Notes under the pieces: generated by a model
Database searches by the model: none
Seen by the model: only the letters and a program-made list of their open reading frames with translations
Told to the model about the DNA's origin: nothing
Shown here: positions 1 through 64,000 of the stretch, one piece after another
Position numbering within the stretch: the stretch's first letter is position 1
How the letters are laid out: each line of letters starts with the position of its first letter
Position numbers and translations under genes: made by a program
IMG/VR virus record: IMGVR_UViG_3300042402_002564
Coordinates: 1 to 64,000 of that record
Length of the DNA stretch: 64,000 bases
Source of the DNA: a virus
Strand: one strand, 5' to 3'

Positions 1-13
1 TAAGGAATGTTAA

Positions 14-21
14 GATAAATA
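14..21 (+). promoter_or_regulatory. Putative late promoter (GATAAATA) before psbD
   Basis: GATAAATA matches the NATAAATA form of the T4-type late promoter box. It ends 20 bases before the psbD start, leaving room for the AGGAGG ribosome binding site at about 34-39. The window starts just upstream, so further promoter elements cannot be seen. Confidence 0.5.
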
Positions 22-41
22 TGAGAAATACATAGGAGGTT

Positions 42-1103
42 ATGACTTCTTCAACACTTTCACAACCAATTTCACAAAGAGGATGGTTCGATGTCCTGGA
101 TGACTGGCTTAAACGAGATCGCTTTGTCTTTGTGGGTTGGTCTGGATTACTTCTTTTTCCCACTGCTTATTTGGCCCTTGGTGGCTGGCTTACTGGCACA
201 ACGTTTGTTACCAGTTGGTACACCCACGGGTTGGCGTCTTCTTATCTTGAAGGTGCTAATTTCCTCACGGCAGCTGTGTCTACGCCTGCAGATGCTATGG
301 GTCATTCTCTTCTTCTACTTTGGGGTCCTGAATCTCAAGGAGATATTGTCAGGTGGTTCCAACTTGGGGGACTCTGGCCTTTTGTGGCACTACACGGGGC
401 TTTCGCTCTAATTGGATTTATGCTTCGCCAGTTTGAGATTGCCCGTCTGGTTGGCATCCGTCCTTATAACGCAATCGCATTCTCTGGTCCTATCGCTGTA
501 TTCGTCAGCGTCTTCCTGATGTATCCTCTGGGTCAATCCAGTTGGTTCTTTGCTCCATCGTTTGGTGTGGCAGCAATCTTCAGATTTCTTCTATTTCTTC
601 AAGGTTTCCACAACTGGACTCTTAATCCTTTCCATATGATGGGAGTTGCTGGTATACTGGGAGGTGCTCTACTCTGTGCTATTCATGGTGCAACAGTTGA
701 AAACACCCTCTATGAAGACGGTGAACAATCAAATACCTTCAAGGCATTTGAACCCACCCAAGAAGAAGAAACCTATTCTATGGTTACAGCGAATAGGTAC
801 TGGTCTCAAATTTTTGGAATCGCTTTTAGTAATAAGCGTTGGCTCCATTTCTTTATGTTGTTTGTACCTGTTATGGGTCTCTGGACATCTAGTATTGGAA
901 TTATTGGGCTCGCTCTTAACCTTCGAGCATACGATTTCGTCTCGCAGGAAATTCGTGCAGCAGAAGATCCAGAATTTGAAACGTTCTACACGAAAAATAT
1001 CCTTCTAAACGAAGGTCTTCGTGCTTGGATGGCTCCAGTAGATCAGATTCATGAGAATTTTGTCTTTCCAGATGAGGTTCTCCCGAGGGGCAACGCACTT
1101 TGA
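42..1103 (+). CDS. psbD: Photosystem II reaction centre protein D2
   Basis: D2 is the thylakoid-membrane partner of D1 in photosystem II. It binds the P680 chlorophylls, pheophytin and the quinone QA. The 353-residue product has the normal host length and the expected membrane segments. It carries the [15 protein letters not shown] region with its chlorophyll and iron ligands (about residues 189-203) and the D2-type C-terminus EVLPRGNAL. The start is set by the strong AGGAGG site just upstream. It is followed by its own terminator at 1111-1131. Cyanophage psbD is a known auxiliary gene that keeps PSII repair going during infection. The gene is intact; I see no frameshift or missing ligand. 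GC content is somewhat higher than in neighbouring phage genes, consistent with a host origin. Confidence 0.98.
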
Positions 1104-1110
1104 TTTTATA

Positions 1111-1131
1111 AGACCCTTCGGGGTCTTTTTT
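1111..1131 (+). terminator. Rho-independent terminator after psbD
   Basis: AGACCC and GGGTCT form a 6-bp stem around a stable TTCG tetraloop, followed directly by a run of six T. It lies 8 bases after the psbD stop and isolates psbD from the talC operon. Confidence 0.9.
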
Positions 1132-1180
1132 ATTATGTCTTTAATTCATAACAAAATTTAATATCTTATCAAGAACCCGT

Positions 1181-1192
1181 TATAATTATAAT
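1181..1192 (+). promoter_or_regulatory. Possible -10 element(s) before talC
   Basis: Two overlapping TATAAT hexamers (1181-1186 and 1187-1192) lie directly before talC. Any -35 element is weak. If the first is used, transcription would start close to the talC ATG at 1209 and leave almost no leader. No Shine-Dalgarno site is visible, so translation may be nearly leaderless. Confidence 0.4.
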
Positions 1193-1208
1193 GAGTTCTT
1201 ATTTTTAT

Positions 1209-1868
1209 ATGAAGATCTTTTTAGATACCGCAGATGTTTCAATGATTAGTCCAGCATATGAGACTGGACTATTGGATGGAGTTACTACAAATCCCACTTT
1301 GATTCTTAAAAGTGGTAGACAACTTCAAGAAGTTATTAACGAAATTTCGGATATATTTCCAAATTTAGACAGCATTTCTGCTGAGGTAGTTGCAGACACT
1401 GCTGACGAAATGATTTCGCAAGCACAACAATATTACACAATCGCTCCTGCTGTTACAATCAAAGTCCCTTGTACTGTAGAAGGACTTAAAGTTTGCAAGT
1501 TTCTTTCCGATAAAGGAATTCAAGTTAATGTAACACTTGTGTTCTCAGTGGCACAAGCAATTCTTGCATCAAAGGCAGGAGCAACATTCATCTCCCCATT
1601 CGTTGGACGTTGGATGGATAATTCAATTGATGGAATTGAACTTATCAAAAACATCCGTAAGGCATTTGATTACTCAGGAACATCTACACAAATTCTTGCA
1701 GCATCTCTTCGTGACGTAAGACAGGTAGAACAATCTGCTCTTAATGGTGCAGATGTAGTTACAATTCCTCCCATTGTATTCTGGGCAATGTATAAGAACA
1801 TTATGACTGATAAGGGTTTGGAACTCTTCCAGAAAGATTGGGACTCTGTTTTAGATAATAAAAAATGA
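1209..1868 (+). CDS. talC: Transaldolase, TalC/FSA-type short form
   Basis: Transaldolase moves a dihydroxyacetone unit between sedoheptulose-7-P/glyceraldehyde-3-P and erythrose-4-P/fructose-6-P in the pentose phosphate pathway. The 219-residue product is the short TalC type, not the long TalB type of the host. Visible signatures are MKIFLDTADV at the start, GVTTNPTL, the Schiff-base lysine in VTIKVPCT and ISPFVGRWMD. An upstream in-frame ATG at 1191 would add six residues (MSSYFY) that the family lacks, so 1209 is preferred. The last four bases overlap zwf (ATGA). TalC is a hallmark cyanophage metabolic gene; here it heads a talC-zwf-gnd cassette that would act as one unit. Confidence 0.96.
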   Translation: MKIFLDTADVSMISPAYETGLLDGVTTNPTLILKSGRQLQEVINEISDIFPNLDSISAEVVADTADEMISQAQQYYTIAPAVTIKVPCTVEGLKVCKFLSDKGIQVNVTLVFSVAQAILASKAGATFISPFVGRWMDNSIDGIELIKNIRKAFDYSGTSTQILAASLRDVRQVEQSALNGADVVTIPPIVFWAMYKNIMTDKGLELFQKDWDSVLDNKK

Positions 1869-3196
1869 AATCAATAGTAATATTTGGGGCAACTGGTGAC
1901 CTTTGTAAAAGGAAACTCATACCAGCACTTTATTCTCTTCACAAGAAAAATCTTTTACCAAAAGGATTTAAAATTATTGGTGCTTCTAGAACTAAACATA
2001 GTAAGGAGAGTTGGGTTGAGATTTTAGGACACTATTCTCAAGAGTTTATTAAACGACTTGATTATGTTCCTTGTGACTTAAGCGATTTAGAATCTTTAAA
2101 ACTGATAGATTCTTGCGATGACACCACTTATTTTCTATCAGTTCCTCCAGAAAGATATGTTGATGCAATTACTAATCTAAAAGAGGCAGGTAAATTAGAT
2201 GACGCAGAAAAATCTAGAGTCATTATTGAGAAACCTTTTGGCACCGATATTCAATCTGCTAATCATTTACAATCTGTGGTGGCTGGATATTTACGCGAGA
2301 AACAAGTATATCGCATTGACCATTATCTGGGTAAAGATACTGTTAATAATATTCTTGCCACCCGCTTTAGCAATATTTTACTTGAACCACTTTGGAACAG
2401 GAACTTTATAGAAGAAGTTCAGATCTTTGCAACTGAAACGATTGGTTGTGAAGGTCGTGCCCAGTATTATGATACTGCTGGTGCCGTAAGAGATATGCTT
2501 CAAAACCATATGCTTCAGGTGCTTGCATTAATTGCAATGGAACCTCCTTGTAAAAATGATGCTAAAGAAATTCGCAGAGAGAAGGTTAAGGTTCTTGCTG
2601 CAACTAGACTTGGTGATAATGTAGTTCTTGGACAATATGATGAATATAAAAATGAGGAAGGAGTAACTCAAGGTTCTCAAACTCCAACTTTTGTTGCTGG
2701 TGATCTTTATATTGATAACTGGAGATGGAAAGGAGTTCCATTTCACTTTATGACAGGTAAAAAAATGCCCGTGAATTGTGTTGAGGTTGTGATTAAATTT
2801 AAATCTCCACCACAACAATTATTTGATGGGCACGAATGCAACGATAGAATTGTAATGAGATTACAACCAGATCCACATTTGGATATGCGTATTGACATCA
2901 AATCTCCTGGACTAAATGATAATGTAGAATCAGCAATTCTTCAGTATCATTATCCAGTAGAAAAAGCAATTGATGGTTATGTAAAACTTTTTTATGATGC
3001 AATAAATGAAGATCAGTCACACTTTGTTCATGCTGATGAGGTATTAGAATCTTGGAGAATTGTTGATGATCTTTTATGTACTGGAGATCATTGTCGCATT
3101 ATGACAATGCCATATCTTTATAATGAAGGTGTTTGGGGACCTTGGCAAAAAACAGAACTTATTACTAAGTGGGATTATCCACTCAAATTAAAATAG
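1865..3196 (+). CDS. zwf: Glucose-6-phosphate dehydrogenase
   Basis: The enzyme oxidises glucose-6-P to 6-phosphogluconolactone and makes NADPH, the first oxidative step of the pentose phosphate pathway. The 443-residue protein has the N-terminal nucleotide motif GATGDLCKRKLIPALY, the VIIEKPFG segment (about 119-126) and the catalytic RIDHYLGKD motif (about 150-158). The last is canonical except for Asp in place of the usual Glu. It is shorter than cyanobacterial enzymes of roughly 500 residues. It overlaps talC by 4 bases and is 9 bases from gnd, so the three genes are translationally linked. Codon use is as AT-rich as its phage neighbours. Confidence 0.97.
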   Translation: MKSIVIFGATGDLCKRKLIPALYSLHKKNLLPKGFKIIGASRTKHSKESWVEILGHYSQEFIKRLDYVPCDLSDLESLKLIDSCDDTTYFLSVPPERYVDAITNLKEAGKLDDAEKSRVIIEKPFGTDIQSANHLQSVVAGYLREKQVYRIDHYLGKDTVNNILATRFSNILLEPLWNRNFIEEVQIFATETIGCEGRAQYYDTAGAVRDMLQNHMLQVLALIAMEPPCKNDAKEIRREKVKVLAATRLGDNVVLGQYDEYKNEEGVTQGSQTPTFVAGDLYIDNWRWKGVPFHFMTGKKMPVNCVEVVIKFKSPPQQLFDGHECNDRIVMRLQPDPHLDMRIDIKSPGLNDNVESAILQYHYPVEKAIDGYVKLFYDAINEDQSHFVHADEVLESWRIVDDLLCTGDHCRIMTMPYLYNEGVWGPWQKTELITKWDYPLKLK

Positions 3197-3205
3197 GAGT
3201 AAAAA

Positions 3206-4231
3206 ATGAAAGTAGGAATGATTGGATTAGGGAGAATGGGTGAAGGAATGTCTCGTCGTATGATGAAGGCAGGAATAGAAGTCTGGGGTTATCGTAGAAA
3301 TTATGAAAAAGCACAGGAAGCATATGAGAAAGGATATGTGAATGGAGTTGCAACTACTATTGAAAATCTTGTTAAAGTAGTAAAAAAGGATGGGCAACAA
3401 CCAGGCATTTTTCAAATGGTTGTGCCAGCAGAAACAGTAGAGGAAACGATTAATGAGTTACTACGATATTGTGGTGAGGGAGATATTATTATTGATCATG
3501 GCAATAGCAATTTTAAGGACAGTCGGAAGAGAGCAGAACGCTTGGCAAAACTTGGTATCCAATATATTGATTGTGGCACTAGCGGTGGTGTTTATGGTCT
3601 GGATCGTGGATACTGTCTTATGGTTGGTGGCGGAGATACTGCGGTCTCCACTTGTTCAAGCATTTTTAATGCCCTCTCCCCAGGAATTGACGCTGCCCCC
3701 AGGACTCAATTTGACTCAGACATAACTTCTGCTGAATACGGTTGGTTGCATTGTGGTGGTCCAGGTGCTGGACACTTTGTGAAGATGGTTCATAATGGTA
3801 TTGAGTATGGCATTATGCAGGCATATGCAGAAGGATTCAACATCATTAAGAACGCCAATTCAGGTGCTCAGTATGTTAGAGAAGGTGATGCGGAAGTTGC
3901 CCCAATGGCAGATCCAGAATCCTATTGCTATGATATTGATGTTGCTGAGGTTGCTGAGTTATGGCGTCGTGGTAGCGTGGTTGGGTCTTGGTTACTTGAC
4001 CTTACTGCTGATGTGCTACGCAGGGATGGTAGCCTTAAACAGTTCTCTGGAGGTGTATCCGACAGCGGTGAGGGTCGTTGGACTGTTTCTACCGCTGTGG
4101 ATCTGGGGGTTCCCGCTCCTGTTATTACTACTGCCCTTTTTGAAAGATTTAACTCACGCAATCTCGGATCGTTCGGAGCAAAAATCTTGAACGGAATGCG
4201 GTATATGTTTGGAGGACACCACGTTAGGTAA
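3206..4231 (+). CDS. gnd: 6-phosphogluconate dehydrogenase, short decarboxylating type
   Basis: The enzyme oxidatively decarboxylates 6-phosphogluconate to ribulose-5-P with formation of reduced cofactor. At 341 residues it is the short form, not the roughly 470-residue form typical of host Gnd. It has the Rossmann motif GLGRMGEGMSRR (about 7-18), DCGTSGG (about 123-129) and the catalytic block GAGHFVKMVHNGIEYG (about 192-207). An AGGAG ribosome binding site lies 8 bases upstream. With zwf it makes two NADPH (if NADP is the cofactor) per hexose, feeding nucleotide synthesis. The two Arg after the second beta strand (GYRRN) would suit NADP, but this is inference. Confidence 0.95.
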   Translation: MKVGMIGLGRMGEGMSRRMMKAGIEVWGYRRNYEKAQEAYEKGYVNGVATTIENLVKVVKKDGQQPGIFQMVVPAETVEETINELLRYCGEGDIIIDHGNSNFKDSRKRAERLAKLGIQYIDCGTSGGVYGLDRGYCLMVGGGDTAVSTCSSIFNALSPGIDAAPRTQFDSDITSAEYGWLHCGGPGAGHFVKMVHNGIEYGIMQAYAEGFNIIKNANSGAQYVREGDAEVAPMADPESYCYDIDVAEVAELWRRGSVVGSWLLDLTADVLRRDGSLKQFSGGVSDSGEGRWTVSTAVDLGVPAPVITTALFERFNSRNLGSFGAKILNGMRYMFGGHHVR

Positions 4232-4234
4232 ATC

Positions 4235-4295
4235 GTTATCGATAACAAGTGCTTGTAACAAATTTAAAATAAATATTCATAAGTTGCAAGCACTT
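4235..4295. repeat. 12-bp palindrome and long inverted repeat before the HNH gene
   Basis: Immediately after the gnd stop there is a perfect 12-bp palindrome, GTTATCGATAAC (4235-4246). Overlapping its end is an inverted repeat. AAGTGCTTG (4247-4255) pairs with CAAGCACTT (4287-4295), and a further AAC/GTT pair inside one mismatch lengthens the stem. The right arm ends exactly before the ATG of the HNH gene at 4296. It could be a translational hairpin, a terminator without a T-run, or a nuclease target or insertion scar. Confidence 0.7.
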
Positions 4296-4667
4296 ATGAG
4301 ACCTCTCCAATCGCCTCAAGAATACTTGTTCAATCTTCAAACAACAAGTCAATCTGAAGCAAAACGATTATGGAGAAAAGAAATAAAAGAAAGTTGGAAT
4401 CATAAATGTGCTTATTGTGGTTCAGAAGAAGATTTAACTCTTGACCATGTTATTCCACAATCAAAAGGTGGATTAGATATTACAAGAAATGTAGTATGTT
4501 GCTGCAAGTCTTGCAATCAATCCAAAGGACATGACCACTGGAAATTGTGGTATGTTCAGCAAGATTTTTATTGTGAAGAAAAATTTGATATAATAGAGGA
4601 GTGGATGAAACCACCTAAACCAACGAATCTTTATTCTTATCGTCCAAGGAAAAATAATGCATCATGA
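4296..4667 (+). CDS. Free-standing HNH endonuclease
   Basis: The 123-residue protein has a complete HNH nuclease fold signature. There is a CAYCGS zinc knuckle, then LDHVIPQSKGG with the DH catalytic pair, NVVCCCKSCNQSKG with the second cysteine pair, and the closing GHDHW. Such genes are usually mobile homing-type nucleases in T4-like phages. A longer reading from TTG at 4209 would overlap gnd by 23 bases and cross the inverted repeat. The ATG at 4296 fits better because the N-terminal extension looks non-coding. It sits between the carbon cassette and the accessory genes, a typical boundary position. No intron is evident. Confidence 0.85.
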   Translation: MRPLQSPQEYLFNLQTTSQSEAKRLWRKEIKESWNHKCAYCGSEEDLTLDHVIPQSKGGLDITRNVVCCCKSCNQSKGHDHWKLWYVQQDFYCEEKFDIIEEWMKPPKPTNLYSYRPRKNNAS

Positions 4668-4777
4668 TTAATTCAACAACTCCATATAAACTTGCTGAAA
4701 TTATTAGAGATACATGGCCAAATTTGTATCGACCACCTAAAAATTTTAATCCACCTTCAATAAAAAAATCTAAATAA
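4664..4777 (+). CDS. Small hypothetical protein (37 aa)
   Basis: This short frame overlaps the HNH stop by four bases (ATGA), a junction used repeatedly in this genome. It encodes a 37-residue basic, proline-containing peptide with the segment YKLAEIIRDTWPNLYRPP. No family is recognised. It may be a translationally coupled companion of the HNH nuclease or a remnant of a longer gene. Confidence 0.4.
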   Translation: MINSTTPYKLAEIIRDTWPNLYRPPKNFNPPSIKKSK

Positions 4778-4799
4778 GAAAAATATTGTAATTTTTAAA

Positions 4800-5636
4800 A
4801 TGGATACATCAATAGAAACCTTGATTAATAAATTAGAATCTATAGAAAAAAGATTAGATAATATAGAAAAAGAAGTATTTTTAGACTATGATAAACCAAA
4901 GTGGGTTTTGAATGATAATCTTCCATATCCATTTTACCCACAAAAGGTAGAAAAAAATACCAAGATTGTTAGAGTAAAGGATAATTATTTTTATACTGCA
5001 TACAATCTTTTTGATAAAGTGACTATCAATAGTATGCGTGAAGATTGTGATAGACAATTTAATAAGACAAATCAGACTCCATTAAGAGGAAAACAAAATA
5101 GTGGGTGTATCATAGACTGTCACGGGCATCATTTGTCTAATAGTCCAGAATATCCATATAAAGAAAATTGCTGGAATACATTTTGTATGGCAGCAAAAAA
5201 ACATGTAGTTAATTATTGTATTCATGCTGGAATTGATCCAGAAAAAATAATTCCGCATTCTTGCTGGTCTTCTAGAATGGTAGATTATGAAGATCCAAAT
5301 AATTACCTAACTTTAGAATGGAATCACAGTACAGATAATGTAATTAGTAAACATCTAATTGGTATTATATACTATTTGTCAAATCCAGATCCAAAATATG
5401 GAACTTATGTTTCTATAGAAAAACCAAAAATAAAAGGATTATTTAATTCTAAAAATACTTATTATAATGAAGGTATTGAAAATTCATTTTTTATTTTTGA
5501 TGCTGGTAAGTCATATCATTCTGATATGATTCCCAAACTAGAGGATTTGAGAAAAAAACCAAAATATGTTATTAGATTTGATTGGTATATAAATTTTCCA
5601 TACAATAAACCCTCTTGGGAACTACCAAAAGTATAA
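4800..5636 (+). CDS. 2OG-Fe(II) oxygenase-like protein with N-terminal coiled coil
   Basis: The 278-residue protein starts with a short coiled coil (LINKLESIEKRLDNIEKE). The rest resembles a double-stranded beta-helix oxygenase. A candidate metal-binding stretch (EWNHSTD, about 180) leads into a strand with IIYYLSNPD. Later come FFIFDAGKSYHSDMIP, with a possible distal histidine, and YVIRFDWYINF, with a possible 2-oxoglutarate-binding arginine. The HxD pair is not in canonical spacing, so the family call is tentative. It is followed head to head at its 3' end by a reverse-strand sulfotransferase, so the two form a small accessory pair next to the HNH gene. The target is unknown. Confidence 0.5.
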   Translation: MDTSIETLINKLESIEKRLDNIEKEVFLDYDKPKWVLNDNLPYPFYPQKVEKNTKIVRVKDNYFYTAYNLFDKVTINSMREDCDRQFNKTNQTPLRGKQNSGCIIDCHGHHLSNSPEYPYKENCWNTFCMAAKKHVVNYCIHAGIDPEKIIPHSCWSSRMVDYEDPNNYLTLEWNHSTDNVISKHLIGIIYYLSNPDPKYGTYVSIEKPKIKGLFNSKNTYYNEGIENSFFIFDAGKSYHSDMIPKLEDLRKKPKYVIRFDWYINFPYNKPSWELPKV

Positions 5637-5640
5637 AAAA

Positions 5641-6255
5641 TTAATATCCTAAAATTTCATAATCTTCAAAATAGTAATTCTTAATTAAGGATTCTATTTT
5701 TTTATTTTCTTTTATTTTATTTTCTTTTAATTCTGCTGGATCTCCATAATAGGAATACTCTTTTATTTCTACATTATCATTAAAGTTTTCATTAAACCAT
5801 GTAATAAAATTTTTAGTCAATCCATCTTCAAACTTATAGACTAAGGTTTTATCACTTAAAAATTCATTTTGTGGTCTCATCCAGTTTGAATTATATCTTT
5901 TAGTAATTGCGTGGTATTCAATGAAATGTTTTAACCCTTCTTCAGTTTCCAATGAAGAAATTACTTGGTCTTCCATATCAGAGTACCATTCATTAATCAT
6001 ACAGTGTGCTGAAGAAGCAAATCTGGTAAATGGATCTCTAACAATTGCAAACTGTTTAGAATTCTCAACGTCTTCTAGCATTTCATATAATGGATAATGT
6101 AAATGCATTATACTGATGCCATAAATTGATTGCTCATAATCAGTGTGATAAAGATCATACCCATTATTAGACAAAACTTCTTTAATATACCTACCACCAG
6201 TTCTGGGAATGTGAATATGAAAAGCTTTAATATCTTCTTTTACGAATAACGTCAT
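5641..6255 (-). CDS. Sulfotransferase-family protein
   Basis: The 204-residue protein has the two PAPS-binding motifs of the sulfotransferase fold. The 5'-phosphosulfate loop is FHIHIPRTGGRYIKEVL near the N-terminus, and the 3'-phosphate motif is IVRDPFTRFASS (about 71-82). It would transfer sulfate from PAPS to a glycan or other acceptor, which cannot be read from sequence. It is a lone reverse-strand gene. A TATAAT (reverse strand 6283-6278) lies just upstream of its start, but no good -35 is seen. It ends 4 bases from the end of the forward gene. A second sulfotransferase lies at 40049-40780. Confidence 0.8.
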   Translation of the reverse strand: MTLFVKEDIKAFHIHIPRTGGRYIKEVLSNNGYDLYHTDYEQSIYGISIMHLHYPLYEMLEDVENSKQFAIVRDPFTRFASSAHCMINEWYSDMEDQVISSLETEEGLKHFIEYHAITKRYNSNWMRPQNEFLSDKTLVYKFEDGLTKNFITWFNENFNDNVEIKEYSYYGDPAELKENKIKENKKIESLIKNYYFEDYEILGY

Positions 6256-6299
6256 TTTTATTTTTACCGCTCATCCTATTATACCGTATATATCGAAAT

Positions 6300-6328
6300 T
6301 TGACACCACCCCAAAATATCGATAAAAT
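6300..6328 (+). promoter_or_regulatory. Sigma-70-type promoter (TTGACA-17-TAAAAT)
   Basis: TTGACA (6300-6305) and TAAAAT (6323-6328) are separated by exactly 17 bases. The pair lies in the 145-base gap between the reverse-strand sulfotransferase and the forward fibre cluster. A late promoter box lies 40 bases further on, so the cluster may have both host-type and late promoters. The 17-base spacing was measured directly. Confidence 0.5.
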
Positions 6329-6368
6329 ACCTTTGTTGGGTTTGAATAAATATAGCTCTTTATAATAC

Positions 6369-6376
6369 TATAAATA
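6369..6376 (+). promoter_or_regulatory. T4-type late promoter (TATAAATA)
   Basis: An exact TATAAATA box lies 24 bases before the first fibre-cluster gene at 6401. This is the right distance for a late promoter with a short leader. It marks the start of the virion structural block. Confidence 0.85.
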
Positions 6377-6400
6377 TTTGAAACCCTCAGAAGAAGTGTA

Positions 6401-6736
6401 ATGGCAGCAATACCCTTAAATCTTACTATTGAACAGGGTGCAGATTTCCAAATAAATTTAACTGTTAGAAATAAAGATGGTACTCCATTGAATCTGTTGG
6501 GATATACTGCTTCGAGTAATTTAAGAAAGCATCATACATCAACAACTACATATCCTTTTATTCTTACTTTTGTTGATAGAATTAATGGAAGAATATCTTT
6601 AGAAATGTCAGATGCTGTAACGGCAACTTTGACTGAGGGGAGATATGTATATGATATTTTTATTGAATCATCTAATGGTAAAAAGACAAAAGTAGTTTAT
6701 GGAATGGCATTAGTGTCTCCAGGAGTTAGCTTCTAA
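6401..6736 (+). CDS. Small virion/fibre-associated protein (beta-sandwich-like)
   Basis: The 111-residue protein begins MAAIPLNLTIEQGADF and has an alternating beta-strand pattern (FQINLTVRNKDG, YTASSNLRKH, YVYDIFIESSNG). This resembles the small immunoglobulin-like or BppU-type N-terminal domains found with phage baseplate and fibre proteins. It is the first gene after an exact late promoter and overlaps the next gene by one base (TAATG). Its role as a virion component is inferred from this context; the precise function is not known. Confidence 0.6.
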   Translation: MAAIPLNLTIEQGADFQINLTVRNKDGTPLNLLGYTASSNLRKHHTSTTTYPFILTFVDRINGRISLEMSDAVTATLTEGRYVYDIFIESSNGKKTKVVYGMALVSPGVSF

Positions 6737-7446
6737 TGTCTGATTTTATAGTAACAGTTGATGATGGTTTATATGATGTTACGATTGATCCAGGATTACA
6801 ACGATATAATCTTGGAGTCAATTATGAGATACCATCAAAATCAACACAATATAGTAATTTACTTTTAGATAATATATCATCATCTTTTAATGGAACTTCT
6901 CAAACATTTCCATTAACTGTCAATGGTGAACCATATTTTCCTTTAAATGAACAACAGTTAATAATTTCTGTTAACGATGTTGTTTTAAATCCTGGTGTAG
7001 ATTATCAAATATCTGGAAGTAATATCCATTTCACAATACCTCCATCTAATGGAGATGTATTTTTTGGGGTTGCGATGGCAACCACTGCAGATCTTACAAG
7101 GACTATTAATTTTGTTCTTGATAGTGGGTCTGAAGATATATCACCAGGGTCTAAAGGACAACTTGGTATTGATGTAACTGGAAGAATAGAATCCTGGGTT
7201 TTAGTTTCTGAGGATGTTGGATCAATAGTCATTGATATTCAAAAGGATAGATATGACACATTCCCAGATAACCTTACATCTATTGTTGGAACTGAATACC
7301 CAAGATTAAGTAATCAACTTAAAAATAGAGATGAAGATCTTACAACTTGGAGCACAATTATTACTGCTGGGGACATTTTAGACTTCAGTGTAATATCTTG
7401 TTCTGGAATTAAAAAGTGTTCTTTATTCCTTAGACTTTTACTTTGA
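6736..7446 (+). CDS. Virion structural protein, probable tail fibre component
   Basis: The 236-residue protein has beta-rich segments such as FPLTVNGEPYFPLNEQQLIISVNDVVLNPG and VDYQISGSNIHFTIPP. This 'function with default value' pattern is common in phage fibre connector domains. It follows the previous gene with a one-base overlap and precedes a late promoter. No enzymatic motif is visible. It probably assembles with the neighbouring 111-residue protein in the adsorption apparatus, but that is inference from position. Confidence 0.55.
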   Translation: MSDFIVTVDDGLYDVTIDPGLQRYNLGVNYEIPSKSTQYSNLLLDNISSSFNGTSQTFPLTVNGEPYFPLNEQQLIISVNDVVLNPGVDYQISGSNIHFTIPPSNGDVFFGVAMATTADLTRTINFVLDSGSEDISPGSKGQLGIDVTGRIESWVLVSEDVGSIVIDIQKDRYDTFPDNLTSIVGTEYPRLSNQLKNRDEDLTTWSTIITAGDILDFSVISCSGIKKCSLFLRLLL

Positions 7447-7463
7447 TACAATTATTAAAATCT

Positions 7464-7471
7464 TATAAATA
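7464..7471 (+). promoter_or_regulatory. T4-type late promoter (TATAAATA)
   Basis: An exact TATAAATA box lies 36 bases before the ATG at 7508, in a 61-base intergenic gap. It gives the next structural gene its own late transcription start. Confidence 0.85.
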
Positions 7472-7507
7472 AAAACATAACGGACAACTGTAACGGAGAC
7501 CTTTCAA

Positions 7508-8887
7508 ATGGCTTTATTAGTATCAGACAGTGGTGAATTACAGTCATTGAGATATCTGGTAAATAGCAATCGCAATATTCCAAGAAATTTAATTCTGAAG
7601 CTTTTTACTAGCAACACCACTCCAGCTGAGAGTGATGTTCCAACTCAATTGAAGTATTATGAACCATATGACGCATCTGGATCTGTTGGTTATGGAACCG
7701 CAGCAAGCACTGGATATCCTTTAGTAATTAATAATAGAAACGACGAAGATTATTCAAGACAATACGGTATTCTTCTGAATGGTAGTCAGTGGAATGTAAG
7801 AACAATTGTTACCCCAATTGCAACTCCAACTGGAAGTGGTAACATCAACGAATATACCATTACCGTATCTTCAACAACCAATATTGCTGTTGGTCATTAT
7901 GTATCTGGTGGTGGTGTAGGTTCTAATGCAACTGTTGCTGCAATTGACGGTAACGTAATTGTCCTTACTGTTAAGAACGCATCTACATTCAGCAACCAAG
8001 CACTAGAGTTTGGTAGAGGAACAACAACTGCTTCTTATGCTGAGCAGACCTTTACCTTTACTTCTGCTGCTAATAACTGCTATGGTTACTACCTAGTTAG
8101 AGCAAACAACATGCCTGTTGCTCTAAATGGTGTTCTTCACGCTGCTTCAGTAGGTATCGGTTCAACAATTTCTAAGGCACAGACTAGTGGAACCATCGGA
8201 CAGTCATTTGTAACTCTATTCCCATTCAAGTCTGAACCAACTGCAACTGGTATTGGATCTGAATTTACAATCACAGTATCTACAAATGCAGGTATTACCA
8301 CTAACCAAAGAGTTATTGGTGTAGGTATTGCTTCTGGTGCAACAGTTGTTGGTATCATGAATACCACTACTATTGTTCTTAGTAAGAAAAATACAGGATC
8401 TGTAAGCGGTGTTACAACATTCTTTAGAAATGTTACTGAAGATCTCTGTGTAGGTATGGGTGTTACCCATGGATTCCTTGCTGGAGAAACTGACGCTATT
8501 CCTGCTGGAACTGTTGTCACTGGTATTGATGAAAAAACTGGTATTGTATATCTGAGTAATGAACTCGATAACAACATTCAGTCTGCGACTGGTAACATCG
8601 TTTACTTTAACTTCAGTCAAGTTACTGCTACTGATCACGGATTAGTTCCTGGTGATGTAATTTATATTGCTGCTGGTGCTGCAAACACAACTACAACATC
8701 CGCAACTTATACAATCTTTGAGACTCCAAATACTAATACCTTTAGAACTGTTCCTGCCCTATCTGGTATTGGAAGTGCTACTCTTTATAGCAGCATCTTC
8801 TTCGCAGAAAGATTCACAAACGGTCCTTACAACATTCAGAACAACGGTGACCAAATCAAGGTTACTCTGAATATCAGCCTCGACTGA
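7508..8887 (+). CDS. Virion structural protein (beta-rich, Ser/Thr/Gly-rich)
   Basis: The 459-residue protein is beta-rich with little charge. It contains repeated modules in which a value/threshold-like motif recurs, for example TITVSSTTNIAVGHYVSGGGVG and FTITVSTNAGITTNQRVIGVGIASG, about 110 residues apart. These point to internal duplication of a beta-sandwich domain. It starts after an exact late promoter with an upstream GGAGA site, and ends at a strong terminator, so it is a single-gene transcription unit. That arrangement suggests a highly expressed virion protein. Codon use is richer in C-ending codons than the flanking fibre genes, also fitting high expression. The exact virion location cannot be read. 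Confidence 0.6.
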   Translation: MALLVSDSGELQSLRYLVNSNRNIPRNLILKLFTSNTTPAESDVPTQLKYYEPYDASGSVGYGTAASTGYPLVINNRNDEDYSRQYGILLNGSQWNVRTIVTPIATPTGSGNINEYTITVSSTTNIAVGHYVSGGGVGSNATVAAIDGNVIVLTVKNASTFSNQALEFGRGTTTASYAEQTFTFTSAANNCYGYYLVRANNMPVALNGVLHAASVGIGSTISKAQTSGTIGQSFVTLFPFKSEPTATGIGSEFTITVSTNAGITTNQRVIGVGIASGATVVGIMNTTTIVLSKKNTGSVSGVTTFFRNVTEDLCVGMGVTHGFLAGETDAIPAGTVVTGIDEKTGIVYLSNELDNNIQSATGNIVYFNFSQVTATDHGLVPGDVIYIAAGAANTTTTSATYTIFETPNTNTFRTVPALSGIGSATLYSSIFFAERFTNGPYNIQNNGDQIKVTLNISLD

Positions 8888-8913
8888 TTTACACTGCTTG
8901 ATATCTTTGTTAT

Positions 8914-8948
8914 GGGGGGATTGCCAAAGCGATCCCTCCTATTTTTTT
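8914..8948 (+). terminator. Rho-independent terminator
   Basis: An 11-bp stem (8914-8924 with 8929-8939, including two G-U wobbles) with a CAAA loop is followed by a T-rich tail (8940-8948). It ends the single-gene unit of the structural protein at 7508-8887. Confidence 0.88.
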
Positions 8949-8968
8949 ATCGGAGATAAGGGAATACT

Positions 8969-11530
8969 ATGCCAGCACGTAATGTAGGTATAAATTCAAC
9001 GTTTGAACAGCAACGACAAGTCATCAATTCAATTGCTGAGGATGTTTTTACTTTAACATCCTCTATTGTTGGATTTGGTAGTACTGGAATAACTGTTGAT
9101 GTTGATTATGCACCAAATGCTGGTGTCGCAACTTATTCGCAAACCTCTGGTATTGCTACTTATGCTGCTACTGCAGGAATAGTTTCTTATGCTAATTTAG
9201 CTGGAGTTGCAACATATGCATCAACTTCTGGATCTGCTGTTCAAGCACAAACTGCAGCATTTGCTGATGTTGTTGGTGTAGCGTCTTATTCATCAATTTC
9301 TGGTATTGCAACGTATGCTGTAGTTTCTGGCGTTGCTACTTATGCTTCTGTTTCTGGAATATCAACATATTCCTCATTATCTGGATCTGCTTCTATAGCG
9401 AGTTATTCTCCTGTTGCTGGATTTGCCACTGTTGCTGCTAATCTAACAGGAGTACCAAATCTTAATGTTGGTATTCTTACTGCTAGTAAATTTGTTGCTG
9501 ATGATGCAGAGTTTACTGGAATATTAACAGCACAAAGTCTTAAGTCGAGTTCTGGTTATATTCTTTCTCCAGATAATCAACAATCAATAAGAATTTTTAG
9601 TAGTAGTGGATCTGTAACATTTCCATTAGGAATTGGGTCCGATATAAATGTTGCTGGTATCATAACTGGAACAAAGTTATATGGTGATGCTTCTAATGTA
9701 ACTGGAATCGTTACTGATGGCATCTCATCTATTGTTGCTGGTGGTAATATAATTGTTCAGCAAACAGGGAATGTTGCTATTGTAACTGCTGTATTGGCAG
9801 GTGGTGGAGGAGGATTTTTTGAAGGCGGAACTGCTGGAATTGGAACAACATCTGCAGTTGGAATTGGAACAACTATACCAACAGAAAAATTAACAGTTAA
9901 AGGTAATGTTTCTGTTACTGGTAATATTATTCTTACTGGAGAAATAAGTTCTCCAACTAGAATTAAGTTTGGTAGTGGTGGGGAAAATATAAAAATTGGA
10001 GATTTAACTGGTGGTTTTGGTTCTGCAAACGTTGCGATTGGAGATCAGGCATTAGGACTAAACAATGGTGGTCTTGGTCATAATATTGCTATTGGACAAC
10101 TTTCCTATTATGCAGTAACTTCTGGACAATATAACATTGGACTTGGAGATCGTGCTGGACAAAATTTAACTACGGGATCTTATAATGTAATCATTGGTTC
10201 TTATAATGGACAGACTGGATTAGATATTAGAACATCATCAAATAATGTAGTCATTGCTGATGGTGCGGGTAATATTCGTCAGTATATTAATTCAAGTGGT
10301 AATGTTGGATTTGGTACAATCGATCCATCAGATAGATTAACTGTTTCTGGTAGAATACAGATACAACAAGATTCTGGTTCCAATAATAGAATTGTTTTTA
10401 GAGGACAACCATCATCCTCTTATCGTTGGAGTATTGATAACTACTCATCCAATAATGAATTTAGAATTTTTAGAGAAGATGATGCAACTGCTGCAAATGG
10501 TTTTGTTGCTGTTAGTATAAGTACTACTGGAACTTTAAATGCTACTAAATTTTCTGGAGATGGATCTTTATTAACTGGAATTACTGCTCTAGGGTCTGGA
10601 ATTCAAATCAAAGATGATGATGTTCTTGTAGGAACTGCAGCAACAGTAAATTTTGGATCTAACTTAAATGTTACTCTTTCCTCTGGCATTGCTACTGTCT
10701 CTGGGAATGGATTGGCAACTTATGCAAATATATCTGGTATTGCAACTTATGCATCTACTGCTGGGATTTCTACAACTTCTTCTTATGCAACTTCATCAGG
10801 AATTTCTACTTATGCTAGTTCATCAGGAATCTCTACTTACGCAACTTCATCGGGAATATCTTCTAGTTTAATTGCTACAGCAAGTGTTAATACTTCTGGA
10901 ATTATTACAGCATCTTCCTTCTCTGGATCTGGTTCTGGACTTACAAATCTTCCAGCTGCACAACTTACAGGATCACTGCCAGCAATTGATGGTTCTGCTT
11001 TAATAAATGTAACTGCATCTGGAACTGGTATTGTAGTTGAAGATAATAATGTAAATGTTGGATCTGCAGTAACAGTCAATTTTGGAACTGGACTTGATGT
11101 TACATTCAGTTCTGGTATAGCAACTGTATCATCATCTGGTGGTTCACTACAATCTAGAATAACAGTTAGTGGAGTAACTACATCAATTCCTAATCTTGGG
11201 ATTGGTAATACTGATATTACTGGATTTAAATCTTATTCATTAATGAAAGTTGGATTATCTACCGCAGGATGGATAAGACTATATACTGATAGTACATCTA
11301 GAACGAACGATGTGACCAGAAGTGTTGGAGAAGATCCAGCACCTGGAAGTGGAGTGATTGCTGAGGTTGTAACTACTGGAATATCAACTCAACAAATAAT
11401 TACTCCTTTTGTTATGGGTGGCAATATGGATACTCCCGTCACCGATAAAATTTATGTTGCTATAACCAATTTATCTGGTTCGACGCAAACAATCACCGCA
11501 AATCTCACCATTCTTCAACTGGAGGCATAA
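8969..11530 (+). CDS. Large tail fibre protein with decapeptide repeats and head-type beta-roll
   Basis: The 853-residue protein has two blocks of near-decapeptide repeats of the form ATYASxSGIS/A (about residues 50-150 and 580-635). Between them is a segment with NVAIGDQALG, NIAIGQLSYYA, NIGLGDRAG and NVIIGSYNG (about 355-425). This is the NxAIG-type repeat of trimeric adhesin heads and long tail fibres. Repeats such as these build trimeric beta-helical shafts. A GGAGA ribosome binding site precedes the start. The next gene follows after six bases. It is likely a host-recognition fibre; no chaperone or autoprotease domain is recognised at the C-terminus. Confidence 0.75.
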   Translation: MPARNVGINSTFEQQRQVINSIAEDVFTLTSSIVGFGSTGITVDVDYAPNAGVATYSQTSGIATYAATAGIVSYANLAGVATYASTSGSAVQAQTAAFADVVGVASYSSISGIATYAVVSGVATYASVSGISTYSSLSGSASIASYSPVAGFATVAANLTGVPNLNVGILTASKFVADDAEFTGILTAQSLKSSSGYILSPDNQQSIRIFSSSGSVTFPLGIGSDINVAGIITGTKLYGDASNVTGIVTDGISSIVAGGNIIVQQTGNVAIVTAVLAGGGGGFFEGGTAGIGTTSAVGIGTTIPTEKLTVKGNVSVTGNIILTGEISSPTRIKFGSGGENIKIGDLTGGFGSANVAIGDQALGLNNGGLGHNIAIGQLSYYAVTSGQYNIGLGDRAGQNLTTGSYNVIIGSYNGQTGLDIRTSSNNVVIADGAGNIRQYINSSGNVGFGTIDPSDRLTVSGRIQIQQDSGSNNRIVFRGQPSSSYRWSIDNYSSNNEFRIFREDDATAANGFVAVSISTTGTLNATKFSGDGSLLTGITALGSGIQIKDDDVLVGTAATVNFGSNLNVTLSSGIATVSGNGLATYANISGIATYASTAGISTTSSYATSSGISTYASSSGISTYATSSGISSSLIATASVNTSGIITASSFSGSGSGLTNLPAAQLTGSLPAIDGSALINVTASGTGIVVEDNNVNVGSAVTVNFGTGLDVTFSSGIATVSSSGGSLQSRITVSGVTTSIPNLGIGNTDITGFKSYSLMKVGLSTAGWIRLYTDSTSRTNDVTRSVGEDPAPGSGVIAEVVTTGISTQQIITPFVMGGNMDTPVTDKIYVAITNLSGSTQTITANLTILQLEA

Positions 11531-11536
11531 GGATAA

Positions 11537-13465
11537 ATGGCAATCTCTACAAATACTTTTAGAGTTAATCCAGGTTGGGCAAGATCTGATGTTATTAGTC
11601 AGATGGAGAGTGCTTTAACTTGGTTAGGTTGGCATTCTGGAACTGAAACTGGTCAAGTTGTTGGACTCAGTAGTTTTTGGGGTGGTGGTAATACTGGTGT
11701 TACCGAGTATTATTACGATGTCAGACAAAAATCTACAAGTGGTGTTGGAACAAATGCTAGCTTTTTTGTTTATAGAGACACTATTGGGGTTAGATATGTT
11801 CTTGTAAATCGTCCTGGTGTTGGATATACTGGTGGTGAATTAATTGTCCTTGATGGAAATAGCATCGGTGGAATTTCAAGTGGTGCAGCAGACTTATCGT
11901 TTAAAGTTTGTGTAAATGAAACAGTAACGGGTGGAACTAATATTTCTATAGCAGTAACAAATATTGTTTATGGTGGAACTGATTATACGTGGAGATTTTC
12001 GGGTTCAGATAGAAATGGAGTAATTGGTTCAGGTCAAACTCATATTACCGTAAGAGAAGGTGATGTGGTAAGTATTGGTAATAGTTATACTAATTCATTT
12101 AATCCCGCTCTTGCAAATCCAACTCCATATACGACAAGTAATACAAATACAAATAGAGATCGTGGAATGATTGCAGGTCAAAATTCTGGTGGTATTCCAT
12201 ATAATAATTTTATTGTTTTTAGACCTAAAATCGGACAAGCAGGAACATATACCTTTAGAGGTACAGGGAGTAATCTTGGACCAGAAATGGGTAGATTGAT
12301 TGTTCAACCTTGGAGTGGAAATCCTGGTGATAGAACATTAGTTGGAATAGGATCAACAAATACTTTCTGGGATAAAGATTTATCAACAACTTATCCTTGG
12401 GCAGTTCAAAATCATAAGATACAAGATAATAAACGGTATGGATCTACTTATCGTATTTTTAGAGAATATACTGCTGGGTATCTTGATATTGTAACATGTA
12501 GTGGATATAGTTCTTACTATGGTGGGGAATATTATGGTAACGTTGATAATAACAATACCGACACTTCCGATTATCATGGCGGAACAGCGTCTCCCAAAAG
12601 AGCTGCTGGATCTACTCTTTTAGATTACCCATCTAATAATATAAGTGATATAAGGGACAGTGGAATGTCATTGGCAGAATATGCCACTTTGACGACCCAG
12701 ATTATGCGTTTGGCAACTGTTAATCACGGAACAAATTATGGATTTAATTTGGATTTAAATGTATTTAAATCTAACCTTGACCCTAGGTTTGCAGTATTTT
12801 CTTATAGAGCATCTAATTTATCATCAACACATCTTACTACAAATACTTTTGATACTTGGTTTTTCCACAACTTTACTACTGATATTTGGGATTTGGATCA
12901 TGTATTTCTTGGTGGAATGACTGTGATTTATCCTACAACTGGGAATACAACAAATCCAACATTAACGTTTAGAACTTATTTGAGCTCCAAAGATCCAGAT
13001 AATCTTAATTCTGGAGCAAAAAGAACTGCAGAATTTCCTTATCAAGATAATAGGGGATACACTTCTGGTTCGGACAATTATGTTGATTGGATTATAGAAT
13101 CGACTGCATATCCATTTGACATGACTCCGTATACCACAAGAATGTATTATAGGTCTAATGATTCTGTTCTTACTTATGGTGGTGGATATCCCAATACTGA
13201 TGGTGGAAATGAAAGAGTGTCTCCAGATGCAAACTTTAATGCCGTTATAAAAGGATTGCCGATTAGTGGATGCCTTCTTCCTATTCCATACTATTTGCCA
13301 GATGACTTTGTTTTGATTCAATTTTATTACAATGCTGCAAGTGCAAATATTCAACAGGGAGATACAATTACAATAAGTCCCAGTGAAGTTTATACTGTAA
13401 TTACTGGATCTTATAATCAAACAACAGTGACTCGTGGAATTTTATTCTGTGCGAGGACTGTTTGA
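11537..13465 (+). CDS. Virion structural/fibre protein
   Basis: The 642-residue protein is rich in Gly, Ser, Thr, Tyr and Asn, with almost no Cys or Lys clusters. The N-terminus, with WARSDVISQMESALTWLGWH, looks alpha-helical and may bind another fibre part. The rest is beta-rich with a GxGYTGGELIVL module. It lies between the large fibre and a small companion gene in one operon, with very short gaps. No enzymatic motif is recognised. A role in the adsorption apparatus is inferred from position and composition. Confidence 0.6.
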   Translation: MAISTNTFRVNPGWARSDVISQMESALTWLGWHSGTETGQVVGLSSFWGGGNTGVTEYYYDVRQKSTSGVGTNASFFVYRDTIGVRYVLVNRPGVGYTGGELIVLDGNSIGGISSGAADLSFKVCVNETVTGGTNISIAVTNIVYGGTDYTWRFSGSDRNGVIGSGQTHITVREGDVVSIGNSYTNSFNPALANPTPYTTSNTNTNRDRGMIAGQNSGGIPYNNFIVFRPKIGQAGTYTFRGTGSNLGPEMGRLIVQPWSGNPGDRTLVGIGSTNTFWDKDLSTTYPWAVQNHKIQDNKRYGSTYRIFREYTAGYLDIVTCSGYSSYYGGEYYGNVDNNNTDTSDYHGGTASPKRAAGSTLLDYPSNNISDIRDSGMSLAEYATLTTQIMRLATVNHGTNYGFNLDLNVFKSNLDPRFAVFSYRASNLSSTHLTTNTFDTWFFHNFTTDIWDLDHVFLGGMTVIYPTTGNTTNPTLTFRTYLSSKDPDNLNSGAKRTAEFPYQDNRGYTSGSDNYVDWIIESTAYPFDMTPYTTRMYYRSNDSVLTYGGGYPNTDGGNERVSPDANFNAVIKGLPISGCLLPIPYYLPDDFVLIQFYYNAASANIQQGDTITISPSEVYTVITGSYNQTTVTRGILFCARTV

Positions 13466-13695
13466 TGGCTAATTTTACTTTTGCATCAGTAACAACAGCA
13501 AGAGTTGGAATTGCATCAACAGAGACAATTTATTCTAATATAGTTGGTGTTGCTTTATCTGTTACAACAACAAATGGGACAATTCCAATGGGGAATATAT
13601 CAGGAATGATCATTGATAATTCTCGTCCTGGTACATTAACTGGAAGAAGACCTCAAACTGGTCAAGTATTCCCTCGTGGAATTTACAATAAATAA
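13465..13695 (+). CDS. Small virion-associated protein (76 aa)
   Basis: The ATG at 13465 overlaps the previous stop (TGATG), giving a 76-residue protein beginning MANFTFASVTTARVGIAS and ending QVFPRGIYNK. An alternative TTG three bases upstream adds one residue and is less likely. It is beta-rich and resembles the small domains at fibre junctions. Coupling to the upstream gene suggests the two products act together. The function is unknown. Confidence 0.55.
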   Translation: MANFTFASVTTARVGIASTETIYSNIVGVALSVTTTNGTIPMGNISGMIIDNSRPGTLTGRRPQTGQVFPRGIYNK

Positions 13696-13705
13696 AACAT
13701 ATAGA

Positions 13706-13726
13706 TCTACAATTTAAGATTGTAGA
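13706..13726 (+). terminator. Hairpin with weak terminator character
   Basis: TCTACAAT (13706-13713) and ATTGTAGA (13719-13726) form a perfect 8-bp stem around a TTAAG loop in the 36-base gap before the giant fibre gene. The downstream sequence is AT-rich but has no clean T-run, so it may attenuate or stabilise mRNA instead of terminating. Confidence 0.5.
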
Positions 13727-13731
13727 ATTAA

Positions 13732-16700
13732 ATGGCAGTATACTCCTACACATCTTCTGCCACTTTAAATATTACAGACGGATATGATGGCGATTTACTA
13801 GGGTCATATCCAGGATATTTTGTATCTACATATAGCGAAGAAAAAACATCTTTCGATTATAATAAAGATTCTATAGTTACCTATGATGTATGGGACTATG
13901 GAAGTATATCTGATGCAATAACTGAAGATGAAGATTATGGAGAAATAACCGCTACCATTGAATTATGGTATCAAATACAAGATTATGGTACGTTAGAAGT
14001 TAATACTACAAGATCTCCTTATGGGGAAATTAATTTTGGTGATTTTGCAGATTCTCGTTTAATCCGAGTTAGTGTTGGGGGAGTTCAATTTGCTCTGTTT
14101 GGTAGGGCAGCAACTGAAGTAATATTTAATCCTGTTAATAGAGTCTTTGATATTGAAGGTGCTGCTACTGTTAGGGCTACGTTGGCTTCTGCTGGTAACG
14201 GCATTGTCAACTTCCCTCGCGTCAAAGCGACAGATTCTGTGGGATTTTCTTCTCCAGAGTCTGTCTTTTTGTTGAAAATTCAAGGAAGTGCTGTTACTTA
14301 TCCAGTATTCTATGAAGGAGATAGAGTATTTGATATTGAAGGAACGGCAGATGAATCTATAACTTATGATTACAATGACTCTTCTAAACTTGATCTTAAT
14401 AGTGATGATTATGGATTTATTACTGAAGCTCTTTCTAGAACAGAAGACTTTGGATTAATAACTGAAGGTCAAGATATTCAAAGATGGGACTCTGAAGCAG
14501 AAGATTGGGGTCTTATTACTGAAGATATTACCGTTAATCTTTACGGTAAATTTAAATTATTCGGTAAAGGTGAAGAGAGCTTTATATTTGCAAATTATGA
14601 TGGATCTTGGGGTAATAAGCAACCAAGACTACTTGGTACTGCTAAAGATTATTCAACACCAAAAATTAATGGATCTGGAAAGATTACTCTTGAAGGAACT
14701 CCTCGCGTCCAAATTAGGATGCACTACAAGGCGGATGGTGGATGGGATAGATATCCAGACAGATTCCGTGGTGGATCACTATTTGGATTTAGTAGTGCTA
14801 CTCAAACTTCTACATTTACAGAATCTCCAACAGGAAAACTATTCTCAGTACAGAGTACAACTACATTTAGTGCAGTAAGAGATGAAGTTGGTATTAGTGA
14901 TGAGGATATTTTAGTCAGAGGTAATGCAAATTATATTGTTATCTTTAATGAAGTTGATAGGGTACTTACCTTTAGCAACATTGAAGATAATAGCAGGGTA
15001 TATTCATATAATGAAACTTCAATTGTTAATGTTGAAGGAATCGATTATGGATTTGTAAGTGAATCTCCAACATTATTTGAAGATTATCAAAATATAACTG
15101 GAGATGCTTATTATCCATGGGAAATTGATGACTATGGATTCTTAACACCAGATAGACCACTATTCCCATATGGTGTTGCAAGAATTATTAGCACTACTGC
15201 TGATAGTCAGACTAAGATTTATATTGGTGATGGGTTAACTTCCATCAATGGCAATGCTAAGGTATATGTATTACCTAAGCATAATGGATCTGGATTTATC
15301 AGAATTGCTGGTGAACTTATTGAGAAGAACACTGAAAATTATGTTGGTTCTGGATCACTGTTTGGATTCTCCAGCACATCTGAGTCTACTGCTGTTGTTG
15401 AAGAATCTAAGGAACTCTTCAAGTTCATTGGTAATGCAGTTGAGAAGAATACTGAGAATTATGTTGGATCTGGATTATTCTCCACACTTGGTGGATCCGC
15501 AGAATCTTATGGTCCAAATCCAGAAGAACAAGGAGAACTTTTTACATTCTCTGGATCTGCTGTTGAAAGAAATGCAGAATCTTACGTTGGTTCTGGATCA
15601 CTCTTCAGTATTAGTGGACATGCAGAAAGAGTTACATATCACTACAATGAATCTTCAATAGTTGATATTGAATCTTATGATTATGGATTTATTACTGAAA
15701 CTCCACTATTTGAATCATCTTGTGACACTATTTCTGATTACTCTTCTGAACTGATTAGTACTTATGCTGATGAAATAGTATCTGAATTTGGATGTGTTGA
15801 TGTTGGTGATGATTATGGATTAGTTGGTGATCAAACCATATATCCATGGCAGCGTGATGATTATGGATTTATTATTCCAGATGCTCCAAGAAGACCATAT
15901 GGTAAGTTTGAGTTTATCAGTGGAACTACTGATGCTCAAACTAAGGTATACATTGGATCTGGTTCACTATTTGGATTCTCCAGTACAACTGAAGCAACTG
16001 TTGTACAAGCAGAATCTAAAGGACTCTTTAGAATTTCTGGTAATGCTGCTGAGTCTACAACTCCTGCAACTGAAATTGGATCTGGATCCATATTTACATT
16101 TGTATCCTTTACTGAGACTGCTACTTATAATCCACCAGAATCTACTGAACTATTCAAGATTTCTGGTGAAGCATATGTATTGATTGCACCAGATTATCCT
16201 GGTAGTGGAACTATTACCGTTAGCGGTGAGGCAAGAATTTATGTCTTACCTAAGCATAATGGTTCTGGATTCGTTCATATTTTTGGTAATGCTGCTGAAT
16301 CAACAACTCCTGCAACTGAAATTGGTTCTGGATCCATATTTACATTTGTATCCTTTACTGAGACTGCAGTATTTAATCCTGCAGAATCTACAGAACTCTT
16401 CAAGATTACTGGTTCTGCAGTTGAGAAAAGTTCACCAGGACCAGATGGATCTGGAACTATTGAACTTAATGGTTCTGCAACAACCATCTTTAGACTTAAG
16501 GTTACTGAAACTGGAAGAGAACCAATTAAGGTTACTGGTAATGCTACAGAATCTACAACACCAGCAACTGAGATTGGATCTGGTTCACTCTTTGGATTCT
16601 CTAGCACAACTGAATCTACTTCTAATGCTGAGACTTCCAGAGAACTCTTCAGATTCTCTGGAACTGCAGTTGAGAAGAACACTGAGAATTACGTTGGTTC

Positions 16701-17712
16701 TGGTAATGTCAATATTGAAGGTAGTGCAACTACAATTTTTAGACTCAGAGTTACTGAGACTGGAAGAGAACCAATCAGAATTACTGGTAATGTAATTGAG
16801 AAGAATACAGAATCTTATCTTGGTTCTGGTTCACTCTTTGGATTCTCCAGTACAACAGAGTCTACATCTAATGCTGAGACCTCCAAAGAACTCTTCAAGT
16901 TCTCTGGAACTGCAACAGAACTTGTTTCTTATAATCCACCAGAAGTTGGTGAATTTATTAAACTTAGTGGAACTGCAGTTGAGAGAAATACTGAATCCTA
17001 TCTTGGAACTGGTTCACTCTTCGGATTCTCTGGTGCATCTGAGTCTATTTCTAATGCCGAGACTTCTAAAGAGCTCTTTAGATTCTCTGGTAAAGGTCAA
17101 GAATCTACAACTCCAGCACCACATATTGGTTCTGGTTCTATCTTTACTTTCGTATCATTTACAGAATCCACTTCTGTATCTGAAGTATCAACTGAACTCT
17201 TCAGATTCTCTGGAACTGCTGAAGAGAAGAATACCGAATCTTATATTGGAACTGGTTCACTCTTCGGATTCTCTAGCACAACTGAAGCATCTGGTTCTAA
17301 TCCTCCAGAATCAACAATTCTCTTTAGATTCGCTGGTAAAGGTGAGGAGTCTACAACTCCTGCTCCACATGTTGGATCTGGTTCCATCTTTACATTTGTA
17401 TCCTTCACTGAAACTAGAACCGTATCTGAAGTATCAACTGAACTCTTCAGATTCTCTGGAACTGCTGAAGAGAAGAATACTGAAGCATATAAAGGAACAG
17501 GACTTATTACTTCTATCGGAAGTAAGAGCACCACAATCTTCAGAGTTAGAGTTATTTCCGATGGTTCTCTCCTCAGAATTAATGGAAATCTTCGTGAAGC
17601 ATTTGCATATGGTTTATATAATGGATACGATGAAATTCAAATTAGTGGAGAATCTAGAGATAGAAAGATTAAGGCAGAACCTAAGAAGCCACCAAGAATA
17701 TATGTAATCTAA
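13732..17712 (+). CDS. Giant repetitive tail fibre/adhesin (1326 aa)
   Basis: The 1326-residue protein is built from two repeat classes. The N-terminal half contains DYGFITE-type repeats (DDYGFITEAL, DFGLITEG, DWGLITED, DYGFVSES, DDYGFLTPD). From about residue 340 to 1270 there are many copies of a unit containing GSGSLFGFSSTTE, SKELFKFSGTAVEKNTE and TPATEIGSGSIFTFVSF. DNA-level copies are very similar, so recombination between them could vary length. Cys is almost absent. The C-terminus is basic with a KAEPKKPPRIYV tail. It is most likely a long fibre or adhesin. A late promoter for the next gene starts three bases after its stop. No catalytic domain is seen. Confidence 0.75.
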   Translation: MAVYSYTSSATLNITDGYDGDLLGSYPGYFVSTYSEEKTSFDYNKDSIVTYDVWDYGSISDAITEDEDYGEITATIELWYQIQDYGTLEVNTTRSPYGEINFGDFADSRLIRVSVGGVQFALFGRAATEVIFNPVNRVFDIEGAATVRATLASAGNGIVNFPRVKATDSVGFSSPESVFLLKIQGSAVTYPVFYEGDRVFDIEGTADESITYDYNDSSKLDLNSDDYGFITEALSRTEDFGLITEGQDIQRWDSEAEDWGLITEDITVNLYGKFKLFGKGEESFIFANYDGSWGNKQPRLLGTAKDYSTPKINGSGKITLEGTPRVQIRMHYKADGGWDRYPDRFRGGSLFGFSSATQTSTFTESPTGKLFSVQSTTTFSAVRDEVGISDEDILVRGNANYIVIFNEVDRVLTFSNIEDNSRVYSYNETSIVNVEGIDYGFVSESPTLFEDYQNITGDAYYPWEIDDYGFLTPDRPLFPYGVARIISTTADSQTKIYIGDGLTSINGNAKVYVLPKHNGSGFIRIAGELIEKNTENYVGSGSLFGFSSTSESTAVVEESKELFKFIGNAVEKNTENYVGSGLFSTLGGSAESYGPNPEEQGELFTFSGSAVERNAESYVGSGSLFSISGHAERVTYHYNESSIVDIESYDYGFITETPLFESSCDTISDYSSELISTYADEIVSEFGCVDVGDDYGLVGDQTIYPWQRDDYGFIIPDAPRRPYGKFEFISGTTDAQTKVYIGSGSLFGFSSTTEATVVQAESKGLFRISGNAAESTTPATEIGSGSIFTFVSFTETATYNPPESTELFKISGEAYVLIAPDYPGSGTITVSGEARIYVLPKHNGSGFVHIFGNAAESTTPATEIGSGSIFTFVSFTETAVFNPAESTELFKITGSAVEKSSPGPDGSGTIELNGSATTIFRLKVTETGREPIKVTGNATESTTPATEIGSGSLFGFSSTTESTSNAETSRELFRFSGTAVEKNTENYVGSGNVNIEGSATTIFRLRVTETGREPIRITGNVIEKNTESYLGSGSLFGFSSTTESTSNAETSKELFKFSGTATELVSYNPPEVGEFIKLSGTAVERNTESYLGTGSLFGFSGASESISNAETSKELFRFSGKGQESTTPAPHIGSGSIFTFVSFTESTSVSEVSTELFRFSGTAEEKNTESYIGTGSLFGFSSTTEASGSNPPESTILFRFAGKGEESTTPAPHVGSGSIFTFVSFTETRTVSEVSTELFRFSGTAEEKNTEAYKGTGLITSIGSKSTTIFRVRVISDGSLLRINGNLREAFAYGLYNGYDEIQISGESRDRKIKAEPKKPPRIYVI

Positions 17713-17714
17713 AA

Positions 17715-17722
17715 TATAAATA
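17715..17722 (+). promoter_or_regulatory. T4-type late promoter (TATAAATA)
   Basis: An exact TATAAATA box lies 27 bases before the ATG at 17750 and directly behind the giant fibre stop codon. Confidence 0.85.
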
Positions 17723-17749
17723 ATCTTAAGAATATTTTTTCCCTTTTTA

Positions 17750-18199
17750 ATGGCAAATACCAAACGAGTACAACTTCGTAAAGGGACCGAAACAGAACAT
17801 GCCTCATTTACTGGGGCATTAGCAGAAGTAACTTATGATACGACAAAAGGTGTCATAAGAATGCATGATGGATTGACAACATCTGGATTTGAAGTTCAAA
17901 AATCTAGATTGACTGAAATTAGTTCAACAACCAATTTGGCAACTAATATTAAATACTTTACTGATACTTCTGGCGGTCCATTTACTGTAACATTACCAAC
18001 ATTAAAATATGTTGGTGATGTCATTCAATTAGCAGATTCCAAATACTATTGGGGTATAAATAATCTTACGGTGAATACTCAAAGTGGTGAACAAATAAAA
18101 GATAGTACTGGATATATTGATGCACCTTTGGTATGTGATGTATCTGGGGCTTATATAGAATTAATTTGGGAAGGAACTTATTGGAGACTGTTCTCATGA
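17750..18199 (+). CDS. Small fibre-type protein with tropism-determinant-like N-terminus
   Basis: The 149-residue protein starts with a module seen at the N-terminus of many phage fibre proteins (RVQLRKGTETEHASFTGAL, then EVTYDTTKGVIRMHDG). The second half, from about residue 60, resembles the last 80 residues of the large fibre at 18581-22369. Both contain a [N/D]TSGGxFTxTLP motif and end in W-R-[L/I]-F. The gene follows an exact late promoter and overlaps the next gene by four bases (ATGA). It may cap or dock the neighbouring fibres; the shared C-terminal domain supports that idea. Confidence 0.6.
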   Translation: MANTKRVQLRKGTETEHASFTGALAEVTYDTTKGVIRMHDGLTTSGFEVQKSRLTEISSTTNLATNIKYFTDTSGGPFTVTLPTLKYVGDVIQLADSKYYWGINNLTVNTQSGEQIKDSTGYIDAPLVCDVSGAYIELIWEGTYWRLFS

Positions 18200-18561
18200 C
18201 AATGCATCTAAGTAGATCAAATACAACTGGAGAAAAGACAGTAACGCAGTCAAACGATTTTGTCGTTCATGCATTGCGTAGAGACTCTACTGGAATGCTT
18301 TATTATACTAGAGTTGGTTCCGCAAGTACTGAAGTTGCTGATTTTCATAGAACAGATGGAACTCAATACCCTGGATTTTTGGATGGTGTTGATTATGTAG
18401 ATGAAACGACAGAAGAGAAATCTTATACGAATCATCCAACAGATAAATACCAACAGTATAGATTTGATTTTAGAGGATTAAATTATCTCATCGATGATGA
18501 TGGATACCTCGTTGCCAGAATTAATGGCACCTATGATTATAATACCCAAGGACCTAAGTAA
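18196..18561 (+). CDS. Small virion-associated protein (121 aa)
   Basis: Start at the ATG overlapping the upstream stop (ATGA). The 121-residue product is beta-rich and Asp/Thr-rich, with RRDSTGMLYYTRV and a C-terminal DDDGYLVARINGTYDYN segment. It has no recognised family. It is translationally coupled to the preceding small fibre protein and lies 19 bases before the large beta-helix fibre, so it is probably part of the same structure. Confidence 0.55.
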   Translation: MTMHLSRSNTTGEKTVTQSNDFVVHALRRDSTGMLYYTRVGSASTEVADFHRTDGTQYPGFLDGVDYVDETTEEKSYTNHPTDKYQQYRFDFRGLNYLIDDDGYLVARINGTYDYNTQGPK

Positions 18562-18580
18562 AGTAAGGAATTAAAACACA

Positions 18581-21500
18581 ATGGCTGATTTTAGATTAGG
18601 GAGACTAAAATTCAACTGGAGAGGCGAGTGGGCACCCAGTACTGCTTATGTTATTGACGACATTGTAAAATTTGGTGCAAATACTTATGTTTGTACTACA
18701 AACCATACTTCTTCTTCTTCAGAACAAGTATGGTATTCTGTAGACGTATCAAATTGGTCTTTACATACTGAAGGAGTACGAAATGTTGGTACTTATACTC
18801 CAGGGACTTTTTATAAAATTAACGATGTAGTTCTTGATGGTAATACACAGCGTAGAGTTACCTCAGGAATTGCTACTAATGCTGGTATTGGAAGTACAAA
18901 TACTACATTATATGTTTCTGGATTTAACGGTGAGGGAACTTATGACCCAGGCGAGATTTACCAAAGTGGAGATGTTGTAGTATTTAATGGTATTAGCTAC
19001 GTAGCTATTACTACTACAACTGCTGGAGTCGTACCTCCTGTTGAATTGGGAACAAAATGGAATGTTCTTGCTGATGGTATTAATGCTGCTGGAATTACTA
19101 CCTATCAAGGAAATTCAATTTATTATAAAGGAGATTTAGTAAGACTTGGTGGAAATACATATAGACTTAACGCGACTACTGCACAATATGTTAATCCTGC
19201 AATTGGTTCTACCATTGGAATTGGATCTACTGTTGTTGGTGTTGCAGTAACTGCTTGGGATTTATTTAATACTGGATTAAGATACGCTGGAACATATTCA
19301 TCAACTACTCAATATTTTGCAAATGACGTTGTAGAATATTCTTCATCTGCATATGTTGGTATAGGTTCAACTTCATTCCAAGGAATTGTTCCTGGAACAA
19401 ATGCTGCTATTTGGGGTGCCTTGGCAATTGGAGATTCCAATGCCCTACTAACCACAAAAGGTGATATTTTAATTAGAGATTCTTCTGCCCCATCTAGACT
19501 TGGAATTTCTACAATTCCTTATAAGTCTCTTGGTGTAAGTACATCGGGTGTTCCACAATGGATGACCATTGGTGATTCTACTCGTATTTACTACGTTGAT
19601 CCAGAACTTGGTTCTGATACTTATAATGGTAGTACACCTGATATGGCATTCAGAACTCTGAAGTATGCCTGTGATAATGCTAGTGCTGTAACATCTATCA
19701 CAAACTTTGTATATGATCCATTAACTGGTATCTCTACAATTACTGCTCCTTCGCACGGAATTCTATATCCAAATATTACCATTAGACTTGAGGATATTGA
19801 ATTTGAATGTCTGAGTGGTGGTAGAAGTTATAACGTTACTGGATTTACTTATGATAGAACATCTGGTATTGGTACTGTAACTGTTGGAACTGGAGCAACA
19901 GGAATTTCTCCTGGTACAGTAGTTAGACTTAAAGACTTAGAATTTACTTGTCCTGGTGGATCTGGAATTACAACTACAATATTCCCAGATGGTACAAGAG
20001 CTCAAGGACCTAATTTCACAGTAACTTCTGTTAATAGTTCAACATCATTTGCAGTAAACGTTGGTGTTTCTACAATCAACCACATTTATGTAAGTGGTGG
20101 TAATGCATTTGTTGGATTTGATACCACAGTATTCCCAAGAAATGTAGTTGAATCTTATTTTACAGTAAGTGAAATTGTAGATAATAATACTATTAAAGTT
20201 AATGCTGGACTATCTACAATTTATCACAATTATGTAAGTGGTGGTCACGTAATTAACCTTTCACCTGCAGTTGTTAAGTTATCTGCATCTGAATTTGCTG
20301 AGCAACTTCCAATTACTGTTCCAGCATTTACAAGCATCGTTGGATCTACTCTTAGAGCGTCTAAGATTCGTCCTGCTGCTGGTTTATCAACTGATGGTAC
20401 TACTCCAAATAATCGCCAGACAATGTTTAGATTGTCTGATGCAACAACAATTCAAGGTCTGAATGTATCTGGTCTTGTTGGATTTAATTATGACGTTAAC
20501 CGTCCTTATGAATTAGAAGCAAGTACAGTTAGAACTGGTGTTGGAACAACTGCTTGTGGTGTTTACTTTGCATTCAATCCAAGTTCACCAATTTTAAATA
20601 AATCACCTTACGTTAAGGATTGTACTTCATTTGGTGATCCAGATCCTAATGGTTATGGTGGTGCTGGCGTCGGTGTATTCATTGATGGAGGAGTGCATAA
20701 TGAAGGTGCCAAGACAATGGTATTCGATGCATATACCAATGTTCTGAGTGATGGTGCTGGATTCATTCTTGATAGGGATGCTGGTGCAGAAATTGTATCT
20801 TGCTTTACCTATTATTGTAGATGGGGTTACTATTCTGGTGGTGGATCTAGAATTCGTTCTGTCGCTGGTAACAACTCTTATGGTGATTATGGTGTTGTCT
20901 CTTCTGGATTCTCTACATCAGAAACTCCAAGAACTGGTAGAGTCTTTGGTGATAGAGCAGATACCGTTGTTGGAACTATAAGTGGAACTATCGGCGTCGG
21001 TATGACAATGATTGGTGAAACCTCTGGTGCAAGAGCAACCTTCATTAATGATCAAACCAGTGCAGATAGAATTTACTTCAAGTATTGGCCTGGTTATGGT
21101 GCTACAGGTATTGGTACAACATCATTTGTCAATGGTGAGTGGGTAACATTTATTGGAGCTGGTACAACTGGTGCTCTTAGAATCGCTACTGCTGCTGGTT
21201 CAGTATCTGGACAAAAGGGTGTTATTATTGAACTTGATGAAGTTGATGGTAATAATTTACCATTAGTTGGTGATGCTATCGGATTTACTACAACTGGAAT
21301 TGGTAGTGATAGAACGGGTGGGGAAGTAAGATACTATATTATTAATAATGTAACTGGATTTACTTCATCGTATACTCAGTACCGTGGTTCTAGTGGATTA
21401 TCTTCAGTAACTTATAACAATAGAGTTACCATTACAATTTCTCCTGAAAAAGGTGGTGCTACTCCTGATACAAGATCTACTTATCTATCTGGTGTTGGTA

Positions 21501-22369
21501 CTGCTTCTGGTGGTTCATTCGTAGACATTAGAACTAAGTTCTCTAATGCTCGTTTAACTGGTCACGACTTCTTATCTGTTGGTACTGGAAACAAAGCTGA
21601 AACAAATTATCCTAACGTTGACGAATCAACTGTTCAACAGGGTAATGAGACAAATACATTTGGTCCAGGTAAAGTATTCTATGTATCTACTGACCAAGGT
21701 GGTAACTTCCGTGTAGGTGATCTCTTCTCGGTTAACCAGTTAACTGGTGCTGCAACTCTTGATGCTTCTGCATTCAACCTGTCTGGTCTTACAGAATTGA
21801 GACTCGGTTCTCTTGGTGGTCAGATTGGTGAAGCAATTAATGAATTCTCATCTGATGAGACAATGAGTGGTAATTCCAATACTGCTTGTCCTACTGAGTA
21901 TGCAGTTCGTGGATATCTTACCAGAGATAAGATGGGTAGTGAGGCTATGGTTCCTCCTACAGGAACTACTGCTGAAAGACCTGGTGTTGGCAACTTAATT
22001 GAAGGTCAATTCCGTTACAACACTGATCTTAAAACTCCAGAATATTATGATGGAACTCAATGGATTCCTGCTGGAAGATGGTTAACTGTGGATGTATCTA
22101 CAAATACTACTGCGTCATCTTGGAGAACTTACTTCTGCAATACAAGTGGTGGTGCATTTACTTTAACACTTCCTGCTTCTCCAGTTAAGGGTGATGCAAT
22201 TAGGGTATTTGACGTTAATAATACCTTTGATACTAATAACTTAACAATTGGTAGAAATGGAAAACCAATCGGTGGACTTGCTGAAAACATGACAGTAACT
22301 TCTGAAGGTGCGTCATTTGAATTAGTATTCTTTGATAATACACAAGGTTGGAGAATCTTTACTGTTTAA
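18581..22369 (+). CDS. Large fibre with chitin-binding-like repeats and a right-handed beta-helix
   Basis: The 1262-residue protein opens with about five repeats of a W-x-x-x-x-Y-x-x-x-D-x-V-x-x-x-x-x-x-Y unit, such as WAPSTAYVIDDIVKFGANTY and TYDPGEIYQSGDVVVFNG. This resembles CBM5/12-type carbohydrate-binding modules. From about residue 336, YYVDPELGSDTYNG followed by AFRTLKYAC is typical of the start of a pectin-lyase-like beta-helix. Such helices are common in phage tailspikes that bind or cut polysaccharide. The last 80 residues are shared with the small protein at 17750. A strong terminator follows. Enzymatic activity cannot be confirmed. Confidence 0.75.
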   Translation: MADFRLGRLKFNWRGEWAPSTAYVIDDIVKFGANTYVCTTNHTSSSSEQVWYSVDVSNWSLHTEGVRNVGTYTPGTFYKINDVVLDGNTQRRVTSGIATNAGIGSTNTTLYVSGFNGEGTYDPGEIYQSGDVVVFNGISYVAITTTTAGVVPPVELGTKWNVLADGINAAGITTYQGNSIYYKGDLVRLGGNTYRLNATTAQYVNPAIGSTIGIGSTVVGVAVTAWDLFNTGLRYAGTYSSTTQYFANDVVEYSSSAYVGIGSTSFQGIVPGTNAAIWGALAIGDSNALLTTKGDILIRDSSAPSRLGISTIPYKSLGVSTSGVPQWMTIGDSTRIYYVDPELGSDTYNGSTPDMAFRTLKYACDNASAVTSITNFVYDPLTGISTITAPSHGILYPNITIRLEDIEFECLSGGRSYNVTGFTYDRTSGIGTVTVGTGATGISPGTVVRLKDLEFTCPGGSGITTTIFPDGTRAQGPNFTVTSVNSSTSFAVNVGVSTINHIYVSGGNAFVGFDTTVFPRNVVESYFTVSEIVDNNTIKVNAGLSTIYHNYVSGGHVINLSPAVVKLSASEFAEQLPITVPAFTSIVGSTLRASKIRPAAGLSTDGTTPNNRQTMFRLSDATTIQGLNVSGLVGFNYDVNRPYELEASTVRTGVGTTACGVYFAFNPSSPILNKSPYVKDCTSFGDPDPNGYGGAGVGVFIDGGVHNEGAKTMVFDAYTNVLSDGAGFILDRDAGAEIVSCFTYYCRWGYYSGGGSRIRSVAGNNSYGDYGVVSSGFSTSETPRTGRVFGDRADTVVGTISGTIGVGMTMIGETSGARATFINDQTSADRIYFKYWPGYGATGIGTTSFVNGEWVTFIGAGTTGALRIATAAGSVSGQKGVIIELDEVDGNNLPLVGDAIGFTTTGIGSDRTGGEVRYYIINNVTGFTSSYTQYRGSSGLSSVTYNNRVTITISPEKGGATPDTRSTYLSGVGTASGGSFVDIRTKFSNARLTGHDFLSVGTGNKAETNYPNVDESTVQQGNETNTFGPGKVFYVSTDQGGNFRVGDLFSVNQLTGAATLDASAFNLSGLTELRLGSLGGQIGEAINEFSSDETMSGNSNTACPTEYAVRGYLTRDKMGSEAMVPPTGTTAERPGVGNLIEGQFRYNTDLKTPEYYDGTQWIPAGRWLTVDVSTNTTASSWRTYFCNTSGGAFTLTLPASPVKGDAIRVFDVNNTFDTNNLTIGRNGKPIGGLAENMTVTSEGASFELVFFDNTQGWRIFTV

Positions 22370-22375
22370 TAATAA

Positions 22376-22404
22376 AAGGGAGGAGAATTAAGTTCTCCTC
22401 CTTT
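22376..22404 (+). terminator. Rho-independent terminator
   Basis: GGAGGAGAA (22379-22387) and TTCTCCTCC (22393-22401) form a perfect 9-bp stem with a TTAAG loop. It is flanked by AAA on the left and TTT on the right. It ends the fibre operon seven bases after the stop of the large fibre. Confidence 0.9.
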
Positions 22405-22407
22405 AGA

Positions 22408-22415
22408 CTAAATAA
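22408..22415 (+). promoter_or_regulatory. Possible variant late promoter (CTAAATAA)
   Basis: CTAAATAA sits just behind a terminator and 20 bases before a gene that otherwise lacks a promoter. The same box occurs in the gap before 26867 (26804-26811) and, as CTAAATAT, before speD (40787-40794). It may be a variant of the late promoter box; this is inference from position. Confidence 0.35.
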
Positions 22416-22435
22416 TAGTAATCCAAGTAATAAAA

Positions 22436-23218
22436 ATGGCATCATACTCAAGTTATAAAAAAATTTTAACAGAAAGTATAGTAGCAGGTTCTATTCCAGA
22501 ATCTAAAATTAGTTCTACTGCTCTGAAAAATTACACTGTTCAGTGGATTCGTGGTGGATTAGGTGCAGCATCTGGTGGTTGCTGCTGTCTTTGGACAGTT
22601 CCTTCTGGTGTAAGAAGAGTTACATTTGAACTTTGGGGTGCTGGTGGTAATGGTAGTGGTGCTTGCTCTAATGGTAGGTGTCAACATTGGGCTGGTGCTC
22701 AGGGAGGATACTATAACTCAAGAACAATTTCTGTTACTCCTGGATGGACATATACCGTATGTGCTGGTGGAGTATTTCCTTGTTGTCAATTTGATTGTGT
22801 TGGTTGTACTGGATGTGCTTCATTTATTACTGGATGTAATTTAAGTAACTTTTGTGCTGCTGGTGGTGTTGGTGGATGTGCTAATGCTGATTGGTCAGAA
22901 AAATGTAATTCTGATTGGGGTGCATGTTGTCTAGTACCTGGTGGATGGGGCGGTGATTTTGGAATGGGTAACCATCGTGGAGCATTTACTGGTTCATTTG
23001 CTTGCCATTGCTATCGTCATAAGTTTTGTTCTAGTGGCGGACCATTCTTAGGAAGTCCTGGAGTAGTTGGTGGATTGACTGAATGTTGGATTCGATGCGG
23101 ATGTTGGTCAGTTCCTTATAGTGCTGGTGGGCAGAGTGCTATGACCACTTATTGTGGTAATGCCTGTGGCCAAGGCGGAACGGGCGGTTCTGGTGTTGTT
23201 AAAATTACATATTTTTAA
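22436..23218 (+). CDS. Cysteine-rich glycine-rich virion protein, copy 1
   Basis: The 260-residue protein contains about 25 Cys by my count and many Gly, Trp and His. Its core has CCCLWTVP (about 49-56), ELWGAGGNG (the glycine-rich tail-fibre-type domain), repeated C-x-x-C pairs (DCVGCTGC), SNFCAAGGVGGCAN, HCY and RCGCWSVPY. It ends with GQGGTGGSGVVKITYF. Phage fibre tips of the glycine-rich type share the LWGAGG motif, but the cysteine load here is exceptional. It could be disulfide-linked after release or bind metal. It is the first of three tandem homologues and lies in a late transcription unit next to a fibre-assembly protein. Confidence 0.7.
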   Translation: MASYSSYKKILTESIVAGSIPESKISSTALKNYTVQWIRGGLGAASGGCCCLWTVPSGVRRVTFELWGAGGNGSGACSNGRCQHWAGAQGGYYNSRTISVTPGWTYTVCAGGVFPCCQFDCVGCTGCASFITGCNLSNFCAAGGVGGCANADWSEKCNSDWGACCLVPGGWGGDFGMGNHRGAFTGSFACHCYRHKFCSSGGPFLGSPGVVGGLTECWIRCGCWSVPYSAGGQSAMTTYCGNACGQGGTGGSGVVKITYF

Positions 23219-23230
23219 GGAGCAAAATCA

Positions 23231-24028
23231 ATGGCAACTTATGCAAGTTACAAAAAAGTAGATGCGGTATCTATACCAGAAAGATCCTTAACTAATGATA
23301 ATTTTTCACCAACTACTAGAAAGACTTTTGGTGTAAAATGGTTTTTTGGACCACCAGAAGCTTGTTCTCAAGGTTGTTGCTGTCTCTGGACTGTACCAAC
23401 TAATGTAACTAAACTTTTTATTGAACTTTGGGGTTCTGGTGGAAGTGGACATGGAGCATGTTCTTGCAGTAGATGTCACCACTATAAAGGTGCTGGTGGT
23501 GGACAATACAATTCTAAAATGATTACTACTGTCCCAGGATGTCAATATACAGTTTGTGCTGGTGGAAATGGAAACTGTTGCCGTTTTGAATGTATAGGAT
23601 GCTGTGGATGTGTATCTTATATGAATGGATTTAATTTAAGTAACTTCTGTGCCCTTGGTGGATCTCCTGGATGTGCTAATACCGATTGGACTACTGAATG
23701 TAATTCTGCATGGGAATGTTGTGTTCAAGGTGCCTATAACGGAGGAGATTTTGGATATGAAAATCATGCAGGAACTTTTGGTGGTGTTGAATGGTGGTTT
23801 ACAGTTGGATTCTGCCATTGTCATATTCAAGAAACACAACCAAGGTCTGCACCATTAATTGGAACTACCGTACAACAGTCAATTAATTATTGCTGGATGC
23901 GTTGTGGATGCTGGACTGTTCCTTATGGGCATGGTGGACAAGGTGCAATGACTTCTTATTGTGGTACTAGTTGTTGTGGGCAAGGTGGTATGGGTGGCCC
24001 TGGTCTTGTTAGAATTACATATTTTTAA
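23231..24028 (+). CDS. Cysteine-rich glycine-rich virion protein, copy 2
   Basis: The 265-residue paralogue of the preceding gene has about 28 Cys. It keeps CCCLWTVP, ELWGSGGSG, the C-x-x-C cluster (ECIGCCGC), SNFCALGGSPGCAN, CHCH, RCGCWTVPYGHGGQG and the C-terminal GGPGLVRITYF. The first eleven residues (MATYASYKKVD) are identical to copy 3, while the centre differs in spacing and charge. The gene is preceded by an AAGGAG site eight bases from the ATG, and the same intergenic layout recurs before copy 3. This shows tandem duplication. Confidence 0.7.
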   Translation: MATYASYKKVDAVSIPERSLTNDNFSPTTRKTFGVKWFFGPPEACSQGCCCLWTVPTNVTKLFIELWGSGGSGHGACSCSRCHHYKGAGGGQYNSKMITTVPGCQYTVCAGGNGNCCRFECIGCCGCVSYMNGFNLSNFCALGGSPGCANTDWTTECNSAWECCVQGAYNGGDFGYENHAGTFGGVEWWFTVGFCHCHIQETQPRSAPLIGTTVQQSINYCWMRCGCWTVPYGHGGQGAMTSYCGTSCCGQGGMGGPGLVRITYF

Positions 24029-24040
24029 GGAGTAAATTCA

Positions 24041-24820
24041 ATGGCAACTTATGCAAGTTACAAAAAAGTAGATGGTTCTTCTATCGTTGATGGTAGTATA
24101 AATGAAGATCGTATTTCATTGAGTTCTTTTGCTACATGGTCCGTCCAATGGATTTATGGGCAACCTTGTTTTTGTTCTACTGGTTGCTGCTGTCTTTGGA
24201 CAGTTCCTTCTAATGTAAGAAGAGTCTATTTTGAACTATGGGGTGCTGGTGGAAACGGTCATGGTGCCTGCTCTAACGGAAGATGCCAACATTATGCTGG
24301 TGCAGGCGGCGGATATTATAACGCTAAGATGATAGATACTGTACCAGGATGTCAATATACTATTTGTGCTGCTGGAGTGTTTCCTTGCTTAACTAATGAA
24401 TGTATTGGTTGTCAAGGATGTTCTTCTTATATAACTGGATTTAATTTAAGTAATTTTTGTGCCATTGGTGGTATTGGTGGTTGTGCCAATGGAAGTTGGC
24501 AGGAAGCTTGTTTTTCTGATTTTTCTTGTTGTTTAGGACCAACTTCAAATGGTGGTGATTTTGGAATGGGTAATCATAGAGGTGGATTTCATCTGCACAG
24601 CTCTAACTGCCATTGTCAATGTCGTGGAGAAACACCTACTCCAGCACCTTTTATTGGTACACAAGTACATCAAAGCACTCAAGAATGTTGGATTCGTTGT
24701 GGATGCTGGACTGTTCCTTATGGACATGGGGGCCAAGGTGGAATGACTGCTTATTGTGGTGGTTGTTGTGGGCAAGGTGGAACTGGTGGTCCTGGATTAG
24801 TTAAGATTTCTTTCCTATAA
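24041..24820 (+). CDS. Cysteine-rich glycine-rich virion protein, copy 3
   Basis: The 259-residue third paralogue has about 27 Cys. It shares CCCLWTVPSNVRRV, FELWGAGGNGHGACSNGRCQH and the C-x-x-C cluster (ECIGCQGC) with copy 1, but its N- and C-termini match copy 2. This mosaic pattern suggests recombination between copies. It also has an HCQC element near residue 190. The stop codon overlaps the late promoter for the following gene. Like the others it has no signal peptide or membrane segment, so the cysteines must stay reduced, or bind metal, in the host cytoplasm until assembly or release. Confidence 0.7.
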   Translation: MATYASYKKVDGSSIVDGSINEDRISLSSFATWSVQWIYGQPCFCSTGCCCLWTVPSNVRRVYFELWGAGGNGHGACSNGRCQHYAGAGGGYYNAKMIDTVPGCQYTICAAGVFPCLTNECIGCQGCSSYITGFNLSNFCAIGGIGGCANGSWQEACFSDFSCCLGPTSNGGDFGMGNHRGGFHLHSSNCHCQCRGETPTPAPFIGTQVHQSTQECWIRCGCWTVPYGHGGQGGMTAYCGGCCGQGGTGGPGLVKISFL

Positions 24821-24823
24821 ATA
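24816..24823 (+). promoter_or_regulatory. T4-type late promoter (TATAAATA)
   Basis: An exact TATAAATA overlaps the last codons of the third cysteine-rich gene and lies 35 bases before the ATG at 24859. Confidence 0.8.
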
Positions 24824-24858
24824 TACATATACGGCAAATTTAATTTAAAGATAAGACC

Positions 24859-25551
24859 ATGAAACAAATTTCAGTAGAATTTGATTTACCATTACCAAAT
24901 GAATTTTTAGTAGATCATTCTTTTAGTGAGGGTAAAACTAGAAAATATACTTATCATGGACCAGATAAAATTTATCTTCAAATTGGCGAAGATGGAACTG
25001 AAAAATATGGTCCTTTAACAGAAGATGAAATTGCAGATGGTAGACCAGTTCCTGCCGATGTTGTAGAATGGTTTGAAGTTGACTGTACAACTAATCCTTT
25101 AATTTGCCAATTGAGAGGACCTGTTGTTAATGAACTTCAGGAAGAATATACTGGAGAACAAGTTCATCCAGGGTCTCCAGTTGTAGAAGGATATCCACAG
25201 TATACTTATCAAACTCCATTAATGCCTGGTGATATATATCCCAAAACTGGTGTTAAAGTTGTTGATGGTAAACCAGTCGCTACTCCTTATAATGCAATTG
25301 AAAAACTTCATGATAAAGTAACTAATTTGACTTGGGATGATATTAGAAAGCATAGGGCATTATTATTATCTAATAGTGATGGTCAAATCGCGGAAGATAT
25401 GCCTCAATCAGTTAAAAATGAGTGGATTGAATATCGTCAAAAATTAAGAGACCTTCCTGCAGTTTTAGAAGAATCTGGTGTTGAACCAAATATTGCTTAT
25501 TACATGTTCCCTAATACTCCAGGATCAACTCCACCACCATCACAAGAGTAA
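24859..25551 (+). CDS. Probable tail fibre assembly protein
   Basis: The C-terminal third of this 230-residue protein has the layout of tail-fibre-assembly (Caudo_TAP-type) proteins. There is RKHRALLLSNSDGQIAEDMP, then WIEYRQKLRDLPAVLE, where the W-x-x-YRQxLRDLP signature is typical. Those proteins help fold or trimerise the adjacent fibre. The N-terminal two thirds (FDLPLPNEFLVDHSFSEG onward) may bind the fibre partner. Placement directly after the cysteine-rich triplet suggests those are its clients. A late promoter and a weak GATAAG site precede the start. The C-terminus is a Pro-rich tail. Confidence 0.65.
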   Translation: MKQISVEFDLPLPNEFLVDHSFSEGKTRKYTYHGPDKIYLQIGEDGTEKYGPLTEDEIADGRPVPADVVEWFEVDCTTNPLICQLRGPVVNELQEEYTGEQVHPGSPVVEGYPQYTYQTPLMPGDIYPKTGVKVVDGKPVATPYNAIEKLHDKVTNLTWDDIRKHRALLLSNSDGQIAEDMPQSVKNEWIEYRQKLRDLPAVLEESGVEPNIAYYMFPNTPGSTPPPSQE

Positions 25552-25560
25552 TAAATTTTT

Positions 25561-26094
25561 ATGAATTATAAATTATTTTATTTTGACTATATTAAAGAAA
25601 ATCAAAAAGAAATAATAAAAGATTTAAAGACATCTCAAGATAATTTAGTTAAATATGGGGTTTTCGATACTACGAAATCCTATATCTACTATAATATCTT
25701 TGGGGTGTCTTCTCCATCTAAACATTTATACGTAATATATAAAAAAATTAGAGATATTGTAAGAGATAAATTTCCAAATGAAATAATTTGGATACAGTCT
25801 TGGTTAAACTATCATGATTATGATGAAGTCCTAGGTTGGCACAATCACTCTTCTAGTTGGCATGGATATGTATCAATAGAACCTCAAGATACAATTACTC
25901 AATTTGAAGATTGGTTTATTGAAAATGAGTGTGGAAATATATATTTTGGTCCAGGGAAACATATTCATAGAGTTGTAAATAAATCAAATTATTCTGGTAA
26001 AAGAATTACAATTGGATTTGATATAATGTTAGAAAGTGATTATACTGGAATGGTTTTACCAACTGAAAATTTTGGAGCAATTCCTTTATTATAA
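25561..26094 (+). CDS. 2OG-Fe(II) oxygenase family protein
   Basis: The 177-residue protein fits the small double-stranded beta-helix oxygenases common in cyanophages. IWIQSWLNYHDYDEVLGWHNH provides the first metal ligands (about 80-100). IYFGPGKHIHRVV (about 128-140) provides the distal histidine, and KRITIGFDI the 2-oxoglutarate-binding arginine. Such enzymes hydroxylate proteins, sugars or small molecules using iron, O2 and 2-oxoglutarate. It overlaps the next oxygenase gene by one base, so the two are co-translated. The substrate is unknown. Confidence 0.75.
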   Translation: MNYKLFYFDYIKENQKEIIKDLKTSQDNLVKYGVFDTTKSYIYYNIFGVSSPSKHLYVIYKKIRDIVRDKFPNEIIWIQSWLNYHDYDEVLGWHNHSSSWHGYVSIEPQDTITQFEDWFIENECGNIYFGPGKHIHRVVNKSNYSGKRITIGFDIMLESDYTGMVLPTENFGAIPLL

Positions 26095-26798
26095 TGTTTG
26101 AAATAAATTCTGAATTAAAAGTAAAAATAGAAAGAGTTCAAGATATATTTTGGACTTCAACTGATAGTGGATTAGTAAGTTTTGATTCTAGTGTAATAAT
26201 AAAAAAACCAATTTTTATTATTGATGATTTTTACAAAAATCCAGATGAAGTTAGAAAATTGGCAAAAGAATCAAAATTGCATACTGATAAAGATATTCTT
26301 GCTGGGGCAATAGGAAGAAGAGTATGGAGAGAAGAACCAGAAATAATGTTTGAAATGGCAAATAAAATGTGCCCTGTATTTGAGCAAATGTGTCAACATG
26401 AAGAATGGCATATTAAGTTTGATAAAATTCATCATTATGAAAAATGGAATTCTATGAGATTTGTTGTTAATGTTACTAATGACAAAGAAATTATTGATTC
26501 TGGTAGAGATTGGGATACAATCTGTCATATTGATGGCCCTTATAATAAATGGGCATCCTTGGTGTATTTAAATACTCCAGACGAATATGGATCTGAAGAT
26601 TCTATTTCTGGAACTGGATTTTATTCTGTGGTTGAACCAGAAAAAAATGGATCAATTAATAAACCAAAGTTGCAATATACATGCTCAATGAAGTATAATA
26701 GGGCAATATTATATGACGCTAATCTGGTTCATGGTGCAATTTTAGAACCAAATATGTACAAAGATTATGATAGAATGACACAAATTATGTTTTTTTGA
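26094..26798 (+). CDS. 2OG-Fe(II) oxygenase-like protein (DUF6445 type)
   Basis: The 234-residue protein begins with a 'bodyguard' segment IFIIDDFYKNPDEVRKLAKE, typical of this phage oxygenase group. It then has DTICHIDGPYNKWASLVYLNTP, with an H-x-D metal motif at about 144-146, and GTGFYS. RAILYDANLVHGA has the distal His, and DRMTQIMFF the arginine. All expected catalytic positions are therefore present. It is coupled to the upstream oxygenase (TAATG). The protein at 41146-41631 has the same plan in a shorter form. The target may be a virion protein or glycan; that is inference. Confidence 0.7.
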   Translation: MFEINSELKVKIERVQDIFWTSTDSGLVSFDSSVIIKKPIFIIDDFYKNPDEVRKLAKESKLHTDKDILAGAIGRRVWREEPEIMFEMANKMCPVFEQMCQHEEWHIKFDKIHHYEKWNSMRFVVNVTNDKEIIDSGRDWDTICHIDGPYNKWASLVYLNTPDEYGSEDSISGTGFYSVVEPEKNGSINKPKLQYTCSMKYNRAILYDANLVHGAILEPNMYKDYDRMTQIMFF

Positions 26799-26803
26799 TT
26801 GGT

Positions 26804-26811
26804 CTAAATAA
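26804..26811 (+). promoter_or_regulatory. Possible variant late promoter (CTAAATAA)
   Basis: CTAAATAA occurs in the 68-base gap between the oxygenase pair and the glycosyltransferase gene. No TATAAATA is present there. Same element as at 22408-22415. Confidence 0.35.
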
Positions 26812-26866
26812 TTCAAATTAAGCTATTAAAATAGCAAATATTAGTTAATACTGGGGTTGAACACAA

Positions 26867-28003
26867 ATGAGATCAAAAGCATTTTTTATTAATGGTGGAG
26901 CTGGCAGAGTAATATGCTCTATCCCTGCATTTGAAAAATATGCAGAAACTCATGACGATTTTATAATCGTTTGTGAAGGAGGAACAGATTTCTATAAAGG
27001 TCATCCTATTTTACATAATAAAGTATTTGATAGTTGGCATAAAGGATTGTTTGAAAAAGAAATTAAACATAGAGATTGTATAAGTCCAGAACCATATAGA
27101 ATTTGGGAATATTACAATCAAAAATGTAATTTATCTCAAGCATTTGATATGATCATTAACAATCTTGAAGAACCTAGGGAACTTCAAGATCCAAAAATAA
27201 TTTTAAATAAAATGGAACTTTTACAGGGATATAATTCTGTAGAAGAAATAAAGGCAGGAACTGGTAAAGATAAGGTTTTGGTTGTTCAACCATTTGGTAG
27301 AAGTGTAGAACAAGTTGGTAATGATTTTATTGCAGATTCCACTTCACGAAGTTTTTCTCTTAATAATATTGTTGAAATTATTAATGAACTTAAGAAAGAT
27401 TATGCAGTAGTTATTATGAGTGAAATTCATTTTCCTCTTGAGAAAAATGAAGACAAATCTAAATATCGTGTTGCAAGACCTCAAATTACTGATATGAGAC
27501 TTTGGGCAAGTATTATTAATGCTGCCGATCACTTTTTGGGATGTGATAGTATGGGGCAACATATTGCTAAAGCATTTGGTAAAACTGCAACTGTTGTTCT
27601 AGGGTCTACATACCCCGAAAATATTTCTTATCCAAATTCAAAAGATTTTGATATTATTGATGCTGGACTTGATAGAAGAAAATATAGTCCTATTAGAATT
27701 TCAATAGATGAAGAAATTGATAGGTATAATGATGAAGCAATGGAATTAGACACAAAAAAAGTTCAAGAAGTAATTGCTTCCGTTAAAAAAAGAATGGGTA
27801 AATCTGTAGCTTATACTGGTGATTGGGTGCAAACTTCTTCACAACAATCAACATGTTGCCCCAAACCCCAAGATAAAATGGCAATATCCCCTGATATGAA
27901 AATGCCATCAAATCCAGTGTTAATGCCAAAAGAAAATAAAGGTTTTAGTGGAAAAGAATCTTTAGATAAAGAAATTAATAATATTTTAAAAAAACTTAAG
28001 TGA
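26867..28003 (+). CDS. Glycosyltransferase family 9 (heptosyltransferase-like)
   Basis: The 378-residue protein has a GT-B layout. It has an N-terminal FINGGAGRVICSIPAFEKYA, where GGAGRVICSIP resembles the GDxLxxxP nucleotide-sugar loop of GT9. In the C-terminal domain is FLGCDSMGQHIAKAFGKTATVVLGSTYPENISYP (split here into FLGCDSMGQHIAKAFGK and the following strand), the classic GT9 'D-S-x-x-x-H-x-A-x-A-x-G' donor site (about 224-250). GT9 enzymes usually transfer heptose from ADP-heptose to lipopolysaccharide. ADP-heptose synthesis genes follow at 31.3-35.0 kb, so the donor is probably ADP-heptose. The last 70 residues are low complexity and atypical. Confidence 0.75.
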   Translation: MRSKAFFINGGAGRVICSIPAFEKYAETHDDFIIVCEGGTDFYKGHPILHNKVFDSWHKGLFEKEIKHRDCISPEPYRIWEYYNQKCNLSQAFDMIINNLEEPRELQDPKIILNKMELLQGYNSVEEIKAGTGKDKVLVVQPFGRSVEQVGNDFIADSTSRSFSLNNIVEIINELKKDYAVVIMSEIHFPLEKNEDKSKYRVARPQITDMRLWASIINAADHFLGCDSMGQHIAKAFGKTATVVLGSTYPENISYPNSKDFDIIDAGLDRRKYSPIRISIDEEIDRYNDEAMELDTKKVQEVIASVKKRMGKSVAYTGDWVQTSSQQSTCCPKPQDKMAISPDMKMPSNPVLMPKENKGFSGKESLDKEINNILKKLK

Positions 28004-28012
28004 GGTAATTAA

Positions 28013-29806
28013 ATGACTCAATGGATTGCTGCTATTGCTAGAGGTCACAATTCTGGCGTGTGTTTATTAAAAGATGGTGAATTAGTTTTTTCTATTGAAG
28101 AGGAAAGACTGTCTAGACATAAGTATGATGGTGGACCATTGGCTTCAATGGTTAAAATATTAGAGTATACTAATCGCTTAGACTATCTTGTTATCGCTCA
28201 TACACAACCATTATCTGATGCTGGTAAAATTGATTTTACTGGGGATGATATGTATACTGGTATGGCTAGAAAACTTGGGTTAATTGATAGAAAGGAAAAT
28301 AACTATGATCATCCTCAAGTTATTGATTTAAGTAAAATTCATCACAAGTTACATGCTTCTTGTGCTTTTTATCGTTCTGGTTTTGAGAGTGCTGTTGCTG
28401 TTATTGTTGATGGTGCAGGAACTTTTATTCCAATGAATTTTGGAAGACAGCAAGAAATGACATGGGAATTAGAAACTATTTTTAGTTGTGAATATCCTGC
28501 AAATATCAAAACTCTTTATAAACATCAGGGGGGTAGAGGTCCATGGGCTTCTGTCAAAATTCCCGAAATGTATAATCAGGATGAGGAATCTAATTATGAA
28601 TTGATTGTTGACGAAACTGCTGGTATTACAAAAGCATATGAAGCAGTAACTCAATATTGTGGATGGCCTCCTATTGAAGCTGGTAAAACCATGGGATTGT
28701 TCCCTTATGGAAAATTAAATGATAAAGTCCCAGAAATTTATACTGATTGTGGTGGGGGAAAATGGAAGAGTGCTGATAGAAATGTTATTGTCCCTACCTA
28801 TCCTAATGGTGCAATTGTTAATGAAGGAAGATTTGAATTTCTTGAAACTCCAGAAGAATTTGAAGATCTAACTCTTTTAGAAAATCGTCGTGACTTGGCG
28901 TATGCTATTCAAACACAATCACAACAGATGGTTCTTGATTTAATTCGTAAAGCAGTTCAAATGTCTGGAAATAATAATGTTGTTATTTCTGGTGGATATG
29001 GACTTAATTGTGTTGCAAACTATTGGTATCTTGAGCAACTTAAAGATGAAGGAATTAATCTTTATGTTGAACCAGTAAGTAATGATGCAGGAACTGCTAT
29101 TGGTGCTGCATTGCTTGCTCATCATAGACTTAATGAAGATGGTATTGTCAAATCTAGAATTGATAATCTTTATACTGGATTAGAATATACTTACATTCAA
29201 ACTGAAATTCAAAGTATTTGTGAAAAATACAATGTAACATCAGTATCGAGTTCAAATTATAAAGATATTGTTGAATTAATTACCCAAAAAAATATCGTTG
29301 CATTGTTCCAGGGAAGATCGGAGGCTGGTCCTCGTGCTCTTGGTAATCGTTCTATTCTTTATGATCCTAGAGATCCAGATGGTAAGGATCATGTGAATAG
29401 AATTAAAAGAAGAGAATACTTTAGACCTTTTGCAGGATCTATTTTGCAAGAGCACGTTCACGACTGGTTTGATCTAAGAGGAATGGAAGATTCTCCTTTT
29501 ATGATGTATGCAGTAAACTGCAAGGAAGGGATTGAGGAAAAAATTCCAGCAATTATTCACGTTGATTGTACTTGTAGAATACAGACAGTAACAGAAGAGC
29601 AAAATAAACATTATTACAATCTCATTTCTGAGTTCTATAATCAAACTGGTTGCCCAATTATTTTTAATACCTCTTTTAATCTTGGTGGAGAACCTTTAGT
29701 TGAAACCTTGGACGATGCGATCAGAACTCTTGCAAATAGTCTTATTGAATATTTGTATCTTCCAGAATATGAACTTTTAATTTATGTAAAAAATGAAAAA
29801 AATTAA
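28013..29806 (+). CDS. NodU/CmcH-type carbamoyltransferase
   Basis: The 597-residue protein is a full-length carbamoyltransferase. It has the N-terminal ATP-fold GHNSGVCLLKDGELVFSIEEERLSR, the metal-binding HHKLHA (about 109-114) and IVDGAG. A C-terminal YrdC-like/Kae1-type half has GPRALGNRSILYDPRDP and NTSFNLGGEPLVET. These enzymes use carbamoyl phosphate and ATP to carbamoylate hydroxyls on sugars or antibiotics. The gene lies in the GT9-halogenase-heptose operon and overlaps the halogenase start by 14 bases. The acceptor is probably a glycan made by neighbours. A second, more diverged copy is at 36661-38253. Confidence 0.9.
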   Translation: MTQWIAAIARGHNSGVCLLKDGELVFSIEEERLSRHKYDGGPLASMVKILEYTNRLDYLVIAHTQPLSDAGKIDFTGDDMYTGMARKLGLIDRKENNYDHPQVIDLSKIHHKLHASCAFYRSGFESAVAVIVDGAGTFIPMNFGRQQEMTWELETIFSCEYPANIKTLYKHQGGRGPWASVKIPEMYNQDEESNYELIVDETAGITKAYEAVTQYCGWPPIEAGKTMGLFPYGKLNDKVPEIYTDCGGGKWKSADRNVIVPTYPNGAIVNEGRFEFLETPEEFEDLTLLENRRDLAYAIQTQSQQMVLDLIRKAVQMSGNNNVVISGGYGLNCVANYWYLEQLKDEGINLYVEPVSNDAGTAIGAALLAHHRLNEDGIVKSRIDNLYTGLEYTYIQTEIQSICEKYNVTSVSSSNYKDIVELITQKNIVALFQGRSEAGPRALGNRSILYDPRDPDGKDHVNRIKRREYFRPFAGSILQEHVHDWFDLRGMEDSPFMMYAVNCKEGIEEKIPAIIHVDCTCRIQTVTEEQNKHYYNLISEFYNQTGCPIIFNTSFNLGGEPLVETLDDAIRTLANSLIEYLYLPEYELLIYVKNEKN

Positions 29807-31286
29807 TTCAGTAAAAAGAATAACTATTGTTGGTGGAGGTACTTCTGCATGGTTGAGTGCCGCCTTCTTTTTAAAACAATCACAGTTTGGTACAGAAATT
29901 GTAGTTATTGATAAAGAAAAGGGAAATCCTGTTGGAGTTGGTGAAGCAACATTACTTAGTTTTAAAACTTTTATGGATTTTTGTGGATTTCCTATTCAAT
30001 CCTGGTTTGATGAAATTGATGCTACTTTTAAATCGGGAATTCTATTTACAAATTGGAATAGACAAAATGATGACATTTGGCATCCTTTTTGTTTTCCTCA
30101 ATTTGATTTTTTAAAATCTTCTTTACTCAACTTATGGTCAAAAACTAATTTTGGTCTTAAAACACATGGATCTGCTTTATATGAATGTTCTGTAAAAGAA
30201 AACAAAATAGATACCAATAATATTGGAGCATATGCATTCCATATTGACTGTGGAAAATTGGTAAAATTCATTCAATCTCAAATAAAAAATAATATTAATT
30301 TTATAAATTCTGAAGTTATTGATATTATTAGGGATGATACTGGTGATATAAATCATTTATTATTGGTAAATGGTCAAAAAATAGAATCTGATTTGTATAT
30401 TGATTGTACTGGATTCAAAAGATTTTTGGGATCCAAACCAAAAACTGTAAATCTTAGAGATAGACTATTTTGTGATACTGCAATTGCTGGGCATATTCCT
30501 TATAAAAATGAATCTGAGGAAATGCGTCCATATGTAATTTGTGATGCTGTAGAACATGGTTGGATTTGGAATATACCAGTTAGGTCTAGAATAGGTTCTG
30601 GTTTAGTTTTTAATAGATCTGTAACTGACATAGAAGAAGCAAAAGAGTATTTTGTAAATTATTGGGATAATAGAGTAGAAAAAGAATCGTTAAAAGTTAT
30701 TGATTGGACTCCGTATTACCATGAAAATTTTTGGGATAATAATGTGGTGTCTATTGGATTATCTGCTGGATTTATTGAACCATTAGAAAGCACTGGTGTT
30801 GGTCTTATTTGTGCGGGTATTTTAGAACTCGGGGATAGATTGAAAAAAGCACATTATAATTATGATGATATTAATCTATACAATTGTAAGATGAAATGTT
30901 TTTTTGAATCTGCAGTTGATTTTGTTAATATGCATTATTCCAATACAAATAGATTTGGTAAATTTTGGGAATGGGTAAAAAGAGAACATACGGTTAATAC
31001 TACACATCAATATTTTATTGATGAATTTTTAAATAACCCATATAGTTTTCCTCATGGTGGAACAGAAATGTTTGATGGGAATAACTGGAGTATATGGCTT
31101 TGTCAATTAAATACATCTTTTATTCCAAAATTTGCAGATGGTGTTGATACCAAACATTCATATGAGTTAGTAAATAATTTTCATGATAATGAAATAGAAA
31201 AACATAAAAATTCTATTTTGCACTCGGAATTTGTTAAAACCTTTACTAAAGAATTAAATGGAAAAAATGGAAAAAATATTCGTTAA
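29793..31286 (+). CDS. Flavin-dependent tryptophan halogenase
   Basis: The 497-residue protein has the FAD-binding IVGGGTSAWLSAAF near the N-terminus and GVGEATLLSF. The active-site lysine is in ATFKSGILFTNW (about residue 81). The halogenase-specific W-x-W-x-IP motif appears as WIWNIP (about 256-261), and SAGFIEPLESTG follows. All signature residues are intact, so halogenation with chloride or bromide and reduced flavin is likely. It could act on free tryptophan, a peptide or another aromatic. It overlaps the carbamoyltransferase start-to-end by 14 bases and the heptose gene by 29. This ties it to the surface-modification operon. No flavin reductase is in the window. Confidence 0.9.
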   Translation: MKKINSVKRITIVGGGTSAWLSAAFFLKQSQFGTEIVVIDKEKGNPVGVGEATLLSFKTFMDFCGFPIQSWFDEIDATFKSGILFTNWNRQNDDIWHPFCFPQFDFLKSSLLNLWSKTNFGLKTHGSALYECSVKENKIDTNNIGAYAFHIDCGKLVKFIQSQIKNNINFINSEVIDIIRDDTGDINHLLLVNGQKIESDLYIDCTGFKRFLGSKPKTVNLRDRLFCDTAIAGHIPYKNESEEMRPYVICDAVEHGWIWNIPVRSRIGSGLVFNRSVTDIEEAKEYFVNYWDNRVEKESLKVIDWTPYYHENFWDNNVVSIGLSAGFIEPLESTGVGLICAGILELGDRLKKAHYNYDDINLYNCKMKCFFESAVDFVNMHYSNTNRFGKFWEWVKREHTVNTTHQYFIDEFLNNPYSFPHGGTEMFDGNNWSIWLCQLNTSFIPKFADGVDTKHSYELVNNFHDNEIEKHKNSILHSEFVKTFTKELNGKNGKNIR

Positions 31287-31674
31287 TGGTACTTTTGATA
31301 TTTTGCATAAAGGACATTTAGAACTGTTAAATTATGCCAAATCAAAAGGAGATATTTTATATGTTGCCATTGATACTGATCAGAGAGTTAAAGAAAAAAA
31401 AGGAGAATCAAGACCAATTAATAATCAAAATGATAGGGCAGAATTTTTAATTAATTTAAAATCTGTAGATTATGTTGTTCTATTCAATACAGATGAAGAA
31501 TTAGAATATTTGGTTAAAAGTATAGAACCTGATATAATGGTTGTAGGTTCAGATTGGATTGGTAAAACAGTTATTGGATCTGAACATGCAAAAGAATTAA
31601 AATTTTTTAATAGATTAGATGGATACTCAACTACAAACACAATTGAACGTATTGTTAATAGGGGAGAAGTGTGA
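31258..31674 (+). CDS. hldC: Heptose-1-phosphate adenylyltransferase (HldC/RfaE C-domain)
   Basis: The 138-residue protein is a stand-alone nucleotidyltransferase of the HldE C-terminal type. It has FVNGTFDILHKGHLELL, with the H-x-G-H catalytic motif, then DTDQRVKEKKG and a terminal YSTTNTIERI (the ISTT-like motif). It activates D-glycero-beta-D-manno-heptose-1-P with ATP to ADP-heptose. A second in-frame ATG at 31267 is an equally good start. In most bacteria it is fused after the kinase domain. Here it is a separate gene placed before the kinase and overlapping it by 56 bases in another frame. Confidence 0.88.
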   Translation: MEKMEKIFVNGTFDILHKGHLELLNYAKSKGDILYVAIDTDQRVKEKKGESRPINNQNDRAEFLINLKSVDYVVLFNTDEELEYLVKSIEPDIMVVGSDWIGKTVIGSEHAKELKFFNRLDGYSTTNTIERIVNRGEV

Positions 31675-32425
31675 AGATGAATATCTTTATGGTGATGTAG
31701 AACGCATTAGTCCAGAAGCTCCAGTACCAATACTTAAGTATATTTGTACTGAAACTCATTCTGGAATGTCTTCTAATGTTAAAAATAATCTAGAATCTTT
31801 TGGTATTAATGTAGTTCATATAACCAATAAAGAAACTATTAAAAAAACTAGAGTAGTTCACAATGGTAGTAAACAACAACTTTTAAGAATTGATAAAGAT
31901 GTAAAAGTATCTCCGATTAAACCCTCTGAGGTTCGGAGTGCTTTTTTGCATTTTTCTTATGATGCAGTTGTTGTATCTGATTATGATAAAGGTCTTCTTA
32001 CAACTGACGACCTTAAAGTAATTTGTCAGAACTTTAATGGTCCTGTTTTTATTGATACTAAAAAACGGGATTTATTTACTGAAAAGAATGTAATTTTTAA
32101 AATAAATCAGAGAGAATATAATAATCTTATATCTTATCCAGAGGATGTACATTTAATTGTTACTATGGGTAGTGATGGAGTTAAATACTTGGGATATACA
32201 TATCCATCGGAAAAAGTAAATGTATTTGATGTTGTTGGTGCTGGTGATACCTTCTTAGCAGCATTTGTATACTCTTACTTGACATGTAAAGAAGATAGAT
32301 TTAGATTTTCTGAATCTATTAAATATGCAAATAAAGCAGCAGCAATTGCTGTTCAACATTTTGGTACATATACATTATCAGAAGATGATATTAGGAGTTT
32401 AAATAATGGCAATATATTGTATTGA
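31619..32425 (+). CDS. hldA: Heptose-7-phosphate kinase (HldA/RfaE N-domain, PfkB family)
   Basis: The 268-residue protein matches the kinase half of HldE. It has the typical YGDVERISPEAPVPI (about 24-38), KTRVV, LRIDKD, VVSDYDKG, the PfkB anion-hole motif VGAGDTFLAAF (about 204-214) and ANKAAAIAVQHFGT. It phosphorylates D-glycero-D-manno-heptose-7-P at C1. The N-terminus lies inside the adenylyltransferase gene. The ATG at 31619 gives a MDTQLQTQLN lead before the NVLLIGE strand, and a downstream TTG is an alternative. The protein is shorter than the roughly 315-residue bacterial domain, mainly at the N-terminus. Confidence 0.85.
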   Translation: MDTQLQTQLNVLLIGEKCEDEYLYGDVERISPEAPVPILKYICTETHSGMSSNVKNNLESFGINVVHITNKETIKKTRVVHNGSKQQLLRIDKDVKVSPIKPSEVRSAFLHFSYDAVVVSDYDKGLLTTDDLKVICQNFNGPVFIDTKKRDLFTEKNVIFKINQREYNNLISYPEDVHLIVTMGSDGVKYLGYTYPSEKVNVFDVVGAGDTFLAAFVYSYLTCKEDRFRFSESIKYANKAAAIAVQHFGTYTLSEDDIRSLNNGNILY

Positions 32426-32735
32426 TATTGATGGTACAATTTGTGAAAATGGAGCATGTAAAGTATGTGCTTATGAGGGAAGTATGCCTCATTTAGAACG
32501 AATTGAAAAAATCAATCAACTTTATGAAGATGGGCATACAATAAAATATTTTACTGCTAGAGGAATGGGTAGATATAATGATGATGCTCAAAAAGCGAAA
32601 GATAAATTTTATAATTTAACTAAAATGCAATTAGAATTATGGGGATGTAAATACCATGAATTGATAATGGGTAAACCATCAGCAGACTACTATATAGATG
32701 ATAAAGCAATAAAAGACAATGACTTCTTCAATTGA
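32406..32735 (+). CDS. HAD-superfamily phosphatase (capsule/heptose type)
   Basis: The 109-residue protein has all four HAD motifs. They are CIDIDGTIC (nucleophile Asp), FTARG (motif II), GKPSAD (Lys) and YIDDKA (motif IV). Short HAD proteins of this type sit in sugar-nucleotide operons. In this operon it could serve as the heptose-1,7-bisphosphate phosphatase (GmhB role) between kinase and adenylyltransferase. Its sequence is closer to the generic capsular HAD group than to classic GmhB, so this assignment is inference. It overlaps both neighbours by about 20 bases. Confidence 0.7.
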   Translation: MAIYCIDIDGTICENGACKVCAYEGSMPHLERIEKINQLYEDGHTIKYFTARGMGRYNDDAQKAKDKFYNLTKMQLELWGCKYHELIMGKPSADYYIDDKAIKDNDFFN

Positions 32736-33072
32736 ATTTGTTCCCAAAGGATGGGGATTTGAAAAGTGGATTGTAAATACAGAACAATATTGTGGTAAAC
32801 TTTTATATTTTGTAAAAGGTAGAAAGTGTTCTTGGCATTATCATAAAATTAAAGATGAAACTTTCTATGTTCAATCTGGATTATTGATACTTCATTATGG
32901 GTATGATGATGATATTAATTTAGCACAAAAAAGAACACTTAAAAAAGGAGAAAAATTCCATGTCCCAGTTGGACTTAGACATAGAATGTATGCCCTAGAA
33001 GATACTGAATTATTTGAATTTTCTACTCAACATTTTGAAGAAGATAGTTACAGGGTTATTAAAGGAGATTAA
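32719..33072 (+). CDS. Cupin-domain protein
   Basis: The 117-residue protein is a single cupin. It has WHYHKIKDETFYVQSG (metal ligands H-x-H and Glu, about 32-47), then KGEKFHVPVGLRHRMYAL with the distal His. Such small cupins in glycan operons are often sugar isomerases, epimerases or binding proteins. It overlaps the HAD gene by 17 bases and precedes a prolyl-hydroxylase-like gene. Its substrate is not evident. A sugar role is suggested by context only. Confidence 0.75.
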   Translation: MTSSIEFVPKGWGFEKWIVNTEQYCGKLLYFVKGRKCSWHYHKIKDETFYVQSGLLILHYGYDDDINLAQKRTLKKGEKFHVPVGLRHRMYALEDTELFEFSTQHFEEDSYRVIKGD

Positions 33073-33075
33073 ATT

Positions 33076-33657
33076 ATGGATATAAAAGATTTAGTTGTTG
33101 AATTTAATAATTTTATATCTGATCAAAAATGTGATGAGATGATAGAATGGTTTGAAACTAATTCTCATCTACAATTAGATGGAACTGTTTCTGGAACTTT
33201 AAATGGAAAAAATGATAATTATGTAATGATGGATTTTAAAAAAGCGAAGCAATCTAATCCATTACCAGAGGATCCAGTGTCTCATTTAATGACTAATATT
33301 ATATTTGATACATATAAAACTTATTCAGAAATAAGACCAGCACCTCAAACAAATATTTGTGCAAGAGATTATTCTATAAGAGTTTATAAAAAAAATGAAG
33401 GTTATTTTAAACCTCATGTTGATCAAGATGCTGGTGGTAATGTTACTAGGATTTTTGCAATTATAATGTATTTAAATGATGTTGTGGAAGGTGGGGAGAC
33501 AGAATTTCCACATTATGATATAAAAGTTAAACCAGAAAAGGGTAAAGTATTAATATTTCCTTGTAATTATTTATTTCCACATCAAGGTAATATGCCAATA
33601 TCTAATGACAAATACATTGCTACTTCATTTATCAATTATACGGATATAAAATGTTAG
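33076..33657 (+). CDS. Prolyl-4-hydroxylase-type 2OG-Fe(II) oxygenase
   Basis: The 193-residue protein fits the P4Hc domain well. SIRVYKKNEGYFKPHVDQDAGG has the H-x-D motif (about 114-116), IMYLNDVVEGGETEFP follows, then KGKVLIFPCNYLFPHQGNMP with the distal His, and KYIATSFINY supplies the 2OG-binding Lys/Ser region. It should hydroxylate a protein or small molecule using iron and 2-oxoglutarate. It overlaps the next oxygenase gene by seven bases. Cyanophages are known to carry such genes, but the target remains unknown. Virion fibres or glycan carriers are candidates. Confidence 0.87.
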   Translation: MDIKDLVVEFNNFISDQKCDEMIEWFETNSHLQLDGTVSGTLNGKNDNYVMMDFKKAKQSNPLPEDPVSHLMTNIIFDTYKTYSEIRPAPQTNICARDYSIRVYKKNEGYFKPHVDQDAGGNVTRIFAIIMYLNDVVEGGETEFPHYDIKVKPEKGKVLIFPCNYLFPHQGNMPISNDKYIATSFINYTDIKC

Positions 33658-34265
33658 AATACAATGTAACTAAACCGTTTGGTCCTATCATTTTTGAATG
33701 TTTTTGCCCACAAAATGTGGTGGATAATTTTAATAATTTCATTGATAATATGGATCAAGAAACAAAAGAACTATGTTCCTCTAAGCATAGTAAAGTTCAA
33801 GGATTTCCTGATCTATTATCAAGAGGATTTGAGATTGTATATTTGACAAGTGATCAATTAGATACTATTGGATTTTCATCTTTTATTGCTAATGCTTCTG
33901 AAGAATATATGAAAGTTCATGGTGTGAATAGTGCGGATATATATTTTAACAATTCACATTTTTCAGAGTTATTTGTTGATGTTTGGGTTAATAGATATTT
34001 TCAAAATGACTATACACCACCACATGATCATGCTGGACATATATCTGGAATAACGATATTGGATTTACCAGAAGATTCGGATTGGTATGATTTACATAAT
34101 TTGGAATTTATTTGGAATAATGAGCATCATAGACCTGAGCAGAAAATAGGAAAGACTTTTTTGTTTCCCAGTAACCTTATGCATTGGGTTACTAAACAAA
34201 AAAGTCTTTTAGAAAGAAGGACTATTAGTTTTAATTTACTTGTAAATACTCAGCAACAGACTTGA
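33651..34265 (+). CDS. 2OG-Fe(II) oxygenase-like protein (2OG-FeII_Oxy_5 type)
   Basis: The 204-residue protein shows a family-typical core. VDVWVNRYFQNDYTPPHDHAG (metal ligands H-x-H, about 115-130) is followed by GITILDLPEDSDW, and KTFLFPSNLMHWVTKQ supplies the distal His. RRTISFNLLVN holds the 2OG-binding Arg. It overlaps the P4H gene by seven bases and converges with the reverse-strand hldD gene, overlapping it by 35 bases. No terminator is visible between them. The substrate is unknown. Confidence 0.72.
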   Translation: MLEYNVTKPFGPIIFECFCPQNVVDNFNNFIDNMDQETKELCSSKHSKVQGFPDLLSRGFEIVYLTSDQLDTIGFSSFIANASEEYMKVHGVNSADIYFNNSHFSELFVDVWVNRYFQNDYTPPHDHAGHISGITILDLPEDSDWYDLHNLEFIWNNEHHRPEQKIGKTFLFPSNLMHWVTKQKSLLERRTISFNLLVNTQQQT

Positions 34266-35025
34266 AGTTATAATTTTTTAACCAACTCATATCTGCACAA
34301 GTATAAGTTTGATATTTACCAACTAAATGATCTGGGAAGGGAATGGTATTAATTTTACCATTCTCTTTTTTTGCAACTAATTCTGCAACCTCTTGGAATG
34401 AAATTGGATTTCCTGTGCCAATGTCATAAATTCCACTTGGTGCATCATTGTTTAAAACAATATCAACAATATCATCAACACAAACAAAGTCACGAAGAAA
34501 TTTGTCTGATCCTTCAAATAAATTAAGTTCTCCAGTTTCTCTAATTTCTTTGGTGAATTTACTAACTGGACTTGCTTGATTTCCTTTATGATCTTCTCCA
34601 TCACCGTACACATTAAAATAACGGAATCCCTGAATCAATTGGAATTGGTCTAAGTTATCTAATACACAATAATCAATTTGAAGTTTTGAAATTGCGTATT
34701 GATTTAATGGATTAATCTGCCCATTAGTGTTTCCGTATACTGATGCTGAAGATGCATACTTTACTGGAATTTTATATTCGATTGCTTTATTAAATAAGGC
34801 ACAAGAAAATGCTACATTATAATGCCATAATTTTTGTAAGTTTTTTTCTGTAGTCGATGATATTGCACCTTGATGTATGATAAGACTTACTTTGTCCCAA
34901 TCTTCAAATTCTCTTAATAATCTCCAAGAATCTTCTTGATCTATTAATAGTATGTCTTCATTTGTACTGATTTTATTTACAAAATGTTGACCAATAAAAC
35001 CAGATGATCCTGTAAGTATAATCAT
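34231..35025 (-). CDS. hldD: ADP-L-glycero-D-manno-heptose 6-epimerase
   Basis: This 264-residue short-chain epimerase converts ADP-D-glycero- to ADP-L-glycero-D-manno-heptose. It has the TGSSGFIGQH nucleotide motif, YASSASVYG and the catalytic NQYAISK (Y-x-x-x-K). It also has HldD-specific blocks: GFRYFNVYGDGEDHKGNQAS, FLRDFVCVDDIVDI, GIYDIGTGNPISFQEVA and IPFPDHLVGKYQTYTCAD. Together these make the HldD call much safer than a generic epimerase. It lies on the reverse strand, with an AGGAG site before its ATG, facing the heptose kinase operon. Its 3' end overlaps the oxygenase gene. It is slightly shorter than bacterial HldD (about 310). Confidence 0.88.
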   Translation of the reverse strand: MIILTGSSGFIGQHFVNKISTNEDILLIDQEDSWRLLREFEDWDKVSLIIHQGAISSTTEKNLQKLWHYNVAFSCALFNKAIEYKIPVKYASSASVYGNTNGQINPLNQYAISKLQIDYCVLDNLDQFQLIQGFRYFNVYGDGEDHKGNQASPVSKFTKEIRETGELNLFEGSDKFLRDFVCVDDIVDIVLNNDAPSGIYDIGTGNPISFQEVAELVAKKENGKINTIPFPDHLVGKYQTYTCADMSWLKNYNFKSVAEYLQVN

Positions 35026-35039
35026 AATTCTCCTATTAT

Positions 35040-35047
35040 AATAAATA
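35040..35047 (+). promoter_or_regulatory. Late promoter variant (AATAAATA)
   Basis: AATAAATA lies in the gap between reverse-strand hldD and the forward gene at 35077, 29 bases before its ATG. It fits the NATAAATA form of the late box. Confidence 0.55.
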
Positions 35048-35076
35048 ATAACATAAAAAAGACTAAAAGTATATCA

Positions 35077-35733
35077 ATGTCCTTTGGATCTCTAGCCTCA
35101 TATTCTACAATAAATAACTTCCCACAAATATTATATACTTCGCCATCTTCAAATTTTTCTGAAGGTAGTGTATATGTGGTTAATATGAATTCTTTCCCCG
35201 TTAAAATTAGAGTTGCGGTTTTGGGGAGCAATGATATAAGTGATTTACTAATTTCAGATTACATTATATATAACCATACAATTCCAACTGGAGAAAAATT
35301 TGTCTCCGATAAAATATTTTTAAAAGATGGTGAGTCTGTAGTTGTTAGAGCAGATTTGCCTAATGTTAAATTTACTTTCCGTGGTAGCGAAGTTGGGTTA
35401 TCAACTTCAACTTGTGGAATTTTATCTGCCTTTAGTCCAGTAACTAATGTTAAAATTGGTGCTGGACAAACGGTATTCAATATTCCAGTATCTATACTTG
35501 AAACTGATGCTAATTTATACATAACTAATACATCGCCAGATTACGTAGAGGTTAGCGTTGGTATCGGTACAACCATTGGCTCAAATCATTATTTGGTATA
35601 TAATGAGAGAGTTGATCCTGGAAATTATTTTTGTCAGAACGACATTAAATTGGGTGCTGGAGAAATTATTTTTGCGAAGGCTACATCAACAGATATAAAC
35701 ATAGTCGCTTTAGGAAAAACCACGAACAGATAA
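35077..35733 (+). CDS. Virion-type protein with two related beta domains
   Basis: The 218-residue protein contains an internal duplication. Residues about 28-100 (SVYVVNMNSFPVKIRVAV to SVVVRADLPNVKF) and about 145-215 (NLYITNTSPDYVEVSVGIG to EIIFAKATSTDINIVALG) share strand order and motifs. Both have a [YI]Y[N][HE][xx]PxG[EN] segment. The fold looks like paired beta-sandwich domains of minor virion proteins. It follows a late-type box and is one base from the glutaredoxin gene. No enzyme motif is seen, and a structural role is inferred. Confidence 0.55.
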   Translation: MSFGSLASYSTINNFPQILYTSPSSNFSEGSVYVVNMNSFPVKIRVAVLGSNDISDLLISDYIIYNHTIPTGEKFVSDKIFLKDGESVVVRADLPNVKFTFRGSEVGLSTSTCGILSAFSPVTNVKIGAGQTVFNIPVSILETDANLYITNTSPDYVEVSVGIGTTIGSNHYLVYNERVDPGNYFCQNDIKLGAGEIIFAKATSTDINIVALGKTTNR

Positions 35734-35975
35734 TGATGAAATTTACAGTTTATTCTAAATATGGTTGCCCATATTGTACCAAAGTTGAAGAAGTTTTAAA
35801 GTTGGCAAACCTTGAACATAAGGTTTATAAGTTGGATGATGATTTTACCCGTAACCAATTTTATGCAGAATTTGGTGAAGGTGCTACATTCCCACAAGTA
35901 TTGTTAAATGATCAACAACATCTTGGTGGTTGTACTGAAACAGTGAAGTATTTAAAAGAGCAGAATTTAGTGTAG
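35733..35975 (+). CDS. Glutaredoxin
   Basis: The 80-residue protein has the dithiol active site CPYC at residues 12-15 (YSKYGCPYCTKVEEVL). It also has the cis-Pro region TFPQVLLND and the glutathione-binding GGCTETVKYL. It reduces disulfides using glutathione, commonly for ribonucleotide reductase. In this genome it could also keep the cysteine-rich fibre proteins reduced before assembly (inference). The start at 35733 overlaps the upstream stop; an ATG three bases later is also possible. It converges with the bilin reductase, overlapping by nine bases. Confidence 0.95.
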   Translation: MMKFTVYSKYGCPYCTKVEEVLKLANLEHKVYKLDDDFTRNQFYAEFGEGATFPQVLLNDQQHLGGCTETVKYLKEQNLV

Positions 35976-36614
35976 GTCGAATAAAAAATTGTAAATATAT
36001 CTTTCGGCAAATTCTTTATTATAATGTGCTTTTAAAATTCCATAAGCTGGATCTGTAGAAGACAGATGGTAATCATATCCTTTTTGATAAAGGTATGATA
36101 CTTCTGTCTTCTTTGAATTTTCTACACATTTTTTATATTGAAATATATATTGTGTAAATTGATCTATGTATTCTTTATAAAAACATACATCAGAACTTTT
36201 AAGCCATAATTTTTTTGAAAAGTATTTGTTTAAATCATATATTTTAGATTGCTCTTTTTTTCTATCTGCAAAATCTGATAAGTATGAATCAATATACTTT
36301 GAATTATATTCTGAATCTGATTTCAATGGATGGAAGTCTATAGTTCCAAAATATTTTTTACTTGAGGTTCCCAAATATTCAGTACCAAGAATCGGAAACT
36401 CGTAGTTGAAGTCTGGATATAATACCAAAGACTCTGCAAAAAATTTATTTTTTATATTTAATTCACACAACCTTATCCTTCTTATTTTATCAGTCTTCCA
36501 AATGTATGAAGTTATAGTAGATTCATTTTCTGTAATATGATTGTTTAACCATGGAGGTAAATCTACTGGTTCTAAATTATTAAATGTGCCTAGTAAGATA
36601 TCTTTTAAACTCAT
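35967..36614 (-). CDS. Ferredoxin-dependent bilin reductase (PebA/PebS-like)
   Basis: The 215-residue protein belongs to the family that reduces biliverdin to phycobilins (PebA, PebB, PebS, PcyA, PcyX). Visible family blocks are RRIRLCELNIKN, YPDFNYEFPILGTEYLG, GTIDFHPLKSDSEYNSKYI with its active-site Asp, and a C-terminal TDPAYGILKAHY with the second Asp. NKEFAERYIYNFLFDL closes the protein. By eye the middle part is closest to PebA/PebS. Product identity cannot be fixed from sequence alone. It is a lone reverse-strand gene; no heme oxygenase is in the window. It converges on the glutaredoxin gene. Confidence 0.83.
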   Translation of the reverse strand: MSLKDILLGTFNNLEPVDLPPWLNNHITENESTITSYIWKTDKIRRIRLCELNIKNKFFAESLVLYPDFNYEFPILGTEYLGTSSKKYFGTIDFHPLKSDSEYNSKYIDSYLSDFADRKKEQSKIYDLNKYFSKKLWLKSSDVCFYKEYIDQFTQYIFQYKKCVENSKKTEVSYLYQKGYDYHLSSTDPAYGILKAHYNKEFAERYIYNFLFDLH

Positions 36615-36642
36615 GCACTTATAATATAAATTATTATAACAA

Positions 36643-36650
36643 TATTTATT
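36643..36650 (-). promoter_or_regulatory. Late promoter variant on reverse strand (AATAAATA)
   Basis: On the reverse strand this reads AATAAATA, 28 bases before the bilin reductase ATG at 36614. A late promoter would be unexpected for a pigment gene, so it may also be chance in an AT-rich gap. Confidence 0.4.
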
Positions 36651-36660
36651 TGTTACTTTT

Positions 36661-38253
36661 ATGAGAATTTTATCAATTTTTGATGGTCATGATGCATCGG
36701 CAACTGTTTTAAATAATGGTGTCATCGAACATTATTTAAAAGAAGAAAGATTCTCTAAAGTAAAGAAGGACAAAAAGATAGACAATATATTTAAAATTTG
36801 TTTAGAAAATTTTGTAGATAAGTGTGACTATTTTATTTTTAGAACTAATGATACTAATGAAGTAAAGGATGATAAAAATAAAATAATTCAGCAAAAGAAT
36901 AAAAATATAATATTAATAAATTCTAATACTCATCATCACTTATATCATGCATCAATTGCTTTTTATAATAGTGGATTTGAAAGAAGCGTAGTGCTAGTAG
37001 TAGATTCTTCTGGAGCAATATTAAAAAATATGCATGAGTGTGAATCTGTTTATATTTTAGAATATCCAGATAAGATAACTCCAATTTATAAAAACCATCA
37101 TAGTTCTATTCCACAAAATTTAGATAAAAGTATTGATGGGTGTCGATACATTTGTAAATCACAATATGGAATAGGTAATTTATATGATGGTGTTGCAATG
37201 ATTATGGGGCAAACCATTGATGATTGTGGTAAGGCAATGGGGTTGTCATCATATGGGAATAGAATTCCAGATTTTATTAATTTTTTTGATAAGACAATAG
37301 ATGAACCAATAGTATTATTAAATGATGCTGAAGAAAGATTGTTTTTTAATTTAATTGACAATGGAAAGAATGTAAAAATTACAGAAGATAATTATCAGTT
37401 TTATGCTGATTATTGTCTTGAGGTTCAAGTTCAAACACAAGAAGCTATTTGTAAGTTAGTAAAAAATTCTATTGAAAAAACTGGTATAAAAAATGTCTGC
37501 ATAAGTGGTGGATATGGAATGAATATAATATCCAATCATTTATTAACTAAAAGATTTCCCAATATCAATTTTTATTTTGAACCTCTTTGTGATGATGGTG
37601 GGATATCTATAGGTGCAGCAATGTATGCATATAGAAAGATAACCAAAGATTCACAAATAATTCCAATAAAAAATACATTTGTTCATGGTTTTAAATATGA
37701 CATATCACAATATAAAGGAACTACTGTAGATATAAAACAACTTGCCAAAATTTTATATACCAATAAATCTGTTGCAATATATAATGATCTTGCTGAATCT
37801 GGGCAGCGGGCATTGGGCAATAGGTCTATTTTATTCAATGCGTTAAACCTTAATGCAAAAGAAATAGTTAATGGCATTAAAAAAAGAGAATGGTATAGAC
37901 CTTTTGCTGCTATAGTTTTGGAAGAGGATGCTGACCAATATTTTGATATGAGAGATTTAAAATCGAATCCTTTTATGACAGTGTGCTTTCCAGTAAAAAC
38001 TGATATAATTCCAGGTGTAACTCATGTCGATAAAACCTGTAGAGTCCAAACGGTTAATAGTGGACACTTGAAAGAACTTCTGCTAGAATTTAAAAAAATT
38101 AGCGGACATGGAATTCTTTTAAATACTAGTTTTAATCTTGCTGGGGAACCATTAGTAGAAACTCCTGAAGATGCATTTAAAACATTAAACAACTCATCTT
38201 TAGATTATCTTTGGTTTTATGAATCAAAGCAACTGTTTAATTCTTATTATTAA
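36661..38253 (+). CDS. NodU-type carbamoyltransferase, second copy
   Basis: The 530-residue protein has the same fold as the carbamoyltransferase at 28013. It starts MRILSIFDGHDASATVLNNG, then has HHHLYHASIAFYNSGF (metal site), VVDSSGA, GQRALGNRSILFN, RPFAAIVLEE and NTSFNLAGEPLVETPEDA. It is shorter by about 65 residues and clearly diverged, so it is not a recent duplicate. It would carbamoylate a different acceptor. It stands alone between the reverse-strand bilin reductase and a run of small genes. No ribosome binding site is obvious before the ATG. Confidence 0.88.
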   Translation: MRILSIFDGHDASATVLNNGVIEHYLKEERFSKVKKDKKIDNIFKICLENFVDKCDYFIFRTNDTNEVKDDKNKIIQQKNKNIILINSNTHHHLYHASIAFYNSGFERSVVLVVDSSGAILKNMHECESVYILEYPDKITPIYKNHHSSIPQNLDKSIDGCRYICKSQYGIGNLYDGVAMIMGQTIDDCGKAMGLSSYGNRIPDFINFFDKTIDEPIVLLNDAEERLFFNLIDNGKNVKITEDNYQFYADYCLEVQVQTQEAICKLVKNSIEKTGIKNVCISGGYGMNIISNHLLTKRFPNINFYFEPLCDDGGISIGAAMYAYRKITKDSQIIPIKNTFVHGFKYDISQYKGTTVDIKQLAKILYTNKSVAIYNDLAESGQRALGNRSILFNALNLNAKEIVNGIKKREWYRPFAAIVLEEDADQYFDMRDLKSNPFMTVCFPVKTDIIPGVTHVDKTCRVQTVNSGHLKELLLEFKKISGHGILLNTSFNLAGEPLVETPEDAFKTLNNSSLDYLWFYESKQLFNSYY

Positions 38254-38276
38254 TATATAATTTAATCTGAGAGCAC

Positions 38277-38642
38277 ATGAATTTAATGACCGACAATCTT
38301 TTCGATGTTCATCATGATGTTGAAAAGGCTATTGACCTTGCTTTTAATGGAAAATTTGTTTTAAATTTTTATGATTATTTAAAAGTTAATAGTGCAAAAA
38401 GATATCAAGTTGAAACATTCATTGAGAGTAAAACCGCTAATAATATTAATAATATTATTATGGATTTAGATGAATATTTGGAGGGTGGTTCTGATAATGA
38501 ACATAAACTTCTTAGGGAAGCATATGGACATATTCCTAAACCACAAGCAAGAAAAATTAGAAACTACCTTTATGGTATTTTAGAAGATGCCTGGAGATAT
38601 AGTAATGATAGAAGACCAGGAAGAAAAAAGCAAACTAAATAA
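38277..38642 (+). CDS. Conserved-looking hypothetical protein (121 aa)
   Basis: The 121-residue protein is mainly helical and acidic at the start (DNLFDVHHDVEKAIDLAF) with a basic C-terminus (GRKKQTK). It contains LREAYGHIPKPQARKIRNYL, which resembles a nucleic-acid- or protein-binding helix pair. A second in-frame ATG at 38286 is possible. It overlaps the next small gene. Genes of this size and order occur in the early/middle region of cyanophages, but I do not recognise a family. Confidence 0.55.
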   Translation: MNLMTDNLFDVHHDVEKAIDLAFNGKFVLNFYDYLKVNSAKRYQVETFIESKTANNINNIIMDLDEYLEGGSDNEHKLLREAYGHIPKPQARKIRNYLYGILEDAWRYSNDRRPGRKKQTK

Positions 38643-38814
38643 TCATGAACCCGAAATTAATCGGGGATTTGAGTTAATGTTAAGACAGAATAATAGGAGG
38701 GAAAATTCATTAACGCCAAAAACATTTGAGATAATGTTTGGTAAAATGGTTTCTCTCTTCAAACGAGAGTTCCATATTCAGTTCCAATTTATCTTTGATG
38801 TAAAAAAGATTTAA
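38605..38814 (+). CDS. Small hypothetical protein (69 aa)
   Basis: Start chosen at the internal ATG at 38605 (MIEDQEEKSKLNNHEPE); an upstream ATG at 38587 would add six residues. The 69-residue product has charged N-terminal and aromatic C-terminal halves (FHIQFQFIFDVKK). It overlaps the previous gene by 38 bases. No family recognised. Confidence 0.5.
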   Translation: MIEDQEEKSKLNNHEPEINRGFELMLRQNNRRENSLTPKTFEIMFGKMVSLFKREFHIQFQFIFDVKKI

Positions 38815-38830
38815 CTCTCGGGAGAAAAAA

Positions 38831-39055
38831 ATGTTAGCAGTAACTCTTACTTTAGGAACATTAATTTCTATTATGTTCTTTTTTGTTGGTGGATTATGCG
38901 GATGGATGGTAAAACAGTATTTAATTGAAAGAAATTATACCGCATATACACATCCCGAAATGTTTGATGAAAACGGAAATGTTATTCCAGACGAAATTTT
39001 AGCAGTACGATTTGAAAACAGTTATGACGACTACGAAGACGAAGAAGACGACTGA
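38831..39055 (+). CDS. Small membrane protein with acidic tail (74 aa)
   Basis: The 74-residue protein has one clear membrane segment (LTLGTLISIMFFFVGGLCGWMV, residues about 5-26, split here as LTLGTLISIMFF and VGGLCGWMV). A cytoplasmic part with THPEMFDENGNVIPDE follows, then a strongly acidic end (YDDYEDEEDD). A GGGAG site precedes the ATG. The single-span topology is visible; the role in the host membrane is unknown. It overlaps the next gene by 32 bases. Confidence 0.65.
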   Translation: MLAVTLTLGTLISIMFFFVGGLCGWMVKQYLIERNYTAYTHPEMFDENGNVIPDEILAVRFENSYDDYEDEEDD

Positions 39056-39602
39056 AAGAACTAGTAAATCTACAATTACGGAACTTCAACCTAATGCTTT
39101 TCAGTTTGAAATTTTAGAACTAGCATCAAAACAAAGGTCGAATGCTAATAAGGTTGAAGTTCTAAAAAAATATAGAAATGATGCTTTGGTATCTATATTG
39201 ATTTGGAATTTTGATGAATCTATTATTTCACTTTTACCTGTAGGTGAAGTTCCATATTCTCGCGTAGAAGAGCAATCTTCTTTTAATGATACCTTGTCTG
39301 CGTCTCTATCTAAATCTGCAAAAGTGGAAGGTTTGAGTAGGGCAGATGAATTTATCAGAGAAAGACATACATCTATTCGAAATGAATATCAAAACTTTTA
39401 TAATTATCTTCAAGGCGGAAATCCAGCACTTAGTTCTTTACGTAGAGAAACTATGTTCATTCAAATGCTGGAAGGACTTCATCCTCTTGAAGCAGAAATT
39501 ATGTGCTTAGTCAAAGATAAAAAGTTAACTGATAGATATAAAATCACCTTTGACCTTGTTAAAGAAGCATATCCCGATGTTGTTTGGGGAGGTCGCTCTT
39601 AA
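39024..39602 (+). CDS. Conserved phage protein of unknown function (192 aa)
   Basis: Start at the ATG at 39024; a TTG 12 bases upstream would add four residues. The 192-residue protein begins with a Thr/Lys-rich tail and then forms a helical domain: FEILELASKQRSNANKVEVL, LIWNFDESIISLLPVGEVPY, MFIQMLEGLHPLEAEIMCLV. It ends KEAYPDVVWGGRS. Proteins of this build are common in the replication/transcription region of T4-like cyanophages and may bind host polymerase or DNA, but no function is established here. It overlaps both neighbours slightly. Confidence 0.6.
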   Translation: MTTTKTKKTTERTSKSTITELQPNAFQFEILELASKQRSNANKVEVLKKYRNDALVSILIWNFDESIISLLPVGEVPYSRVEEQSSFNDTLSASLSKSAKVEGLSRADEFIRERHTSIRNEYQNFYNYLQGGNPALSSLRRETMFIQMLEGLHPLEAEIMCLVKDKKLTDRYKITFDLVKEAYPDVVWGGRS

Positions 39603-39859
39603 TGTGTAAAATTATTCATGAAAATTGTGATGTATCTTTGGCAAAGGACAAGACTTTGCCATTAAACTCCTATCTTGTAAAATATTACAAAGAAGATAAT
39701 CTACAATATGATATTGTTATCTGTAATAAACGTGCAGATATTTTTGATATTTATTGGGATAGGTATAGAGAAGGTTTAAAGTCTATAAAATGGACTGATG
39801 GTAGAGTTAATCCAAAACTTTGGGGAATTGAACCTAAGGAGGGTAAAAAGAAAAAATGA
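39602..39859 (+). CDS. Small hypothetical protein (85 aa)
   Basis: The start at 39602 overlaps the previous stop by one base (TAATG). The 85-residue product, MCKIIHENCDVSLAKDK and on, has a compact mixed fold (YLVKYYKEDNLQYDIVICNK, then YWDRYREGLKSIKW) and a Lys-rich tail. It looks like the small conserved cyanophage proteins near the clamp-loader region. Function unknown. Confidence 0.55.
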   Translation: MCKIIHENCDVSLAKDKTLPLNSYLVKYYKEDNLQYDIVICNKRADIFDIYWDRYREGLKSIKWTDGRVNPKLWGIEPKEGKKKK

Positions 39860-40062
39860 CAACAGGATTTGGTGGAACTCCGAATAAAAAGAATAAAGCA
39901 ACAGTAATAGTTAATGATGATGAAGTTACAAAATTAATTAAAGAGTATAAAAAAATAAAAAAATATATGAAGTCTTCATTATATAAAATTATGACACTTG
40001 ATGGGACCGAAAAAAAAGTGTCTAGTTTATTAGAAGAATACGGTGAAGATGATATCTCCTAA
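39856..40062 (+). CDS. Small basic hypothetical protein (68 aa)
   Basis: The ATG overlaps the previous stop (ATGA). The 68-residue product has a Lys-rich helix (KLIKEYKKIKKYMKSSLYK) and an acidic end. Its end overlaps the sulfotransferase start. Function unknown. Confidence 0.5.
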   Translation: MTTGFGGTPNKKNKATVIVNDDEVTKLIKEYKKIKKYMKSSLYKIMTLDGTEKKVSSLLEEYGEDDIS

Positions 40063-40780
40063 ATGGAAAGACCAAATACTTAATTTAGATTGGAAAAAAT
40101 ACAATGATACTGTTTATAATTCAGTATCATTTAATTATTTTCCTAAAGAACAATTGGATATTGATGCTATCGGGGAAACCGATGTTTTTTATAAGTTGGA
40201 TGAACTTAAAATAGCATATATTCCAATATATAAAAATGCATCTACATCAATAAAAAATTCTTTAAACTTTGAACCAGTTTATATAAAACCAAAGAAAGAA
40301 GAAATATTTGATATTGATATACCAAAAGAATATAGAGATTATAAATTTTTTACTATTATTAGAGATCCAAAAACTAGATGGATTTCTGGAATTAATGAAT
40401 TCATAAACATATATCAAGATCTTGGTGTAGATTTTGATGGTGATATAAAGGGATCTAGAAAAAAATTTTTGCTTGAGTTAAAAAGAAATAAATTTATATT
40501 TGATGGGCATACAAGACCTCAACTATCATCTATTGATTTTTGCTTTAAGTATGACATTGATTTATCTCTTATAAAAATGGATGAGAAGTTAGAAGAAAAA
40601 ATATCTGATTTTGTGGGAAAATATATTAAATTGCGACATGATAATCCCATTGAAAAATATAAATTTAAATTGGAAAATTATAATTTTTGTTATCAAATAT
40701 TAAACAGATATTGTATGAAGAATAGTTCATTCTTAGAGTTATATGATATGGATTTTTATCTGTACAATAACTCTTTTTAA
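40049..40780 (+). CDS. Sulfotransferase-family protein, second copy
   Basis: The 243-residue protein has IAYIPIYKNASTSIKNSL (5'-phosphosulfate loop, about residue 57-74) and FFTIIRDPKTRWISGINEF (3'-phosphate motif, about 105-123), as expected for sulfotransferases. The start is taken at ATG 40049; a GTG two codons upstream is possible. It differs strongly from the reverse-strand copy at 5641-6255, so it is not a recent duplication. PAPS would come from the host. The acceptor could be a cell-surface or virion glycan. It lies between small helical proteins and speD. Confidence 0.75.
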   Translation: MISPKWKDQILNLDWKKYNDTVYNSVSFNYFPKEQLDIDAIGETDVFYKLDELKIAYIPIYKNASTSIKNSLNFEPVYIKPKKEEIFDIDIPKEYRDYKFFTIIRDPKTRWISGINEFINIYQDLGVDFDGDIKGSRKKFLLELKRNKFIFDGHTRPQLSSIDFCFKYDIDLSLIKMDEKLEEKISDFVGKYIKLRHDNPIEKYKFKLENYNFCYQILNRYCMKNSSFLELYDMDFYLYNNSF

Positions 40781-40786
40781 ATGAAT

Positions 40787-40794
40787 CTAAATAT
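40787..40794 (+). promoter_or_regulatory. Possible variant late promoter (CTAAATAT) before speD
   Basis: The box lies in the 42-base gap before speD, 28 bases upstream of its ATG. It has the same CTAAATA core as the elements at 22408 and 26804. Confidence 0.3.
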
Positions 40795-40822
40795 AAAATA
40801 ATCTTTTTTTTCGTTGTTTAGA

Positions 40823-41149
40823 ATGGGCAAGCATTATCTACTTAATTTGTATGGGTGTTCTTTTTCTTTATTGAACGATTCAGAATTTTTAATAGATCTT
40901 TTAGAAAATGCTGCATATGCTAGTGGAGCTACAGTATTGCAGACAGTTTATAAAAAGTTCGACCCTCAAGGGGTAACTGTTTTGTGTTTACTTTCTGAAA
41001 GTCACATTAGCATTCATACATGGCCAGAAGAGGGAAAGGCTGCTTGCGATGTTTATACGTGCGGAACATCTAACCCTAAAATAGGATGTGATATTATAAT
41101 TGAACAATTAAAGTCTGAAAATCATACATTAAGTTATATTGAGAGATGA
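40823..41149 (+). CDS. speD: S-adenosylmethionine decarboxylase proenzyme
   Basis: The enzyme makes decarboxylated SAM for spermidine synthesis. The 108-residue protein is the small prokaryotic SpeD. It has LSESHISIHTWPEEG, with the serine that becomes the pyruvoyl group after self-cleavage, and CDVYTCG with the catalytic Cys. The ATG at 40823 gives the usual MGKHYLLNLYGC start; a TTG nine bases earlier is less likely. Cyanophage speD is a known auxiliary gene and may support polyamine needs for DNA packaging. It overlaps the next gene by four bases (ATGA). Confidence 0.95.
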   Translation: MGKHYLLNLYGCSFSLLNDSEFLIDLLENAAYASGATVLQTVYKKFDPQGVTVLCLLSESHISIHTWPEEGKAACDVYTCGTSNPKIGCDIIIEQLKSENHTLSYIER

Positions 41150-41631
41150 ATATTGATACTATCATAGTAGATAAATTTTTAGATAATCCAAATTTAGTGA
41201 GAGAATCTGTATTAAAAATACCATTCATACATTCTGGAACATTCCCTGGACTAAGGAGTGATGCTGCGGATAAAGATTATCAAAAAATGGTTAAAGATAA
41301 ATTTACAAAAATTTTAGGAACAAGTAATATTATCTTTAGAAAAGACCGCGATTGTTTTAGATTTCAACTATGCTTTGAAAATGATGATAGTTGGATACAT
41401 AAAGATGATTCCGAATGGGCAGGAGTTTTGTATTTAACTCCAAATGCTGATGTAAATTCTGGGACAGGAATATATGATCAAAATCAAAATTTGGTCACTA
41501 TAATTGGGAATGTTTATAATAGATTGGTATTATACCGAGGAGATTTATTTCATAGAAGTTTAGTTTCTGGTTTTGGTGATACTGTAGAAACTGGAAGACT
41601 TACTCAAGTATTCTTTTTTGATATAAATTAA
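41146..41631 (+). CDS. 2OG-Fe(II) oxygenase-like protein (DUF6445 type)
   Basis: The 161-residue protein begins with IIVDKFLDNPNLVRESVLK. It then has DSWIHKDDSEWAGVLYLTP (H-x-D-like metal site, about 86-88), GTGIYD, RLVLYRGDLFHRSL (distal His) and GRLTQVFFFD (2OG-binding Arg). It is a shorter version of the protein at 26094-26798. It is translationally coupled to speD by an ATGA overlap. The substrate is unknown. Confidence 0.68.
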   Translation: MNIDTIIVDKFLDNPNLVRESVLKIPFIHSGTFPGLRSDAADKDYQKMVKDKFTKILGTSNIIFRKDRDCFRFQLCFENDDSWIHKDDSEWAGVLYLTPNADVNSGTGIYDQNQNLVTIIGNVYNRLVLYRGDLFHRSLVSGFGDTVETGRLTQVFFFDIN

Positions 41632-41654
41632 ATTTTTCTTATAGTATAAAAATA

Positions 41655-42527
41655 ATGAATAAAAAAAATCTTTATTCCAGTTCTCCAAAAAGATTATTTA
41701 CTTTTGGGTGTAGTTTTACTGATTATGCTTGGGCAACGTGGGCAAATATACTTGGATTTGAATTGAATAAAACTACTGGATGTGAATTTTATAATTTTGG
41801 TAAATGTGCATCTGGTAATACATACATAGCAAATATTATTTCTCAGGTAGATCAACATTATAATTTTAATTCAGATGATCTTGTAATTGTTTGTTGGACA
41901 AGTATCACAAGAGAAGATAGGTGGATAACCGATAGATGGGAATGCCACGGCAACATATACTCACCAAACACAATATACGATAAAGTTGTTGTTGAAAAAA
42001 TAGCAGATATTTTTCATTTTTTAATGAGAGATTTGTCTAATATAAAACTTGTAGATTCTTTGTTGAAAGATAAAACACAATACCATTTTCTTTCGATAAA
42101 AAACTTATTAAATGATAAATTGCATACTAATAAAAATTATTATAAATTAAAAAAAAATTATAAAAATATAATTGATAAAATATATCCTAGTTATTCTGAG
42201 GTTTTGTGGAAAAATGATATTAGAATAAAAACTTATAATGACAAAAATATCTTCCATAAAAATTATGTAGAAGGACATCCATCTCCATTAGAGCATTTTA
42301 AATATTTGTGTAATATCTTTGATTATAATTTTTCAGATGATACTAAAGATGTTGTGGAAAAAATCAACGATGAATATAGAAATTTAATTATAGATTTGTA
42401 TTCTGACCAAGACAAAGAATGTCATCCAGCAGATTTGCCCGAAGAAAAGCTAAATGAATATCATTTAAGATGTCGAAATTTTTTAATATATAATTCTAAA
42501 AAGTTATCTGATCTAATAATTGTATAG
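41655..42527 (+). CDS. SGNH/GDSL-hydrolase-like protein
   Basis: The 290-residue protein has a block I-like LFTFGCSFTDYAWATW (nucleophile Ser after Cys, about 14-29) and a block II/III-like NFGKCASGNTYIANII with the expected Gly and Asn. GHPSPLEHFKYL (about 207-218) holds the catalytic His near the C-terminus. Such phage enzymes usually deacylate or deacetylate glycans. The middle is AT-rich and Lys/Asn-rich (about 140-180), unlike the ends. It is the last gene before the riboswitch hairpin. Activity on a surface glycan is plausible but inferred. Confidence 0.65.
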   Translation: MNKKNLYSSSPKRLFTFGCSFTDYAWATWANILGFELNKTTGCEFYNFGKCASGNTYIANIISQVDQHYNFNSDDLVIVCWTSITREDRWITDRWECHGNIYSPNTIYDKVVVEKIADIFHFLMRDLSNIKLVDSLLKDKTQYHFLSIKNLLNDKLHTNKNYYKLKKNYKNIIDKIYPSYSEVLWKNDIRIKTYNDKNIFHKNYVEGHPSPLEHFKYLCNIFDYNFSDDTKDVVEKINDEYRNLIIDLYSDQDKECHPADLPEEKLNEYHLRCRNFLIYNSKKLSDLIIV

Positions 42528-42536
42528 TATTATACA

Positions 42537-42567
42537 AGACCTCTTGACTAAATACGTCAAGAGGTCT
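42537..42567 (+). terminator. 12-bp perfect hairpin before the riboswitch promoter
   Basis: AGACCTCTTGAC (42537-42548) and GTCAAGAGGTCT (42556-42567) form a perfect 12-bp stem with a 7-base loop (TAAATAC). It ends the upstream gene cluster 10 bases after the SGNH stop. There is no T-run behind it, so it may work as a processing or blocking element more than as a classic terminator. The -35 hexamer of the next promoter lies in its left arm and loop. Confidence 0.7.
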
Positions 42568-42572
42568 ATGAT
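42544..42572 (+). promoter_or_regulatory. Sigma-70-type promoter (TTGACT-17-TATGAT)
   Basis: TTGACT (42544-42549) and TATGAT (42567-42572) have the ideal 17-base spacing. Transcription would start near 42580, the first paired base of the glutamine aptamer. The promoter is embedded in the hairpin at 42537-42567. Confidence 0.65.
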
Positions 42573-42574
42573 GA

Positions 42575-42706
42575 CCTTACGTTCATCAGAGGAAACTCTG
42601 ACGCAAGTAGGACGGCGGAACGGTACGTTCATTCGCTATTCGCAAATAGCGAACGCAAACCGCCCGAAGGAACGGGACCTAAAAATCTCATTTCTTTGGA
42701 GGAAAT
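42575..42706 (+). ncRNA. Glutamine riboswitch (glnA/Downstream-peptide class)
   Basis: The sequence carries the conserved blocks of this aptamer in order. CGTTCATC (42580) pairs with GAACG (42670-42674) as P1. TCAGAG-GAAA-CTCTGA forms the next hairpin, followed by GACGCAAGTAGG. A long third helix has GGCGG/CCGCC closing an arm with a perfect 9-bp hairpin (TTCGCTATT/AATAGCGAA). It ends in CCCGAAGGAACG. This class binds L-glutamine and is known upstream of short peptide genes in picocyanobacteria and their phages. The SD GGAG of the first gene lies in the loop of ATTTC/GAAAT (42690-42706), a likely expression platform. A protein frame across this region is not credible. Confidence 0.82.
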
Positions 42707-42710
42707 TCTA

Positions 42711-42848
42711 ATGTCTAAAGTAGTATATCGCGGCGTTGAATATAATACCGAAAAGCGTATTCAATACCAACAGCAGATGATGCAGCAACCCCAACAGTAT
42801 AACGAAACCTATCGTGGTGTTAAGTTTACTAAGGAGGGTCATAAGTGA
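42711..42848 (+). CDS. Riboswitch-controlled YRG-motif peptide (45 aa)
   Basis: The 45-residue peptide lies directly behind the glutamine riboswitch with a strong GGAGG site seven bases from the ATG. It holds two copies of a YRGV[EK][YF] motif (VVYRGVEYNTE and ETYRGVKFTKE), separated by a Gln-rich linker (QYQQQMMQQPQQY). The motif matches the small cyanobacterial DUF4278-type proteins. Peptides of this kind are the usual partner of the Downstream-peptide riboswitch, where they are thought to act in nitrogen control. The function in a phage is not known. It overlaps the next gene by one base. Confidence 0.8.
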   Translation: MSKVVYRGVEYNTEKRIQYQQQMMQQPQQYNETYRGVKFTKEGHK

Positions 42849-42946
42849 TGAAAAAACTTAATGTACTTCAACTCATTAAAGAGCAGAAGCAAAAAGAGCA
42901 ACGTCGTCATGAAGCATCACTTGCCCAACTAGTTGGCAATAGATAA
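42848..42946 (+). CDS. Small helical peptide (32 aa)
   Basis: The ATG shares its A with the preceding stop (TGATG). The 32-residue product is one Lys/Gln/Arg-rich helix (LNVLQLIKEQKQKEQRRHEA). Its stop overlaps the next start (TAATG). It has no known family, but tight coupling and the riboswitch make expression credible. Confidence 0.6.
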   Translation: MKKLNVLQLIKEQKQKEQRRHEASLAQLVGNR

Positions 42947-43101
42947 TGAAAGATTACCATTATCACTATGATGATATGGATAAGGACAGTAGAAGTCCAG
43001 CTTGTTATCTTTTAACATATCGTGGGTGTCGATACTGGTCATGTTATCGTATTCATCTAGTGGAATGGTTTGAAAAAATGTTTAAATCTGAGGGGTCTTG
43101 A
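42946..43101 (+). CDS. Small aromatic YRG-motif protein (51 aa)
   Basis: The 51-residue protein starts MKDYHYHYDDMDKDS and contains LLTYRGCRYWSCYRIH. This YRG-x-x-Y element is similar to the first peptide of the operon and to DUF4278 proteins. Three Cys and several Tyr/Trp suggest metal or protein binding. The stop codon lies inside the loop of the terminator hairpin. It is the last gene of the riboswitch operon. Confidence 0.65.
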   Translation: MKDYHYHYDDMDKDSRSPACYLLTYRGCRYWSCYRIHLVEWFEKMFKSEGS

Positions 43102-43118
43102 CACCCCTCTTTTTTTTA
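43090..43118 (+). terminator. Rho-independent terminator of the riboswitch operon
   Basis: GAGGGGT (43090-43096) and ACCCCTC (43103-43109) form a 7-bp stem with a 6-base loop, followed by an eight-T run. The loop contains the stop codon of the last small gene and the -35 element of the next promoter. Confidence 0.92.
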
Positions 43119-43126
43119 ACTATAAT
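43098..43126 (+). promoter_or_regulatory. Consensus sigma-70 promoter (TTGACA-17-TATAAT)
   Basis: A perfect -35 (43098-43103) and perfect -10 (43121-43126) are separated by exactly 17 bases. The -35 overlaps the terminator loop and the last base of it pairs in the stem. It drives the small gene at 43150 and thyX, and possibly phoH and the genes after it. As a host-consensus promoter it should be used early. Confidence 0.88.
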
Positions 43127-43149
43127 TACCTTTGAAACGGTTGATAAAA

Positions 43150-43320
43150 ATGGATGTAGAAAAGGTTAAGCTAATTGTCAGAAACCTTGAGTCTCTGGTA
43201 GAATGCCTGAAGTCAGAAATTTATTCTGACACGACTCCATATCAAATGGATTACGAAGAATCTAACTTTCAAATTACAGATTACGACGAAGTATTTTATG
43301 ACGGAGACGAAGATGAATAA
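43150..43320 (+). CDS. Small acidic hypothetical protein (56 aa)
   Basis: The ATG at 43150 follows a consensus promoter by 24 bases. The 56-residue product has one helix (DVEKVKLIVRNLESLVECLK) and a strongly acidic C-terminus (DEVFYDGDEDE). An in-frame TTG at 43132 is an unlikely start. The end overlaps thyX by eight bases. As the first gene behind a perfect host promoter it may be an early host-takeover peptide; no family recognised. Confidence 0.6.
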   Translation: MDVEKVKLIVRNLESLVECLKSEIYSDTTPYQMDYEESNFQITDYDEVFYDGDEDE

Positions 43321-44032
43321 TCAGATTGATGAATTTGAGTTTATGAAACCAGAAGTAAAACTTATTAGTGTTACCCCAAATGCAGAAAAACACATGGCGT
43401 ATTGTGCCCGTGTAAGTAATCCTGCTAATCAAGAGAATGAAAAGTTCTCTGGACTGCTCAAGTATTGTATTCAACATCAGCACTGGAGTATTTTTGAACA
43501 GGCAAGTATGACTGTTGAGATTAATACTACTCGTGGACTGGCAGCACAAATTCTTCGTCACCGTTCATTTACATATCAAGAATTTTCACAACGGTATGCT
43601 GATACTAATCTCCTAAACAAGACTATTCCTCTTCCTGAACTTCGTCGTCAGGATACAAAGAACCGTCAAAATAGCATTGATGACATTCCAGATTATCTGA
43701 AACTGGTTTTACTTGAAGACATTCGTGTTTTGTTTGAACACTCTCAAAAACTCTACAATCGTCTTCTAGAGAAGGGTGTGGCAAAGGAGTGTGCAAGGTT
43801 TGTATTGCCCTTGGCGACCCCTACAAGACTCTATATGACGGGCTCTGTGCGTTCTTGGATCCACTACATTGATTTGCGTTCAGCACACGGTACACAGAAG
43901 GAACACATGGAGATTGCTGAACTAGTTCGTTGCATCTTTACGTGTCAGTTCCCTGCAGTGTCTGAAGCACTTGGATGGACTCGTGAAGGTTGTTCTGAAT
44001 GCGTGGATGCACCTTCTATTACGATCGAATAA
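43313..44032 (+). CDS. thyX: Flavin-dependent thymidylate synthase
   Basis: ThyX makes dTMP from dUMP with methylene-tetrahydrofolate and reduced FAD. The 239-residue protein has the diagnostic ThyX motif R-H-R-x-x-S-x-x-E-x-S-x-R-Y in slightly altered form (RHRSFTYQEFSQRY, about 88-101). HWSIFEQA precedes it, and SVRSWIHYIDLRSAHGTQKEH holds dUMP-binding residues. A GGAG site seven bases before 43313 supports that ATG over the one at 43298. A typical cyanophage nucleotide gene. Confidence 0.96.
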   Translation: MNNQIDEFEFMKPEVKLISVTPNAEKHMAYCARVSNPANQENEKFSGLLKYCIQHQHWSIFEQASMTVEINTTRGLAAQILRHRSFTYQEFSQRYADTNLLNKTIPLPELRRQDTKNRQNSIDDIPDYLKLVLLEDIRVLFEHSQKLYNRLLEKGVAKECARFVLPLATPTRLYMTGSVRSWIHYIDLRSAHGTQKEHMEIAELVRCIFTCQFPAVSEALGWTREGCSECVDAPSITIE

Positions 44033-44035
44033 ATA
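44028..44035 (+). promoter_or_regulatory. Late promoter variant (AATAAATA)
   Basis: AATAAATA overlaps the thyX stop codon and lies 22 bases before the next ATG. It may add late transcription to the phoH-gp32 genes, or be chance. Confidence 0.4.
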
Positions 44036-44057
44036 TTGTTACAGTTTATGGTAATTT

Positions 44058-44300
44058 ATGGCAATTTATCCTATCATCAATAAAGAGACTGGGGAACAAA
44101 AAGTCATTGAGATGAGTGTTCATGAAATCACTCAGTGGTATAAAGATAATCCAGAATGGCAACGAGATTGGTCTGAAGGATGTGCTTCTCTTGGAGAAGT
44201 TGGTGAATGGAAAGACCAACTCATCAAAAAACATCCTGGTTGGAATGAAGTTCTTGAAAAAGCGTCTAAAGCCCCTAAGTCCCTTGTTAAGAAAATCTAA
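44058..44300 (+). CDS. Small conserved phage protein next to phoH (80 aa)
   Basis: The 80-residue protein begins MAIYPIINKETGEQKVIEMSV (first part quoted: MAIYPIINKETGEQK) and has aromatic WYKDNPEWQRDWSEG followed by LGEVGEWKDQLIKKHPGW. It ends in a basic tail. Its start resembles FmdB-type small regulatory proteins but the zinc cysteines are missing. It overlaps phoH by one base (TAATG). A role with PhoH is suggested only by coupling. Confidence 0.6.
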   Translation: MAIYPIINKETGEQKVIEMSVHEITQWYKDNPEWQRDWSEGCASLGEVGEWKDQLIKKHPGWNEVLEKASKAPKSLVKKI

Positions 44301-45058
44301 TGGCAAGAAGAAGAAGAAGTGATGAGCATCAACCAATAGGTGTTGGTATGACTGCAAAACAAATGAAAAGAAAAAAACCTATTAATACAGAATTACTTTT
44401 AGATATTGATCCTTTGACGGAAAATCAAAAAAGATTATTCTCTTCATACGGTGAAAATAAAAATCTTGTAGCATATGGTGCTGCTGGAACTGGTAAAACT
44501 TTTATCACTCTTTATAATGCACTAAGAGATGTACTTGACGAAAGAAACCCTTACGAAAAAATTTATATTGTACGTTCCCTTGTGGCAACTAGGGAGATTG
44601 GTTTTCTTCCAGGTGATCATGAGGATAAGTCCTCTCTTTATCAGATTCCATATAAGAATATGGTAAAGTACATGTTCCAACTTCCAAGTGATACTGAGTT
44701 TGAGATGTTATATGGAAATCTAAAAACACAGGGAACGATAAGTTTTTGGTCAACATCATTTCTTCGCGGAACTACATTAGATAATTCTATTATTATAGTT
44801 GATGAATTTCAAAACTTGAATTTTCATGAACTTGATAGTATAATTACTCGTGTTGGTGAGAATACTAAAATTTGTTTTTGTGGAGATGCGACTCAATCGG
44901 ATCTTGTAAAAACAAATGAGCGTAATGGTATTATTGATTTTATGAAAATTTTAAGGGTAATGCCTTCTTTTGATATTATCGAATTTGGTGTAGAAGATAT
45001 TGTTCGTTCTGGTCTATGTAAAGAATACATTATTGCAAAAACTGAACTAGGATTTTAA
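44300..45058 (+). CDS. phoH: PhoH-like ATPase
   Basis: The 252-residue protein has Walker A AYGAAGTGKTFITL (about 55-68), Walker B IIIVDEFQN (about 159-167) and CFCGDATQSD, as in the PhoH family. VRSLVATREIGFLPG is also typical. PhoH is an ATP-binding protein, in some bacteria phosphate-regulated with RNA helicase-like features, and is widespread in marine phages. Function in infection is still unclear. It overlaps both neighbours by one base, so it is part of a tightly coupled operon with the nuclease and gp33. Confidence 0.93.
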   Translation: MARRRRSDEHQPIGVGMTAKQMKRKKPINTELLLDIDPLTENQKRLFSSYGENKNLVAYGAAGTGKTFITLYNALRDVLDERNPYEKIYIVRSLVATREIGFLPGDHEDKSSLYQIPYKNMVKYMFQLPSDTEFEMLYGNLKTQGTISFWSTSFLRGTTLDNSIIIVDEFQNLNFHELDSIITRVGENTKICFCGDATQSDLVKTNERNGIIDFMKILRVMPSFDIIEFGVEDIVRSGLCKEYIIAKTELGF

Positions 45059-45735
45059 TGTTTAAACATATTGATTTGAATCTTCCCACGCTAGAGCGGG
45101 AGACTATAGATGGAGTTCGTTATTATAAAATTCCTGATGGAGAAGAACTTCTAAAATTATTTTCTATTACTTCGGTAACTAGTCATAAAAATCGCCAGTT
45201 TTTTGCAAACTGGCGTAAAAAAATTGGTGAAGAAGAGGCGGATAAAATTACACGACAAGCAACAAGTCGTGGTACTGATATGCATACTCTGGTTGAGTAT
45301 CATTTAAAAAATGAAAAACTTCCAGAAGTTCAACCTCTGTCAGATTACTTATTTAAAATTGCTAAGCCAGAATTAAATAAGATAAATAATATTCATGCTC
45401 TAGAGTCTTCTCTCTATAGTAAAGTATTAGGTGTTGCTGGAACAGTAGATTGTATTGCCGAATTTAATGGGGAATTGGCAATAATAGATTTTAAAACTTC
45501 AAAAAAACCCAAACCAAGAGAGTGGATTGAACATTATTTTGTTCAGTGTGTAGCATACGCATGTATGCTTTATGAGTTAACTGGAATTACGGTTAAAAAA
45601 CTAGTAATTATTATGTCCTGTGAAAATGGAGAATGCATTGTTTATGAAGAATACGACAAAGAAAAATACATCAAACTACTCATACAGTATATTAGAGAGT
45701 TTGTTCAATACAAATTGGGAAAATATGAAACCTGA
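45058..45735 (+). CDS. RecB/Cas4-type PD-(D/E)XK exonuclease
   Basis: The 225-residue protein has GTDMHTLVEYHL (His of the motif, about 79-90), GVAGTVDCIAEFNGELAIIDFKTSKK (quoted as GTVDCIAEF and LAIIDFKTSKK, with the D and E/D-x-K catalytic residues, about 125-148) and YFVQCVAYACMLYELTG, the conserved Q-x-x-x-Y. This is the RecB-like nuclease fold. Four-cysteine iron-sulfur motifs of Cas4 are not present. It likely processes DNA ends in recombination or host DNA degradation. It overlaps gp33 by 11 bases. Confidence 0.83.
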   Translation: MFKHIDLNLPTLERETIDGVRYYKIPDGEELLKLFSITSVTSHKNRQFFANWRKKIGEEEADKITRQATSRGTDMHTLVEYHLKNEKLPEVQPLSDYLFKIAKPELNKINNIHALESSLYSKVLGVAGTVDCIAEFNGELAIIDFKTSKKPKPREWIEHYFVQCVAYACMLYELTGITVKKLVIIMSCENGECIVYEEYDKEKYIKLLIQYIREFVQYKLGKYET

Positions 45736-46015
45736 TAAACAAACAAAAAGTAATTCAGAACAAAGAGAATTTGAAAAGGTATTAGAAAATAAGTTTTTTT
45801 GTCCGACTAAATTTGCTCAAGAAATTGAGTCTTTAGTTCATCTCAATAGTGATATGAATTATATTGATGCTATTATTCATTTTTGCGATAGGAATAATAT
45901 TGATTTAGAATCTGTCCCTAAACTTATATCTAAACCATTAAAAGAAAAAATTAAATATAATGCAATGGAACTTAATTTCTTAAAACGAACTTCCAGAGCT
46001 AAATTAATTTTTTGA
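45725..46015 (+). CDS. gp33: Late transcription co-activator gp33
   Basis: The 96-residue protein resembles T4 gp33, which links host RNA polymerase to the sliding clamp gp45 at late promoters. The core is FAQEIESLVHLNSDMNYIDA (about 37-56), then FCDRNNIDLESVPKLISKPL and KEKIKYNAMELNFLKRTSR. The start is at ATG 45725, 11 bases before the stop of the nuclease gene. This matches the many TATAAATA late promoters in the window. The gp33 name rests on pattern and on position before gp59. Confidence 0.75.
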   Translation: MKPDKQTKSNSEQREFEKVLENKFFCPTKFAQEIESLVHLNSDMNYIDAIIHFCDRNNIDLESVPKLISKPLKEKIKYNAMELNFLKRTSRAKLIF

Positions 46016-46030
46016 TTTTTAATTTATATT

Positions 46031-46621
46031 ATGACACCCTTTGAGGTCTATAAAACATATCTTGCTTTAAAAAATCATTTTACTAATGATAGTTACGATT
46101 ATCATAAGTATTGTGGTAAAAGTAGGGCAACTTTACAGTCCTTTTATAAAAGGAAGGATAGGTATTGGTTTGAAAAATTATCTAGACAAAAAAGTGATAA
46201 AGAAGTTATAAATTTTTTTGTTGCTAATTTTGTTACCTGTGATGATCCCCAATCATTGTGGATTGGAGAAATAATTAGAGAAGGCGAAGATAGATACGTC
46301 GATTGGGAAAAAAAGAAGCAATCACTTTCATATCATTTTAAAGAGCAAGTAAGTAATATATTTAATAAAACTAATCTTGATGAGATGTTTTTTATAGAGG
46401 GATCATCTCATCCACAAATATTGAAGCAGCATTTACAAAATAATATCTCCTTAGAAACTTTTATTATACTTGATAAAATTTTTGGTTTTGTAAAAATATT
46501 TGATAAAAAATTAAATGACCCTGTGTGGAAATTTATATCATCTAGAATAAAAAAATATTCTTCGTTTCTAAATATTGATATATTTAAGTATAAAAAGATT
46601 TTAAAGGAGTGTGTATTATGA
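46031..46621 (+). CDS. gp59: Replicative helicase loader gp59
   Basis: The 196-residue protein has the gp59 N-terminal pattern FEVYKTYLALKNHFTNDSYD, then YHKYCGKSRATLQSFYKRKD and RYWFEKLSRQ, in the same order as T4 gp59. gp59 loads gp41 helicase on gp32-coated forked DNA. It is slightly shorter than T4 gp59 (217). It ends with four bases overlapping the next ATG. Position between gp33 and gp32 is the T4 order. Confidence 0.87.
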   Translation: MTPFEVYKTYLALKNHFTNDSYDYHKYCGKSRATLQSFYKRKDRYWFEKLSRQKSDKEVINFFVANFVTCDDPQSLWIGEIIREGEDRYVDWEKKKQSLSYHFKEQVSNIFNKTNLDEMFFIEGSSHPQILKQHLQNNISLETFIILDKIFGFVKIFDKKLNDPVWKFISSRIKKYSSFLNIDIFKYKKILKECVL

Positions 46622-46959
46622 GTTTTTTTGAATCTGATGTAGTTCGTGCAGAGATGGCAGAAATTTCAGAACTACAAGAAGAACTTTATAACAGCGTGTT
46701 TAAATTTTACCAAATGGACCATAATGGTAAAATGGGACATGTAAATTTACTTCAAAGACTTTTAGATAAACAAAAAGTTTTATATACTAGACTGTCTCTG
46801 TCTGATGATCCAGAGGCAAAAAAGATGAAAGAAAATATTTCCAAATCTGCTGTAATGATGGGATTACCAGCAAATGTCGATATGAATGTGATATTTACCA
46901 ATATGCAAACTCTAATTGAAAAGATGAAAGAACAAATTAATAAATTCGAAAGCAAATAG
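46618..46959 (+). CDS. DUF1825-like small protein
   Basis: The 113-residue protein starts at the ATG behind AAAGGAG. SFFESDVVRAEMAEI, ELYNSVFKFYQMDHNGKMGH, LLDKQKVLYTRLSLSDDPEA and MKENISKSAVMMGLPANVDM match the helical cyanobacterial DUF1825 family by eye. DUF1825 is a small cyanobacteria-specific protein of unknown role, so a host origin is likely. It lies between gp59 and gp32, an insertion compared with T4. It overlaps gp59 by four bases. Confidence 0.75.
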   Translation: MSFFESDVVRAEMAEISELQEELYNSVFKFYQMDHNGKMGHVNLLQRLLDKQKVLYTRLSLSDDPEAKKMKENISKSAVMMGLPANVDMNVIFTNMQTLIEKMKEQINKFESK

Positions 46960-46961
46960 AC

Positions 46962-46990
46962 TTGACACTGACGGGCATCTGCAATATATT
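46962..46990 (+). promoter_or_regulatory. Sigma-70-type promoter for gp32 (TTGACA-17-TATATT)
   Basis: TTGACA (46962-46967) and TATATT (46985-46990) have a 17-base gap. Transcription would start near 46997, 65 bases before the gp32 ATG. The -10 lies in the loop of the 10-bp inverted repeat at 46973-47015. Confidence 0.75.
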
Positions 46991-47025
46991 GGTTTAGTGC
47001 CCACCGCAGATGCCCTAACGGGCAC
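46973..47025 (+). promoter_or_regulatory. Alternative-structure leader upstream of gp32
   Basis: Two helices are possible. GGGCATCTGC (46973-46982) pairs with GCAGATGCCC (47006-47015), ten perfect base pairs. GTGCCC (46997-47002), within the loop of the first, pairs with GGGCAC (47020-47025). A transcript from upstream can form the first helix. A transcript from the local promoter, starting near 46997, can form only the second, at its 5' end. T4 gp32 regulates its own mRNA through a 5' leader pseudoknot at a similar distance from the start codon. Confidence 0.65.
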
Positions 47026-47061
47026 CCAAAGGCCAAATCTAATTAAATCCGAGGTAATCTA

Positions 47062-48027
47062 ATGTCTTTCTCTGATCTTAAAAAGCAATCTTCTCTTGGT
47101 TCTCTTACACAAAAACTTGTTAAAGAGATGGAGAAGATGAATACATCTTCTAATGGTTCTGATGAACGTCTCTGGAAACCAGAGATGGATAAAACTGGTA
47201 ATGGTTATGCCGTTGTTCGTTTTCTTCCTGCACCAGAAGGTGAAGATCTTCCGTGGGTAAAAATGTATGCCCATGGATTCCAAGGTCCTGGTGGATGGTA
47301 TATTGAGAATTCTCTTACTACTATTGGACAAAAAGATCCAGTCTCCGAATACAACCGAGAACTGTGGAATAGTGGTAACGAAAAGGATAAAGAAACTGTT
47401 CGTAAGCAGAAGCGTAAACTGTCTTACTACTCCAACATCTATGTGGTGAAGGACCCAGCAAATCCCGCAAATGAGGGTAAAATCTTCCTCTTCAAGTATG
47501 GTAAAAAAATCTTTGATAAGATTATGGCAGCAATGCAACCAGAATTTGAAGACGAAACTCCCATCAATCCTTTTGACTTCTGGCAAGGTGCAAACTTTAA
47601 ACTGAAGATTCGTAAGGTTGATGGTTATTGGAACTATGATAAGTCCGAATTTGATCGCCCTGAACCTCTTCTGGATGATGATGAAGCAATGGAAGCAATT
47701 TGGAAGAAAGAGTATTCTCTTAACGAATTGATTGCACCTTCACAATTCAAGACTTATGAAGAACTTGAGAAGCGTCTTAAGTATGTCCTGGGACAAAAAT
47801 CTGCATCACAACGTCCTATTGATGATGAAGTTGATGATGAAGACAATTCACGCGGTTCCTATACACCAAACTTTGAGTCTCGTCGTCAAACTTCTGAACT
47901 TCCAGAAGATCTTAGTTCCGAATTAAATGCACTCGCTTCAAATTCTAAAAGTTCAGCATCTTCTTCGTATGAAGATGAGGAAGAAGATGATGCTATGAGT
48001 TACTTCCAAAAATTAGCTGAAAGTTGA
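47062..48027 (+). CDS. gp32: Single-stranded DNA-binding protein gp32
   Basis: The 321-residue protein has the gp32 layout. There is a basic N-terminal LAST-type region (SFSDLKKQSSLGSLTQKLVK), the OB-fold core with VVRFLPAPEGEDLPWVKMYAH, and an acidic, Ser-rich C-tail (VDDEDNSRGS, YEDEEEDDAM). It coats single-stranded DNA in replication and recombination. The His/Cys zinc-binding site of T4 gp32 is absent: residues 75-125 hold KKRKLSYYSNIYVV-type sequence and no Cys. It has its own sigma-70 promoter and structured leader. It abuts the reverse-strand gp53 gene with no gap. Confidence 0.95.
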   Translation: MSFSDLKKQSSLGSLTQKLVKEMEKMNTSSNGSDERLWKPEMDKTGNGYAVVRFLPAPEGEDLPWVKMYAHGFQGPGGWYIENSLTTIGQKDPVSEYNRELWNSGNEKDKETVRKQKRKLSYYSNIYVVKDPANPANEGKIFLFKYGKKIFDKIMAAMQPEFEDETPINPFDFWQGANFKLKIRKVDGYWNYDKSEFDRPEPLLDDDEAMEAIWKKEYSLNELIAPSQFKTYEELEKRLKYVLGQKSASQRPIDDEVDDEDNSRGSYTPNFESRRQTSELPEDLSSELNALASNSKSSASSSYEDEEEDDAMSYFQKLAES

Positions 48028-50367
48028 TTAATCGTAATATCTAGGATTATCTGCTCTCTTAAGGGTTCTGGACAAATATTGTTCAGAACCTTTTTTGTAT
48101 GTCATAAGATTTTCAATGTCATCAAATACAATACTTATATAATCTGGTTTCAGAACATAAATTGATCTTTTACGTTCTTCGAGTTCAATCTCATATTCAT
48201 AGTTTGTTACTGGTTTTGATACTCTTCTTCCTTCAATTTCGACAACTTTTCTTTCTTTTATGTCGTAATATTGTACACCATCTGATATTTTTCTATACCA
48301 ATTAAATCCATTATATTTCCACAACTGTCCATTAATTTCAAATACTTCATCTACTTGTGGTTCGTAGATGTTTCCTGGAGGACTAATTGTTACTTGTGGT
48401 GCTGTCTCATACCCTCTTCCTGGATTTGAGAGTATTAAATCAATAATTACTCCATCTTCAACTACAGCTCTTCCAGATGCTTGGATAGGGTCTAACGGTG
48501 GTTGTATTGTGATTTGGGGTGGTTCTCTGTAATTGTATCCTGGATCTGTTATTATTATTTGATTTACTGTTCCATCAGCAAAAAGTGCATAACCTTGAGT
48601 TGTTCTTGATGGAATTGGTGGTTGAATAGTAATCGTTGGTGGTACAGTGTAACCCCCACCAGGATTAGTTAATACAAATGATCCTATATTTTCTCCATCT
48701 AGTGTTACATATCCTCTTGCTTGCAAATCAATATTATAACCATATGCTTTTCTTGTAGATGAACCTGAAATAATTAATCTGGTTCTTGCAGAATCTATAA
48801 AAACATCTTGTGGATATAAATCTTTAGATGAAAAATCTAAACTTGTTAAAAGACTTGCAGTTGTAATATCCCACGCAGTCGTTAAAGTAAAAGCATATAC
48901 TGTGTTTAATCCACCTACAAATAAATCTTTACCAGTATCATTGAAGTTAAATCCTAAATTACTAAAATCATTTGTAATTGCGGAAAGATTTAATGAAGAT
49001 ACTTGTATTGGTGATAATGTTGTAATGTCCCAAGCAACTGCTAAAGAATATTTTCTAATTGTGTCTGGAGAGTCTCCATCTAAAAGATAAATAAATCTTC
49101 CGTTATCTTGAAATCTTACCCCAGCGGCACCAATTGTTGATATGTTGGATTTATAAGTTACTGATGTTAATAACCAAGGATTTCCTAAAGTATATTGAGC
49201 AACTTTAAATCCACTTGATGTCAGTCCAGAAACATACATCCTTGTACCATCTGGACTGAATTCTACTCCAGTTGCATAAGTAAATGATACTCCAACGGTT
49301 AGGTTATATGTGCCAACATAAGATGCTGATGTGATATCCCAAGGTACTGTTAAAGTATATTGTTCTATTCTGCCTTGTGTATAACCAGATGCTCCATGGG
49401 CAGTGTACATTCTGTCTCCATCTGGAGATATGTACATTCCTTCAAGACCAGTATTAATTGTTTGTGAAGGCATCTCACCCAAGAATATCGCATTACTGAT
49501 AATATCCTCTGGGTAAGAAAACTCTAATGTAGGTAAAAATGTATAACCATCTCCAGAATTTCCTATGGAAACTGAGGTTACTGTTCCTGCTGTACCTATA
49601 GTAACATTAAATTCTGGAGGTATAGTTGGTGGTGGTGGCGTAAATGATACTAATGGTTGATATGTGTAACCTCTACCAGAGTCTACAATTGATACTGAAG
49701 CAACTTCTCTTTCACCTAAAACTGTTGATAATACCGCTGTAGCAATAGCAACTCTTCCTTGTGGTGGAGTCTCAATATAAATTTGTACATTATCGTCATA
49801 AGCAGTACCAGCATTAATTAAGTTTAAATTTACAATGCTAGAATTACTTATTGCTGATGATGCAGTCGCTTGTTCACCAGGTATTGCTGTTGGTAATTCT
49901 ATATCACTATCTAACTCTAATGTATATTCTGGTGCTTTATAAAATCCTTCATCTACAATGGTTCCATTAGGAACAATTGTGATAGAATTGGCAGTTTTAT
50001 ATTCTATTGTCTCGTAATGGTGTATTCCAGAATAAAGATTTTCATACGAACCATATTTTTCTAGTAGATATTTGTCGAGAGCATATTGTGTTTTTGGCCA
50101 TTCATCATAGACATTTAATATATTATTTGACAATAAAACTACCCAGTCTAATGTAGAATCATCATAAAGATTCTTTGCAACATTATCTGGGCGTTCATCG
50201 CCAATAATGTCATACTTTGTAAAGTATTTTAAATTACCAAAAATATCGTCTCTTATTTTACCCCTCTTAAATAAATTCTTTACAGTTACATAATCATTAA
50301 GATTCCTCTTTCCTGGGAATCTACTTACATATTCAAAATTGGGTACGTTTCTAAAATAGAATGCCAT
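48028..50367 (-). CDS. gp53: Baseplate wedge protein gp53 with inserted beta-propeller and GxGY repeats
   Basis: The N-terminal 125 residues match gp53 (FKRGKIRDDIFGNLKYF, DERPDNVAKNLYDDSTLDWV, LSNNILNVYDEWPKTQ). T4 gp53 is 196 residues; this one is 779. The extra part holds GxGYxxxPxVxIxPP repeats (about 225-275 and 555-660). Five blade-like repeats of the form FSPDGTRMYVSG, then QYTLxxPWDITxAS (about 295-545), look like a beta-propeller. A conserved end follows from about 665. It forms part of the baseplate wedge on the late reverse-strand operon. The propeller may face outward and bind host surface; that is inference. Confidence 0.85.
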   Translation of the reverse strand: MAFYFRNVPNFEYVSRFPGKRNLNDYVTVKNLFKRGKIRDDIFGNLKYFTKYDIIGDERPDNVAKNLYDDSTLDWVVLLSNNILNVYDEWPKTQYALDKYLLEKYGSYENLYSGIHHYETIEYKTANSITIVPNGTIVDEGFYKAPEYTLELDSDIELPTAIPGEQATASSAISNSSIVNLNLINAGTAYDDNVQIYIETPPQGRVAIATAVLSTVLGEREVASVSIVDSGRGYTYQPLVSFTPPPPTIPPEFNVTIGTAGTVTSVSIGNSGDGYTFLPTLEFSYPEDIISNAIFLGEMPSQTINTGLEGMYISPDGDRMYTAHGASGYTQGRIEQYTLTVPWDITSASYVGTYNLTVGVSFTYATGVEFSPDGTRMYVSGLTSSGFKVAQYTLGNPWLLTSVTYKSNISTIGAAGVRFQDNGRFIYLLDGDSPDTIRKYSLAVAWDITTLSPIQVSSLNLSAITNDFSNLGFNFNDTGKDLFVGGLNTVYAFTLTTAWDITTASLLTSLDFSSKDLYPQDVFIDSARTRLIISGSSTRKAYGYNIDLQARGYVTLDGENIGSFVLTNPGGGYTVPPTITIQPPIPSRTTQGYALFADGTVNQIIITDPGYNYREPPQITIQPPLDPIQASGRAVVEDGVIIDLILSNPGRGYETAPQVTISPPGNIYEPQVDEVFEINGQLWKYNGFNWYRKISDGVQYYDIKERKVVEIEGRRVSKPVTNYEYEIELEERKRSIYVLKPDYISIVFDDIENLMTYKKGSEQYLSRTLKRADNPRYYD

Positions 50368-50369
50368 TT

Positions 50370-51800
50370 TTAGTAACCTATTTCGCTAGAAGAATCGTCA
50401 TAATCTTTTGCGTATATTGGTTCAAGTTCCATAAATTGTAAACTTAAAGTATACGAAAACATTGAGTGACTTTTATTGTCCCCATCTTCCATGAAATCTT
50501 CATTAAATGTCATATAAGAACCATCTGGAGTGTAGTCAACACTGCACGCTTGTAATGCACATTTCTTTATTTTGTTAATTCCCTTGTGTGGTTTTCCCTG
50601 ATAGAAATATGAGATTTCATAAACACATGGAGCTTTTAAAAACAAATCTTTTGGAGTAGTTACTACTGCCATAGTTTGTTTAAAAAATCTAATAATTCCT
50701 TTTACTTGTTCTGCCTCTTTTATAGATCTTGGTGATAATTTAAAATTAAATGTAAAAGGTCTCAGTGTTGGTCCATCAAATAGTAATTCTAAATTTGGAT
50801 TTACAATTGCACCAGTTAATCTTGCCGCTAGATTTGTTTGTACTGCTTGTTCTGCTGCATATAATGCCACAAAGTTTTGTATTTGTGATGATACCTCACC
50901 GTCTTGGGTAGTTCTTAATGCATTTGATAATGCTGCTTTAGCACCTTCCACACCATTGTTTATAGTTCCTAGGGACAAATTTGCCCCTCCCATTTGTAAA
51001 GGTGTTATTGTCCCTTCATTCCACTTAACACCATTTTGGTCTGTAATTGATGGTTGAATTGGAAGTCTTACGGATCCTTTTATTTCTTGCTTTAAATCAC
51101 GTTCTTTAAAACTAAAGATATCTCCACTAGCACCACCAACATCTCTTCCACCATATTTAAATGCTTTGAAAATAATGTAATCTATTGATTGTGTTCCTTC
51201 GTTTAATGGATATCTATAATCTGCATATTCACCTCTTTGACCAACACCTTTAAAATCTAAATTTGCTATCCCAGATATATTTACTGAAGTTGCTGTAGTA
51301 TCTTGACCATTTTGATTATTAACATCACCGCCTGTTGGTGGGGTGTCTGCAGGATTTGATGTATCTGGTGGAGTTATAACTCTTTTTTGTTCTTCTTTTG
51401 AGCTTATGCCACTATTTTCAAGTGTTCTTGTTACTTCCGTAGATGTATTTTGGTATAATTTTCCATTTTGGTTTGTTAAGGAACTTGCTTCTGAAGCACT
51501 TAAAATTTGCTTTCCGTCAGAAGATTTTAATAAATCCCAAGATGTTCCATTATTTGTTCTTGCTACTGGAACCCAACTACCATTTCCAGTTACTACTCCA
51601 GTTAAATTATTTACTCCTTGCCACTTATATAATGTAGTTGTTCCTCCAGTAACTGCAGTTCCTCCAGATTGCTGAGAAACTGCAGTAGATGTCCTATAAA
51701 GACCACTAACTCCAGTGGATGATCTAGCACTTCCACTAGTTTTAGATGAAAATTCTCCACTACAAATTTGACCTTGGGGACATTGAAAGTTTCCTGCCAT
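50370..51800 (-). CDS. gp48: Baseplate tail tube cap gp48
   Basis: The 476-residue protein has the gp48/gp54-type core LELLFDGPTLRPFTFNFKLS, then PRSIKEAEQVKGIIRFFKQT, LKAPCVYEISYFY, CALQACSVDYTPDG and SYTLSLQFMELEPIYA (about 310-465). gp48 caps the baseplate and starts the tail tube. The N-terminal 150 residues are Ser/Thr/Gly-rich and low complexity (KTSGSARSSTGVSGLYRTST), longer than in T4 gp48 (364). Position between gp53 and the gp4 locus fits. The low-complexity part may have been acquired from a fibre gene. Confidence 0.8.
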   Translation of the reverse strand: MAGNFQCPQGQICSGEFSSKTSGSARSSTGVSGLYRTSTAVSQQSGGTAVTGGTTTLYKWQGVNNLTGVVTGNGSWVPVARTNNGTSWDLLKSSDGKQILSASEASSLTNQNGKLYQNTSTEVTRTLENSGISSKEEQKRVITPPDTSNPADTPPTGGDVNNQNGQDTTATSVNISGIANLDFKGVGQRGEYADYRYPLNEGTQSIDYIIFKAFKYGGRDVGGASGDIFSFKERDLKQEIKGSVRLPIQPSITDQNGVKWNEGTITPLQMGGANLSLGTINNGVEGAKAALSNALRTTQDGEVSSQIQNFVALYAAEQAVQTNLAARLTGAIVNPNLELLFDGPTLRPFTFNFKLSPRSIKEAEQVKGIIRFFKQTMAVVTTPKDLFLKAPCVYEISYFYQGKPHKGINKIKKCALQACSVDYTPDGSYMTFNEDFMEDGDNKSHSMFSYTLSLQFMELEPIYAKDYDDSSSEIGY

Positions 51801-51802
51801 TA

Positions 51803-52444
51803 TCAGTTCCCCCTAAAGTCTAAATCATTTTTGCCGTATCCTTTATAATTTCTTACTCCTCTTAGCATTTTCTTAAATGTTTTGTTAGTGTCTTTCCAAA
51901 CATCAGTTACTAAAATGGATTTTTCTCTACCTTCTTTTATTGATACAAAAGATTCAATTGGTATATTTATGGCAGTCATCCATTCGTCAAATGCTATATC
52001 TAATAATAAACCTTTAATTTGATTCATATTATATTTAGACACAGAACTATATGGTAAATTTAATCTACCTTCCATTAAATTTTCGGTTATGATTTGTCTC
52101 TTAATTGGGTCAATATAATGCAAATTACTCCCAGTAAAAGAATTTCCAGAAGTTGAAATTACATATACTAAAGGATTTCTATCAAAGTATTTTAAATTTT
52201 TTGATGATGCTTCATACTGAAACATCATTAGATGACCAGATTTTGGAATTCTTCTTAGTACATTTTTATCTTTACTTCCTTCTTCTCCATTATCTTGTTG
52301 CTCATCTAATATTAATCTTTGTGGATCATTTTTATATTTTTCTGATAATCTTTTAAAGGCTCTTCTGTAGAAAATTGATGATCTTCCTTTTCCTTCTAGG
52401 TTTACTTCTTCGTTAATTTCCTCAAACAGAGTTTTTTTAGACAT
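51803..52444 (-). CDS. Conserved virion protein between gp4 and gp48 (possibly gp2-like)
   Basis: The 213-residue protein begins MSKKTLFEEINEEVNLEGKG and has a central PKSGHLMMFQYEASSKNL, FDRNPLVYVISTSGNSFTG, NLHYIDPIKRQIITENLM. The YFDRNPLV[YL]V and xNLHY pattern occurs in T4-like head/tail completion proteins. A gp2 (DNA end protector) role is possible. It shares one base with gp4 (TAATG on the reverse strand). The precise role cannot be set without a profile search. Confidence 0.5.
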   Translation of the reverse strand: MSKKTLFEEINEEVNLEGKGRSSIFYRRAFKRLSEKYKNDPQRLILDEQQDNGEEGSKDKNVLRRIPKSGHLMMFQYEASSKNLKYFDRNPLVYVISTSGNSFTGSNLHYIDPIKRQIITENLMEGRLNLPYSSVSKYNMNQIKGLLLDIAFDEWMTAINIPIESFVSIKEGREKSILVTDVWKDTNKTFKKMLRGVRNYKGYGKNDLDFRGN

Positions 52445-52887
52445 TATTTTATACCTAAATCGTCTTCTGTTATAATTTTAAATTCTAAAAGTCTATCTTT
52501 ACACCACTCTTCTGCAGCCTTCCATTTGGCTTTATTTACTTCATATAACTGAGATTCATATAAAAAAGATTTTGTTATTCTTGATTTTTTCTTTGGTGGG
52601 GCAGTTTGTCTTTTTGGTTTTACTTCAACTACGTATGTTTTTATAGACCCTCTTTTATCTCTCATCTTTACTATAAAGTCTGGAAAATACTTATGAACTT
52701 TTCTATCAATTGGTGATATGTAAGGAATAAAAAATTCCTCACTTGCCCACTCTAAAATATTTTCATTTAAGTCGCACCATTGACAAAATTTGCGTTCCCA
52801 ACTACTTCTACAAATAATATTATTAGGATTACCTTTATATTTTTGTGGGTTTGATGGTCGGTACTTGCTTTTTATACTTTCGTTCAT
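52444..52887 (-). CDS. gp4: Head completion protein gp4
   Basis: The 147-residue protein equals T4 gp4 (150) in length and has the nuclease-fold-like RSSWERKFCQWCDLNENILEWASE, HKYFPDFIVKMRDKRG and YVVEVKPKRQTAPPKKKSR. This gives the D and E-x-K positions of a PD-(D/E)XK fold. gp4 completes the filled head before tail joining. It is the first gene of the reverse-strand operon, read from a late promoter at 52926-52919. Confidence 0.83.
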   Translation of the reverse strand: MNESIKSKYRPSNPQKYKGNPNNIICRSSWERKFCQWCDLNENILEWASEEFFIPYISPIDRKVHKYFPDFIVKMRDKRGSIKTYVVEVKPKRQTAPPKKKSRITKSFLYESQLYEVNKAKWKAAEEWCKDRLLEFKIITEDDLGIK

Positions 52888-52918
52888 AAATTAACTACAT
52901 AGTATATAATAGTAAAAA

Positions 52919-52926
52919 TATTTATA
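52919..52926 (-). promoter_or_regulatory. T4-type late promoter on reverse strand (TATAAATA)
   Basis: The reverse strand reads TATAAATA 31 bases before the gp4 ATG at 52887. It lies one base from the ATG of the divergent forward gene at 52928, so the two operons share a 40-base intergenic region. Confidence 0.85.
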
Positions 52927-52927
52927 G

Positions 52928-53791
52928 ATGACTGGTAAAAGTCTTCCACCAATAAATCCTGGAGTATCCATGTCTAGAATAAAAAGCAGGTTATTGCAAC
53001 CTGCTTTGACTTCTAATTATTCTGTTATAATTACTCCTCCAGGTAAAGCATCTTTTCCTAGACAATCTGGAGATAAAGGTTTTGCCTTATCATTTATAGA
53101 AACCCAATTAGGTGAACAAATAGATAATGAAATATTAGAATTATCCTGCTCTGAAGCATCTCTTCCAGGGTCATCTTTTGCAACTATTGATATTAGTAAT
53201 GATTATATGGGAATAACACAAAAACATGCTTATAGGAGATTATATGATGACAGGGCAGACTTTACTTTTTATGTAACTCAAAATAGTAATTATTATCAAA
53301 TAAGATTTTTTGAAGCATGGATGAGATATATTGCAAATGAACAGTATATTCAAGGAGTATCTGCTAATGATAAATTATCGGGGGCATCAATATCTAGAGT
53401 TCAATATCCAGAATTTTATAAATCAGTTATTCAAATTGCCAAATATGAAAGAGACTATGGAACAGGAAGATCACCGACATCACCAATACTAATTTATAAA
53501 TTTATAGAGGCATTTCCTATAAGTATTAATTCTATTCCAGTATCTTATGAATCTTCTTCTTTATTAAAAGTTACCGTATCTTTTTCTTATACTAGATATG
53601 TCATTGATGACTTGACTACAGTTGCAGAATCGACAGTACCAAGTAGAAATCCAAATTCAATTGGAAATCCAGATGTTCCTTCTGGAACAACAACAGTACA
53701 GTTAAATGGACCAAGATCTACGGATATACCTAGAAATGTTACTTTACAAGATGGAAGATCTACATTAGCCCAATTGAATGATGGTGTATAA
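52928..53791 (+). CDS. gp54: Baseplate tail tube initiator gp54
   Basis: The 287-residue protein has the tail-tube fold seen in gp19 and gp54. ILELSCSEASLPGSSFATID, ITQKHAYRRLYDDRADFTFY, IRFFEAWMRYIANEQ, SINSIPVSYESSSLLKVTVSFSYTRY (quoted as INSIPVSYESSSLLKV and FSYTRY) are typical. gp54 starts polymerisation of the tail tube on the baseplate. It is the first forward gene of the hub operon, divergent from gp4. A short Pro/Ser-rich C-tail (residues 215-287) is unlike T4. Confidence 0.82.
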   Translation: MTGKSLPPINPGVSMSRIKSRLLQPALTSNYSVIITPPGKASFPRQSGDKGFALSFIETQLGEQIDNEILELSCSEASLPGSSFATIDISNDYMGITQKHAYRRLYDDRADFTFYVTQNSNYYQIRFFEAWMRYIANEQYIQGVSANDKLSGASISRVQYPEFYKSVIQIAKYERDYGTGRSPTSPILIYKFIEAFPISINSIPVSYESSSLLKVTVSFSYTRYVIDDLTTVAESTVPSRNPNSIGNPDVPSGTTTVQLNGPRSTDIPRNVTLQDGRSTLAQLNDGV

Positions 53792-53805
53792 GTTCTTAAA
53801 AGCAC

Positions 53806-53813
53806 AATAAATA
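53806..53813 (+). promoter_or_regulatory. Late promoter (AATAAATA) before gp26
   Basis: AATAAATA matches NATAAATA and lies 25 bases before the gp26 ATG at 53839, in a 47-base gap. Confidence 0.7.
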
Positions 53814-53838
53814 AAGTAACTGAATTTTATAGGAGATT

Positions 53839-54558
53839 ATGCCTTTACCAAAAATTTCTGCCCCAACATATGAGTTGGAATTGCCTTCAACTGGTCAAGT
53901 TATACAATATAGACCTTTTTTAGTAAGAGAAGAAAAATTATTAGTTCTTGCTTTAGAAAGTGAAGATACAAAACAAATTACTACAGCAATTAAAACAGTT
54001 ATTAAAAATTGTATTATTACAAAAAATATAAAAGTAGAATCGTTACCAACTTTTGATATTGAATATTTGTTCTTAAATATTCGTGGAAAATCTGTTGGGG
54101 AAGAACTTGAAGTTAATATTATTTGTCCTGATGACGAACAGACTACAGTGCCTGTGACTATTAATATTGATGATATTCAAGTACAAAAAAATGATAAGCA
54201 CAAAACGCAGATTAAAATTGATGACTCTATAATGATGGAAATGAAGTATCCTTCATTGGATCAATTTATTAAGAGTAACTTTGATTTTAGTGGTAATAGT
54301 AATATGGAGCAATCTTTTGATTTAGTTGCTTCTTGTGTTGATAAAATTTATACTGAGGATGAAGCATGGTCTTCCTCTGATGTAACTAAAAAAGAATTAA
54401 TAGAATTTTTAGATCAGATGAATTCTTCTCAATTTAAAATGATTGAAGAATTTTTTGATACTATGCCAAAACTTTCTCATGAAATTAAAGTTACTAATCC
54501 CAACACTGGGGTTGAGAGCACTGTCGTTCTGGAGGGTCTGTCGAGTTTTTTCGTATAG
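53839..54558 (+). CDS. gp26: Baseplate hub assembly protein gp26 (shifted product reaches 54737)
   Basis: The 239-residue zero-frame product matches gp26-type proteins. It has YELELPSTGQVIQYRPFLVR, VLALESEDTKQITTAIKTVI, KNIKVESLPTFDIEYLFLNI and PSLDQFIKSNF. gp26 is a baseplate hub assembly factor in T4. The last codons AGT TTT TTC GTA TAG contain a classic T TTT TTC slip site with an upstream GGAGGG. A -1 shift would bypass the stop and add the downstream 55-residue frame to give 299 residues. It directly precedes two tape-measure-like genes, the position of tail assembly chaperones with programmed frameshifts in other tailed phages. An AGGAG site precedes the start. Confidence 0.85.
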   Translation: MPLPKISAPTYELELPSTGQVIQYRPFLVREEKLLVLALESEDTKQITTAIKTVIKNCIITKNIKVESLPTFDIEYLFLNIRGKSVGEELEVNIICPDDEQTTVPVTINIDDIQVQKNDKHKTQIKIDDSIMMEMKYPSLDQFIKSNFDFSGNSNMEQSFDLVASCVDKIYTEDEAWSSSDVTKKELIEFLDQMNSSQFKMIEEFFDTMPKLSHEIKVTNPNTGVESTVVLEGLSSFFV

Positions 54559-54575
54559 CCCTGGTCCACATGGAC
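54531..54575 (+). other. Predicted programmed -1 ribosomal frameshift site
   Basis: GGAGGG (54531-54536) is an internal Shine-Dalgarno-like element. Nine bases later the heptamer T TTT TTC (54546-54552) is in the right phase for -1 slippage. The zero-frame stop TAG is at 54556-54558. A small hairpin, GTCC/GGAC with loop ACAT (54564-54575), follows. The -1 frame is open from the slip site through 54737. No ribosome binding site precedes the ATG at 54570, so frameshifting is the more likely way to express this frame. Confidence 0.8.
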
Positions 54576-54737
54576 TTAGAGAATTATTATAAATTAACTT
54601 TCTCTTTAATTCAGTATCATAAATATTCATTAACAGAGATTGAAAATTTGATACCGTGGGAGCGGGATATTTACGTTACTTTATTGAAGGCTCACTTGGA
54701 AGAAGAAAAACTTAAACAGCAACAAAATGGCGGCTAA
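54570..54737 (+). CDS. Downstream half of the gp26 frameshift product (T-like, 55 aa frame)
   Basis: The 55-residue frame (MDLENYYKLTFSLIQYHKYS, LTEIENLIPWERDIYVTLLK, AHLEEEKLKQQQNGG) has the look of the gpT-like part of tail assembly chaperones, with the IENLIPWERxxYVxLL motif. It has an ATG but no Shine-Dalgarno site. It lies in the -1 frame relative to gp26, which reaches it through the slip site at 54546. It overlaps the tape-measure-like gene by 11 bases. In the fusion, RIALVH links the two parts. Confidence 0.72.
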   Translation: MDLENYYKLTFSLIQYHKYSLTEIENLIPWERDIYVTLLKAHLEEEKLKQQQNGG

Positions 54738-57129
54738 TAAACCAAAGTTTATCGATAAATTTTGGCCAATATCTACTATTGTAGCAAGTAGAACTGGGCA
54801 ATACAAAAAAATACTTGCTCAACGAATGGAGAAGAGCAAGTATTTAATCGAGAATAACTTTGGTGTAAAGGCAGATAAAGTAGTAGATACTTTTATTAAA
54901 GCATATTTGTCTTCTGATAAGGATTATCCAGCACCAATTGAGTCTGTACAAAATCCACAATCTAATAAAGACTTTAGTTTACGTGATCAATATATTTTAT
55001 TTTTGTGGAATTATTATGTAAATGATAAAAGTAAAAAAACAAAAATACCAAAAGAAGTTCCTCCCAAAGAACAGTCTAAAGGAAATATTTCAGATCCTTC
55101 TGGTGCATTAACCTTATATGAAGGTATCAAAGAAGAAGATTTAATTAATGAAGAAATTGATGAAAGAATATTAAAAATACTTGGAATACAAGATGTTTTT
55201 GATATTGATTATGGTACTTATTTGAGTTTGCTAAAAGAAAAATTAGTAACCATAAGTATGGGGGATAAAAAAATCCCCAGAGAAGAGCAGATATTATTAC
55301 AAGATGAATTTAAAAGAGTAAAAGGAAAAGTTGGTAGATTTAAAGTAAGAAGTAAAAAAATAAATGCTGATAATATTGGAACAACAGGTCCGATAAGAGT
55401 ATCAAGGCAGCAATATTTTCTTGCTGGAAAAGTTTCTGTACCTGATGTTTCTAGAGAATCTGCAAACATTGGAAGTTCTATAAAAAAAGATATAGAAGCA
55501 ATAAAAAATTCTATAGTTTCTATTGCCTCTCTTCTTGCATCTCAAAATAAACTGATTCAAAAAGATGCGGATAATCAAAGAAAAATTGCTGAGAATTTAA
55601 AAAGAGGTAAAAGAGAGGAAGACCTAGAAAAAAAAGATAACAAGTTAAAAACATTAGCATCAAAAGTCTTAGCACCATTCCAAAGTATTCTTGACAAAAT
55701 AATTAATTTTATTGTTTGGACTTTACTTGGTCGTTTGATGGTCAAGTTTATAGATTGGATATCAGACAAAAAGAATAAGAAGAAAATTGATACTTTAGTT
55801 AGATTTATTGGTGATTGGTGGCCTGCTTTATTGGGGGCATTTCTATTATTCGCAACTCCTTTAGGCGGATTTGTTAGATCTATTATTGGAACGGTTGCTA
55901 AATTAACATTTAGATTGAGTAAATTTGCAATCCCTAAACTTCTTAATTTTGTAAAGGCAAATCCTGTTGCGGCAGCTCTTATTGGTGGTAGTATTGCTGC
56001 TGGGGTTGGTGCTTATGCATCCACACAACAAGTAGATAAGACTAGAAAAGAAAACAAAAAATCAGATCCTTCTACAGTACTACCTCAAGAAACTGCAAAA
56101 ACTGGTAAAGCACCAGGTGCTGCACAGTTATCGCAAGAGCAAATACAAAGTCGTGGATTTAATATGTTTAGGGGTGGAGGACTAATCCCTAAATTTGGAG
56201 ATTATCAAAAACCAACTCCAATTAGAGATATTGGATTTGAAAGTGGTGGTGCTATAACCGATGATACTGGTGTTAGAATTGCTGGTGCTGGAAAGGATAC
56301 TCAATTAATTGCTGCTCAACCTGGAGAGATTGTTATTTCTAAACCAGCAGTTGATAAGTATGGGGCAAACTTCTTTTTAGGATTAAACAAGTCTGGTGGG
56401 GGAACCAATGTTCCTAAGATGGTGAACAATATTCAACTAGCTGCTGGTGGAGGAATGGTTGGAACAATAGTTCCAGAAAAACCATCTGCTGCTGCTAAAA
56501 AATCTGTTTTTAATCCTGAGGTTGCTAATAAAAAATCTATGATGGGTCTTAATAATATTATGAATGTGACTAATTCTTTTGACCAAAATAAAAAAATGAC
56601 AACTCCAACAAAAATGTTTGGAGATACCGCAGATACTTTACAAAATACACCAACTACAAATAAAAAATCAAATCAAAAAACATCTTCCATTAAACCATTT
56701 TCCCTTAAACCATCAAGAATACAACCAAATAATAAACCATCCAATTTACAAATATCTAATGATACAAACTCAGTTCCGATAAAAGACGCTGCGTTACAAT
56801 CATTTAGACCATTATCTCAAAAAATGCCTTTCATTGTACCATTCATTAATAATGCAATGACAATGATAAGTGGTGTGGGTGATACTTTAGTCGATCTTAG
56901 AAAAAGAAATATTAATATACAACCAAATATTAAGCAGTATATTCCAGAACCACCTAGTGTAAAATCAAAATCAAATATTATTACATTACCACCTGTTATA
57001 AAACAGTCAACTGAATCTTCTGGAACTAAAATGAGTGCTATAAGAGATGTGGAAGATTTCCCTGCATTTATGATGAGTTCTCATCGAAAAAATAATATTC
57101 AAATATACGGAATAGGTGGTATAAACTAA
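54727..57129 (+). CDS. Tape-measure-like tail hub protein 1 (800 aa)
   Basis: The 800-residue protein has a charged N-terminal half with coiled-coil stretches (about 245-310). Then come hydrophobic segments at about 327-345, 364-383 and 407-428 (WWPALLGAFLLFATPLGG, VAAALIGGSIAAGVGAYAS). At about 530 is PGEIVISKPAVDKYGANFF, the tape-measure end motif PGE-[FIV]-[VI]-x-x-x-A-V-x-x-[YF]-G. It follows the chaperone-like frameshift gene, as tape measures do. It may fill the gp29 role, alone or with the next gene. The C-terminal 250 residues are low complexity and Lys/Pro/Asn-rich. Confidence 0.7.
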   Translation: MAANKPKFIDKFWPISTIVASRTGQYKKILAQRMEKSKYLIENNFGVKADKVVDTFIKAYLSSDKDYPAPIESVQNPQSNKDFSLRDQYILFLWNYYVNDKSKKTKIPKEVPPKEQSKGNISDPSGALTLYEGIKEEDLINEEIDERILKILGIQDVFDIDYGTYLSLLKEKLVTISMGDKKIPREEQILLQDEFKRVKGKVGRFKVRSKKINADNIGTTGPIRVSRQQYFLAGKVSVPDVSRESANIGSSIKKDIEAIKNSIVSIASLLASQNKLIQKDADNQRKIAENLKRGKREEDLEKKDNKLKTLASKVLAPFQSILDKIINFIVWTLLGRLMVKFIDWISDKKNKKKIDTLVRFIGDWWPALLGAFLLFATPLGGFVRSIIGTVAKLTFRLSKFAIPKLLNFVKANPVAAALIGGSIAAGVGAYASTQQVDKTRKENKKSDPSTVLPQETAKTGKAPGAAQLSQEQIQSRGFNMFRGGGLIPKFGDYQKPTPIRDIGFESGGAITDDTGVRIAGAGKDTQLIAAQPGEIVISKPAVDKYGANFFLGLNKSGGGTNVPKMVNNIQLAAGGGMVGTIVPEKPSAAAKKSVFNPEVANKKSMMGLNNIMNVTNSFDQNKKMTTPTKMFGDTADTLQNTPTTNKKSNQKTSSIKPFSLKPSRIQPNNKPSNLQISNDTNSVPIKDAALQSFRPLSQKMPFIVPFINNAMTMISGVGDTLVDLRKRNINIQPNIKQYIPEPPSVKSKSNIITLPPVIKQSTESSGTKMSAIRDVEDFPAFMMSSHRKNNIQIYGIGGIN

Positions 57130-57130
57130 A

Positions 57131-60100
57131 ATGGCTGTACTAGATCCTAAAAAATTATTACCATCTTCTAAGGAAGAAAATAAAAGGGCATCTTATAGTA
57201 ATGTTACTAGATTTTTAGTACCAGCAAAAAATGTGCAGTATAGGGATACTGCACCAGTTTCTCCAGAACCTGATGAACAAGAATCTAACATTGATTTAAA
57301 AAAAGATGTTTTAATTATTAAAGAAAAAGTAATATCTATAGAGGATATTTTAAAAAAGAGTTTAGATTTACAAAAGAAAACTTTAATAGGAAAAAGTAAA
57401 GATTTAGAAAATAGAAAAAGAGCAAAAAAAGAAAGTATTTTAGAACAAAAAAAAGATAAACCTGTTCTAGGTGGATTATCTGTTCCCACTAAAAGAATGG
57501 GACTACTTGACAGCATTAAAAATTTTGTTACTAGTACTTTACTTGGATTTGTTTTAGTAAGACTAGTAAAATATCTCCCACAAATAATTGATTTTGCTAA
57601 AAAAATAACTCCAGCAATAACTTTTATTGAGAGTTTTGTTGGTGGAATGGCTAATAAATTAATTAGTTTTATTGAGATTGGATATGGTGTATATGATAAA
57701 GTCAGAGATACTATTAAAAATATTGGTGGAGAGAATCTTCAAAAAACTTTTGATCAATTTTCTGGGCAGTTAAACACTTTTATTAATCTTGCTATAATTG
57801 CTGGAATGTCCACCATGGGTGGAACTGATTTTGGAATGGGTAAAAAAAGTCCAAAGGGACTGCCTACTAAACCTGGAACAAAACCTACAGCACCATCAAA
57901 TCAATCTCTTAACAGATATTTAAATCGAGGGAAGGAAGCAAAATTAATTGAAAGAAAATTTGGTAATAGTGCAGCAAGATATTATGAAGAACTAAGAGAC
58001 TCTGGTAAAAATTCTACACAAGCATTCAAAGAAGTTAAAAGAAGATTTCAACCAAGAGGATTATTTAATCGCAGAAATATTTCTGGACTTGCTGGAGAAG
58101 GACAAACTGCTGGGCAAGTCGGTAGGAGAGGGCTTGGAAGAACTGCAACTAGATTTGCTACAAAGAACTTTGGTAAGGGTGGGGCAAAAATTGCTAGTGG
58201 TGCTACTAAAGCACTCGGTAGATTTCCTATTATTGGACCTTTAGTTGATTTTGCTTTTAGATATTTTGTTCTTAGAGAACCACTTGGTAAATCTGCTGCT
58301 GGTGCTGTTGGTGCTGGAGTTGGGCAAGCACTTGGTACATGGTTGGGTGGAACTGTAGGTGGTGTTGCTGGAACTGTAGTCCCAATTATTGGTAATTTAA
58401 TTGGTGCTGGTGCTGGTGCTGCGATTGGAGGTCTTCTTGGTGGATTAATTGGAGATCAATTGGGTGTAAGTTTGTATGAAACCATTGTTGCTTATCAAAA
58501 ACCACCAAAAATTGAAGGCCGTGCTAAAGGTGGACAGGTATCTACAAGAGGTGGAAAACAAGTTGGTGGAAAAATACAAAGATCTTTTAAAAGAGCAAAA
58601 CCAAAACCACCAAAAATAAATGAAAGACCAGTTCAAATTGGTAGAGATATTGGTGGACAAGAAGTAATTGAAAAAGTATTTACTCCAGAAGATCCAAAAA
58701 ATTCTCAGCAAATGAGTTCTTTGAGGGTTTTAACAACTGCATCTAGTGAACTTAAAAAACCAAATAGTTCATTTTTTGGTCAAATTATGGGTGTTGGTGT
58801 TGATCTTGTAATGGGTCAAAAACCAAATAAGAATTTTTATAATCAAGTTGGCAATGCTTTTGGTTCGGTTATTCAACAATTAATTGATACAAATGCTGAT
58901 ATGGCAGTCAATGATACTGCAAGAACTATTCTAGCAATGGCTAATGGTGGAATAGTTCCGACTATGTTATCAAATGATAAGTTAAATTTTGGTGAAAGAG
59001 TTGGAAATGCTGTTGCTGGAATGTTTAGGCAATTTGTAGAAAGACAATCTGATATAATATTAAATTCGATTAAATTGGAATCTGAAAAGACACCTCCTGC
59101 TGGGTCTGTTACTGGAGACCCTACTGCTGGATTAGATGGAGAACTTGCTGCTGGAACTGTGGCAAGAGGGCAAATAACTATTGAACAACTTGTTGGTTTG
59201 GCTAAAGGTGCTGGATTTAGTCAGTCTGATGCTATAATTATGGCTGCAATTGCTATGGCAGAATCTGGTGGAAATTCCAACGCACATAATGCAAAACCAC
59301 CAGATAATTCATATGGTTTATGGCAAATTAATATGATTGGTAATTTGGGTCCAGAGAGAAGAAAACAAATAGGAATAACAAGTGATGACCAATTAAAAGA
59401 CCCAGTTATAAATGCACACGCTGCAAAATTGATAAAACAAAGTCAAGGATTTAGTGCATGGACAGTATATAAAACTGGGGCATACAAAAAACATTTAAAT
59501 GCTGCACAAAAATCTGCAAGTGCTTCACCAATTACAGTATACAAACCATCAACTGGTGCAAATATTGATCCAAATATGCAGCTTGGAAGTGGGCGAGGGA
59601 ATTTACAATCTGTTAGATCATTAGCAGAAAGTATGGGTGTTCCTTTATTCTCTAGTTATCGCCCAGGATCTAGAGGTTATCATGGAGTTGGTCGTGCAAT
59701 GGATTTCTCAAATGATTCTAAAGGATTAGGAACACCGCAACAACTTGCTTTGGCAAAAGAAATTGTAAAAAGATATGGAAGTTCCGTTCAAGAATTAATA
59801 TATACTCCTCTTGGATTTGGAATTTCTGGAGGTAAAAAAGTTCCTTTAACACATTGGGGACCACCATCAAAATCTAAATGGGCTGGGGGAGATCCTTCCA
59901 ATACTAATGCTGCACATTATGACCATGTTCACGTAGCATTTAAAAAGGGTGGTTATACTGGTGATGGTGGTGTAGGATTACTTCACAAAAATGAAATGGT
60001 TATGTCTTCAAAGGCAGTTAATCTATTTGGCAGAGAAACTTTTGAAGCAATGAATGAGATGGGTAATAAAATGCATGATATGAAACCATCTGCAAAAATA

Positions 60101-60298
60101 TCAAAAGTAAATAAAAAATCTTATGTTCCTGAAAGCATAAAATCTCAAGCATCATATGAATCTACTGGAATGACCGTTGTAATACTACCAATACATGAAA
60201 GAATTAAATCAACATCTACTGTTGGGTCTGGTGGAGGAATTCCTAATATTGGAAGATCTGCACACATAGATAATAGTATCGAATCCGCACTAGCATGA
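57131..60298 (+). CDS. Tape-measure-like tail hub protein 2 with SLT and M15-type peptidoglycan domains
   Basis: The 1055-residue protein has an N-terminal charged region and an amphipathic part. A Gly/Ala-rich hydrophobic stretch follows (about 365-445; GTWLGGTVGGVAGTVVPIIG). A lytic-transglycosylase-like SLT domain (about 681-790) has AAIAMAESGGNSNA with the catalytic Glu and SYGLWQINMIG. A D-Ala-D-Ala carboxypeptidase M15-like domain (about 835-940) has SSYRPGSRGYHGVGRAMDFS and AHYDHVHVAF, with the His/Asp/His zinc ligands. After these comes HKNEMVMSSKAVNLFG, a tape-measure-type end motif. The two enzymes could open host peptidoglycan during DNA entry. It starts one base after the stop of the previous gene. 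Confidence 0.82.
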   Translation: MAVLDPKKLLPSSKEENKRASYSNVTRFLVPAKNVQYRDTAPVSPEPDEQESNIDLKKDVLIIKEKVISIEDILKKSLDLQKKTLIGKSKDLENRKRAKKESILEQKKDKPVLGGLSVPTKRMGLLDSIKNFVTSTLLGFVLVRLVKYLPQIIDFAKKITPAITFIESFVGGMANKLISFIEIGYGVYDKVRDTIKNIGGENLQKTFDQFSGQLNTFINLAIIAGMSTMGGTDFGMGKKSPKGLPTKPGTKPTAPSNQSLNRYLNRGKEAKLIERKFGNSAARYYEELRDSGKNSTQAFKEVKRRFQPRGLFNRRNISGLAGEGQTAGQVGRRGLGRTATRFATKNFGKGGAKIASGATKALGRFPIIGPLVDFAFRYFVLREPLGKSAAGAVGAGVGQALGTWLGGTVGGVAGTVVPIIGNLIGAGAGAAIGGLLGGLIGDQLGVSLYETIVAYQKPPKIEGRAKGGQVSTRGGKQVGGKIQRSFKRAKPKPPKINERPVQIGRDIGGQEVIEKVFTPEDPKNSQQMSSLRVLTTASSELKKPNSSFFGQIMGVGVDLVMGQKPNKNFYNQVGNAFGSVIQQLIDTNADMAVNDTARTILAMANGGIVPTMLSNDKLNFGERVGNAVAGMFRQFVERQSDIILNSIKLESEKTPPAGSVTGDPTAGLDGELAAGTVARGQITIEQLVGLAKGAGFSQSDAIIMAAIAMAESGGNSNAHNAKPPDNSYGLWQINMIGNLGPERRKQIGITSDDQLKDPVINAHAAKLIKQSQGFSAWTVYKTGAYKKHLNAAQKSASASPITVYKPSTGANIDPNMQLGSGRGNLQSVRSLAESMGVPLFSSYRPGSRGYHGVGRAMDFSNDSKGLGTPQQLALAKEIVKRYGSSVQELIYTPLGFGISGGKKVPLTHWGPPSKSKWAGGDPSNTNAAHYDHVHVAFKKGGYTGDGGVGLLHKNEMVMSSKAVNLFGRETFEAMNEMGNKMHDMKPSAKISKVNKKSYVPESIKSQASYESTGMTVVILPIHERIKSTSTVGSGGGIPNIGRSAHIDNSIESALA

Positions 60299-61566
60299 CG
60301 GCAAATAAAGAAGCACAATCTGCCAATATTAAAAAGTTTATTGTCTACTCGAATCGAGGTAGTGGTTCTTGTGATGTATCTACTGGTGTGGTATTATTTG
60401 ATTATTATGAAAGTGTACTAGAACATACTATAACTGTTTCTACTACTATTATTGATACTGGAAATGCTCCTGGTAGTAAAACTGTATTGGAAGGATTAAA
60501 ATTATCTGGATTTGAAAAGGTAGAACTTGAATTTGAAGACAATTATGGTAATGTTTTAAAATTTGATGAGTTGTATATTTCTAAGATTAGAAATATTTTT
60601 TCCGATAGACAAAATGCTGTATTTACTTTAGATATTGTAAGTAAAGAATTTTTGACAAATCAATTCACAAATTCTGAAGTGTATAGGAGATTTGATGGGG
60701 AAATATCAGAATCTGTAATGAGAATTTTGCGAGATAATATAAAAACTGATAAAATTATAGATGTTGATACAACAGTAAACAAATATAATTTTATTGGTGG
60801 TGGAAAAAAACCATTTAAATTGGCAACAGAAGTTGCAAAGTTATCTGTTCCCAGTGGATCATCTGGAACTTCTGCGGGATATTTTTTGTTTGAAACTTAT
60901 GATGGATTTAAATTTAAATCCATTGATAAATTATTTGAACAAGAACCAGTAGCAAAATATATTTTTAATGGTACTACATTATTACCTCCTGGTTATGATG
61001 CCAAAATATTAAGATATGATGCAAGTAAAACAATTGATGTTATGTCTAATTTGGTTATGGGTTCTTATGAAAGTAAGATTGAAACATTCGACCCATATAC
61101 CGATAAATTTAGGACTACCAAACAGTTATCTTCAGAACAACAAGAAGAACTTGGTGGTTTAGAATCTCCCAAACTGGGTGAGGGTTTTGAAGGTGCAACT
61201 AGAAGATCGTACAAAAGAATGGATGTTGGGCATTTGCCAGAACCTGCAAATAATAGTAATTCTCAACTTCAAAAAGCGACAAAAGAAAATTTAGATTCTA
61301 ATAATGTTCTCATTCAATCTTCTATGAGATATAATCAAGTTTTTACTTTAGTATTAAGTATTATTATTCCAGGAGATTGTTCATTAAGAGCTGGTGATTT
61401 AGTTTTTTGTGATTTTCCAGAACAAGGGGAAAAAGAAACAATTATGGCAGACAAGGAATTAAGTGGTATATATATGATATCAGATATATGTTTTCACATT
61501 ACACCAAGTTCAACTCTAACAAAAATGAACTTAGTCCGTGACTCATTTGGAAGAAAACCAAGGTAA
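60295..61566 (+). CDS. Baseplate hub subunit gp27-like
   Basis: The 423-residue protein has the hub layout: LKLSGFEKVELEFEDNYG, LYISKIRNIFSDRQNAVFTL, DIVSKEFLTNQFTNSEVYRRF, ILRDNIKTDKIIDV, GYFLFETYDGFKFKSIDKLF and VLSIIIPGDCSLRAGDLVFC. The last element (near residue 355-375) is the beta-barrel closing strand with a hub-type PGD-x-x-[LI]-x-x-GD motif. Size is near T4 gp27 (391). It lies before gp5, as partners in the T4 hub do. It overlaps the previous gene by four bases (ATGA). Confidence 0.78.
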   Translation: MTANKEAQSANIKKFIVYSNRGSGSCDVSTGVVLFDYYESVLEHTITVSTTIIDTGNAPGSKTVLEGLKLSGFEKVELEFEDNYGNVLKFDELYISKIRNIFSDRQNAVFTLDIVSKEFLTNQFTNSEVYRRFDGEISESVMRILRDNIKTDKIIDVDTTVNKYNFIGGGKKPFKLATEVAKLSVPSGSSGTSAGYFLFETYDGFKFKSIDKLFEQEPVAKYIFNGTTLLPPGYDAKILRYDASKTIDVMSNLVMGSYESKIETFDPYTDKFRTTKQLSSEQQEELGGLESPKLGEGFEGATRRSYKRMDVGHLPEPANNSNSQLQKATKENLDSNNVLIQSSMRYNQVFTLVLSIIIPGDCSLRAGDLVFCDFPEQGEKETIMADKELSGIYMISDICFHITPSSTLTKMNLVRDSFGRKPR

Positions 61567-61573
61567 AAAAATC

Positions 61574-61786
61574 ATGGATACAATCAATCAACACATTGAA
61601 AAGGATAAAAAAATTCTTGATGATCCACAAACATCTCCACAAGCTCGTAGACATACTCAAGAAGAATTGTCTTCTTTAGAGAAATATAAAGAAAATCACC
61701 CAAATGATGAACACGATCCATCTCCTTTAGAGTTGTTTTGTGATGAAAACCCTGATGCTCCAGAATGTAGAATATACGAAAGTTAA
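61574..61786 (+). CDS. cp12: CP12-like regulator of the Calvin cycle
   Basis: The 70-residue protein ends in LELFCDENPDAPECRIYES, which matches the CP12 C-terminal signature C-x-x-x-P-x-x-x-EC-x-x-Y. CP12 binds and shuts down GAPDH and phosphoribulokinase under oxidising conditions. The N-terminal cysteine pair is absent, as in several cyanophage forms, and the AWD-VEEL core is reduced to RRHTQEELSSLEKYK. The start at ATG 61574 is preferred over 61538. It lies between the hub genes gp27 and gp5, so it probably shares their late transcription. It would help zwf, gnd and talC divert carbon into the pentose phosphate pathway. Confidence 0.83.
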   Translation: MDTINQHIEKDKKILDDPQTSPQARRHTQEELSSLEKYKENHPNDEHDPSPLELFCDENPDAPECRIYES

Positions 61787-61789
61787 TAA

Positions 61790-64000
61790 ATGGAATTTGC
61801 TGGATCTTTTTTATTCGAGTCTGATAAACCCTGGTTAATATGGGAAGGTATTGTTGCACCTAGAACTGAATGGCCTAGGGATGATGAAGGTCTTGAAACC
61901 AGGGAACAATTAAAAAATTGGGCTTATCGTGTTAAGGTTAGAATACAACATGTTCACCCTGAAGATAAGAAGATACTTCCAGATTCTGCCCTTCCTTGGA
62001 TTGAAGTACCAACAACCATTATGGGTTCTGGGCACAAAGGAACTGGAATAACACCTGGAATTACTCAAGGAACTAGAGTTTGGGGTATTTGGGGTAGCCC
62101 TTCCACAAAAACTAATCCTATAATGTTGGGAGTTAAAGTAAATAATGACCAAACAAAATTAGTAAAAACTCAACCAACTAACGCTGCTTTTACTCCTTAC
62201 AGTGGATATACTCCTGAAGATACTGTTGCTGGATATGATGTACCTCTAGCAAAAGGATTGCCTTTAGAGGGAATAAATTATCCAAATATATGGAGTATTT
62301 CTGATTTAGACATATTAGATGAACCAAAATTTGCTGTTGCTGCACCATCAGACTGTGAAAAAATTCCTTTACGAGGAATTCAAAAAGCAATTCAGGGTTT
62401 GATACAGGACATTGAAAAAACTCAACGCCAATTAAAAAGATGGCAAAATGCTGCTCAAGGATGGATTGCTGATAAACAAGCATATATTCAAAAATTAATT
62501 GATAAGGCAGCAAAATTTATTGCCAAAGCACTTAAGTGGGTATTTGAAGAAATTAGAAAATTTGTATTAGAACAAATAAATGATAAGACAAAAAAACTTT
62601 ATTATCTTGTAAATCCACCAGATAGAGATAAAGTAAAGGCTGCTAAAGACACTGTTGTAGAATTAATTGTTTGTTTGTTTAATAAGTTAATTGCCAACTT
62701 AATTAAAATGGTTGGCAGATTCTTATTCAATGCCTTTGATAAGTTTATTACAGTTCCTGAATGTGTTGTTGAGAATTTTATTGGTAATTTGTTGGGAAAT
62801 GTGTTGGGTCTTGTTGGGGGACTTGTAGATAAAATACTCGGAACTTTATCATCTATTTTAGGTGCTGTTTTTAGTATTGCTGATGGTATTCTTGGACTTC
62901 TTAAAGCAATTCTTGGGTTTTTCTTGTGCGATGAAAAACAAGAATGTCCACAAGCTAAAGAATGGGATATATTTGAAGCAGGAGAACCTGGAGCAATTTT
63001 TGATTTTGATTCTATTATAAGCAAAGCTAAAAGTATTTCTGCTAGTGTAGCTGGATTGTCTAGTATTGATGATTTAAATATCAACTTTTCTAATATGATT
63101 TCTGGTGCAGGATCTGCATTTGACTCTTGTAATACTGGACCAGTATTTTGTGGACCTCCTAGTATTCAAATTTGGGGTGGTGGGGGTTCTGGTGCAGTAG
63201 GAAATGCAATAATAAGTGCTACTGGTGACTTATTGGGTGTTGATATAATTGCTGGTGGATCTGGATATACTGAGGCACCATATGTTAATTTTAAAGATTC
63301 TTGTGGAAAAGGTAAAGGTGGTAGAGGTAGAGTTATAGTTAATGATGATGGCACAGGAAATGGAACTAGTACAGTATCGAATGTAGTTATTTTAGATGAG
63401 GGTTATGGATATCTACCATCACCAAATGGAGATCTTGGTGGTGATGGAAGAACTTGGGCAACAAATAATCAAACAGTTGTTCAGAGAGTAAATGGAAGTT
63501 ATGATGTTCCCTATGATCCAGGTGAAGAAATAACACCAGAACTAAGAGATGGTGATAGAGTAATTAGACCAGAAGATAGAACAATATTAAATACAATTGC
63601 TGTTTTGGGTGGAGGTTCTAATAATCCTATTAATTTTGGACCTACAAATACTGGAATTGCTGGAAGTAGTACTGGTAGTCCAAGTATAGGATTTGCTGGA
63701 ACTGATACTGCATCTAATAATATTGCAACACCACCTATTCCAGGTTCTGGTGTTAATGGTGCAACTGATTTTAAATCTTTCCCAAGAGTTAATGTTGGTT
63801 CTTATCCTGTTATTTTATATCTTTGTGGTATTGACATTGAAAATGCTGGTATAAATTATTCTAGTGAAGATAAAATTGTTATAGAACCAAATACTGGTGG
63901 TGCTGTTGTTGAACCAATTTTTGGACCTTTTGGTGTTTTGACTGGAATTAATATTGTTGATGGTGGAAAAGGATTTACTGAAAGACCAAGTATTTACATT
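61790..64000 (+). CDS. gp5: Baseplate hub gp5-like protein, open at the window end
   Basis: At least 737 residues are encoded before the window ends without a stop. An OB-fold occupies about residues 10-115 (IWEGIVAPRTEWPRDDEGLE, ALPWIEVPTTIMGSGHKGTG, GITQGTRVWGIWG), as in gp5. A long helical/coiled region follows (about 185-270; IEKTQRQLKRWQNAAQGWI) and a hydrophobic stretch (about 310-385). After about 445 come GxGYxxxPxVxF-type repeats (GGSGYTEAPYVNF, GYGYLPSPNG, GGKGFTERPSIYI) like those in gp53. No T4 lysozyme domain is visible; that activity may be supplied by the neighbour with SLT and M15 domains. Confidence 0.8.
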   Translation, partial: MEFAGSFLFESDKPWLIWEGIVAPRTEWPRDDEGLETREQLKNWAYRVKVRIQHVHPEDKKILPDSALPWIEVPTTIMGSGHKGTGITPGITQGTRVWGIWGSPSTKTNPIMLGVKVNNDQTKLVKTQPTNAAFTPYSGYTPEDTVAGYDVPLAKGLPLEGINYPNIWSISDLDILDEPKFAVAAPSDCEKIPLRGIQKAIQGLIQDIEKTQRQLKRWQNAAQGWIADKQAYIQKLIDKAAKFIAKALKWVFEEIRKFVLEQINDKTKKLYYLVNPPDRDKVKAAKDTVVELIVCLFNKLIANLIKMVGRFLFNAFDKFITVPECVVENFIGNLLGNVLGLVGGLVDKILGTLSSILGAVFSIADGILGLLKAILGFFLCDEKQECPQAKEWDIFEAGEPGAIFDFDSIISKAKSISASVAGLSSIDDLNINFSNMISGAGSAFDSCNTGPVFCGPPSIQIWGGGGSGAVGNAIISATGDLLGVDIIAGGSGYTEAPYVNFKDSCGKGKGGRGRVIVNDDGTGNGTSTVSNVVILDEGYGYLPSPNGDLGGDGRTWATNNQTVVQRVNGSYDVPYDPGEEITPELRDGDRVIRPEDRTILNTIAVLGGGSNNPINFGPTNTGIAGSSTGSPSIGFAGTDTASNNIATPPIPGSGVNGATDFKSFPRVNVGSYPVILYLCGIDIENAGINYSSEDKIVIEPNTGGAVVEPIFGPFGVLTGINIVDGGKGFTERPSIYI

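Follow-up and report, generated by a model that had tools for sequence, protein, structure and literature searches.

Tail assembly chaperones and programmed frameshifting

In phages lambda (G/GT) and P2 (E/E+E'), a short gene carries a slippery heptamer near its 3' end, followed by a stop codon and a -1 frame extension, and lies before the tape measure gene. The gp26 locus described here has a short gene, heptamer, stop and extension in the same order; the large tail gene that follows is a candidate tape measure gene, and a rare long form would be expected. The locus differs from both systems in its heptamer (U UUU UUC), in the presence of an upstream Shine-Dalgarno (SD)-like element, and in its protein family (PF12322, that of T4 gp26), a family without demonstrated sequence relationship to lambda G. 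The upstream element recalls that of Escherichia coli dnaX, which likewise stands about 9-10 nt from a homopolymeric heptamer. However, dnaX combines A AAA AAG with a downstream hairpin, whereas the locus studied here has U UUU UUC and no strong consensus hairpin, in another gene and for another purpose. A further parallel comes from phage Adele (Vandenendeviridae/Andersonviridae), in which a poly-T motif (GTTTTT) ends the short chaperone gene and the -1 frame is uninterrupted in all genomes, although the phage families and the motif are different (PMC12846349).

In T4, gp26 and gp51 have been listed as hub assembly chaperones, gp51 being required yet absent from the particle (PMC3004832). The record of Acinetobacter phage AM101 labels the two proteins tape measure chaperones. 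According to the papers that cite the work (PMC10885494, PMC12846349), the T4-like tail chaperone genes gp26 and gp51 were identified by Vladimirov, Gautam and Davidson (2022, doi 10.1016/j.virol.2021.11.003). The same study is credited with knowledge of similar poly-T frameshift signals in T4-like phages (PMC12846349), and is cited by the authors of PRFect for the statement that some T4-like phages have short and fused long chaperone genes in place of frameshifting (PMC10885494). Frameshift-made chaperone pairs are already known in many tailed phages and the novelty of one more is limited. The first-pass annotation of this DNA had regarded the chaperone identity of gp26 as not being standard annotation. 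This holds for cyanophage records, which split gp26 and gp51 or omit gp51, but the identity of T4 gp26 and gp51 as chaperones has already been published, as reported by the citing papers. Our literature search, which covered Vladimirov et al. (2022) through those papers, returned no description of a cyanophage gp26-gp51 frameshift.

Here we establish the anatomy of the gp26 junction, its conservation, selection at the RNA level on its heptamer and SD-like element, and the homology of the fused reading frames to T4 gp51. The signals in the sequence suggest, with a probability that we put at about 0.9, that gp26 and gp26-gp51 are the short and long tail assembly chaperones of this phage and are made by programmed -1 frameshifting. 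Cyanophage records show this locus as two genes or lack gp51; read anew, it provides the probable long and short forms of the tail chaperone in an abundant marine myovirus group.

Anatomy of the gp26 junction

The window analyzed is the stretch of 64,000 nt that spans positions 1 to 64,000 of IMG/VR record IMGVR_UViG_3300042402_002564, and all features of the junction lie on its + strand. The gp26 open reading frame (ORF; 53839..54558) encodes 239 aa, the putative short, lambda G-like tail assembly chaperone, and matches Pfam PF12322 (T4_baseplate, 2e-76) and PHROG 150 (3e-81). Near its 3' end, the SD-like element GGAGGG (54531..54536) is separated by 9 nt from the slippery heptamer T TTT TTC (54546..54552), and the zero-frame stop codon TAG (54556..54558) follows one codon past the heptamer. 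The gp26 frame reads AGT TTT TTC, which places the heptamer in the X XXY YYZ phase needed for tandem -1 slippage. The -1 frame extension (54552..54737) adds 61 aa past the slip (RIALVHMDLE...QQNGG); it is open up to 54734 and ends in TAA at 54735-54737. It contains a 55-aa ORF with an ATG start (54570..54737) that is elsewhere annotated as 'gp51, baseplate hub assembly catalyst'. The elements of the junction that the first-pass annotation had read from the letters all proved correct to the base, and the 299 residues claimed for the virtual fusion of gp26 with the -1 extension are exact on recomputation. The elevated GC content claimed for the junction was likewise borne out, with 44% in block 54500-54599 vs 22-34% in all adjoining 100-nt blocks.

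Conservation and codon constraint of the slippery heptamer

Three IMG/VR scans of related contigs were pooled and yielded 170 distinct junctions. Homologues without the heptamer, or with a stop in the -1 frame, had been named in advance as evidence against frameshifting; none was found among these junctions, all 170 of which retain the heptamer in the same phase and at the same distance from the stop. Direct scoring detected the heptamer together with an uninterrupted -1 frame in 168 of them, and in every one of these 168 the frame continues for at least 120 nt beyond the stop or until the contig ends. Inspection of the remaining two loci (L036 and L116) revealed that the heptamer is kept with the stop one codon later; for L116 the wrong ORF had been picked on a contig that is cut. 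Locus L036 has a stop in the middle of gp26, probably a sequencing or assembly error, and an intact junction.

Codon usage at the junction was compared with usage elsewhere in the same genes. The Phe-Phe pair of the junction is encoded by TTT TTC in 123 of 123 distinct junctions, all with a distance of 3 nt to the stop, and the preceding base is always T despite variation of the residue it belongs to (S, N, G, D or H). Phe-Phe pairs elsewhere in these genes (n = 122) are encoded by TTC TTT (88), TTT TTT (28), TTC TTC (4) and, in only two cases, TTT TTC. Since TTT TTC and the T before it are fixed at the junction and Phe-Phe is almost never encoded in this way elsewhere, selection must act on the RNA and not on the protein alone. 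Note that the set of 123 junctions was assembled by looking for TTTTTTC, and consequently the unbiased count is that of the 170 IMG/VR junctions. In an analysis of 54 cyanophage-type representatives (<85% identity), the two junction Phe codons were the sole fully identical columns among 230 gp26 codon columns, and the most synonymously constrained. The heptamer signal is far beyond chance.

The motif extends well outside the cyanophages. Among the first set of named, diverse phages, 11 of 14 carry T TTT TTC before the stop: S-SM2, P-SSM2, S-RIM2, S-CAM7, P-RSM6 and S-WAM2, together with Desulfovibrio phage 7757, Aeromonas phages AsFcp_4 and phiWae14, Vibrio phage D480 and Sinorhizobium phage Phosso. 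Pseudomonas phage pf16 has a T7 tract, and Aeromonas phage AS-yj and Vibrio phage R10Z likewise carry T TTT TTC. Within that first set, only Ackermannviridae-type relatives deviate. The Ackermannviridae phages phiA8-29 and Kevin have NTT TTC and an open -1 frame, as do Vibrio phage D503 and Pseudomonas phage Cygsa01. In the NTT TTC phages (Ackermannviridae and similar; L093, L095, L184 and L185), the -1 frame stays open 3' of gp26 and in several of them contains an MPWH-like motif. The record of Desulfovibrio phage 7757 is unannotated (L090, 2501-3400); its gp26 is of the T4/cyanophage type and carries T TTT TTC, and its -1 extension has no start codon within the first 22 codons.

The Shine-Dalgarno-like element and the downstream region

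The codons that make up the SD-like element are GAG GGA/T/C or GAA GGG. The third base of one codon is compensated by that of the other, GGG following GAA in 35 of 42 cases and GAG in only 2 of 74 (Fisher p = 2.7e-20; 8e-8 on representatives), although these p-values overstate independence because the junction sequences are related. For this element, the calculated anti-SD pairing energy averages -7.9 kcal/mol, compared with -5.9 +/- 0.19 in synonymous recodings. The SD-like element is therefore also under selection at the RNA level. By calculation GGAGG pairs strongly, but the GAA GGG variant only weakly (about -5), and so an SD role may not fully account for the compensation.

Downstream of the stop, a possible small hairpin (GGUCC-ACAU-GGACU, 54563..54576, + strand) is weak in the window (fold z -0.9) and reaches fold z values of -2.8 to -3.4 in S-WAM2, S-CAM7 and P-SSM2. 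Compensatory changes in the 5-bp stem (18 cells vs 4.8 shuffled) provide suggestive covariation. RNAalifold recovered no consensus downstream structure. A conserved downstream pseudoknot or hairpin as a required stimulator was consequently rejected, given that strong structure is confined to some phages.

The -1 frame and the annotated gp51

The ORF of the -1 frame matches PHROG 634 (E 1.9e-25), the family known as gp51. The first-pass annotation had described a fused downstream frame without a name. The continuation in the -1 frame is real, but the frame is not unnamed: it is the annotated 'gp51'. The gene is missing from the annotation of S-WAM2 (L088, 3212-3393) and of Aeromonas phage AsFcp_4 (L091, 3215-3384), with the -1 frame intact in both. 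The PHROG 150 model of gp26 itself runs past the end of the gp26 ORF, and its end (positions 243-280) is weakly matched by the gp51 ORF (E 0.001), a hint that some members of the family are natural fusions.

If gp51 were translated on its own, a start site would be needed. Among 59 representatives, the earliest potential start codon of the -1 frame varies in position between codons 1 and 19 past the slip; several have TTG and one has none. These starts average -0.5 kcal/mol in SD pairing, compared with -2.9 for gp26 starts. The ATG at 54570 had been claimed to lack a ribosome binding site, which is true in effect, its pairing with the anti-SD being -2.7 kcal/mol. Starts of the gene 3' of the -1 frame are also weak (-0.8), and therefore a missing SD is not decisive by itself; the missing conserved start is the stronger point. 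An independent gp51 start as the main route was rejected, with start codons scattered and no SD. The small gp51 gene annotated next to gp26 is almost certainly the C-terminal end of the longer chaperone form.

Relation to T4 gp26 and gp51

T4 genes 26 and 51 are divergently transcribed neighbours, and their products are paralogues (profile-profile E 1.6e-19), PF12322 also spanning residues 1-201 of T4 gp51. The short form matches T4 gp26 (hhalign E 1.2e-24), and the fusion matches the gp51 family over 243 columns (hhalign E 1.7e-17). With a profile of the virtual fusion, the T4 gp26 match is limited to the first 240 positions, and the T4 gp51 match crosses the junction (23-285). The C-terminal part of the fusion matches T4 gp51 at 3.3e-8, in its C-terminal ~50 residues, vs 0.51 for T4 gp26 (profile-profile). 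The homology of T4 gp51 to the whole fusion provides an independent joining of both frames into one protein. Furthermore, since T4 gp51 aligns along both domains of the fusion, it is the counterpart, encoded as a gene of its own, of the frameshift product. T4 gp26 corresponds to the short form, and T4 gp51 is composed of the short-form domain and the same C-terminal domain. However, T4 encodes them in two divergent genes that lack the heptamer, whereas the phage of the window has a single locus with the frameshift signal.

The heptamer is absent in 8 of 8 T4-type two-gene phages examined. T4, CC31, VR7 and R3_1 retain Phe-Phe, encoded by TTC TTT or TTC TTC. Of the evidence from outside the locus, this association of a separate long gene with loss of the slippery site speaks most strongly for frameshifting. 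A search of the window's own 246,502-base record with T4 gp51 found nothing at E <= 1; it must be considered insensitive since the known gp26 escaped it too, and the record is possibly incomplete. Tentatively, and with less than even confidence, we suggest that a gp26-gp51 frameshift undescribed as such in cyanophages (Kyanoviridae) is ancestral in the T4 superfamily, the U UUU UUC site having been kept in cyanophages and in relatives infecting Vibrio, Aeromonas, Desulfovibrio and Sinorhizobium, and lost in T4-type coliphages upon duplication into separate genes for the short (gp26) and long (gp51) forms. The two arrangements offer a natural comparison of frameshifting with gene duplication for setting the ratio of two chaperone forms.

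Proposed mechanism and alternative explanations

Conservation of the heptamer and the homology of T4 gp51 to the whole fusion support the proposal that gp26 is a G/GT-type chaperone gene with a frameshift. Most ribosomes would terminate at the TAG (54556) and release the 239-aa form. A minority, delayed as the internal GGAGGG pairs with the anti-SD of 16S rRNA, would slip by -1 on U UUU UUC, both Phe-tRNAs re-pairing with UUU UUU, to produce the 299-aa gp26-gp51. Slippage, its efficiency and the stimulatory role of the SD-like element are inferred from the sequence signals. By analogy with lambda G/GT, both forms may coat the tape measure protein, the C-terminal domain of the long form may recruit the tail tube subunit, and both may then leave. 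The proposal offers a frameshift signal that is testable in cyanobacterial ribosomes.

Three other explanations were weighed against frameshifting. The locus could encode two separate proteins, the 239-aa gp26 and a stand-alone 55-aa gp51 whose initiation at the ATG at 54570 is coupled to termination of gp26. This ATG lies 11 nt past the stop in the window, comparable sites exist in many relatives, coupling requires no SD, and database records annotate gp51 apart. We nevertheless regard the explanation as very unlikely: the start varies in place and kind without an SD, the -1 frame is already conserved in the residues before it (FFR-[IVL]), T4 gp51 corresponds to the fusion over its full length, and neither the synonymously fixed T TTT TTC nor the SD compensation would be explained. 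Slippage could instead occur in transcription, with RNA polymerase inserting one extra U at the T6 tract in a fraction of the transcripts and so giving rise to the -1 product. This is an established alternative (PMC5009743), and a homopolymer run is present at the site (T6, or T7 in pf16). However, selection maintains the phase of the heptamer and an SD-like element with dnaX-like spacing, neither of which a polymerase needs. A T6 tract is also short for RNA polymerase slippage, and we give this explanation only a slim chance.

Finally, the heptamer could have arisen by chance in an AT-rich genome beside an unrelated small overlapping gene, the window having 8 copies of TTTTTTC on its + strand and 36 on its - strand. 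Coincidence is contradicted by the conservation of the site, by the synonymous statistics, and by its absence precisely in two-gene phages. The Phe-Phe codon counts and the conservation in IMG/VR refute it for practical purposes, and its probability is negligible.

Structure, gene neighbourhood and other sites in the window

An AlphaFold2 model built with IMG/VR sequences as the only input had a pLDDT of 69. A fold search of the PDB gave nothing significant, the HK97 chaperone 2ob9 appearing at E 1.6, and sequence searches of solved structures and of E. coli genomes gave no match.

The 5' neighbour of gp26 (52928..53791, + strand) encodes a tail tube-type protein (PF23849, 2.7e-16; PHROG 45 tail tube, 3.6e-32). 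On the 3' side, an 800-aa gene (54727..57129, + strand) overlaps the end of the -1 frame and encodes a protein with one hydrophobic segment (~365-387). It is a plausible candidate for the tape measure protein by size, position, hydrophobic segment and weak PHROG matches (PHROG 35029, function unknown). The 1055-aa gene that follows (57131-60298) encodes an SLT/lysozyme-like (transglycosylase-like) domain at residues 690-778 and could plausibly be a tail lysin or a second tape-measure-like protein. Beyond this domain, the sequence HYDHVHVAF resembles a peptidase motif.

We also surveyed both strands of the window for canonical heptamers with an upstream frame of at least 60 codons and a -1 extension of at least 40 codons. 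Three sites had the heptamer within 15 nt of a stop together with such an extension, conservation being examined at the gp26 site alone. At another site (46600-46621), a 196-aa ORF (46031-46621) has TTTAAAG 12 nt ahead of its stop, and the -1 frame is that of the next gene, which starts with GTG at 46609; the two are probably just overlapping genes of the usual sort. Downstream of this pair, the gene at 47062 looks like that of a gp32-type single-stranded DNA-binding protein.
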